Positions 1 through 35,364 of a DNA stretch of 35,364 bases are shown one piece after another. The translations under genes and the position numbers were made by a program. The DNA comes from an uncultured Haliea sp. (lineage in GTDB: Bacteria > Pseudomonadota > Gammaproteobacteria > Pseudomonadales > Halieaceae), in assembly GCA_947258585.1 (NCBI GenBank), contig CAMYIZ010000011.1, positions 1 through 35,364 on the forward strand, written 5' to 3'. A model generated the notes under the pieces. It made no database searches. It had not been told where the DNA came from and saw only the letters and a program-made list of their open reading frames with translations. The first letter of the stretch is position 1, and each line of letters begins with the position of its first letter.

Positions 1-682
1 CCACCGGCAGGCCTTCCGCCGCCTGGCCCATGACCAGGGAGGCGGCCCCGGCGAGCTCATCGGCGACCGCGGGCTCGGTGACCTCCAGCCGGTTGCCGAA
101 ACGGTCCTGGCCGCCAATCTGGTTGAACAACGGGTCCAGCCCGGCTGTGCCCAGGGCCATGCCCACGGTACCGATGCGCCAGGCGCGGCCGGCGCTGTCG
201 TTGATGATGATTTGCGGCGCGACACCACAGCGCAGCGCCAGCGCCTCGCGCAGCGCTGCCGCGGAGGCGTCACAGTCCTCCGGGAGCAGCAGCACCTGTG
301 GATCCTCGGGGCTGTTGCGGATATTGGAGCGATCGATGCCGGCGTTCGCATGCACATAGCCACAGCGATGCTCGACGATGATCACGCCGGGGCGCACTCG
401 CAAGACCTCCCGTGACTCCTGCAGGATCAGCTCCACCAGCCGCGGATCCTTGTCCGCCTCCCGGGCCAGCTCCAGCGCCCGGGAGCCCGGCTGTACCTCC
501 GCCAGGCGGCGATAACGCCCCTCGGCCTTGGACACGATCTTCTGCGCCAGGACCAGTACGTCACCGTCTTCCAGGGCAAGCCCGTTGGCCTCCAGGCTGG
601 CGGCGATCAGTGCCGCCAGGTCATCCCCCGGCACCACCTCGGGAAACTGCTCCAGGGGAATCAGCTCGAGGCGTGCACTCAT
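1..682 (-). CDS. cofE: Coenzyme F420-0:L-glutamate ligase (CofE family), 3' end cut by window edge
   Basis: I translated this by hand from the minus strand. It starts at an ATG at 682-680 and stays open to the window edge, giving about 227 residues without a stop. CofE adds glutamate residues to F420-0 to make mature cofactor F420, using GTP in the cytoplasm. Family-typical stretches are visible: GDVLVLAQKIVSKAEGR near residue 40, RLVELILQESREVLRVRPG near 80-95, and VEHRCGYVHANAGIDRSN near 105. The start overlaps the stop of the upstream F420-dependent NADP reductase gene in an ATGA arrangement, so the two are probably translationally coupled. The remaining F420 biosynthesis genes would have to lie left of position 1 or elsewhere. 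Some proteins carry an extra C-terminal FbiB-type domain, and the truncation prevents me from checking for it. Confidence 0.88.
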   Translation of the reverse strand, partial: MSARLELIPLEQFPEVVPGDDLAALIAASLEANGLALEDGDVLVLAQKIVSKAEGRYRRLAEVQPGSRALELAREADKDPRLVELILQESREVLRVRPGVIIVEHRCGYVHANAGIDRSNIRNSPEDPQVLLLPEDCDASAAALREALALRCGVAPQIIINDSAGRAWRIGTVGMALGTAGLDPLFNQIGGQDRFGNRLEVTEPAVADELAGAASLVMGQAAEGLPV

Positions 683-1365
683 TCATGGCTGTCCAGACCG
701 GAAATGCGAATCCCGGCGTGGCAGCTGTACTGCTTGTTGATGGTGATCAGCACCGAGGTCAGCGCCTCGGCTGCCGCGGCGTTGGCAATCATGCCGGCAT
801 GGAAACCGCGAAGCCCGGCGGCCTCAACCAGTTTGATCACTTCCGCACGGGCGTCTTTCTTGTCACCACAGACCAGCACGTCGCAGTCCACGGCCCCGGT
901 ATCCTGCAGGTGCGCCGCGGCGACATTCTGGAACGCGGACACCACGGCCACGCCCTCCCCCAGCAAGTCCTGGGCGATCTGACCCGCGCTGCCCTCCGGC
1001 GGCAGCTGTACCCTCGCTACTCGCGGCGGTACCAGTGGCACCGTGACGTCGATCAGGATCTTGCCCTGCAGGGCCGGCGCTACCAGCTCCAGGGTGGATT
1101 TCTGGTGACTGAAGGGCACGGTGAGAGCCACGATGTCAGCAGCCTCGGCGGCGGCCAGGTTTTCCATGGCCTCGACGTTCACCCCAGCGGTACCGCGGGA
1201 GGCCATGACGTCGCGCAGGTCGGTGGCGGCAGCCTCGGCTTTGTCCTGGGTACGCGAGCCGATAATGACGCGGTAGCCCGCCTGTGCCCAGCGCCGTGCG
1301 AGCCCCGTTCCCAGATCGCCGGTACCGCCGAGAATGGCGAGGACCGGGAGTGATTCAGTTGTCAT
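679..1365 (-). CDS. npdG: F420-dependent NADP oxidoreductase (NpdG/Fno family)
   Basis: 228 residues, close to the usual family length. The enzyme moves hydride between NADP(H) and the deazaflavin F420, so it would supply reduced F420 in the cytoplasm. The N-terminus has the dinucleotide-binding stretch LAILGGTGDLGTGLARRWA at about residues 8-26, followed by IGSR, where the NADP phosphate is usually bound. Later stretches VSAFQNVAAAHL and CDVLVCGDKKDA match the pattern I know from the archaeal Fno protein. A CofE gene overlaps it directly downstream, which supports the F420 assignment over a general NADP-binding reductase. A modest AGGA ribosome site lies about 9 bases before the ATG. The divergent neighbour at 1570 leaves 204 bases for promoters, in which I found no convincing hexamer pair. 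Confidence 0.87.
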   Translation of the reverse strand: MTTESLPVLAILGGTGDLGTGLARRWAQAGYRVIIGSRTQDKAEAAATDLRDVMASRGTAGVNVEAMENLAAAEAADIVALTVPFSHQKSTLELVAPALQGKILIDVTVPLVPPRVARVQLPPEGSAGQIAQDLLGEGVAVVSAFQNVAAAHLQDTGAVDCDVLVCGDKKDARAEVIKLVEAAGLRGFHAGMIANAAAAEALTSVLITINKQYSCHAGIRISGLDSHE

Positions 1366-1569
1366 AGGTTCATTCCTGCTTGCTTGGTGAAGGGACTGAT
1401 GGTTCAGCTAAGTCTACCGAGACCGCCTCTCTCTGCCCGGAAAATGATCGTGACCCCGCCGGCATTTCCCGATCCCGGGGAAGGGGGTAGGATGCACAGG
1501 GCCGGGGCATATTAGGCAATTCACCTGCCGATCACAAGTTGCCACACGACAGCAGCAAGGAGCGATGAC

Positions 1570-2352
1570 ATGCACAATCCCATGGATTTCAGTGGCCGCA
1601 CGGTGTTGGTAACCGGGGGTGGCAAGGGGGTCGGCAGGGGTATCAGTGAACGTTTCCTGGCAGCCGGCGCCGACGTGGCCATCTGCGGTCGCAATCCGCC
1701 CGGGACGCTGCCCGCGGTAGACGGCCGCGAGGCCTTTTTCGTGGCCTGCGACGTCCGCCGCCACGAGCAGCTGGAAACCCTGGTAAATACCATTGTCGAT
1801 CGCTTTGGGCGCCTGGATGTGCTGGTCAACAACGCCGGAGGAGCCCCCCACGCCGACGCCGCAACCGCCTCGCCGCGTTTTCACGAATCCATTATCGCCC
1901 TCAACCTGACATCGGCGCTGCACGCCGCCCAGCTCGCCAACCGGGTCATGCAGCAGCAGGCGGACGGCGGCAGCATCATAAACATCGCCAGCGTCAGCAC
2001 CATCCGCCCCTCACCGGGTACCGCAGCCTACGGCGCGGCCAAGGCCGGCCTGGTCAATCTGGGGCACTCGCTGGCGGTCGAGTGGGGCCCGAAAGTTCGT
2101 ATCAACGCCATTGTCGTGGGGCTGGTCGAGACCGAGCAGGCACACCTCCACTACGGTGACGCAGAGGGCGTGGCCGCGGTGGGCCGCACCATCCCGCTGG
2201 GTCGCATGGCGGTGCCGGGGGATATCGGCAATACCTGCCTGTTTCTCGCTTCGCCCCTCGCTTCCTACATCAGTGGCAGCAGCATCGCCGTGCACGGTGG
2301 CGGCGAGAAGCCGGCCTTCCTGCAGGCCGCCAACGCGAGCACCGGCGGGTGA
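1570..2352 (+). CDS. Short-chain dehydrogenase/reductase (classical SDR)
   Basis: 260 residues, the normal length for a classical SDR. The Rossmann motif TGGGKGVGRG is at residues 15-24, NNAG at 87-90, the catalytic serine at Ser141, and the YxxxK pair at Tyr154 and Lys158, so all catalytic residues are present. The substrate cannot be read from sequence. The start at 1570 is supported by AAGGAG at 1557-1562. A closer ATG at 1565 is out of frame. The stop overlaps the GTG start of the PQQ-dependent dehydrogenase (GTGA), which suggests translational coupling and perhaps sequential oxidation of one substrate. This is one of two SDRs in the window; the other is at 30751-31614. Confidence 0.9.
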   Translation: MHNPMDFSGRTVLVTGGGKGVGRGISERFLAAGADVAICGRNPPGTLPAVDGREAFFVACDVRRHEQLETLVNTIVDRFGRLDVLVNNAGGAPHADAATASPRFHESIIALNLTSALHAAQLANRVMQQQADGGSIINIASVSTIRPSPGTAAYGAAKAGLVNLGHSLAVEWGPKVRINAIVVGLVETEQAHLHYGDAEGVAAVGRTIPLGRMAVPGDIGNTCLFLASPLASYISGSSIAVHGGGEKPAFLQAANASTGG

Positions 2353-4346
2353 GCCCCCGCCACAGGCTGGGCGCACTGGCGCTGGCACTGGGTCTGGCAG
2401 CGGGCTGCCACGGCGCCCAGGAGGCGGGGCCGGGCACATTGCGCGGCGAGGCCCCCGTCGCCGGCTGGCCCAATTACGGCGGCCGCGACGCCAGCCAGTT
2501 CAGCCCGCTGATGGAGATTACCCCGGACAATGTGGGGGAGCTGGAGCTGGCCTGGGAGCACCGCTCCGGTGACTACAGCGACGGCAGCGGCGACTGGGGC
2601 CTGACCTCCTTCCAGGTCACCCCCGTGGTCGACGGCGACACCCTGTACTACTGCACACCGTTTGGCCGCGTCTTCGCCCTTGACGCGAATACCGGCACCG
2701 AGCGCTGGCGGTTCGACCCCGAGGTGCAAAACCGCCGCAGCGGTGTCTACCCGGCAGTCTGCCGCGGCGTCTCCCTGTGGCGGGCCAGTGACCCGCGGGA
2801 AGCCGCCGGCAGCTGCGGGCAGCGGGTCCTGTACGGCACCCGCGACGCGGAACTGATCGCCCTGGATGCGGCCACTGGCAAGCCCTGCACGGACTTCGGC
2901 GACAACGGTCGGGTTTCATTGCGAGAAGACATTACCGGCGGAGAGCCGCTGGTGTACTACCCGACCTCGCCACCCTGGATACAGAACGATGTCGCCGTCA
3001 TCGGCGCCCTGGTACCGGACAATGAACGCAAGGACGCGCCCTCCGGCTTAGTGCGCGCCTTCGATGTGCGCAGTGGCAAGCTGGTCTGGGCCTGGGAACC
3101 GGTGCCGGAAGACTATCGGGAACGGCACCGGGACAGTCTCGGCAACGCCCGCTATCACCAGGGCAGCCCCAACGTCTGGGCTCCCATTGCGGGCGATCCC
3201 GAGCGGGGCCTGGTCTACGTGCCCACGGGCAACCCGGCACCCGACCTGTTCGCCGGGGAACGCGACGGTATTGACACCTACGGCTCCTCGGTGGTGGCCC
3301 TGGACGACCGCAGCGGCGAACTGCGCTGGTATTTCCAGACGGTGCACCACGATGTCTGGGACTACGATGTGGCCTCCCAACCTACCCTGTTCCGGATTCC
3401 CGGCGTCGGCGCCGGACGCCCGGGGCTGGCCCAGGCCACCAAGATGGGCCATGTTTTCCTGCTCGACCGGGAGACCGGCGAGCCGCTGTACCCGGTGGAG
3501 GAGCGCCCGGTGCCCGGGGATGGCGTAGCCGGTGAAAAACTGTCACCAACCCAGCCCTTCCCCACCCATCCGCCACCACTGCACCTGCCCGAGCGCCTGG
3601 GGCCGGAGCACATGGACGGATTTGTCTGGCTGGACAAGCTGGCCTGCCGGCGGGAGCTGGCCAAATACCGCAACGAGGGCATGTTTACCCCGCCCAGCCT
3701 GGAGGGCAGCATTATCTACCCCACCACCACCGGCGGCATCAACTGGGGTGGCATCAGCATCGACTCGCAGCGGGGCCTGCTGATCGTAAACCAGATGCAC
3801 CTGGCCTCGGTGGTCCAGCTGATCCCGCGGGCAGAGTACGATGCGCTGAACCCGGAACCCGGCTACCCGCTGGAGCACTACGCGATGGCCGGCAGCCCCT
3901 ATGGCGTGCGCCGCTTTCCGCTGATGTCGCCCCTGGGCGCACCCTGCAATCCGCGCCCCTGGGGCAGCCTGACGGCGGTGGACCTGCGCACCGGAGAAAC
4001 CGTGTGGACCCGCAGCCTCGGCAATACCCGCGGCCAGGCTCCCTGGCCCTTCTGGTTCGATGCCGGCAGCCCCAATGCCGGAGGCCCACTGACCACCGCC
4101 TCCGGCCTGGTGTTCATCGCCGCCACCACGGACTCACGCTTCCGCGCCTTCGCCAGCGCCAGCGGCGAGTTGCTGTGGCAGTACGACCTGCCGTTTACCG
4201 GCAATGCCACCCCGCTCAGCTACCGCACACACCCCCAGGGACGTCAGTTCGTGGTACTCGCGGCCGGCGGGCATGGGTGGTCCGAGGCCGGTGACGCCCT
4301 GCTGGCGTTCAGTTTGCCAGCGGCTCCCCCGCAGGACCGGGAGTAA
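2349..4346 (+). CDS. PQQ-dependent dehydrogenase, glucose/quinate dehydrogenase-like, probable lipoprotein or periplasmic protein
   Basis: 665 residues with a GTG start that overlaps the SDR stop. The N-terminus has a short hydrophobic segment ending in LAAGC (Cys20), a plausible though not perfect lipobox. The enzyme would then be periplasmic and attached to a membrane. The mature part begins with WPNYGGRDASQFSPL and ITPDNVGELELAW, a typical opening of the eight-bladed quinoprotein fold of the glucose/quinate/shikimate dehydrogenase group. The C-terminal stretch GSPNAGGPLTTASGLVFIA and the ending VVLAAGGHG also match that group. The membrane domain of about five helices found in classical quinoprotein glucose dehydrogenase is absent, so another electron acceptor is needed. 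The substrate is unknown, and no PQQ synthesis genes are in the window. Confidence 0.86.
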   Translation: MSPRHRLGALALALGLAAGCHGAQEAGPGTLRGEAPVAGWPNYGGRDASQFSPLMEITPDNVGELELAWEHRSGDYSDGSGDWGLTSFQVTPVVDGDTLYYCTPFGRVFALDANTGTERWRFDPEVQNRRSGVYPAVCRGVSLWRASDPREAAGSCGQRVLYGTRDAELIALDAATGKPCTDFGDNGRVSLREDITGGEPLVYYPTSPPWIQNDVAVIGALVPDNERKDAPSGLVRAFDVRSGKLVWAWEPVPEDYRERHRDSLGNARYHQGSPNVWAPIAGDPERGLVYVPTGNPAPDLFAGERDGIDTYGSSVVALDDRSGELRWYFQTVHHDVWDYDVASQPTLFRIPGVGAGRPGLAQATKMGHVFLLDRETGEPLYPVEERPVPGDGVAGEKLSPTQPFPTHPPPLHLPERLGPEHMDGFVWLDKLACRRELAKYRNEGMFTPPSLEGSIIYPTTTGGINWGGISIDSQRGLLIVNQMHLASVVQLIPRAEYDALNPEPGYPLEHYAMAGSPYGVRRFPLMSPLGAPCNPRPWGSLTAVDLRTGETVWTRSLGNTRGQAPWPFWFDAGSPNAGGPLTTASGLVFIAATTDSRFRAFASASGELLWQYDLPFTGNATPLSYRTHPQGRQFVVLAAGGHGWSEAGDALLAFSLPAAPPQDRE

Positions 4347-4422
4347 TTTCCAGCGTTGCCTGAACCCTGTTCCTGACTGGCATTTCTCTGTTATTCACTA
4401 CTCCGGGTAATCCGTCTATGTG

Positions 4423-4491
4423 GCTGTGGCCGCACTGACCGCAGCATCAAACCCTGCCGGATGTGATAGGCGCCAGGAGCTTACAGGCGCC
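4423..4491. terminator. Two small hairpins between convergent genes, possible weak terminator
   Basis: The PQQ dehydrogenase (plus) and the PilZ gene (minus) converge here with 167 bases between them. One hairpin pairs GCTGTGG (4423-4429) with CCGCAGC (4439-4445) with one mismatch. A second pairs the two copies of GGCGCC at 4469-4474 and 4486-4491 around an 11-base loop. Neither is followed by a clear T-run, so a termination role is inferred mainly from position. Confidence 0.22.
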
Positions 4492-4513
4492 CTCCAACGG
4501 ACTCGCTGTCGGA

Positions 4514-5101
4514 TCAATGACTTTGCATTCGACTGGAAACCCACCTTTCCTCGAGTCGGCGCACCATTTTCAACAGGGGGTCGGGCGGGTCTATACTCCC
4601 GCTGTCTTTGAAGGATTCCGGGAACATCAAGCCGTATCCGTTTTCCGCCGCTCGCTTGATAACAGCATGGCTCCGGTACACAACACCTTCGAGGGAAAAC
4701 TCTACACTCAGCTGCGAGTCCACGGGCAGATCGTGCTTCCGCCCGCCTGCCAGTTCCACCAGAGCACCTATGTAGCTGATATCCCGGACTTTACCCGGAA
4801 TACCAGCCTCATCGGGATAATCGACTTTAACCTGCAGACCAAAGGAGTCATGAATCGGCACACGAAACGCCCTTCTCTCGCACCTTCCGGAAAGGTTGGA
4901 GAGATACTGCATAAGATCAGAGAGGTTCTCAACGCCGATAGCAATCCGGGCTTTCGCGGATTTTTCTTCTATCAACAAAGCCTTTCCATCGGAGGAAAAA
5001 CTGACATCCCCGATAATCAGGTTTGCAATCGATAACGAAGACTGTTCCTTCCCTGGGGATTTCGCCCTTTTGGTTTCCCTGGCGCTCTTTAACTTGAACA
5101 T
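4514..5101 (-). CDS. PilZ domain protein (probable c-di-GMP effector)
   Basis: 195 residues. The PilZ domain runs from about residue 73 to 165, with the two c-di-GMP-binding signatures: RxxxR at Arg76-Arg80 (RRAFR) and DxSxxG at 107-112 (DISYIG). Binding the second messenger would let the protein signal to an unknown partner, for example one controlling motility or surface growth. The first 70 residues have no motif I recognise. The start is supported by the strong site GAGGGGGG just upstream of the ATG. The gene faces away from the GGDEF-EAL protein at 5533, so maker or breaker and receiver of c-di-GMP sit side by side. Confidence 0.88.
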   Translation of the reverse strand: MFKLKSARETKRAKSPGKEQSSLSIANLIIGDVSFSSDGKALLIEEKSAKARIAIGVENLSDLMQYLSNLSGRCERRAFRVPIHDSFGLQVKVDYPDEAGIPGKVRDISYIGALVELAGGRKHDLPVDSQLSVEFSLEGVVYRSHAVIKRAAENGYGLMFPESFKDSGSIDPPDPLLKMVRRLEERWVSSRMQSH

Positions 5102-5532
5102 AACAACCCCCCTCTCATTTTCCAGCCCGGCGGCTCCGTTCGAAATACCCGGGGTAGCCGCATCTCTACCAGCGGGAGTCTTTGCACTGCCCAGCGGGGA
5201 GGACGCCTATTGAATCGGGGAACTGCCGCAACAGCTGACGTACAGGCCTGCGGAGCACTGACACACCCCCGCACTTTCGCTAAATGAAGGTAAACTCCCC
5301 GGTTTGTCTCACCGGCGACACCGTAACAGTCGAAATCCGCGGGTTCAACCACACCCCGACAACCTCCTTGATACGCTCGATACCCGACAAATACGAGTCT
5401 GGCCCACCCGGGGAAATTTGTGAGAACACATCGCTGCACCGCCAACACGGGTGATTCACGAGGTACCTGCGGGCCTATTCTTCCACGTCACCCTTGACGG
5501 TATACTGACCCTTTTTAAGGGGAGGAAGCCGC
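5102..5532. other. Divergent intergenic region, no convincing gene
   Basis: 431 bases between the divergent PilZ and DUF1631-GGDEF-EAL genes. The open frame on the minus strand here (5089-5448) overlaps the PilZ start, has no family resemblance and no good ribosome site, so I do not call it a gene. The region should hold the promoters for both neighbours. The only fair hexamer I see is the TATACT listed separately. Confidence 0.6.
5501..5525 (+). promoter_or_regulatory. Candidate -10 box and strong ribosome site that fixes a TTG start
   Basis: TATACT at 5501-5506 differs from the -10 consensus by one base. The -35 position at normal spacing (TTCTTC, 5478-5483) is poor, so the promoter may need an activator. 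GGGGAGGAA begins at 5519 and lies about 7 bases before the TTG at 5533. The reading frame has no ATG near its start, so this site decides the start codon. Confidence 0.4.
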
Positions 5533-8500
5533 TTGAGTCTGCTGGACAGTTACCGGGCACTCAGCGAGCGCGAGCTTCAGGAACGATTCAATGAGTTCCT
5601 CGAGGAGCTCAGCGATCACCTGTTGAGTATTAACCCTGGCTGGCAACCCGGGCAGGCCAGTCGCAGCACAGTGGCCGAGGGCGTCACCATTCTGCAGATG
5701 CAGCGCAAGCGCATGGTCGCCAGCTACCTGGAGCAACTCCGCCAATTCCACGCCAACCTCACTCCGCCGCCCTCGGAACTGAACCAGTGGTCGGACCTGA
5801 TCGACGAGGGCGGCACGCTCGACCTGGTGGACCTGAACAGCTTCGAGGATTTCCTCGCTATCGAGCGCATCGTCGCCATCGGCGAGGATTTGTATCGCGT
5901 GCCGCTTGAGGCACTGCAGATCCGCGTCGCCGAGCTGGTGAACGCCGACCCTATGCAGCTGCGCCTGCCCGAACACGTTGCGCAGCTGAGCCGGGCGCTT
6001 CAGCTGGTACTGGAAGAGTTCCATGTACCGCACCGGCTGACACCCCGAATCTACGACTATTTCGTCACTCACTTCATTCGCCACCTGGGAAAGTTCTTTG
6101 CCACGCTAAACGATCACCTGGTGACAGCCGGGCTACGGCCGGAGCTGGAGGCCGAGATTCGCAGCAGCGGCTCCAGGCTGAAGAAGCCGGAACAACCCCA
6201 CCGGCGCCCGCCGCCACAACCCGGCCGCGAACAGCCCGCCGCGAGCGCGGCCGAAGCCGTGACCGAAATTCCCCATGCCAGCACGGCGGGAGCCCCTGCA
6301 GCCCGGATTGAGCAGGCGCCAGCGAACGCGGCACCATCACGGCCCCAGCAACTCTACAACTCTGTCATCAACGCCCTGAATTTCAAGCGCGAAGCCGAAA
6401 GCGCTGGGCCGGCGGTGGGCAGCAGCGGTCCCGTCGCAGATGCCCAGAGCGTGGTGACTGCCCTGAGTCTGCTCCAGAATAATGCCGAGGCACTGGAGAA
6501 AATACAGCGCGCCGGGTCAATCGCTGACTACCTCGTCACGCACACGGGTGGCTCGCAGGGGCTGGAAGCCGGCAGCGGCCTCAGCGCCGAGAATCGTAAC
6601 CAGCTGGAGCTGGTGGAGAGTTTGTTCAGCACTATCCGATCCCAGCTCGACATCAGCAGTGAACTGAAACCGGCACTGGACAATTTGCTGGTTCCCCTGG
6701 CACGGCTGGCGCTGCTGGAACCACACTTTTTCCTCGACCCGGAGCACCCCGCGCGCAGCCTGGTCGACAAGCTGGCGGTGCTGGCAAGCTCGGCAAATTT
6801 CCCCAACCGGATGCTGGAATCCAGGGTCGAAGCCATCGTCGACACCATAGTCACCGATTTTGATCGTGACACCGCAGTATTCGAGCAGGCACTGGCCGGG
6901 GTGGAAAAGCTCGTGCAACAGCAGGCCCACGCCCATGCGCGCAACGTCGAGAGGGTGGTCAGGACCCAGGAGGGCAAGGAGCGTCTGCACCGCGCCCGCG
7001 CCGCCGTGGAGGTCGCTGTCCAGGACACTCTGTCAGGGGCCGAGACTCCCAAGGTACTTGTGGACCTCATCGACAGTGGCTGGCGCGACCTGATGGTACT
7101 CACCCATGTCAAGCAGGGACCGGACAGCCAGGAATGGCAAGAGCAGCTCCGGACCCTGGAGCTGCTGGCGTCCTGGCTGGCGCAGCAACAGCAGGGCGAC
7201 GTCGACGAGGATCTGCTGGTCGGACGCAGTCTGGAAGCAGAGCCCTTCATCGACCTGCTGGAACAGCAGGTCAATGCCGCCCTCCCCGGCAACGTATCCA
7301 TTCAGAATGTACTCGATGAATTGCGTGCCATCCTCGCCGGCGAGACACCGATCCTGGTGGCGCCGGGCGGCCTGCCTGGCGCGAGCAGAGAGGCCGCCGA
7401 CGACAGGCTCCCAAAGGACAGCGACAGGACCCCGCGCCTGCGGCGCTGGCTGCGGCGCGTGGAAGAACTGAGCACCGGCAGCTGGCTGAACTACCACGAC
7501 AGGACAGGCCAGCGACATCGAATGCAACTGGCCTGGATCAGCGACGACGGCAAGCGCTACCTGTTCGTCAATGATCGCGGGCAGAAAGTGGCTGAATTGG
7601 GTAAGGTACAGCTGGCCCGCGAGCTCAGCCGGGGTGCGCAGCCACCGGCGCCGGCCGACAAGCTGTCGGTCGTTGACCAGAGCATGTACGGCACTCTGGA
7701 ACATGTGCAGAGGACCCTGAGCTTTACCCGCAATCACGACGCCCTGACCCGCCTGATCAATCGCGAGACCTTCCTTGAGCAACTGGGGCGCACCTTGCGC
7801 CACGCGCAGCAGCACCAGTCCCAGCATGCCATGCTGTGGCTCAATATCGACCAGTTCAAGCTCGTCAACTCGGTCTACGACCGAATAAGCGGCAACCAGG
7901 TCCTGCTGGAGTTCTCGCGCCTGCTGGCGCAGCTGCACGGCAAGAAAACCTCCTCTGCCCGACTGGGCGCTGACGAGTTCGCCGTGTTACTGGTGGACCG
8001 TGACCTGGAGCAGGCGCAGGCGATTGCCGAGAAAATTCGCGCTGACATCGCGGCCAGCAGCGTGGAGATCGACGGCGAGAAAGTCTCGTTCACCGTATCC
8101 ATCGGCATCGCCCCGATTCTTGACTACAGCCCCGGCGTCAACCAGGTCATGGCCAACGCCCAGAGCGCCATGCAGCGGGCCAAGCAACTGGGGCGCAACC
8201 GGGTGGAACAATACCGGGACAGCGAGGATGCCGTGAAGGACTACCGCTACGAGCAGCGCCGGTCCCGTGAAGCACTGGAGGAAGCACTGCAGAGCGAACG
8301 GTTCGTCCTCCGGGCCCAGCCGATCGCCAAGACTGCGGTGGCCGGCCACCTGCCCGTTACCCGCCACTACGAGCTATTGCTCGCCATCCGCGACAAGGAC
8401 GGCAACCTGACTTCACCGGCAACCTTCATCGGCTCGGCCGAGCGCTACGGCTTCATGACTCTGGTGGATCGCTGGGTCGTCCGCGAAGCTTTTCGCTGGA

Positions 8501-9036
8501 TCAGCTCACTCATGGACGCGCAGAAAGTTGTGCCCAACCTGTCCATCAACCTGTCCGGTTCCAGCGTTACCGACGATGCTTTCCTCGACTACCTGTTCGA
8601 GCAGATCTCCGAATTCGGTGTGGGCACCAACCGACTCTGTTTCGAAATCACCGAGACCGGGACCATCTCCAACCTGGTCAAGGCCGCGGACTTCGTCCGC
8701 GCCTTCCGCAACATCGGCTGCAAGTTCTCCATCGACGACTTCGGCACCGGCCTCGCCAGTCACAACTACCTGCGCGAGCTTCCGGTCGACTATGTAAAAA
8801 TCGATGGCAGCTTTATCACCAGCATCCACGAGAACCGCAATGACTACGCGATGGTGCACTCCATCAACGACCTGGCCCACTTCCTGGGGCAGGAAACCAT
8901 CGCCGAGTCGGTCGAAAACGAGGCCATCATCGCCAAGTTACAGGAGATTGGCGTGGATTACCTCCAGGGCTGGGGCATCGGTCGGCCCAAGCCCCTGGCA
9001 GAGGTGGCACTGGACCTCCTGAGCCTGGAAACATAA
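5533..9036 (+). CDS. DUF1631-GGDEF-EAL protein (c-di-GMP signalling)
   Basis: 1167 residues from a TTG start with a strong GGGGAGG site. Residues 1 to about 720 are a DUF1631-type region, ending in a segment with WLNYHDRTGQRHRMQLAWIS and RYLFVNDRGQKV. The GGDEF domain covers roughly 726-895, beginning HDALTRLINRETF. Its signature is GADEF (812-816) instead of GGDEF, so cyclase activity is doubtful. The EAL domain covers roughly 915-1160. The EAL signature reads ELL (947-949), but the other phosphodiesterase landmarks are present: DDFGTG (1068-1073), Lys1089, Glu1125 and Glu1128. The protein is therefore more likely to break down c-di-GMP, or to sense it, than to make it. No transmembrane segment is evident. 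The stop overlaps the LuxR-type gene (TAATG). Confidence 0.9.
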   Translation: MSLLDSYRALSERELQERFNEFLEELSDHLLSINPGWQPGQASRSTVAEGVTILQMQRKRMVASYLEQLRQFHANLTPPPSELNQWSDLIDEGGTLDLVDLNSFEDFLAIERIVAIGEDLYRVPLEALQIRVAELVNADPMQLRLPEHVAQLSRALQLVLEEFHVPHRLTPRIYDYFVTHFIRHLGKFFATLNDHLVTAGLRPELEAEIRSSGSRLKKPEQPHRRPPPQPGREQPAASAAEAVTEIPHASTAGAPAARIEQAPANAAPSRPQQLYNSVINALNFKREAESAGPAVGSSGPVADAQSVVTALSLLQNNAEALEKIQRAGSIADYLVTHTGGSQGLEAGSGLSAENRNQLELVESLFSTIRSQLDISSELKPALDNLLVPLARLALLEPHFFLDPEHPARSLVDKLAVLASSANFPNRMLESRVEAIVDTIVTDFDRDTAVFEQALAGVEKLVQQQAHAHARNVERVVRTQEGKERLHRARAAVEVAVQDTLSGAETPKVLVDLIDSGWRDLMVLTHVKQGPDSQEWQEQLRTLELLASWLAQQQQGDVDEDLLVGRSLEAEPFIDLLEQQVNAALPGNVSIQNVLDELRAILAGETPILVAPGGLPGASREAADDRLPKDSDRTPRLRRWLRRVEELSTGSWLNYHDRTGQRHRMQLAWISDDGKRYLFVNDRGQKVAELGKVQLARELSRGAQPPAPADKLSVVDQSMYGTLEHVQRTLSFTRNHDALTRLINRETFLEQLGRTLRHAQQHQSQHAMLWLNIDQFKLVNSVYDRISGNQVLLEFSRLLAQLHGKKTSSARLGADEFAVLLVDRDLEQAQAIAEKIRADIAASSVEIDGEKVSFTVSIGIAPILDYSPGVNQVMANAQSAMQRAKQLGRNRVEQYRDSEDAVKDYRYEQRRSREALEEALQSERFVLRAQPIAKTAVAGHLPVTRHYELLLAIRDKDGNLTSPATFIGSAERYGFMTLVDRWVVREAFRWISSLMDAQKVVPNLSINLSGSSVTDDAFLDYLFEQISEFGVGTNRLCFEITETGTISNLVKAADFVRAFRNIGCKFSIDDFGTGLASHNYLRELPVDYVKIDGSFITSIHENRNDYAMVHSINDLAHFLGQETIAESVENEAIIAKLQEIGVDYLQGWGIGRPKPLAEVALDLLSLET

Positions 9037-10223
9037 TGGCAGACAACCGGGGATTGGCGCTGGCCGCGATTCCCGCGGCCTACGACGACCTGGTGGCAGC
9101 CCTGTACCGCGGCCCCCTGGAAAACCCGCCTTGGGCCTCGGCGCTGCCGGCACTGCGCCAATTGATCGACTGCCATGTGGTTTCCCTGGTACTGCGGCCT
9201 CCCGCAGAAGACGATCGGGGGGTGATTCTCAACAGCGTTCGCCCACCGGTAGAGCGGGCAAACGTTGCAGGGCTTTCGGACCCCGCCGACTGGGAGGTGA
9301 CCGCCTACCGGGAGCAGTTCTTTTCCCTCGATCCTTTCGTCAACCTGCCACCGGACCGGGTAGTGGCGCTGGAAGATATACTCAGCGACGAAGAACTGGT
9401 CGCCTCGGACTATTACGAACACTACCTGAAGTCCGCAGGCCTGTTCCGGATTCTCGGCCTTGATACAGTTGAACCGGGCGGCATGCTGGCGCGACTGCGC
9501 TTTTCCCGGCGGCGCAATGAGCCCCGCTTCAGCGCCGACGAACGCAATCTGCTGGCGCGAATCGCGCCCCACCTGCGACTTTCGATCCAGCTCTACGCCA
9601 CCCTGAGCCGCACGGCTTCGGAGCGCAACCTGTACGCCGGGGCGGTGGAGCAGCTGGCGGTGGCGACCATCGTCCTGGATGAGCAGGGGCGGATTCTCAG
9701 CACCAACACTATTGCCCGGGCACTGCTGGATGAGGGCAACGGGCTCAGCGCGCGCGGGCAACAGCTGGTCATCGAGGGCCGCGACAAGAACAGGGAGCTG
9801 CAGGCCGCACTCGACACCATCATCAAGGCCCAGCACCGCGGCGAAACCTCGGTGGTGCGCGCCCTGCGGGTACCGCGGGGCGGCGGTCATTCGCAGCTGG
9901 GCCTGGTGCTGCGGCCGGTCCCTGTCTCCGAGTGGGGCGAAGGCCAGTCCAGCCCCTGCGTAGCTGTGTTTATCTCCGATCCGGAGCTCAACGAGACCGC
10001 CTCGCAGGGCACCCTGGGGCAGCTATTCGACCTCACGCCGGCCGAGGCGAACCTGGCCCTGCTGCTGTCACGCGGCTTGAGCCTGACCGAGGTATCGGAG
10101 GCCCAGAACATTTCGCCGCATACTGCCCGAGCCCAGCTGAAGTCCATCTTTGCGAAAACCGGGGTGTCCCGCCAGGCCGAGCTGGTGCGCCTGGTGCTGA
10201 AGAGCGTCGCCTCGCTGGGCTGA
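9036..10223 (+). CDS. LuxR-type HTH transcriptional regulator
   Basis: 395 residues. The C-terminal 60 or so residues form a LuxR/FixJ-type DNA-binding domain: LTPAEANLALLLSRGLSL, then TEVSEAQNISPHTARAQLK, the recognition-helix region. A stretch around residues 205-235 (ATIVLDEQGRILSTNTIARALL) looks like a PAS-type fold, which is common in this group of regulators. No receiver domain with a phosphorylated aspartate is seen, so it is not a normal response regulator. The ATG overlaps the TAA of the GGDEF-EAL gene, so the two are made together. The signal and target genes are unknown. Confidence 0.85.
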   Translation: MADNRGLALAAIPAAYDDLVAALYRGPLENPPWASALPALRQLIDCHVVSLVLRPPAEDDRGVILNSVRPPVERANVAGLSDPADWEVTAYREQFFSLDPFVNLPPDRVVALEDILSDEELVASDYYEHYLKSAGLFRILGLDTVEPGGMLARLRFSRRRNEPRFSADERNLLARIAPHLRLSIQLYATLSRTASERNLYAGAVEQLAVATIVLDEQGRILSTNTIARALLDEGNGLSARGQQLVIEGRDKNRELQAALDTIIKAQHRGETSVVRALRVPRGGGHSQLGLVLRPVPVSEWGEGQSSPCVAVFISDPELNETASQGTLGQLFDLTPAEANLALLLSRGLSLTEVSEAQNISPHTARAQLKSIFAKTGVSRQAELVRLVLKSVASLG

Positions 10224-10273
10224 GGTCGCGGAGGGACTCGCCCGTCGTGGTGTAGTGCGCCCGGCAAATGCTC

Positions 10274-10304
10274 TATACTTCGACCTGCGATATTGTCCAG
10301 GAGG
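10274..10304 (+). promoter_or_regulatory. Candidate -10 box and ribosome site of the FNR-type gene
   Basis: TATACT is at 10274-10279 and AGGAGG at 10299-10304, 5 bases before the ATG at 10310. The -35 region at 17-base spacing (TGTAGT, 10251-10256) is a poor match. The ribosome site favours the ATG at 10310 over the upstream in-frame ATG at 10268, which overlaps the -10 box. Confidence 0.45.
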
Positions 10305-10309
10305 ACACC

Positions 10310-11068
10310 ATGTCCGTGCACCTGCAGAACGCCAGTGAGACCGGGCCATTCCGGGCCTGCAACCACGAGTACAAGGTCAGCTGTGAAACCTGCCGGCTCA
10401 GCCGCATCTGCCTGCCGCTGGCACTGGACAGCGGCGACCTGGACCAGCTGGAAACCATCATCCAGCGCGGCAGGCCCCTGCAGAAGAATGAGCTCCTCTA
10501 CCACGAGGGGACTCCTTTTCAATCACTCTACGCGGTTCGCTCGGGCGCCCTCAAGGGTTACCGGACCACACCCGACGGGCGAGAACAGGTGACCGGCTTT
10601 TACCTCCCCGGGGAAATACTGGGCATGGACGGCATCAGCGAGAATGCCCACGCTTCATCCGCACGGGCGCTTGAGACCGCGGCCGTGTGTGCGGTTCCCT
10701 TCGACTCCCTGGAAAAACTCAGCGCTACCATGCCGGGCCTGCAGAGGCATTTGTTCCAGTTAATGAGCCGGGAAATCACCGAGGACCAGCTGCTGATCAC
10801 ATTGCTGAGCAAGAACACGGCCGATGAGCGGGTCGCCACCCTGCTGCTCAGCATTTCCCGGCGCAACGCCCGCCGCCAGCTGAGCGCCAGCCAGTTCCGC
10901 CTGCCCATGTCGCGGGTGGACATCGGGAACTATCTTGGGCTCACTGTCGAGACCATCAGCCGCGTATTCAGCCGGCTGCAGAAAAGCGGCGTGCTGAGCG
11001 TGGACAACAAGGAAATCGAGATCCTGGATCAGGAAGCGCTGCAGCAGGCGGCGAACATCGCGGCGTGA
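10310..11068 (+). CDS. fnr: FNR/Anr-type oxygen-sensing regulator
   Basis: 252 residues from the ATG at 10310. FNR carries an oxygen-labile [4Fe-4S] cluster. Without oxygen the dimer binds TTGAT-N4-ATCAA and activates genes for low-oxygen respiration. The three N-terminal cluster cysteines are Cys25, Cys28 and Cys34 (CETCRLSRIC), and the fourth is Cys127. The CRP-type helix-turn-helix near the C-terminus reads DIGNYLGLTVETISRVF and keeps the Glu, Ser and Arg that contact the FNR box. The gene sits directly upstream of the cbb3 oxidase operon, whose leader has an FNR box, so that operon is a probable direct target. In pseudomonads the same protein is called Anr. Confidence 0.95.
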   Translation: MSVHLQNASETGPFRACNHEYKVSCETCRLSRICLPLALDSGDLDQLETIIQRGRPLQKNELLYHEGTPFQSLYAVRSGALKGYRTTPDGREQVTGFYLPGEILGMDGISENAHASSARALETAAVCAVPFDSLEKLSATMPGLQRHLFQLMSREITEDQLLITLLSKNTADERVATLLLSISRRNARRQLSASQFRLPMSRVDIGNYLGLTVETISRVFSRLQKSGVLSVDNKEIEILDQEALQQAANIAA

Positions 11069-11091
11069 CGGCGGGAACACCCCGGCCTCTC

Positions 11092-11132
11092 TTGATCTGT
11101 ATCATGGTACTGGGCGGGCAGCTGGTTAGAAT
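11092..11132 (+). promoter_or_regulatory. FNR box and -10 element of the cco operon promoter
   Basis: TTGAT-CTGT-ATCAT at 11092-11105 matches the FNR/Anr palindrome TTGAT-N4-ATCAA in nine of ten specified bases. TAGAAT at 11127-11132 resembles a -10 hexamer. With a start near 11139 the box is centred near -41, the spacing used by FNR as a class II activator. This placement puts transcription start upstream of the Yip1-like gene, so that gene would be the first in the cco transcript. Confidence 0.78.
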
Positions 11133-11177
11133 GCGCCGGTGCCAGGCACCCAGACTTCATGGAAAGAGTACGACGAC

Positions 11178-11780
11178 ATGATCCAGCACACTCTAGGTCT
11201 TTTGGTCAAACCCGACACGCAGTGGCGCAGTGTGGCGGAATTGCCCACCCGGTCTCTCAACATCCTCGTCCTCTACCCCTGTGTGCTGGCGCTGCTGCCC
11301 GCGGTGGCCTGGTACTTCGGTACCAGCCGGGTAGGCTGGACAGTCGGCGACGGCCCGGCCATCAGGCTCACTGCCGAGAGCGCACTGCAGCTGTGCATTC
11401 TGTTCTACTTCGCGATGGTGGGCTGCGTGGTGGCGGTGGGGTACTTCATCCACTGGATGGCGGGCACCTACGGCGCCAGCACCACCTTCGCCAGGGGTAT
11501 CGTGGTCGCGGGCCTTACCGTCACACCCCTGTTCGTGTTCGGCCTCGCGGGCTTCTATCCCCTGCTGTGGGTTGACATGTTGCTGGGGGTCGTCGCCGTC
11601 AGCTGGTCGGTGTACCTGCTGTACCTCGGCATTCCCATCATGATGCATATTCCCGAGGAACGCGGCTTCCTCTTCTCAACCGCGGTGGTCGGCGTGGCGC
11701 TGGTCATTCTCGTTTCCCTGATGGTGACCACCGTTATCCTCTGGGACTTCGGCGCGGGGCCAGCCTTCACCGACGTCTGA
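11178..11780 (+). CDS. Yip1-family (DUF1282-like) inner membrane protein
   Basis: 200 residues, mostly hydrophobic, with about five membrane segments. The start MIQHTLGLLVKPDTQW is the usual opening of bacterial Yip1/DUF1282 proteins. I chose the ATG at 11178 for that reason and because the upstream GTG at 11139 coincides with the expected transcription start. The function of the family is not settled. Here the gene lies between the FNR box and ccoN on the same strand, 52 bases before ccoN, so it should be induced along with the oxidase. It may help membrane insertion or assembly, but this is only inferred from position. Confidence 0.75.
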   Translation: MIQHTLGLLVKPDTQWRSVAELPTRSLNILVLYPCVLALLPAVAWYFGTSRVGWTVGDGPAIRLTAESALQLCILFYFAMVGCVVAVGYFIHWMAGTYGASTTFARGIVVAGLTVTPLFVFGLAGFYPLLWVDMLLGVVAVSWSVYLLYLGIPIMMHIPEERGFLFSTAVVGVALVILVSLMVTTVILWDFGAGPAFTDV

Positions 11781-11832
11781 ACAATTCCGGTCCGGGCTTT
11801 TGGCCCACCTTCAATGACAGTGGAACCAAACC

Positions 11833-13281
11833 ATGAGTGAACTCAACGCTGCACTGGAGCATCCGACCTACAATTACAAGGTCGTGCGCCAATTTGCCAT
11901 CATGACAGTGGTGTGGGGTATCGTAGGCATGCTGGTCGGCGTGCTGATCGCGGCCCAGCTGGCCTGGCCAGCCCTGAACTTCGACCTGCCCTGGACCAGC
12001 TTCGGGCGCATGCGGCCGCTGCACACCAATGCGGTCATTTTCGCCTTTGGCGGCAGTGCCCTGTTCGCGACTTCCTACTATGTCGTGCAGCGTACCACCC
12101 AGGCGCGGCTGATCTCCGACAAGCTGGCCGCCTTCACCTTCTGGGGCTGGCAGGCAGTGATTGTGGCTGCGGCGGTGACCCTGCCGCTGGGCATGACCTC
12201 CTCCAAGGAGTACGCCGAACTGGAGTGGCCTATCGATATTCTCATCGCGGTAGTCTGGGTTTCCTACGCCATTGTGTTTTTCGGCACCATCGTCAAGCGC
12301 AAGGTCAGCCACATCTACGTGGCCAACTGGTTCTTCGGTGGTTTTATCGTCACGGTCGCCGTGCTGCATATCATCAACAGTGCGGCGATGCCGGTTGACG
12401 CGACCAAGTCCTATTCCGCCTACGCCGGCACCGTGGATGCCATGGTGCAGTGGTGGTACGGCCACAACGCGGTCGGCTTCTTCCTCACTGCGGGCTTTCT
12501 CGGCATGATGTACTACTTTGTGCCCAAGCAGGCAGAGCGGCCGGTGTACTCCTACCGGCTCAGCATTGTCCACTTCTGGGCGCTGGTCGCTGTCTACATC
12601 TGGGCGGGGCCCCACCACCTGCACTACACCGCCCTGCCCGACTGGGCCCAGAGCCTGGGCATGGTGATGTCCATCATCCTGCTGGCACCGTCCTGGGGCG
12701 GCATGATCAACGGCATGATGACGCTGTCCGGCGCCTGGCACAAACTCCGCACCGACCCGATCCTGCGTTTCATGGTGGTCAGCCTGTCCTTCTACGGCAT
12801 GTCCACCTTTGAAGGCCCGATGATGTCGATCAAGACCGTGAACGCCCTGTCGCACTACACGGACTGGACTATCGGCCATGTACACTCCGGGGCCCTGGGC
12901 TGGGTCGCGATGATCTCCATCGGCTGTATCTATCACCTGATCCCGGTGCTGTTCGGCAAGAACCGCATGTACAGCGTCGAGCTGATTAACGTCCACTTCT
13001 GGATGTCGACCATAGGCACGGTGATGTACATCGCCTCCATGTGGGTCAACGGCATCCTCCAGGGCCTGATGTGGCGCGCCTACAACGAAGACGGCACATT
13101 GACCTATACCTTTGTCGAGTCCGTGGTGGCCAGTCACCCCGGCTATCTGGTGCGGCTCGCCGGCGGTGCGATCTTCTTCGGCGGCATGCTGGTCATGGCT
13201 TACAACGTCTATATGACCACGCGCAAGGGTGTTGCCGAGCAGGCGCTACCGGCAGGCAGTGCACAGGGGAGTCACGCATGA
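11833..13281 (+). CDS. ccoN: cbb3-type cytochrome c oxidase subunit I (CcoN)
   Basis: 482 residues, twelve or so membrane helices. This is the catalytic subunit of the high-affinity oxidase, which reduces oxygen at a haem b3-CuB centre and pumps protons. Visible metal ligands: His64 and His351 for low-spin haem b, His349 for haem b3, and His211, His261 and His262 for CuB. Tyr255, at the position of the tyrosine cross-linked to a CuB histidine in cbb3 enzymes, is also present. The numbering runs four residues ahead of the Pseudomonas stutzeri enzyme, so no catalytic residue is lost. The stop overlaps the ccoO start (ATGA). Confidence 0.97.
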
Positions 13282-13886
13282 AGCATGAAGTGGTAGAAAA
13301 AAACGTTGGCCTGATGATCATCTTTATCATCGTTGCTATCAGTTTTGGCACCCTGGTGGAGCTTGTTCCGCTGATGTTCATCAAGCAGACCAACGAGCCG
13401 CTCGCGGGCCTGAAGCCGCTGCCCGCGCTGGAGCTCGAGGGCCGCGACATCTATATCCGTGAGGGCTGCAACAACTGTCACTCACAGATGGTCAGGCCGC
13501 TGCGCGCAGAAACCGAACGCTACGGCCATTATTCCGTCGCCGGCGAATTCGTCTATGACCACCCGTTCCTGTGGGGGTCCAAGCGCACTGGACCGGACCT
13601 GGCCCGGGTCGGGCAGCGCTACAGCGACGACTGGCATCGAGCCCATATGTACAACCCCAGGGACGTGGTTCCGGAGTCCAACATGCCCGCCTATCCGTGG
13701 CTGTTCGACAACGAGCTCAACGGCGAGCGCACCGGGAAAAAAATGACCGCCCTGCGCAAAGTCGGTGTGCCCTACAGCGATGAGGACATTGCCGGCGCCG
13801 CCACCGCCGTGGAAGGCAAGCTTGAGATTGATGCGCTTATCGCCTATCTCCAGCAGCTCGGTACGCTACTGCAAACGAGGCGCTGA
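13278..13886 (+). CDS. ccoO: cbb3 oxidase subunit II, monohaem cytochrome c (CcoO)
   Basis: 202 residues from an ATG that overlaps the end of ccoN. One N-terminal membrane anchor (about residues 10-35) is followed by a periplasmic cytochrome c domain. The single haem c site is CNNCH at residues 64-68, and the usual axial methionine region reads ESNMPAYPW. The protein carries electrons from CcoP or soluble cytochrome c to the CcoN haems. The stop overlaps the ccoQ start (TGATG). Confidence 0.97.
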
Positions 13887-14071
13887 TGACTATGGATATC
13901 AATGATCTCAGGGGAATCAGCACGGCATTGCTGCTGATCGCTTTTATCGGTCTCTGCATCTGGGCCTGGAGCAGCAAGCGCAAGCAATCTTTTGACGAGG
14001 CCGCCAACCTGCCATTCGCAGATGAGGAACTGAGTCAACGCACTACGCAGGAGGAGGCAAGGAATGGCTAG
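13886..14071 (+). CDS. ccoQ: cbb3 oxidase small subunit CcoQ (FixQ)
   Basis: 61 residues with one membrane helix (about residues 13-30), then a charged tail. CcoQ stabilises the assembled oxidase, especially the binding of CcoP. The identity rests on size, topology and position between ccoO and ccoP. It overlaps both neighbours by a few bases. A second ATG two codons later is also possible. Confidence 0.9.
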   Translation: MTMDINDLRGISTALLLIAFIGLCIWAWSSKRKQSFDEAANLPFADEELSQRTTQEEARNG

Positions 14072-14942
14072 TTTCTGGAGTTGGTGGGTCATCATCCTGA
14101 CCGTCATCACACTGGTTGGCATCAGCTGGATCCTGCTGGCAAATCGCAAGGGTGGTCAAGGTACTACCGACCAGACAACCGGCCACGCCCACGACGGCAT
14201 TGAGGAGTATGACAATCCACTGCCCGCCTGGTGGTTCTACATGTTTGTCATCACCATCGTCTGGGCGATTGGCTATCTGGTGGTCTATCCCGGGATGGGC
14301 AACTACCCGGGGTTGATCGGCTGGACCCAGATTGGCCAACACGAAGCCGAGGTGGCGGCCGCAGAAGAACGCTACAGCGAAATGCGCAGCCGCTATCTGG
14401 CCATGCCGGTGGAGGAAATCGCCCTGGATCCGGCTGTGCGCAGGATGGGCATGCGCCTGTTTGGCAACAACTGCGCCCAGTGCCACGGCGCAGACGGCAA
14501 GGGTCGCTATGGGTTCCCCAACCTGACCGACGACGACTGGCTCTACGGCGGCAGTCCGGCCGCAATCAAGACAACCCTCGTGGACGGCCGTCGCGCCGCG
14601 ATGCCGGCCTGGGCAGGTATACTGGGCGACCAGGGAATTGCGGAAACCACCGAGTATGTCCTGTCCCTGAACGGGCGCTCTACCGATACCGCCCTGACCG
14701 CCGCGGGGGAAAAACATTACCAGATGTACTGTGCAGCCTGCCACGGCGCTGACGCCAAGGGCAACCACATGTTCGGCGCACCCAACCTGACCAACGGCAT
14801 CTGGCTCTACGGTGGCAGCCGCGAGCAGATCGCCCACAGCCTGCGGGCGGGGCGCAACGGCGTGATGCCGGCATTCGGCGAAAGCCTCACCGAAGACAAG
14901 ATCCACATACTGACGGCCTATATTTACAGCCTCAGCAACTGA
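14064..14942 (+). CDS. ccoP: cbb3 oxidase subunit III, dihaem cytochrome c (CcoP)
   Basis: 292 residues. Two membrane helices near residues 6-26 and 55-76 precede two cytochrome c domains, with haem sites CAQCH (137-141) and CAACH (223-227). It is the entry point for electrons from soluble cytochrome c. Length and layout are normal for gammaproteobacterial CcoP. The start overlaps ccoQ by 8 bases. Confidence 0.97.
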   Translation: MASFWSWWVIILTVITLVGISWILLANRKGGQGTTDQTTGHAHDGIEEYDNPLPAWWFYMFVITIVWAIGYLVVYPGMGNYPGLIGWTQIGQHEAEVAAAEERYSEMRSRYLAMPVEEIALDPAVRRMGMRLFGNNCAQCHGADGKGRYGFPNLTDDDWLYGGSPAAIKTTLVDGRRAAMPAWAGILGDQGIAETTEYVLSLNGRSTDTALTAAGEKHYQMYCAACHGADAKGNHMFGAPNLTNGIWLYGGSREQIAHSLRAGRNGVMPAFGESLTEDKIHILTAYIYSLSN

Positions 14943-14947
14943 TCTCT

Positions 14948-14971
14948 GACCGCCCTCCCCGCGGGGCGGTC
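14948..14971 (+). terminator. Strong GC hairpin between ccoP and ccoG
   Basis: GACCGCCC (14948-14955) pairs perfectly with GGGCGGTC (14964-14971) around an 8-base loop. No T-run follows, so full rho-independent termination is doubtful. It may stabilise the ccoNOQP message end or reduce transcription into the assembly genes ccoGHIS. Confidence 0.5.
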
Positions 14972-15015
14972 GCTTAAACCTCCTGCCCGGGTTCTCCCGG
15001 TAGTGGTAACACGGC

Positions 15016-16425
15016 ATGAAAGACAAGCACCTGATTGAAGTCCACGAGTTCGCACCGGCGGAAGTCAGCGAGCTCGACCTGTACCAGCGCCGGGAAAAAA
15101 TCTACACCCGCAAGATCGAGGGATTTTTCCAGCGGATCAGGCTGTATACCGGCTGGCCTCTGCTGATCGGTTACTTCCTTCTGCCCTGGCTGTCCTGGGA
15201 TGGACGCCAGGCGGTCTGGTTCGATCTCCCCGAGCGCAAATTCCACATTTTAGGGCTGGTATTCTGGCCGCAGGATTTCCCCTTGCTGGCATTCCTGCTG
15301 ATCATTTCCGCGTTCGCCCTGTTTGCGGTGACCGTCTTTGCCGGCAGGGTCTGGTGCGGCTACACCTGCCCGCAAACGGTTTGGACCAGCATCTTCATGT
15401 GGATTGAGCAGAAATTCGAGGGCAGTCGCAACCAGCGCGTGCGCCTGGACCAGGGTCCCTGGACCGCTGAGAAGGTGGTGCGAAAAGGCCTCAAGCACAG
15501 TGGCTGGCTGTTCGTATCCTTCCTCACCGGGATGACATTCGTCGGCTATTTTTATCCGGTGCGGGACCTGCTGCCCGACCTGCTGACCCTGTCCGCGGGC
15601 CAGTGGGGTGTTCTCTGGACCCTGTTCTTCACCTGTGCCACCTACATCAATGCCGGCTGGATGCGCGAACAGGTCTGCACGTACATGTGCCCCTATGCGC
15701 GCTTCCAGTCGGTAATGTTCGACCAGGATACCCTGATCGTCTCCTACGACCCGGCGCGCGGTGAACCCCGTGGATCGCGCAAGCGTGACGCGGATTACAA
15801 GGCGCAGGGGCTGGGAGACTGCATCGACTGCGAACTCTGCGTCCAGGTGTGCCCCACCGGCATCGATATCCGCGACGGCCTGCAGTACGAGTGCATCGGC
15901 TGCGCCCTCTGTATTGACGCCTGCAACTCGGTAATGGACAAGATGTCTTATCCCCGGGGCCTGATCAGCTACACCAGCGAGCACCAGCTGCAGGGTGGCA
16001 CAACCCGCTGGCTGCGACCCCGGATTGTTGGCTACATGCTGGTGCTCTGCGTCATGGTGGGCCTGTTCAGCTACCGGGTCGCTACCCGGGTACCGCTGGA
16101 GCTCACTGTGATTCGTGATCGCAATGAGCTGTACATCACCACCATGGATGGCAAGATTGAAAACATCTACACCCTCAGCCTGGTCAACATGGAGCAGTCC
16201 ATGCACGAATTCGAGATCCTGGTGAGCGGCATAGACGGCGCGGAAATTGTCGGCGACACCCTCCACACCCTCGATGGCGGCGAAGTGCGCAGCATCAGCC
16301 TGCGCGTGCGGGCGGACCCGGAACAGCTGAGTCGGCCCAGTACCGAAATCCTGTTTACTGTCCGTGCGACCGATCAGGACACCCTCGAGATAGGCTCGGA
16401 ATCCCGTTTCATGAGGCCACTGTAA
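15016..16425 (+). CDS. ccoG: Cytochrome c oxidase accessory protein CcoG (RdxA/FixG), polyferredoxin
   Basis: 469 residues. Membrane helices alternate with cysteine motifs. CGYTCPQ at 114-120 and CTYMCPYARF at 221-230 are typical of the family. Two ferredoxin-type 4Fe-4S sets follow at Cys269/272/275/279 and Cys293/296/299/303. CcoG is thought to reduce copper or take part in copper delivery to the CuB site of CcoN. It starts the ccoGHIS assembly block, 74 bases after ccoP and beyond a GC hairpin. The stop overlaps the ccoH start (TAATG). Confidence 0.95.
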   Translation: MKDKHLIEVHEFAPAEVSELDLYQRREKIYTRKIEGFFQRIRLYTGWPLLIGYFLLPWLSWDGRQAVWFDLPERKFHILGLVFWPQDFPLLAFLLIISAFALFAVTVFAGRVWCGYTCPQTVWTSIFMWIEQKFEGSRNQRVRLDQGPWTAEKVVRKGLKHSGWLFVSFLTGMTFVGYFYPVRDLLPDLLTLSAGQWGVLWTLFFTCATYINAGWMREQVCTYMCPYARFQSVMFDQDTLIVSYDPARGEPRGSRKRDADYKAQGLGDCIDCELCVQVCPTGIDIRDGLQYECIGCALCIDACNSVMDKMSYPRGLISYTSEHQLQGGTTRWLRPRIVGYMLVLCVMVGLFSYRVATRVPLELTVIRDRNELYITTMDGKIENIYTLSLVNMEQSMHEFEILVSGIDGAEIVGDTLHTLDGGEVRSISLRVRADPEQLSRPSTEILFTVRATDQDTLEIGSESRFMRPL

Positions 16426-16919
16426 TGAAGCCCGTGTATCCCGATCAGGACACTACGCCCTGGTACCGCCAGTTCTGGCCCTGGTTTCTCATCGCCCTCC
16501 CGGGTACCGTGGTGGTGATCAGTTTTCATCTCATGTACACCGCCTACAAGCACTCCGATGACCTGGTTGTGGACCAGTACTACAAGGTCGGACTGGCCAT
16601 TAATCGGCAGCTTGAACGCAAGGAACGGGCGCGGGAGCTTGAGTTGGCGGCAGCGTTCACTATTACCGACCAGCAGGTCACGGCCAGGCTGGACGGCCAG
16701 GTCTCTGCCGACACCCTGGAACTGACGTTTTCCCATCCCATGGAAGCTGACCGCGACTTCAGCATCCCCCTGCAGCGGGTGGGAGCAGGCATTTACCATG
16801 GCATCCTGACGGCCGCCGTAGGCGAGCGCTGGCACTGGATTCTCAGCGACAGTTCCGGCGGCGAGTGGCGCCTGGATGGCATCGTCAGCGCGAGGGATCT
16901 GCTGACGGAAGAATCCTGA
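16425..16919 (+). CDS. ccoH: cbb3 oxidase assembly protein FixH/CcoH
   Basis: 164 residues with one N-terminal membrane helix (about 18-38) and a periplasmic domain. The stretch FHLMYTAYKHSDDLVVDQYYK just after the helix is typical of FixH. The protein interacts with the oxidase during late assembly. It lies between ccoG and ccoI, as in most proteobacteria. Confidence 0.92.
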   Translation: MKPVYPDQDTTPWYRQFWPWFLIALPGTVVVISFHLMYTAYKHSDDLVVDQYYKVGLAINRQLERKERARELELAAAFTITDQQVTARLDGQVSADTLELTFSHPMEADRDFSIPLQRVGAGIYHGILTAAVGERWHWILSDSSGGEWRLDGIVSARDLLTEES

Positions 16920-16936
16920 ACAAGCGCAGCGCGGCC

Positions 16937-19345
16937 ATGAGCGGTCCCCAGGCCTGTTTCCACTGCGGCGAGCCAATCCCGGCCGGCAGCCGCTTCAGTG
17001 TCGACATCGACGGCATCGCCCAGCCCATGTGTTGTCCCGGCTGCCGCGCGGTCGCCAGCCTCATTGCCGACAGCGGCATGGCCAGCTTCTATCGCCAGCG
17101 CACGGCATTCAGCGACAAACCGGCCCAGGACGCCTCGCCATCGCCGGGTGAATACCTGCTCTACGACGACCCGGCCCTGCGCGGCCAGTTCTGCCGCCCG
17201 GGCGAGGACGGCAGCGAAACTGCAAACCTGTTGCTAGGCGGCATCACCTGTGCAGCCTGCACCTGGCTGATTGAGCAGACTCTGCTGCGTGAGCCCGGTG
17301 TGCTTGATGCGCAGGTCAATCTTGCACAGCAGCGCCTGTCGCTCCGCTTTAACCCAGCCCAAGTCCAACCGAGCCGGATCTTTGCCCTGCTGGAATCACT
17401 GGGCTATACCGCCAGGCCTTTCCACAACAGCAGCCAGCGCGAGCAGGTCGAACGGGAGTACCGCAGCGACCTGCGGCGGGTGGCGGTGGCAGGCATCGGC
17501 ATGATGCAGGTGGGGATGTTCGGCATCGCCCTGCATGCCGGTGACATGCAGGGTATCGCACTGGAGCACCAGGGCTTGCTGCGCACGGTAAGCCTGCTGG
17601 TCGCCAGCTTTGTCATGGTGTACTCCGCTCGCCCTTTCTTCACCACCGCCTGGCGCCACCTGCGCCGCGGCTCCCTGGTCATGGATCTCCCTGTCGCATT
17701 GGCAATCGGCCTCGCATTCACGGCCAGCGTCTGGGCGACCGCCACCGGTGGCGGCGAGGTCTACTTCGACTCGGTGGTGATGTTCACCTTCTTCCTGTTG
17801 CTGGGCCGTTTCTTCGAAAAGCGGGTACGGCGCAGGCATATGCTCGCCTGCTACGATGCCGAGAGTGGACTGCCGCTGACTGTGAGCCTGCGCCGCGGCG
17901 CAAACTGGGAGCGGGTGCCGCGCCGCCTGCTGCAGCCCGGCGATACGGTCAGGGTCGTGGCCGGGGAGACCATCGCTGTCGATGGCACCGTGCAGCAGGG
18001 CAACAGCAGCGTGCGCGAAGACACCTTTAACGGTGAGTATGTACCGCGCACAGTCGCTCCCGGGGATGCTGTCTTCGCCGGCACCATAAACCTGGAAGGC
18101 AGCCTGGAACTCAAGGTTGAACAGCTCTATGACAGCAGCCGCCTCGCTGCGCTGCAGCAGAGTGTGGAGCGAGCCCAGCGCAGTAAACCGGAACTGGCGC
18201 GACTGGCAGACCGGCTTTCCGCCTGGTTCGTGGCCGGTATCCTGCTCATCACCGCGGCGACCGGGCTGGTTTGGAGCCAGATTGCGCCAGACCAGGTGCT
18301 GTGGATTTGCCTGTCAGTGCTGGTAATCAGCTGCCCCTGCGCCCTGGCCCTGGCCACACCGGCGGCGCTCACCTCTGCCGCGAGCGCCCTGCGCAACCAG
18401 GGTGTGATTGTCCATGGGGAAAACGCCATCGAGGCCCTGGCTCGCGCCAGGCTGCTGGTTTTCGACAAGACCGGCACCCTGACCGAAGGTAAACTGCAGC
18501 TGCAGCGGGTCGTGCCCTGCAGCCAGGTGCAGGGGGAGTTGTTGGGCGCTCTGGCCAGCGCACTGCAGCAACACTCCAATCATCCGATCGCACACGCTTT
18601 CAGCGGCATCGCGCCGACCACCGGCGTCACGGATGCAATCCATGTCACCGGTGCCGGTGTCGAGGCCAGCTGGCAGGGCCAGCGTGTCAGGATGGGGAGC
18701 GAGCGTTTTTGCCGAGAGCTTGCGCCCGGCTTGCCCGCGCCACCGGATACCGGTTTGTACTGGGTTGCCCTGTGCAGCCGTGACCAACCGCTGGCCTGGC
18801 TGGGGCTTTCCGACCAGCTTCGTGCCGAGACGCCCGCGGTGATTGCCGCCGCCCGCCAGGCCGGCATGTCTCTGGCACTGCTGACGGGAGACAGTTCCTC
18901 CGCCGGCAATCGGCTGGGAGCCGAACTCGGCTTCGACCACATCGGTATCGGCCTGTCGCCGGAGGGTAAAATGCAGCAGGTGCGCGCCTGGCAGGATGCC
19001 GGGCAGGTTGTCATGGCGGTAGGCGATGGGCTCAACGATGCACCGCTGCTGAGTCTGGCCAACGCCTCCTTCGCGGTAGCCGGCGCCACAGACCTGGCTC
19101 GTGCCCAGGCTGACTTTGTGGTCGACAGTGACAATCTTGCCGCTGTCATAACCAGCCTGCGCAAGGCCCGGGAATGCACTCGCATCATCAAGCAGAACTT
19201 TGCCTGGGCCCTGGCCTATAACTGTAGCGGGATTCCCCTGGCCGCCATGGGCTTCATCCCGCCCTGGGTCGCGGCGCTGGGGATGTCGCTCAGTTCACTG
19301 ATCGTGGTGATGAACTCACTGCGCCTTAGCAAGTCCCGCGACTGA
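16937..19345 (+). CDS. ccoI: Copper-transporting P-type ATPase for oxidase assembly (CcoI/FixI)
   Basis: 802 residues from the ATG at 16937. A longer in-frame start at 16865 would overlap ccoH by 55 bases and has no better ribosome site. The N-terminus has the metal-binding pair CFHCG and CCPGC typical of CcoI, then a heavy-metal domain with TCAAC (Cys105, Cys108). The membrane part holds CPC (466-468). The phosphorylated aspartate is Asp510 in DKTGTLTEG, and the hinge motif GDGLNDAP has Asp697 and Asp701. CcoI exports copper needed for the CuB centre of CcoN rather than acting in general copper resistance, as the operon context also shows. Confidence 0.95.
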   Translation: MSGPQACFHCGEPIPAGSRFSVDIDGIAQPMCCPGCRAVASLIADSGMASFYRQRTAFSDKPAQDASPSPGEYLLYDDPALRGQFCRPGEDGSETANLLLGGITCAACTWLIEQTLLREPGVLDAQVNLAQQRLSLRFNPAQVQPSRIFALLESLGYTARPFHNSSQREQVEREYRSDLRRVAVAGIGMMQVGMFGIALHAGDMQGIALEHQGLLRTVSLLVASFVMVYSARPFFTTAWRHLRRGSLVMDLPVALAIGLAFTASVWATATGGGEVYFDSVVMFTFFLLLGRFFEKRVRRRHMLACYDAESGLPLTVSLRRGANWERVPRRLLQPGDTVRVVAGETIAVDGTVQQGNSSVREDTFNGEYVPRTVAPGDAVFAGTINLEGSLELKVEQLYDSSRLAALQQSVERAQRSKPELARLADRLSAWFVAGILLITAATGLVWSQIAPDQVLWICLSVLVISCPCALALATPAALTSAASALRNQGVIVHGENAIEALARARLLVFDKTGTLTEGKLQLQRVVPCSQVQGELLGALASALQQHSNHPIAHAFSGIAPTTGVTDAIHVTGAGVEASWQGQRVRMGSERFCRELAPGLPAPPDTGLYWVALCSRDQPLAWLGLSDQLRAETPAVIAAARQAGMSLALLTGDSSSAGNRLGAELGFDHIGIGLSPEGKMQQVRAWQDAGQVVMAVGDGLNDAPLLSLANASFAVAGATDLARAQADFVVDSDNLAAVITSLRKARECTRIIKQNFAWALAYNCSGIPLAAMGFIPPWVAALGMSLSSLIVVMNSLRLSKSRD

Positions 19346-19358
19346 GGCCGCGCCCACC

Positions 19359-19547
19359 ATGGAAAGCCTGTACCTGTTGATACCCATTGCCCTGCTGTTC
19401 TGCGTCATCGTCATCCGCCTGCTGATCTGGGCCATAGACAGCGGCCAATATGAGGATCTGGACAAGGAGGCCTCCCGCATTCTCATGGAGGAGGAAACCG
19501 GCAAGCAGAACCCCGGGCCCAAAGAAGGGGACAACGGTGCTGACTGA
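19359..19547 (+). CDS. ccoS: cbb3 oxidase maturation protein CcoS
   Basis: 62 residues: one membrane helix (about 5-26) and a short acidic tail beginning WAIDSGQYEDLDKEA. CcoS is needed for insertion of cofactors into the cbb3 oxidase. It follows ccoI by 13 bases and overlaps the next gene by 11 bases. Confidence 0.9.
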   Translation: MESLYLLIPIALLFCVIVIRLLIWAIDSGQYEDLDKEASRILMEEETGKQNPGPKEGDNGAD

Positions 19548-20262
19548 ACTCGGCAGCGCGTTCGCGCTGGGGCTGGCAGGAGCAGGCCACTGCCTCGGAA
19601 TGTGTGGCGGCATCGCCGCCGCGCTGCAACTGGGCGGTGCCAGGGGCAGCGGCATGACCCTGGCTTATCACGGAGGTCGTATCACCAGCTATACCCTGCT
19701 CGGCGCCGCGCTGGGCTTTGCCGCAGGCAGTATCGATATCGCCGCCTGGACGATGGGGCTGCGTTACCTGGCCGGCATTTTGCTGGTAGCCATGGGCCTG
19801 TACATCGCCGACTGGTGGCGAGCGCTGCAGTGGCTGGAGCGAGGTGGAGCCATGCTCTGGCGTCCGGTGCAGCGCTGGTCCGCCAGGCTGCTGCCGCTGC
19901 GCCACTGGTACCAGGGCGCGGCACTGGGTCTTTGCTGGGGGCTGATGCCCTGCGGCCTCATCTACAGCAGCCTGGCCTGGGCCGCGACGGCTCAGGATGC
20001 CCGGCTGTCGGCTCTCATGATGCTGTTTTTCGGGTTGGGAACGCTGCCGGCGATGCTCGCCACGAGCTTCGGAGCCGGCGCCGTGCGGTCAGTGCTGCGA
20101 CGCAAGGGGCTGAAAACTATCCTTGGCGTGTTGCTGATACTGTCCGGTTTGTGGACGCTGTATGTGATACTGAGCCATGGCAACCACGACAGCCACGCGG
20201 GACATGGCAGCCCTGCCCCGCAGGAACACGTCGCTCCGGGACAGGAAAAACATCATCATTGA
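19537..20262 (+). CDS. TauE/SafE-like membrane protein linked to ccoS, with histidine-rich tail
   Basis: 241 residues from a GTG at 19537, chosen because AGAAGGGG lies just upstream; the frame is open further left, but only inside ccoS. About six membrane helices. The N-terminus carries GHCLGMCGG (residues 17-25) and a later helix has LMPCGLIY, both seen in the SafE-like proteins that follow ccoS in many proteobacteria. These are usually annotated as sulfite exporters, but the location points to metal handling or oxidase maturation. The C-terminus has eight histidines in about 28 residues, ending HHH, which suggests metal binding. It is the last gene of the cco block. Confidence 0.83.
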   Translation: MLTELGSAFALGLAGAGHCLGMCGGIAAALQLGGARGSGMTLAYHGGRITSYTLLGAALGFAAGSIDIAAWTMGLRYLAGILLVAMGLYIADWWRALQWLERGGAMLWRPVQRWSARLLPLRHWYQGAALGLCWGLMPCGLIYSSLAWAATAQDARLSALMMLFFGLGTLPAMLATSFGAGAVRSVLRRKGLKTILGVLLILSGLWTLYVILSHGNHDSHAGHGSPAPQEHVAPGQEKHHH

Positions 20263-20317
20263 GGAACGCAGAAGAAGTGATGAACGGGCCGCACTCGGCG
20301 ACCCGCTCTCATCCCCG

Positions 20318-20398
20318 CTAGAAGCGGTAGGCAATACCAAGATTGTAGACCCAAGGGTCGATGTCCACGTCAAACTCCACCTTGCCAACGTCGGTGCA
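20318..20398 (-). pseudogene. Remnant: C-terminal end of an OmpW-type outer membrane protein
   Basis: Read on the minus strand, the codons ending at the TAG in 20318-20320 give VGKVEFDVDIDPWVYNLG followed by IAYRF and stop. The DPWVY segment and the final strand ending in an aromatic residue are typical of the last two beta-strands of OmpW-family porins. An in-frame TAA at 20399-20401 closes the frame only about 26 codons upstream, and the 3' end of the aspartokinase gene begins 30 bases away. The rest of the gene is therefore gone. I read this as the scar of a deletion or rearrangement between safE and the ectoine operon. Confidence 0.68.
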
Positions 20399-20427
20399 TT
20401 ACGCGCGACAGCCCTGCATCCAGCCGT

Positions 20428-21876
20428 TCAGGAGGTGGCCAGGCGGATGGCCCTGCCATGGTCGTGGGGCTCGACCAGAGTCTCGTGCAAGCTCCTGATC
20501 GCCTGCTCATAGTCGTCATCATTGACGATAAACTGGATATCGACCTGGCGCATGCTCTGGTGGATCGCCAGGACACTGAGGTTTTGGTCCGACAGCGCCG
20601 CCACCGTACGTGCCAGCAAGCCGGGAACCTGCATATCACTGCCGATTGCGGAAACTATGGCAACCTTCTGCTCGCGGATCTCGGACTCCGGAAACGCGTC
20701 CTGCAGTACGGTCTTGATCCGTTTCACCGTCTTCAGATTGGTGTCGAGATAGTGGGTCACTGTATTGGCATTGATATCCTTGCCGACAATATGTGCCTTG
20801 AAGCGCTGCACATTGCGGAGGATTTCCGTGTCGTACTGGCCAACTATACCCGCCATGTCCTGGTCGAACAGTTCCAGCGCGTATACGCCCCGGCAACCGG
20901 CGATGATTTCGACACAGGCGACGTCGCTGACGTAATCGCGGGTGATCAGGGTACCGGTATGCTCCGGCTCAAAAGTATTCTTGACCCGCAGCGGAATATC
21001 GTTCTGGCGCAATCCCTTGGCCGCCTTCGGATGAATAGCCTCCATCCCCAGGTTGGCCAGCTGATCAGCCACATCGTAATTGGTGCGACCGATGGGCACG
21101 GCGTTATCCTCTCCCACCAGGCGCGGGTCCGCACTGCTGAGGTGAAACTCCTTGTGGATAATCGCTTCGCGCGCGCCGGTCAGCACCGCAATGCGACTGA
21201 AGGTCATTTCGCTATAGCCACGGTCGAACTGGGTGATGAGGCCTTCGCTGCAATAGGCGTAGCCGGTTACGATAGGCAATTCACGCTCGAGGTCAAGGTT
21301 GGCGAATGCCTGTTGCACGCACTCGTCGAGAGGCATGTTGCCCGTGGTCTGCCAGCCCGACAAATCCACAAACGTCGCGTTCAATCCGTCACGGCGCAGC
21401 AACCTGGCCAGATTCCAGGCGCTGTGGGCCTCGCCAACGCTGGACAACATTTCGCGGACCGTGACCAGGTGATCCTCCACCAGGAAGTGGCCGTGGCCGC
21501 AGAGACTTTGCAGATCCTCAAGGCACTTGCGGGCATTGTCGAGACGCTCGCCGATAAAAGCATTCGCTTCCGCCAGCGACTCGGGGTCAACAAAAAGCTC
21601 AGCGTTGATGGCAAACATATCGTGCCGCACGTTATCCAGCGCCTCTTCCCAACTGCTGTCCTGGAAACTGCTGGCAAACAAGCCATACACACCCGGCTTG
21701 CCGTCCTTCTTGTCCTCGAGCAATTTGTTGGTCATGCCGCCATAGGCGGATACAACGAACACGCGCTGGTACGGGGTGTCACCGTTGGACTGACCAAAAA
21801 CGATGCTGTCACGCACGGCGGCATAATCGCTCATGGACGTACCACCGATCTTTTCCACAGTATGCCTGTTCACCAT
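20428..21876 (-). CDS. ask: Aspartate kinase associated with ectoine synthesis (Ask_ect)
   Basis: 482 residues from the ATG at 21876, preceded by a GGAAGG/AGGGGA site. The frame is open for 23 further codons upstream, but the protein N-terminus VEKIGGTSM fits this start. It phosphorylates aspartate, the first step toward aspartate semialdehyde, the ectoine precursor. The kinase domain occupies the first 300 or so residues, with two ACT regulatory domains at the C-terminus (VAIVSAIGSDMQVPGLLAR marks one). It is the last gene of the ectABC-ask operon. Such copies are typically less sensitive to feedback by lysine and threonine than the housekeeping enzyme. Confidence 0.93.
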   Translation of the reverse strand: MVNRHTVEKIGGTSMSDYAAVRDSIVFGQSNGDTPYQRVFVVSAYGGMTNKLLEDKKDGKPGVYGLFASSFQDSSWEEALDNVRHDMFAINAELFVDPESLAEANAFIGERLDNARKCLEDLQSLCGHGHFLVEDHLVTVREMLSSVGEAHSAWNLARLLRRDGLNATFVDLSGWQTTGNMPLDECVQQAFANLDLERELPIVTGYAYCSEGLITQFDRGYSEMTFSRIAVLTGAREAIIHKEFHLSSADPRLVGEDNAVPIGRTNYDVADQLANLGMEAIHPKAAKGLRQNDIPLRVKNTFEPEHTGTLITRDYVSDVACVEIIAGCRGVYALELFDQDMAGIVGQYDTEILRNVQRFKAHIVGKDINANTVTHYLDTNLKTVKRIKTVLQDAFPESEIREQKVAIVSAIGSDMQVPGLLARTVAALSDQNLSVLAIHQSMRQVDIQFIVNDDDYEQAIRSLHETLVEPHDHGRAIRLATS

Positions 21877-21950
21877 TCCCCTTTTCCTTCCGCGACCATT
21901 CCGTTCCAATTTTTGTCCTGTAGTAATGTGCGTTACCCCGGTCACGGCTG

Positions 21951-22355
21951 CTACACCCGCACCGGATCGGCTTCCAGCTCGTAGGCACCCTCGGCGTTGT
22001 GTACCTCCGTCCCATGTAATGGCGGGTTGAAGACACAGGCCATTTTCATTTCCTTGCGCGCGCGCAGGATGTGCTGGTCATGCTTGTCCAGAATGTAGAT
22101 CGTGCCGGGTTTGATCGGGTAGACCTTGCCATCGGCAAGGGTTTCCACCTCGCCCTCGCCGGACATGCAATATACCGACTCCAGGTGATTCTGGTAGTGC
22201 ATCCGAAAATCGGCACCCGCATAAATGGTGGTGATGTGGAAGGAGAAACCCATATTGTCGTCCTTCAGCAACAAGCGGGTACTGTCCCAGTTGCCACCGG
22301 GATCCTTGATCATTCGCCCTTCACGGGCAGCGGTTTCCATGTCTCGTACTATCAT
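21951..22355 (-). CDS. ectC: L-ectoine synthase (EctC)
   Basis: 134 residues, a cupin-fold enzyme that closes N-gamma-acetyl-diaminobutyrate into ectoine, the last step of the pathway. Typical stretches are [35 protein letters not shown] and [11 protein letters not shown], with the metal-binding region at Glu, Tyr and His positions conserved in the family. The ATG has AAGGA 8 bases upstream. No ectoine hydroxylase gene (ectD) follows. Confidence 0.96.
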
Positions 22356-22429
22356 TGTCTATTCCTTAATCGTGTAGGGGGTTCGCGAAGCGGACGGCGT
22401 AATTCGGTTCACGCCTGCCCGTCACCAGC

Positions 22430-23764
22430 TCAGCTCGCCTTGCGGAAACGCTCCTCGGCAGAGACGCTGTAGTCCTCCTCGAAGAAATCCACCGTTTCAG
22501 GGATTTCACCCTCGGATGCGCACACCTCGGCGATCGCCTGCTCGACGATATCGATACCACGCTTCAGATTCGCCTCGGAAATGGTCAGTGGGCAGAGGAA
22601 CTTGACTACCTGGTCATCAGCGCCGCTGGTCTCGATCATCAGACCCTTGGCAAATGCCTTGCGGGTAATACGGGCGGCAATTTCACCGTTCACACAATTG
22701 ATACCCTGGAACATGCCGCGGCCGCGCGTGGTGAAGTTGCCTTCGCCATAGCGGGCGACAATGGTCTGCAGGCGCCCGGACACATAGCGGCCCTTGGCCT
22801 GCACCTCTTTCGCAAAGCTGTCGTCCGACCAGTAATGATCTATCGATGCCTTGGCAGTGACAAAAGCCAGATTGTTGCCGCGGAACGTGCCGTTGTGCTC
22901 GCCGGGCTTCCACTGGTCCAGTTCTGGGCGGATCAGCACCACTGCAAAGGGCAGCCCGTAACCACTCAGGGACTTGGACATGGTCACGATATCCGGGGAG
23001 ATGCCTGCCTCTTCGAAGCTGAACCAGGTACCCGTACGGCCACAGCCCGCCTGAATATCATCAACAATCAACAGCAGATTGTGCTTGCGACAGACAGCCT
23101 CGAGATTGCGCAGCCACTCGAACCCTGCGGCATTGATGCCGCCTTCGCCCTGGACCGTTTCCACCAGAACCGCCGCAGGCATGTCGATACCGCTGCTGGA
23201 ATCCGACAGCACCTTGTCGAGATAGGCGGTAGTGTCGATACCGTCGCCAAGGTAGCCGTCATAGGGCATGCGGCTGCTGCCACCCAGGCTGACGCCCGCG
23301 GCACCCCGGTGGTGGGAATTACCGGTGGTTGCCAGCGAGCCCAGGCTGACCCCATGGAAGCCGTTGGTAAAGGAAATCACATTTTCGCGCCCGGTCACGT
23401 TCCGCGCCAGCTTCAGGGCCGCCTCAACCGCATTGGTGCCGGTGGGCCCGGTAAACTGGACTACAAACTCAAGATTGCGCGGCTTCAGGATCTTTTCGTT
23501 GAAGGCCTCGAGGAACTCAGCCTTCGCCCGGGTATGCAGGTCGAGGCCGTGACTGATGCCATCTGCCTCGATGTAGGACAGCAGCTTCTCCTTGAACACG
23601 GGGTTATTGTGCCCGTAGTTCAGGGTTCCCGCGCCGGCGAGGAAATCCAGGTATTCCTTGCCTTCCTCATCGTAGAGAAACTCGCCTTTCGCACGGTTGA
23701 AAATCCGCGGGAAGGAGCGGGCATAGCTCTGCACTTCGGATTCAATCTCTTCAAAAATTTTCAT
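22430..23764 (-). CDS. ectB: Diaminobutyrate-2-oxoglutarate transaminase (EctB)
   Basis: 444 residues from the ATG at 23764; a TTG one codon earlier is less likely. This PLP enzyme transfers an amino group from glutamate to aspartate semialdehyde to give L-2,4-diaminobutyrate. The class III aminotransferase landmarks are present: [12 protein letters not shown] around Asp235 and the PLP lysine Lys264 in [15 protein letters not shown] lies upstream. It sits between ectA and ectC in the conserved order. Confidence 0.96.
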
Positions 23765-23810
23765 CAACTATTCCTTTGTCGTGTATTGTCAAATGCGTAC
23801 GTAAAATTAA

Positions 23811-24326
23811 TCAGTGCGACACAGCGTGCAGTGCCTGCTGCCTGAAAGGCCCGATTCTGGCAAGCATCTCCGAATCGTGACTACCTGCGAAGTGCAGCTC
23901 GCGATCAAACAGCACACTGCGCACCAGCTCGGCATTTCTCTTGCGGGCGAAGCTTTCAAACAAAGCCCAGGATGCTGCATTGTCAGCGGTCACCGTGGTC
24001 TCGATGTAACAGATATCTTCATTCTCCGGGCGATCGAGAATGGCAGCCAACATACGTCCGGCCAAACCCTGGCCACGGCCCTTCTCACTGACTGCCACCT
24101 GCCACACAAACAGCGTATCCGGGCGCGCCGGAACTCGATGTCCGGAAATGAATCCGACGACCTCTCCTGCCCCTTCTGCGAGGACGGAAGTACTGGCGAA
24201 ATGCGTGCACTGCACCAAATTGCAGTAAGCAGAGTTGGTATCCAGTGGCGGACAGCTTGCAATCAGACGGTGCACAGGCATGCCATCGGTGGCCACAGGC
24301 GGACGCAGTGTCAGGTCAAGACTCAT
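23811..24326 (-). CDS. ectA: L-2,4-diaminobutyrate acetyltransferase (EctA)
   Basis: 171 residues from the ATG at 24326, which has GGGAGG upstream. It is a GNAT-fold enzyme that acetylates diaminobutyrate with acetyl-CoA. The acetyl-CoA loop is RGQGLAG at residues 84-90, after WQVAVSEKG. It is the first gene of the operon. An extended -10 element is found 32-40 bases upstream of the start, so the leader is only about 25 bases. Confidence 0.95.
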   Translation of the reverse strand: MSLDLTLRPPVATDGMPVHRLIASCPPLDTNSAYCNLVQCTHFASTSVLAEGAGEVVGFISGHRVPARPDTLFVWQVAVSEKGRGQGLAGRMLAAILDRPENEDICYIETTVTADNAASWALFESFARKRNAELVRSVLFDRELHFAGSHDSEMLARIGPFRQQALHAVSH

Positions 24327-24357
24327 ACTTGCCTCCCTATTCTTTAGAACGCTAAGC

Positions 24358-24366
24358 ATTATAACA
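24358..24366 (-). promoter_or_regulatory. Extended -10 promoter element of the ectABC-ask operon
   Basis: On the minus strand the bases read TGTTATAAT: a perfect TATAAT at 24363-24358 preceded by TGn, the extended -10 form. The -35 position at 17-base spacing (TTAATA, 24386-24381) is weak, as is usual for extended -10 promoters. Transcription would begin near 24351. Confidence 0.7.
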
Positions 24367-24455
24367 GGTCAGGCCGAGGATATTAACCAGACATTCGTGT
24401 TTATTGGCCGCTTATTGGCGACTTTTAGCAATGTTCAAGTCGTTTTTTGTTTTTT

Positions 24456-24481
24456 GTGCACTAAATATTTACACTGTGCAC
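24456..24481. promoter_or_regulatory. Palindromic candidate operator in the ectA-ectR intergenic region
   Basis: A 10-base perfect palindrome, TAAATATTTA (24462-24471), is flanked by two copies of GTGCAC (24456-24461 and 24476-24481), each itself a palindrome. The cluster is AT-rich and lies between the divergent ectA and MarR-type genes. MarR dimers bind such symmetric sites. It is about 95 bases upstream of the ectA -10 and closer to the regulator gene, so autoregulation is at least as likely as direct ectA control. Confidence 0.42.
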
Positions 24482-24563
24482 CACGCAAACAGAAAACCAC
24501 CACCCGGAAGCGTCCGAAATCCGCTTCAACTACTAACGCCGTGACACGGCCCGGAGGTACACT

Positions 24564-25124
24564 GTGCTGGTTTATGCAAGCAGGGGAGACATACTGTTGG
24601 GGAGGATAGATGAGGTACTTGTCGCCCTGCGGCGGGTCATTCGGGCAACCGACCTGCACTCCCGCCACCTGGCCAAGACTACAGGCCTTACCGCGCCGCA
24701 AATCCTGCTACTGCAGACCATCCGCGACCGCGGCGAGGTGACCATCGGCGAACTCGCGACGGATATCAGCCTGAGTCAGGCGACGGTAACCACCATTCTC
24801 GACCGCCTGGAAAAGCGGGGGCTTGTATATCGCCAGCGCTCGAATGAGGACAAGCGCAAGGTTCACGCCCATCTCACAGCGGATGCACAGGAAATCCTGA
24901 AAAACGCGCCGATTCCATTACAGGAACAGTTCACCAGGCAATTCGGGGAGCTGCAGGAGTGGGAGCAGACCATGATCATCTCCTCCCTGCAGCGCATTGC
25001 AAAAATGATGGATGCGGAACATATCGACGCCTCCCCGGTCCTGGACCTGGGTCTGCTGGATCGCTACGAAAACGGCAGGGAAACAGAAGAAGGGCGCCAA
25101 TCGCGCAAGGACAAACGGCACTGA
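24564..25124 (+). CDS. ectR: MarR-type regulator of ectoine genes (EctR-like)
   Basis: 186 residues from a GTG at 24564, with GGAGG at 24553-24557. A winged-helix MarR domain is visible: LTAPQILLLQTIRDRGEVTI, then ELATDISLSQATVTTILDRL as the recognition region, and the wing with DKRKVHAHLTADAQ. It faces away from ectA. MarR-family EctR proteins repress ect operons in halophilic methylotrophs, and the arrangement here is the same, so I infer the same role. The C-terminal tail is charged and without motif. Confidence 0.85.
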   Translation: MLVYASRGDILLGRIDEVLVALRRVIRATDLHSRHLAKTTGLTAPQILLLQTIRDRGEVTIGELATDISLSQATVTTILDRLEKRGLVYRQRSNEDKRKVHAHLTADAQEILKNAPIPLQEQFTRQFGELQEWEQTMIISSLQRIAKMMDAEHIDASPVLDLGLLDRYENGRETEEGRQSRKDKRH

Positions 25125-25134
25125 CAGGCGAGCG

Positions 25135-25170
25135 CCCGGCGAAGCCAGCACTGAGCTTGCCTCGCCCGGG
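25135..25170. terminator. Imperfect hairpin between convergent ectR and aldolase genes
   Basis: The left arm 25135-25149 and right arm 25155-25170 form 13 pairs with one bulge and two mismatches around the loop ACTGA. The position between two converging genes fits a shared terminator. No T-run follows on either strand. Confidence 0.38.
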
Positions 25171-25203
25171 AGCACCCCACAGGCCACTCCCCAACCCTCG
25201 CTC

Positions 25204-26244
25204 CTAGCCGGCCGCGGCGTCCCGCTCCCGCGCCATGTCCAGCGCCAGATCCTCGATCATGTCCTCCTGGCCGCCCACCGTGCGCCGGCGACCCAGTTCC
25301 ACCAGGATATCCCGTGAGGACAGCCCGTACTTGGCCGCACTGCGCTTGGCAAACAGCAGAAAACTGGAGTAAACGCCGGCCCAGCCCAGGGTCAGCGAGT
25401 CCCGATCCACCCGCACGATATGGTCCATCAGCGGCACGATCAGGTCCTCGGCCACGTCCATGGCCTTGAACAGGTCGACCCCGGTCTCCACGCCCATGCG
25501 GTCACAGACCGCCAGGAACACTTCCAGCGGTGTGTTGCCGGCACCCGCACCCAGACCAGCCAGTGAGCCGTCAATCCGGTTGGCCCCCGCCTCCACCGCC
25601 GCCAGCGAATTGGCAATGCCCATCCCCAGGTTGTGGTGGCCGTGGAAGCCCAGCTCGGTCTCCGGCTTCAATTCCTGCCGCGCGAGCTTGACCCGGGCCG
25701 CCACGTCGTCCGGCAGCATGTAACCGGCGGAGTCGGTGATGTAAACACAGTTGGCGCCGTAGGATTCCATCAGCTTCAGCTGCACCAGCAGCTCCTCCGG
25801 CTCGATCATGTGCGCCATCATCAAAAAGCCCACGGTATCCAGGCCCTGGATCTGCGCCGCCATGCTGATGTGCTGCTCGGAGACATCCGCCTCGGTACAG
25901 TGCGTCGCCACCCGGATCGTGCCGATGCCGCAGTCCACCGCCATCTTCAGGTGATCCACGGTACCGATACCCGGCAGCAGCAGCGCCGACACTTTGGTCT
26001 TGCGCACGGCTTTGCACACCGCGGTGAGGTACTCCTCGTCACTGGCGGCGGGGAAGCCGTAGTTGACCGAGGCGCCGCCGAGGCCGTCGCCGTGGGTCAC
26101 CTCGATCATGGGGATGCCGGCGGCGTCCATAGCCACGGCGATGTCCACCATCTCGCTGACGGTGATCTTGTGCTGCTTGGGGTGCATGCCGTCGCGCAGG
26201 CACATGTCGTGGACGGTGATTTTCTTGCCTTGCAGGTTCATCAT
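25204..26244 (-). CDS. dmpG: 4-hydroxy-2-oxovalerate-type aldolase (DmpG/BphI/HsaF family)
   Basis: 346 residues from the ATG at 26244, with GGGAG 8 bases upstream; 49 earlier codons are open but fall in the repeat region. The enzyme splits 4-hydroxy-2-oxo acids into pyruvate and an aldehyde, which passes to the partner dehydrogenase. Family signatures: [15 protein letters not shown] at the N-terminus (metal-binding Asp), and [15 protein letters not shown] with two metal-binding histidines. The partner acetaldehyde dehydrogenase gene lies 593 bases upstream, an unusually large gap for two proteins that form one complex. HsaF in steroid degraders is the same family. Confidence 0.93.
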
Positions 26245-26318
26245 CTGTTCTCCCGGAACATTATCTGAGCTGGTAACAGGGCTTTTGGGAAGCCGCTTGG
26301 AGCTTCGATTCGGCTCCG

Positions 26319-26432
26319 GGCGCGCCGAACGTGGTGGGGCTGGCTGGACACGCCGTGAATACATCCATGTAGGCTCGGATGCGACATCCATGTCGCATAC
26401 GGTCCAGCCAACCCCACCACGCCCGGCACGCC
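26319..26432. repeat. Large palindromic element, copy A
   Basis: Arms 26319-26349 and 26402-26432 (31 bases each) pair with only four mismatches. All four would be G-U pairs in RNA copied from the minus strand, the direction of the surrounding operon. The 52-base interior holds two further perfect stems: TACAT/ATGTA with a CC loop (26360-26371), and a nine-base-pair stem with a CC loop (26379-26398). Folded, this gives a three-way junction. The element lies in non-coding DNA between two genes of one operon. It shares its interior with copy B in the opposite orientation. Confidence 0.85.
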
Positions 26433-26582
26433 CTCTGTCTGTGAATCAAGTCTCGTGGCTCATACCGCCTGCGAGTCCTTTAAACCGGTACTCCACGCAA
26501 TTTGATGCTCGTGGACCCAATACCGCTGTTGTTGTGCCCCGGATAGAAAACCTTGCTCGATACTCACTCCGTGCGAGGCACC

Positions 26583-26622
26583 GGCGCTGGGGTGGGCCTG
26601 CCGGGACCGGATACGACACCCA
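26583..26622. repeat. Possible decayed half of the same palindromic element
   Basis: The run GGGACCGGATACGACA resembles GGGACCGTATGCGACA of copy B with two differences, and a GC-rich arm-like stretch precedes it. No matching second arm is found, so this would be a degenerate half copy. Confidence 0.3.
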
Positions 26623-26687
26623 TAACTCAAATGGTACTGGTTCAGGCGCGAAAAAAAGCCCGAATTTCCCTCTCAAGGAGGCGTCAA

Positions 26688-26797
26688 CACCGGTGCGCGC
26701 CCTCCGGGACCGTATGCGACATGGAAGCGCGGGGCCGCCCAGGCTCCGAGCCCCCATGGATGGGTTCACGGCGTGTCCCGGAGGGCGCGCAGCGGTG
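26688..26797. repeat. Large palindromic element, copy B (inverted relative to copy A)
   Basis: Arms 26688-26710 and 26775-26797 (23 bases each) pair with one mismatch. The arm sequence is unlike that of copy A, yet the interior ends are identical in the opposite orientation: ACGCCGTGAA and GGCTCGG at one end and CATGTCGCATACG at the other. The first inner stem reads CCCAT/ATGGG instead of TACAT/ATGTA, which is two compensated base pairs. The second inner stem is broken: one half is replaced by GC-rich sequence. The rest of the 593-base gap (26245-26837) holds no gene I can support. Confidence 0.83.
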
Positions 26798-26837
26798 GTG
26801 GCGCCGTTTTCGAAGTGCCCATAATCGCTGCCTCCAA

Positions 26838-27746
26838 TCAGGCCGCCTGCGGCACAAACGTGCCGGCGAGTATCTGCTCCGCGTACATCTCCGCCGTCCG
26901 CAGCCCCGCCGCGGTCATGATATCCAGGTTCCCCGCATAGCGCGGCAGGAAGTCCCCCAGCCCGGCGACCTCCATGTAAATGCTGACCTTGTTGCCATCG
27001 AACACCGGGCCGTTTTTCAGGGTGTAGCCGGGCACGTATTGCTGTACCTCCGCCACCATGTCGTGCACGGACTTCGTGATCGCCGTCTGGTCGGGTTCTT
27101 CCAGCGTCAGGCAGTGGATGGTGTCGCGCATGATCAGCGGCGGCTCCGCCGGGTTGATCACGATGATCGCCTTGCCCTTCTGGGCGCCGCCGATCAGCTC
27201 CACGCCGCGGGCGGTAGTGCGGGTGAATTCGTCGATGTTCTTGCGGGTGCCCGGGCCCACGGACTTGGAGCTCACGGTGGCCACGATCTCGCCGTAGATG
27301 ACCGTCTGCACCCGGCTCACGGCCGCCACCATGGGGATGGTGGCCTGGCCACCGCAGGTCACCATGTTCACGTTCATGGCTTTCGCGGCCACGGCGTCGT
27401 GCAGGTTCACCGGCGGGATGCAGAAGGGGCCGATGGCGGCGGGCGTCAGATCTATCATTACCGCGCCCTGCTCGTTCACCTTGCGGCTGTTTTCCGCGTG
27501 CACATAGGCCGAGGTGGCGTCGAAGCAGATCTGGATATTGTCCTCGCGCATGTGCGGCACCATACCGTCCACACCGTCGCAGGTGGTCTTGATGCCCATG
27601 TCCTTCGCCCGGGCCAGCCCGGGGGAGTCGGGGTCAACACCCACCATCCACACGGGCTCGACCAGTTCGCTGCGCATCGCCTTCATCAACAGGTCGGTGC
27701 CGATATTGCCGGGGCCGATGATGGCCGCCCTGATTTTCTTGCTCAT
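26838..27746 (-). CDS. dmpF: Acetaldehyde dehydrogenase, acylating (DmpF/BphJ/HsaG family)
   Basis: 302 residues. It oxidises the aldehyde from the aldolase to an acyl-CoA with NAD and CoA, acetyl-CoA or propionyl-CoA depending on the substrate. The NAD-binding loop is GPGNIG (11-16), and the catalytic cysteine is Cys131 in [10 protein letters not shown]. It normally forms a channelling complex with the aldolase, here encoded further downstream beyond the repeat region. Because the aldolase and dehydrogenase families have the same form in phenol, biphenyl and steroid pathways, the substrate is inferred only from neighbours. Confidence 0.94.
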
Positions 27747-27788
27747 GTCTGCGTTTCCGTTGTCTTGAATGGGTGGCCGCTGCGGGAC

Positions 27789-28577
27789 TCAGACGAAACG
27801 GCAGCTGCAGCCGCCGATGCCGTCGATTTCCAGCCGCATCTCGTCTCCCGCCACGACCGGGATCAGCGGTGCCAGGGAGCCCGAGAGGATCACTTCGCCG
27901 GCCTTGAAGGGAATCCCGAATTCCCCCAGGGTGTTGGCCAGCCAGGCGACGGCAGTCAGGGGATTGCCCTGCACGGCGCTGCCCAGGCCTTCAGAATGAT
28001 ACTCGCCGTTTTTCCAGATGGTCATTTTCAGGTTTGGCAGGTCATGGTCCCGCGGATCTACCGCGTTCTCGCCCAGCACGTAGACGCCGCAGGAGGCATT
28101 GTCCGCCACCGTATCCTGGATCTTGATCTCCCAGTTGCGGATGCGTGAATCCACGATTTCGAAGCAGGGCATGATGCTCTCGGTGGCATCCAGCACATCC
28201 TGTTCGGTTACGCCCGGGCCCTGCAAGTCCTTCTTCAGGCGGAAGGCGATCTCGCCCTCGGCGCGGGGCTGGATCAGGTGGCCGGCGATGGCAATGTCGG
28301 CGCCATCGGGGTATGCCATGGCATCGGTGAGAAAACCGAAATCGGGCTGGAATACGCCCAGCATGTCCTGCACCGGCTTGCTGGTAACGCCGATCTTCTT
28401 GCCCACCACCCGTTCGCCATCGCGCTCGAGGCGCTGCTGCAGCATCTGCAGGCTGATGTGGTAGGCATCAATGATGCTGATGTGGGGTGCGCGCTCGGTC
28501 AGTGGCGCCAGGGTGTGCCGCTCGCGCAGGGCACGGTAGAGTTCATCACCGTGCCGCGCTATCTGCTGCTTATCCAT
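27789..28577 (-). CDS. dmpE: 2-oxopent-4-enoate-type hydratase (DmpE/MhpD/HsaE family)
   Basis: 262 residues from the ATG at 28577; the frame is open for 22 more codons, but these lie inside the hydrolase gene. The enzyme adds water to a 2-hydroxydienoate to give the 4-hydroxy-2-oxo acid used by the aldolase. Family stretches: GKKIGVTSKPVQDMLGV, EGEIAFRLKKDL (metal-binding acids), and GNPLTAVAWLANTLGEFG near the C-terminus. The start overlaps the end of the hydrolase gene by 8 bases. Confidence 0.92.
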   Translation of the reverse strand: MDKQQIARHGDELYRALRERHTLAPLTERAPHISIIDAYHISLQMLQQRLERDGERVVGKKIGVTSKPVQDMLGVFQPDFGFLTDAMAYPDGADIAIAGHLIQPRAEGEIAFRLKKDLQGPGVTEQDVLDATESIMPCFEIVDSRIRNWEIKIQDTVADNASCGVYVLGENAVDPRDHDLPNLKMTIWKNGEYHSEGLGSAVQGNPLTAVAWLANTLGEFGIPFKAGEVILSGSLAPLIPVVAGDEMRLEIDGIGGCSCRFV

Positions 28578-29406
28578 GCTGGAGAAACTCCAGACAGCGG
28601 CGGTTAAACAGGTCCTGGTGCTCCACCATGACCCAGTGGCCACACTCGGACAGCAGAATAAACTGGAGGTGTCTGACGTTTTTCGCCAGCGCCATGATGC
28701 CGCTATCCGGCATCATGCGTTCATTCATGCCCCAGAAAGCGAGCACCGGGCAGTCCAGTTCGTGCAGGCGATCGACAACGACGGGAATCTTCATGCTGGC
28801 CATTACATGCCCGTTCATGATGCCCATGATCTGCATGCGCTCACTGACCAGCTCATCGGTCGCATGGCGGGGGTCGTACATCAGGCCTGTGGCAAACAGA
28901 TCCTTCATCACCTCGTGGGTCACGGGCTCGCCAGAGCCAAAGACCTTGAACATCTTCTGCATGCCCGGCATCTGCTGATACTCGTGCATTTCGCTCAGCC
29001 CGCCGGGGGCCATCAGGATCAGCTTGTCGATCAGTTCGGGATGTGCCAGCGCCAGGCCTATCGCCACAACGCCGCCAAGCGAGTTGCCCACCAGGCTACA
29101 GCGACTGACACCAGCCTCGTCGAGCGTCTGCTTGATACACTGCACGAAGAAATCCAGGGTGTGATCAACATCGTCGGGCTTGTCGGAAAAACCATAGCCT
29201 ATATGATCGGGAACAATGCAGCGAAAGCCCGCGTCTACCAGGGACGGAAAGTTGCCCTTGAAGTTGCTGTAGCCACTGGCACCCGGGCCTGAACCGTGCA
29301 GGAATACCACGGTGTCCTCACCCTCTCCCTGGTCAAGGTAGTGAATCCGGTAGCCGTTGGCGCAATCGGCGTACTTGCCTTCCGGCAGCAGTCCTTTGGT
29401 TCCCAT
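28570..29406 (-). CDS. Meta-cleavage product C-C hydrolase, alpha/beta fold (HsaD/BphD-like)
   Basis: 278 residues. It would cut the C-C bond of the ring-opened product to give a dienoate for the hydratase. The oxyanion-hole motif is HGSGPG (37-42), the nucleophile is Ser109 in GNSLGG, and the histidine is His257 in CGHW. The acid position, Asp in BphD and HsaD, is Glu229 here (FWGMNERMMP). Glutamate can serve as the acid in alpha/beta hydrolases, so activity is possible. It lies 23 bases after the HsaA-like gene. With that neighbour a steroid-type substrate is the best guess, but the family covers many aromatic substrates. Confidence 0.88.
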   Translation of the reverse strand: MGTKGLLPEGKYADCANGYRIHYLDQGEGEDTVVFLHGSGPGASGYSNFKGNFPSLVDAGFRCIVPDHIGYGFSDKPDDVDHTLDFFVQCIKQTLDEAGVSRCSLVGNSLGGVVAIGLALAHPELIDKLILMAPGGLSEMHEYQQMPGMQKMFKVFGSGEPVTHEVMKDLFATGLMYDPRHATDELVSERMQIMGIMNGHVMASMKIPVVVDRLHELDCPVLAFWGMNERMMPDSGIMALAKNVRHLQFILLSECGHWVMVEHQDLFNRRCLEFLQHG

Positions 29407-29429
29407 CTTTGTCCCCGTGTTATCAGTTA

Positions 29430-30656
29430 TCAGACAGCGTAGTCGCGGTTTTCCTCGCCGAACAGCACCGCACCCATATTGTCGGCGAACGGTGCCGAAT
29501 GGTTGGCAACGTGAGCCTGGCTGGCGAGTATGTCAAGGTGCCGCGCGAGCAATTCGCTGCCCGTGCGAATGCCGCCGCTGCCCGCGGCCTTGAGCATCTT
29601 GCCCGAGAACTCCAGGCAGCGGTCGGCCACCACCGCTGAATCGTAGCGATAGCGGACACGGTCCTCGACCGGGATCGGTTCGCCGGCCCGGGTACAGCGC
29701 ATCATGGCGTCGAAATTGCGCAGCATGGTGAGTTTCATTTCCTCAATCCCGGTCTTGACGTCTGCGGCCAGCCGGCGCGCATAAGGATCTGCGCTCATCA
29801 ACATCGGCCCTACCCGGCGGGTTTGCGCGACCTCGACGAAATTTTCCAGTGAACCCTGCAGGGCCCCGAGGGTGGCCGTACAGACGGCCCGTACAAACAC
29901 CTGCATGAACGGCATTCGGTACAGTGGCGCGTCGTTGACCGCGTTGCCGGGATTGTCACAGCGGTAGCCGTCCAGTGAGCGGTGGGTCCGGTGCTCTGGC
30001 ACAAAGGCATCCTCGACCACGATGTCGTGGCTGCCGGTACCCTGCAAGCCCACCACGTCCCAGTTGTCGACGATCCGGTAATCGCTGATCGGCACCAGGA
30101 ACGTGCGATAGTTCATCATGTCAAACGGCGCTTCAGGCGTCGGCACAACGGCGCCCAGGAAGGCCCACTGGCAGTGCTCACTGCCGGAAGAGAAACTCCA
30201 GCGCCCACTCAGGCGATAGCCACCATCCACCGGCGTCACCTTCCCCACCGGCGCGTAGGAGGAGGAAATCAACACGGAGGAATCGTCACCCCATACATCC
30301 TGCGCGGCACGGTCGTCGAACACGGCCAGCTGCCAGTTGTGCACCGCAACGACGCCCAACACCCAGGCACTGGACATACAGTGTTTCGCGATTTCCAGGC
30401 CCACGGAGTAGAACACCTGGGGATCCATCGCATAGCCACCCCACTGTTCCGGCTGCAGGATCCTGAAAAAACCGGCCGCCTGGAAATCGGCGATCGTCTC
30501 CGCCGGCACCTTGCGCTCGGCGCGGCAGCGCGCCGCACGTTCGCGCAACACGGGACCCATCGCCCGGGCCGCGGCCAGCAACGTCTCCGCCCGCGAAGAG
30601 CCGAGACCATGGGAATTGTCGAGCGTCGCCGCCGTCATTGCCTGTTGCACCGTCAT
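29430..30656 (-). CDS. hsaA: Flavin-dependent hydroxylase of the acyl-CoA dehydrogenase fold (HsaA-like)
   Basis: 408 residues from the ATG at 30656, which has AGGAGGT upstream; 12 earlier codons are less likely. The sequence follows HsaA, the oxygenase part of 3-hydroxy-9,10-seconandrost-1,3,5(10)-triene-9,17-dione 4-monooxygenase. Shared stretches include FFRILQPEQWGG, VHNWQLAVFDDRA, ISSSYAPVG, WSFSSGSEHCQW and GLQGTGSHDIVVEDAFVP. HsaA needs reduced flavin from a separate reductase (HsaB), which is not in the window. Its product is cut by an extradiol dioxygenase (HsaC), also missing here. Other two-component phenol hydroxylases share this fold, so the steroid link is likely but not proven. 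Confidence 0.83.
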   Translation of the reverse strand: MTVQQAMTAATLDNSHGLGSSRAETLLAAARAMGPVLRERAARCRAERKVPAETIADFQAAGFFRILQPEQWGGYAMDPQVFYSVGLEIAKHCMSSAWVLGVVAVHNWQLAVFDDRAAQDVWGDDSSVLISSSYAPVGKVTPVDGGYRLSGRWSFSSGSEHCQWAFLGAVVPTPEAPFDMMNYRTFLVPISDYRIVDNWDVVGLQGTGSHDIVVEDAFVPEHRTHRSLDGYRCDNPGNAVNDAPLYRMPFMQVFVRAVCTATLGALQGSLENFVEVAQTRRVGPMLMSADPYARRLAADVKTGIEEMKLTMLRNFDAMMRCTRAGEPIPVEDRVRYRYDSAVVADRCLEFSGKMLKAAGSGGIRTGSELLARHLDILASQAHVANHSAPFADNMGAVLFGEENRDYAV

Positions 30657-30727
30657 GAAAACCTCCTGCAAGCTGTTATTGCTCTTTTCCAAGCCCGGGT
30701 ATTAAACGCTGCAGGTAGCGGATAATC

Positions 30728-30745
30728 ATCCTCCATATGGGGTAT
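30728..30745. promoter_or_regulatory. Imperfect palindrome, candidate operator upstream of hsaA
   Basis: An 18-base near-palindrome centred on CCATATGG, symmetric in 14 of 18 positions, in the 94-base gap between the SDR and the hsaA-like gene. TetR-type steroid regulators use sites of this size, but no such regulator is in the window and I cannot match a known consensus. Confidence 0.28.
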
Positions 30746-30750
30746 GAATC

Positions 30751-31614
30751 CTACTCCACCACCGCATCGCCAAAGGTGGTGGGGGGACCGAAGAAGGCCC
30801 TGTGGGAAGGGGGATGGCCTCCATCGATATCGGTAACGCCGTAGGCCTCACCGAGCTCCGCACCGATACACACCGTGCCGGTGTGCGCCATGCGTTCGGG
30901 ATCCGCCCACAGCGCCGCGATCACCCTGCCACTGAACTCAGGGTGCTCCGCGGTGGTAACCAGGTCTGCGTATTTGTCAGGTTCCGCGTCGAACACCTGT
31001 CTGGTGCGCTCGGTAAGCAGCAGGCCCATCCACAGTGAGATCACCGCAACCTTGTGGGGCCTGAAGTCGACCGCCATGTCGTGCGCCATCTTGTCGACCG
31101 CCGCCTTGCCGGCGCCGTAGGCGGGCCCGTGCATGTAAATGCGTCCACCAAAAGAGGAGGTGTTTACTACCAGCCCTTCGCCATTCGCCAGCAGCAGCGG
31201 CGCCGCGTACCAGCTCGCGGTGTAGTGGGAGCGCATGCCGACATCCCAGATCGTGGTCAAGTCCAGGGGCTTTTCCCAAAATGGCCCGGTCGCGGTGAGG
31301 GCATCGTGCAGGCTGGTGGCATTATTGACCAGTATGTCGAGCCGGCCGTGATCTGCCCGCACCCGGGCAAACAGCGCCTCGACCTCCTCGTCGCGGCCAT
31401 GGTCGCAGCGAACCGGAATCGCAACGCCCCCCGCAGCAGCAATTTCTTCCGCGGTTTCGGTGAGGGATCCTGGCAGCGCCGCCTCCCCGGCGCGCCAGCT
31501 GCGGCCGGTGATATACACCGTGGCGCCGGCAGCTGCGAGAGCCTTGGCAATCCCCTTGCCCGCACCGCGACTGGCGCCCGTCACTACCGCAATGCATTCC
31601 CTGCCCTGCCCCAT
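30751..31614 (-). CDS. Short-chain dehydrogenase/reductase (DHRS1-like)
   Basis: 287 residues, slightly longer than a classical SDR. The cofactor motif is TGASRGAGKG (residues 12-21), the catalytic serine lies in NTSSFGG, and the Tyr and Lys are in AYGAGKAAVDK. The usual NNAG is NNAT here. The strong GGGAGGA site fixes the ATG at 31614. It is the first gene of the minus-strand set, 94 bases upstream of the hsaA-like gene, so it may act on a steroid or hydroxyacyl intermediate. The substrate is unknown. Confidence 0.87.
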   Translation of the reverse strand: MGQGRECIAVVTGASRGAGKGIAKALAAAGATVYITGRSWRAGEAALPGSLTETAEEIAAAGGVAIPVRCDHGRDEEVEALFARVRADHGRLDILVNNATSLHDALTATGPFWEKPLDLTTIWDVGMRSHYTASWYAAPLLLANGEGLVVNTSSFGGRIYMHGPAYGAGKAAVDKMAHDMAVDFRPHKVAVISLWMGLLLTERTRQVFDAEPDKYADLVTTAEHPEFSGRVIAALWADPERMAHTGTVCIGAELGEAYGVTDIDGGHPPSHRAFFGPPTTFGDAVVE

Positions 31615-31736
31615 TCTGTCCTCCCGCTTGCTACTTCAGCTACTTTCGCCGACCATGCTAATGGTAGCTATGGCGGACGCCAAGCCCGCCCCGGCAGCCG
31701 TTGACCAACATGTTAGGCCACCCTGGAGAAATTACC

Positions 31737-32507
31737 TTGCGCTTCCAATTGCCCCCGCTGCTGCTCTTGCTGCTGGCTGCCGCCTCCGGGGCAAGCGAGG
31801 ATTCGCGGCTGCGCTATTCACCGGCTGCGCCGGACTGGTTGCGCGCCATCGGCCAGCTGACGGTACCCGGTATCAGGCAGGAGAATGGCTATTCGCGCCA
31901 CCACACCGAACGCTGCAGCGCCACGCTGGTTGCAGCCCCGGGCGCCAGCCATGCCTCGGTGATCGTTTCGGCATGGCACTGTCTGGAGGACTACGAGGAT
32001 CTGAGCCAGAGGATTATCTTCACCCTGCTCCCCGCCAGCGGTGCGCCGCTGGCGATCGAGGCAGTGCGCTACAGCGATGGCGGCGGCATGGCGGCGGACT
32101 GGGCACTACTGCGCCTGCGCCAGCGAATACCTGTGTCACAGGTACCGGCGCTGCAGCTGCACCCGCGGCAGGCCGATCCGGCGCTGACGGTAGTCATGGC
32201 GGGGTACTCACGGGATTCGGGAACCGGCGCGAACGGGGAACAGCTGAGCTACGACCCGGCCTGCCGGATAACCGCGGCCGACAAGCACAGCGGTGACAGT
32301 GACTGTCGCGCTTACAAGGGCGCCTCGGGAGGAGCGGTGGTCCAGCTCACGGCAGCGGGGGTACCCCTGCTCAGCGGCGTGATCTCCGAGGGCAACAGTG
32401 TCGACTACAGTCGCTATGTGCCGGTGTCGGCGTTCCGCCAGGCGCTGCCGCCGGAACTGGCGTCGACAGCGGGCAGCGGTGCACCCTTGCAGCCGCCCGG
32501 GCGCTAG
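31737..32507 (+). CDS. Secreted trypsin-like serine protease
   Basis: 256 residues from a TTG at 31737. I prefer this start because GGAGAA (31725-31730) precedes it at the right distance and the protein then begins with a clean signal peptide, [19 protein letters not shown]. An upstream TTG at 31701 and an ATG at 31710 are possible. The triad is visible: His81 in SAWHC (commonly AAHC), Asp121 in ADWALL, and Ser197 in GASGG. Cys60-Cys82 and Cys176-Cys190 could form disulphides. It should act outside the cytoplasm. The end overlaps the convergent trhO gene by 4 bases. Confidence 0.78.
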
Positions 32508-33454
32508 GCCGTCCCCTTTCCGGCGCGGAGCTGGCGCGCAGGCGGGGCAGCGCCCACATGCTGCTCCCCTCGCCGGGCCGCCAGGTCGATCTGCTTTTGG
32601 CGCTCCGCAAACCTGGCCTTTTGCTCGGCGGTCAGGGTGTCGTAACAGTGTGGGCAACACACACCCTGCTGAAAACGGCCCGAGGCCTTTTCCGCCGCGG
32701 TGACCGGATGGCGGCAACCATGACACTGGTCATAGCTGCCCTTTTCCAGACGGTGATTGACCGCAACCCGATTGTCGAATACAAAGCATTCGCCCTCCCA
32801 GGTGCTTTCTTCCTCGGGCACCTCCTCAAGGTACTTGAGAATACCGCCCTGCAGGTGATAGACCTCCTCGAAACCCTCCTGCAGCATGAACGCCGAAGCC
32901 TTCTCACAGCGGATCCCACCGGTGCAAAACATGGCCACCTTCCTGTGCCGGGATGGATCCAGATTCTCGCGCACATAGCGCGGAAACTCGCGGAAAGAGG
33001 TCGTCGCGGGGTCAAGCGCACCGCGAAAGGTTCCGATACCATATTCATACCGGTTGCGGGTGTCGATAACGACCACCTCGGGATCGTTAACCAGGGCATT
33101 CCAGTCCCGCGGCGCGACATAGGTGCCGACCACCTTGTTGGGATCAATGCCCTCCACCCCCATGGTGACGATCTCCCGCTTCAGCTTCACCTTCATGCGG
33201 TAAAAGGGCATCTCGTCGTCCACGGACTCCTTGTGTTCCAGGGCCGCCAGGCGCGGGTCGCTGCGGATCCAGGCAAGCACCCGGTCTATCCCTTCGCGGC
33301 TGCCGGCGATGGTGCCATTGATGCCCTCCGCCGCCAGCAGCAAGGTGCCCTTGACCCCCGCGGCGACGCATTCATCCAGCAGCGGCTCGCGCAGCTCCCG
33401 ATAATCGTCCAGGGTCACAAAGCGATACAGCGCTGCGACCACAAAACCGCCCAT
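32504..33454 (-). CDS. trhO: tRNA uridine(34) hydroxylase TrhO (rhodanese family)
   Basis: 316 residues. TrhO hydroxylates uridine 34 of certain tRNAs in the cytoplasm, using oxygen, toward 5-hydroxyuridine derivatives. An N-terminal acylphosphatase-like region ([13 protein letters not shown]) precedes the rhodanese domain, whose active loop CTGGIRC holds the catalytic Cys177. A C-terminal cysteine cluster (Cys244, Cys247, Cys266/267, Cys270) looks like a metal site. It starts one base within the bolA stop, so the two are co-translated. Confidence 0.93.
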
Positions 33455-33786
33455 CAGCCAGCACCTCCAGCATCAGCATTGCTGCCGCCGAGACAATCGG
33501 GGGAAGCAGGCGCCGCCCCGGCGCGAGCACGCCACTCATCCGGCGCATAGGTATGCAGGGCGAGCGCGTGCACAGGGCCCTGCAGCTGCGCCGCAAGCAG
33601 GCCGTAAATCTTCTGGTGCCGGGCCACCTGACGCTGGCCGCTGAAAACCTCGCTCACCACGACCACGCGGAAATGCGTCTCTGAATCCGGCGGCACGCTG
33701 TGCATGTGACTTTCATTGGCAACCTCCAGGTGAACGGGTGCCAGGGCTGCTGCAAGTTGCTCGCGGATCTGTTGCTCGACTGACAT
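33454..33786 (-). CDS. bolA: BolA family protein
   Basis: 110 residues from the ATG at 33786, which has GGGAGG upstream; the longer open frame to 34005 lies inside the AraC-type gene. BolA proteins pair with monothiol glutaredoxins in iron-sulfur handling and can act as morphology or stress regulators. Typical stretches: [30 protein letters not shown] and [14 protein letters not shown]. The match is closer to BolA itself than to IbaG. It forms an operon with trhO. Confidence 0.9.
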
Positions 33787-33808
33787 AGGGCCTCCCTTGG
33801 GGGCGCCG

Positions 33809-33814
33809 ATTATA
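33809..33814 (-). promoter_or_regulatory. Candidate -10 element of the bolA-trhO promoter
   Basis: The minus strand reads TATAAT, a perfect -10 hexamer, in the 59-base gap between the AraC-type gene and bolA. The -35 is not recognisable. Transcription would start near 33802, about 16 bases before the bolA ATG. Confidence 0.5.
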
Positions 33815-33845
33815 CCCCGAGAGCGCACACTCAGGGTACCGTGAG

Positions 33846-34892
33846 TCAGCCTTCCCGGCGCCGGTGGCGTCGACTGGCCCGGTATTGCCCCGGCGTCTGC
33901 TCGCTCCACTTGCGAAACGCACGATGGAACGCGCTGGGATCGGTAAAGCCCAGCTGCAGGGCCACCTCCTGGATGGAAAGCTCCGGGCGGTCCAGCGCAA
34001 GACACGCCGCCTCGTAGCGGGCCACGTCCTTGAGAGCCTGGAAGCTTGTGCCCTCGCGCCTGAGTTTGCGGCGCAGCGTCGGTGCGGACATGTTCAGGGC
34101 CTGGCTGATGGCGTCGAATCCCGGCACTCCCTGCTGGAAGTCGTGCCCGAGCATGGCCCGAACCTGAGCTGACAGCCGGTCCTTGGCCGAACGCGCATCG
34201 ATCAGCAACAACTGGTAGGGGGCCGTGCGCAAGAATTCGTCCAGAGAGTGCTCGGTATGCACCACCGGCCAGGCCAGGCAGGCGGCGTCGAAATAGAGCA
34301 GATCGCGTGGCTGGTTAAAGTACAGAGGCGCCTGGAACAGGTCCCGGTACTTGTCCTCGCTGGCCGCCACGTCACCCTGGAAATCAACCCGCTGCAGGGG
34401 CAGTGGCCTGCCGCACAGCCAGCCGAAAAAACGGTGCCACAGGGACAGCCCGTAGACGTCCGCCGCCGCCACGGCCGGCTGCTCCGCTCCGCTTCGGTGC
34501 AGATAGCCCACGCGCGCGCTGTCCTCGCTGAAATTGGCATACAGCTGGCTCTGCTCATCGAAGAATGTGCGGTAGAATTCCGCCGCCCGCTGGATCGCAT
34601 GGCCCAGGTTACGGCAGGATATGATGCAGTAGCACATCATCCGGAACGCGCCGGGCGCCGCCAGGTCACTGCGGCTAACGCCGAAGGTGGCATCCTGCAG
34701 CAAGCGCAGGACCTGCTGGTAAACCCGGGAGTATTCCATGGCGCTGACCTGGTCCCGATAGCCTGCCGCAGTCTCCTCCCGGGGGTCGAATTCCAGCCCG
34801 GCCGCCACCAGAATTGCCGCCGGGTCGTGGCCGCGTTCCTCCACCATGCGCACGAGCGTCCGCACGAAGCGGGTGGGCAGTTGTTCAGACAT
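33846..34892 (-). CDS. AraC-family regulator with arabinose-binding-like N-terminal domain
   Basis: 348 residues from the ATG at 34892; a start 7 codons earlier is also open. The N-terminal 230 or so residues follow the PF12625-type sensing domain found in OruR/ArgR-like regulators. The C-terminal 95 residues form the AraC DNA-binding domain, with ISQALNMSAPTLRRKLRREG as the first and LSIQEVALQLGFTDPSAFH as the second helix-turn-helix. The ligand and target are unknown. The gene precedes bolA on the same strand but need not be co-transcribed with it. Confidence 0.86.
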   Translation of the reverse strand: MSEQLPTRFVRTLVRMVEERGHDPAAILVAAGLEFDPREETAAGYRDQVSAMEYSRVYQQVLRLLQDATFGVSRSDLAAPGAFRMMCYCIISCRNLGHAIQRAAEFYRTFFDEQSQLYANFSEDSARVGYLHRSGAEQPAVAAADVYGLSLWHRFFGWLCGRPLPLQRVDFQGDVAASEDKYRDLFQAPLYFNQPRDLLYFDAACLAWPVVHTEHSLDEFLRTAPYQLLLIDARSAKDRLSAQVRAMLGHDFQQGVPGFDAISQALNMSAPTLRRKLRREGTSFQALKDVARYEAACLALDRPELSIQEVALQLGFTDPSAFHRAFRKWSEQTPGQYRASRRHRRREG

Positions 34893-34956
34893 CGGCCGGG
34901 GCAACCTCAGCACATTCGGGAGCGTGCCATGTTAACAGACAGGCGCCGGTGGATGC

Positions 34957-34985
34957 TTGGTCAGGCTGCCGGCAGCGCCTATACT
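34957..34985 (+). promoter_or_regulatory. Sigma70-type promoter for the gene at 35015
   Basis: TTGGTC at 34957-34962 and TATACT at 34980-34985 are separated by exactly 17 bases. The expected start is near 34992, and a GGGGAAAGGG ribosome site precedes the ATG at 35015. The hexamers lie in the divergent gap with the AraC-type gene. Confidence 0.72.
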
Positions 34986-35014
34986 GCAACTGAAGAGCTG
35001 AGCGGGGAAAGGGC

Positions 35015-35364
35015 ATGAGTGTACGCTTCGATGTGCTGTTTGCGGGCCAATTGCTTGAGGGTTTCGATGCGGCTACGGTCCGCAGCAATCTGGGCCGGTT
35101 GTTCAAGGCGGATGAGGCCACGCTGGACAAGCTGTTCAGCGGCAAGCCCCAGATCCTGAAGCGCGATGCCGACGAGGCAACCGCGCGCAAATACCAGCAG
35201 GCGCTGCAGAACGCCGGAGCCAGGCCCGTGCTTCGGCCCTGCGCAGACGCCGCGGGGGAAGCGACGCCAACCGCGACAGCGACCGCGGACACCGACGGAC
35301 TGACCCTGGCGCCACCGGGCACCGAGGTACTCGGCCCCCGGGAACGCGCCCCCGAAGTTGCGCC
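35015..35364 (+). CDS. Unrecognised protein, 3' end cut by window edge
   Basis: 116 residues are visible and the frame is still open at the edge. The first 70 residues (MSVRFDVLFAGQLLEGFD, FKADEATLDKLFSGKP and ATARKYQQALQNAGA) form a compact domain that I recall from the N-terminus of various pseudomonad membrane proteins, but I cannot name it firmly. After about residue 80 the sequence turns into an Ala-, Thr- and Pro-rich linker, so another domain probably follows outside the window. The start has a strong ribosome site and a good promoter. Confidence 0.65.
   Translation, partial: MSVRFDVLFAGQLLEGFDAATVRSNLGRLFKADEATLDKLFSGKPQILKRDADEATARKYQQALQNAGARPVLRPCADAAGEATPTATATADTDGLTLAPPGTEVLGPRERAPEVA

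Follow-up and report, generated by a model that had tools for sequence, protein, structure and literature searches.

Between two minus-strand genes, for a 4-hydroxy-2-oxovalerate aldolase (25204–26244; TIGR03217) and an acetylating acetaldehyde dehydrogenase (26838–27746; TIGR03215), the window (the whole stretch of 35,364 nucleotides analysed here, from an uncultured Haliea sp.; GenBank assembly GCA_947258585.1, contig CAMYIZ010000011.1) contains two palindromic elements, A and B, with a common core and different arms. This locus raises the question of what kind of element keeps its structure while its sequence changes, and of what might recognize that structure. We think it probable, at about 0.65, that A and B belong, as divergent members, to a gammaproteobacterial superfamily of mobile hairpins that includes YPAL and Ysr224, and we infer a CsrA/RsmA protein as the possible reader of the fold.

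Elements A and B and their copies elsewhere

Element A, a core with arms of about 31 nt, occupies 26319–26432 of the plus strand, exactly where an earlier reading of this DNA (hereafter, the sequence-only reading) had placed it, as determined by the covariance model R1, which has A among its 71 sequences (E = 7e-29). Its locus-specific 5′ outer arm (26319–26349; inverted repeat I2 and the structure of alignment A1) is followed on the same strand by an ACGC bulge of the outer helix (26350–26353; alignment A1), a TA-type stem-loop 1, TACATCCATGTA, with a GGA loop on the opposite strand (26360–26371), stem-loop 2 including the closing ACG (26377–26401) and the 3′ outer arm (26402–26432; inverted repeat search and R1 match); the arms are self-complementary, as had been claimed, at 88% over 32 nt. 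Element B, which lies outside the R1 set and is matched by that model with E = 7.6e-18, runs in the opposite orientation on the minus strand. Its place and strand had been recognized correctly, but it is somewhat longer than the 26688–26797 first assigned to it, extending over 26680–26805, and its self-complementary arms (90%) measure 31 nt rather than 23. It consists of a 5′ outer arm (26775–26805; inverted repeat I3), a CC-type stem-loop 1, CCCATCCATGGG (26753–26764), stem-loop 2 (26711–26747) and a 3′ outer arm (26680–26710; inverted repeat I3), all on the minus strand.

The comparison of A with B in the sequence-only reading holds as well: a 19-nt exact inverted match joins the interior ends at 26387–26405 and 26707–26725, the outer arms are unrelated between the two elements, each pair being still self-complementary, and stem 1 is compensated (TAC..GTA in A versus CCC..GGG in B). 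That reading overlooked the unequal length of stem 2, in which B alone carries a GC-rich insert like CTGGGCGGCCCCGCG. Similar inserts recur in stem 2 of two copies that lie at other loci in the related genome G004 (L410 and L412), and it looks as if a small secondary insertion recurs within the element. The gap also holds a relic on the minus strand (26575–26618; repeat D1), the 3′ half of an older element that is complete at this place in G004 (L177). A simple scan of the gap found no sigma-70-like promoter and no terminator.

The core pattern CGTGAANNCATCCATGNNGGCTC fits the cores of A and B with 0 mismatches, and at up to three mismatches it matches just these two places in the window, against 0.02 expected. 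Since the pattern was derived from A and B, with stem positions left open, the real test consists of additional copies elsewhere. The genome of the window has 22 places that match at up to three mismatches; two of these are not elements and were left out, and L018 and L019, which lie at contig ends and have the same sequence, are probably one copy, so that about 19 copies are present, to which looser patterns added a few more. The pattern was detected in 30 of the 58 genomes searched, the window's own counted, and the carriers named among the matches listed are Stenotrophomonas, Xanthomonas, Marinobacter, Methylotuvimicrobium, Rheinheimera, Yersinia, Sodalis, Microbulbifer and others. At no more than one mismatch, Methylotuvimicrobium buryatense 5G contains 573 copies, two S. 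maltophilia genomes 98 and 92, Y. similis 64, X. euroxanthea 44 and Y. proxima 7, and the reversed core pattern, used as a control, gave 0 matches in all 12 genomes counted. A single plasmid record matched in part, and the phages and E. coli searched gave no match at the limits used. The family is real, large and structured, as the prediction of many copies had anticipated, and a lack of further copies, which the sequence-only reading had named as a refutation, was not the outcome. Two loci, L047 and L054, are four-copy tandem arrays with similar arms, spaced at about 354 and 180 bp.

The fold and its favoured strand

On A's strand, the parts of the element follow one another as a 5′ arm of about 31 nt, the ACGC bulge, CGT, GAA, stem 1 (consensus NNC-RTCC-NTG-NN), GGCTY, stem 2, ACG and the 3′ arm. 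For 152 of 197 elements whose arms pair well, arm complementarity is high for about 28 positions and drops near 30. We measured covariation in 71 thinned copies, picked for equal core length and for arms pairing at 11 or more of 14 positions; in the analysis as a whole, loci lacking room for both flanks and copies too similar to each other were dropped before counting, as were elements with arms pairing below the threshold of the particular count (11 or 12 of 14; 13, 14 or more of 20), and these thresholds raise the paired fraction of the outer stem. The covariation score was 0.725, compared with 0.192 for shuffled copies; 1016 cells were altered on both sides, compared with 340 after shuffling; and 86.2% of cells were paired, compared with 34.5–41.9% in slid versions. 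In helix 1, the outer helix, changes on both sides occur at 31 of 31 pairs and 83.6% of cells are paired, a percentage that is partly selected because pairing arms were required of the 71 copies. Stem 1 is likewise partly fixed, as the core pattern asked for parts of it, and its TCC, invariant in alignment A1, was required by the search pattern; stem 2 was not asked for. The strong covariation in these copies and the compensated changes seen at the same sites in two genomes together bear out the earlier proposal that structure is conserved while sequence changes.

All 111 distinct stem 2 sequences fold into a hairpin, and in 110 of them the opposite strand has a GGA, not required there by the search, in its loop or at most 2 nt away. 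A(N)GGA or AGGA is found at this loop in 104 of the 111, where composition predicts about 9%; the exact spelling AYGGAY is the commonest but not the sole one. Each molecule of the GGA strand would offer two candidate sites with a feature of CsrA/RsmA ligands, GGA in a hairpin loop. Some copies are enlarged by further hairpins. At the G004 counterpart of A (L177) and in a segment of L008, stem 1 has an extra hairpin-like insert of about 24 nt, similar to ACACCCGATAAAGCGGGGTGGGCTC, in the same place, and in many M. buryatense copies (L267, L276, L373 and others) a hairpin nested in stem 2 makes it larger; this hairpin contains words similar to GGATGGCGTGAATGCAGATTTTGCA and resembles a further dispersed repeat.

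Pairing in the arms is favoured on one strand. In 129 elements whose arms are less than 70% alike, the plus strand has 149 A.C versus 28 G.T mismatches (ratio after shuffling, 1.24), 98 T.C versus 15 G.A (1.15) and 40 C.C versus 3 G.G (1.37); when read on the GGA strand, these mismatches become tolerated G.U, G.A and G.G. Of 103 elements, 83 are more stable on the GGA strand under RNA parameters and 82 under DNA parameters. The asymmetry is found between codirectional genes for both element directions (37 vs 8 and 40 vs 2) and between convergent genes (44 vs 10), and it is weak between divergent genes (6 vs 4, from 12 elements). Young copies of M. buryatense show a mild preference for the GGA strand in their transitions on that strand (in tight clusters, C>T 51 vs G>A 27; in three clusters, A>G 24 vs T>C 10), and in the transversions of the largest cluster the preference is absent or reversed (G>T 27 vs C>A 9; A>C 13 vs T>G 0). 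Deamination of C was rejected as the sole cause, given that A-T pairs are affected too, with A>G exceeding T>C on the GGA strand; the transversions of the largest cluster, however, run in the opposite direction. We interpret the long-term mismatch asymmetry as selection that keeps the GGA strand, and not its complement, able to fold. RNA and single-stranded DNA account for such one-strand pairing about equally; hence, of the earlier suggestion of a folded RNA, the favoured pairing of one strand is observed, and the RNA itself is possible but unproven.

Movement, persistence and exchange

In 1.2 Mb of M. buryatense, 202 copies belong to three large arm families (81, 50 and 37 copies), two small ones and singles. 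Subfamily III-a has the ends CAGCAATTCCC...GGGAATTGCTG, which are terminal inverted repeats, and 9-bp duplications matching at 8 or 9 of the 9 positions in 16 of 20 copies; three further kinds of end (6, 76 and 10 copies) enclose the core without clear duplication. Since a single genome contains four kinds of end, the core is not tied to one kind of repeat. In Y. similis, where 23 of the 64 copies were examined, all 23 measure 166 bp between the end motifs, and in 12 of them 14–25 bp, mostly a whole stem-loop, is duplicated across the element. A stem of at least 6 pairs stands beside the 5′ end in 15 of these 23 copies and beside the 3′ end in 17, as compared with 10 of 138 control windows.

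Copies that have settled can be followed in two relatives. Ten loci of the window's genome were looked up in G004 and G024 (two of twelve were omitted), and an element is retained in the same gap at 10 of 10 loci in G004 and at 5 of 10 in G024, one of these five being a single hairpin. The alignment with G004 covers 13 of 15 elements in nine loci, one of the ten being excluded from the arm-position counts, and comprises 390 arm positions. No change is seen at 295 of these and a change on one side at 51, while both sides changed at 44, with pairing kept at 35 and otherwise at 9; one element was compared with a tandem copy, which added one-sided changes to these counts. The sequence-only reading had named arm changes without compensation as another result that would contradict it, and this was not the outcome, as 35 of the 44 two-sided changes still pair. 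At L420 and L427 in G024, about 1.2 kb interrupts a DnaB-like coding sequence and reads on where the query continues; it may be an intein.

The core and the arms can change separately. At L004, one element agrees with G004 in all 60 letters of its arms but in 83% of its core, so that the core was exchanged; at L005, the core is reversed in direction in G004; and at the window's own locus, G004 has A-like arms around a different core. At one Stenotrophomonas locus the arms occur as three main alleles, with a fourth present in two genomes; these alleles are common to genomes of differing identity to the query, and in one genome the core of this locus is inverted between kept arms. Among 30 loci fetched around the gene at the window's locus, six, our own counted, have an element detected by the pattern. 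In G009, the region upstream of the acetaldehyde dehydrogenase gene (L184, 1029–1190) contains a different repeat, TGTAGGGTCGAATTCATTCGACCACCCGGA..., four copies of which follow one another in tandem at a spacing of 44 bases.

How closely arms follow cores differs among genomes. In the window's genome, near-identical cores come with arms that are unrelated, the mean arm identity being 0.44 for 14 such pairs and 0.49 for other pairs, and no flank word of 8 occurs in three or more of 20 copies. Arms follow the core in M. buryatense (0.85 vs 0.56) and S. maltophilia (0.77 vs 0.52), and in Yersinia and M. buryatense the arms are part of the repeated unit. We also considered the arms as target hairpins or inverted target duplications and set this idea aside, as there was no near enough empty site and the G024 gaps lacking the element are too diverged. 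The four kinds of end in one genome and the unrelated, locus-specific arms in another suggest a further reading, which we regard as rather unlikely: the core of about 52 nt would be a module of its own at the tips of palindromes, swapped and inverted between kept arms and recognized on one strand only. The host of such a hairpin-dwelling element would, with the same low probability, be the palindrome, not a gene or a transposon family.

Relatives, candidate readers and rival explanations

The nearest members of the family are described in Yersinia and in Rfam, so elements of this kind are already known. For 21 Yersinia loci picked with the core pattern, none of which is among the sequences of R1, this model matches all 21 from end to end with E values of 6.4e-16 or better. 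The mobile repeat YPAL is about 168 bp long, with internal inverted repeats, target duplications of 3–26 bp and targets spanning or adjoining dyad symmetry, according to a review (PMC2229807). Compared by description, YPAL/RU-2 and the Y. similis copies are alike in size (166 bp), in their variable duplications and in their dyad-symmetry targets, whereas the copies in the window's genome have just the core in common, their arms varying from site to site. The original YPAL report is said to describe insertion at terminator-like sequences. For Ysr224 (RF02770), two Yersinia loci (L081 and L085) pass the cut-off of 70 with scores of 126.5 and 100.9, on the TCC strand; A, at 31.1, does not reach it, and copies outside Yersinia match below the cut-off on either strand.

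The motif TwoAYGGAY (RF01731) probably describes members of the superfamily as well. Its gathering cut-off of 43 bits is not reached in the window's genome, where the best score is 42.3 (E = 3.1e-5); of the five matches there at E ≤ 10, none above the cut-off, four fit copies over their whole length on the strand opposite to A's orientation (E = 3.1e-5 to 0.036) and the fifth fits in part. A itself scores 33.2 (E = 0.0036), and two scores among 20 loci are 36.4 and 34.0. A scan of 26000–27000 of the window with all of Rfam did not list RF01731, and several miRNA families and C4 score equally on the same hairpins below threshold; given that such unrelated hairpin families match too, sub-threshold matches carry little weight alone. 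The full-length TwoAYGGAY matches lie on the GGA strand, the strand that is modelled, and the name presumably implies two terminal AYGGAY loops on that strand, comparable to the GGA at 110 of the 111 stem 2 loops; the external stem of the motif is poorly conserved, as is helix 1 in sequence, with its variation at 31 of 31 pairs and 83.6% pairing. Rfam treats TwoAYGGAY as a cis-regulatory RNA, in contrast to the dispersed repeat seen here, and the strands of the two Rfam families conflict: that of Ysr224 is the TCC strand in the two passing loci and that of TwoAYGGAY is the GGA strand. A 2010 paper considered the motif probably an RNA and probably not cis-regulatory (PMC2864571). We read A and B, YPAL/Ysr224 and TwoAYGGAY as one superfamily of mobile hairpin repeats. 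In the literature searched, most subscription journals being outside it, no paper joins YPAL, Ysr224 and TwoAYGGAY, and none deals with the family outside enterobacteria. REP, BIME and REPIN sequences are likewise dispersed extragenic palindromes that form opposite-orientation pairs in some genomes, but the present family is longer, with a three-way junction, free arm sequence and no link to a Y1 transposase seen. MITEs share the terminal inverted repeats and 9-bp duplications of the one M. buryatense subfamily, but differ in that the core stands in four kinds of ends.

The GGA strand is kept the better foldable one, the fold being a three-way junction with a rod of about 30 pairs of free sequence and two short hairpins that present GGA. 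Copies spread to new intergenic sites, which in Yersinia typically lie in or beside terminator-like hairpins, often duplicated. Settled copies can persist for long, their arms changing partly in compensated pairs and their cores being exchanged or inverted between kept arms. In the mechanism that we propose, a protein would read the fold through two A(N)GGA loops. The loops suggest CsrA/RsmA, acting on transcripts of the GGA strand, as the likeliest candidate for this reader, which we propose tentatively. The high-affinity CsrA ligand, RUACARGGAUGU, is close to the TA-type stem 1 on the GGA strand. A 2014 paper proposed from motif matches that TwoAYGGAY binds CsrA (PMC4333381). CsrA is found in 32 of 32 well-assembled genomes, and its presence is uninformative because carriers and non-carriers have it alike; the genomes without a CsrA match, 3 of 43, are 66–88% complete, and one is a carrier. 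In the window's genome, four CsrA-family matches exceed the curated cut-off; G013 has equally many, and the other 41 genomes searched have fewer.

Several regularities of gene context were considered and dropped. Neighbour pairs within 500 bp are convergent in 52 of 73 cases, and all 22 pairs in S. maltophilia SJTL3 are convergent (one of 96 places, whose core is not of the family, was left out; the 73-pair set overlaps with the set behind these 22), but in M. buryatense just 5 of 30 are, so convergent orientation is no general rule. The pairing of TA with CC stem 1 types looks strict in the window's genome but was dropped, since of the 52 convergent pairs 22 are CC/TA, 24 join two elements of the same type and 6 involve rarer kinds. 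A link to intrinsic terminators outside Yersinia is weak, and the sets disagree: a terminator 5′ of the element in the TCC direction was found for 8 of 76 elements in one set (1 in each of the other three classes) and 5 of 42 in a second (0, 3 and 2 in the others), while a mixed set of 120 gave 4, 4, 6 and 6.

A rival explanation, less likely in our view yet to be taken seriously, is that single-stranded DNA is the form in which the fold acts, with the GGA strand serving as substrate for a putative recombinase or transposase and no RNA involved. Singles in codirectional gaps lie with and against the genes equally (41 vs 45), cores invert in place, the mismatch asymmetry is nearly independent of gene direction, and in Yersinia hairpins are frequent targets. 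The excess of G.A and G.G over their counterparts is about as marked as that of G.T, a preference that the stabilities of DNA mismatches fit at least as well as those of RNA, and the stability advantage of the GGA strand is retained with DNA parameters (82/103). Set against this, no enzyme was found, a replication-strand bias in one genome (35 vs 16 singles, with the origin taken as position 0) is not repeated in M. buryatense (97 plus and 76 minus), and one subfamily of the latter has ordinary terminal repeats with 9-bp duplications. Single-stranded DNA suits the missing direction bias and the inversions better than a cis-acting RNA does, yet it needs an enzyme. The cis-acting alternative, a 3′UTR hairpin that alters the stability of the upstream message, as suggested for YPAL, appears improbable. 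It would explain why elements hardly ever fall within predicted genes (5 of 312 elements, after a first gene finder that called spurious ORFs over elements had been replaced for the context counts) and why the stop of the same-strand upstream gene is close, three of five sets having a median distance of 40–46 bp and the other two 74 and 119 bp, and several Ysr224 copies are reported to be expressed in Y. ruckeri with differing profiles (PMC12112432). However, the singles just mentioned lack any sense bias, the favoured pairing strand is antisense for about half of the copies in codirectional gaps, and orientation flips at a fixed site.

Still a little less probable is the absence of selection, with template-switch copying between the arms keeping them complementary and only the core mattering for mobility. 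The concerted changes of the arms (35 of 44 double changes still paired) and the core inversions, which recombination between arms would produce, agree with it, but it predicts neither the one-strand mismatch asymmetry nor the compensated changes in core stems 1 and 2, and the 51 one-sided changes are common enough that correction is not immediate. Handling by a REP-type (Y1) transposase, which the sequence-only reading had offered for the hairpins, found no support: although the elements are extragenic palindromes and the 22 SJTL3 pairs have a fixed opposite orientation, as in a REP/BIME system moved by a RAYT-type enzyme, there were 0 PF01797 matches in the window's genome and in G065, both carriers, 30 Y1 loci (of 95 matches), retrieved with up to 1.5 kb on each side, contained no element, and the size, variable arms and three-way junction are unlike those of REPs. 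We consider this explanation very improbable.

The reading of A and B as members of the mobile hairpin superfamily brings together a mobile repeat and an sRNA family, both from Yersinia, and probably an orphan motif of Rfam, in one family with up to hundreds of copies per genome. Within the literature searched, its breadth, the core common to different ends, the exchange and inversion of cores, the preference for one strand largely independent of neighbouring gene direction, the GGA of the second loop and the divergence of arms with compensation at fixed sites are new. Related species whose arms at one and the same site have nothing in common and yet still pair provide a natural experiment on structure without sequence, and the mismatch-asymmetry test indicates which strand is selected with no need of expression data. 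Should the substrate be single-stranded DNA, a hairpin-targeting enzyme awaits discovery; if CsrA reads the fold, then M. buryatense, with 573 copies of two loops each, has more than 1000 dispersed potential CsrA sites.
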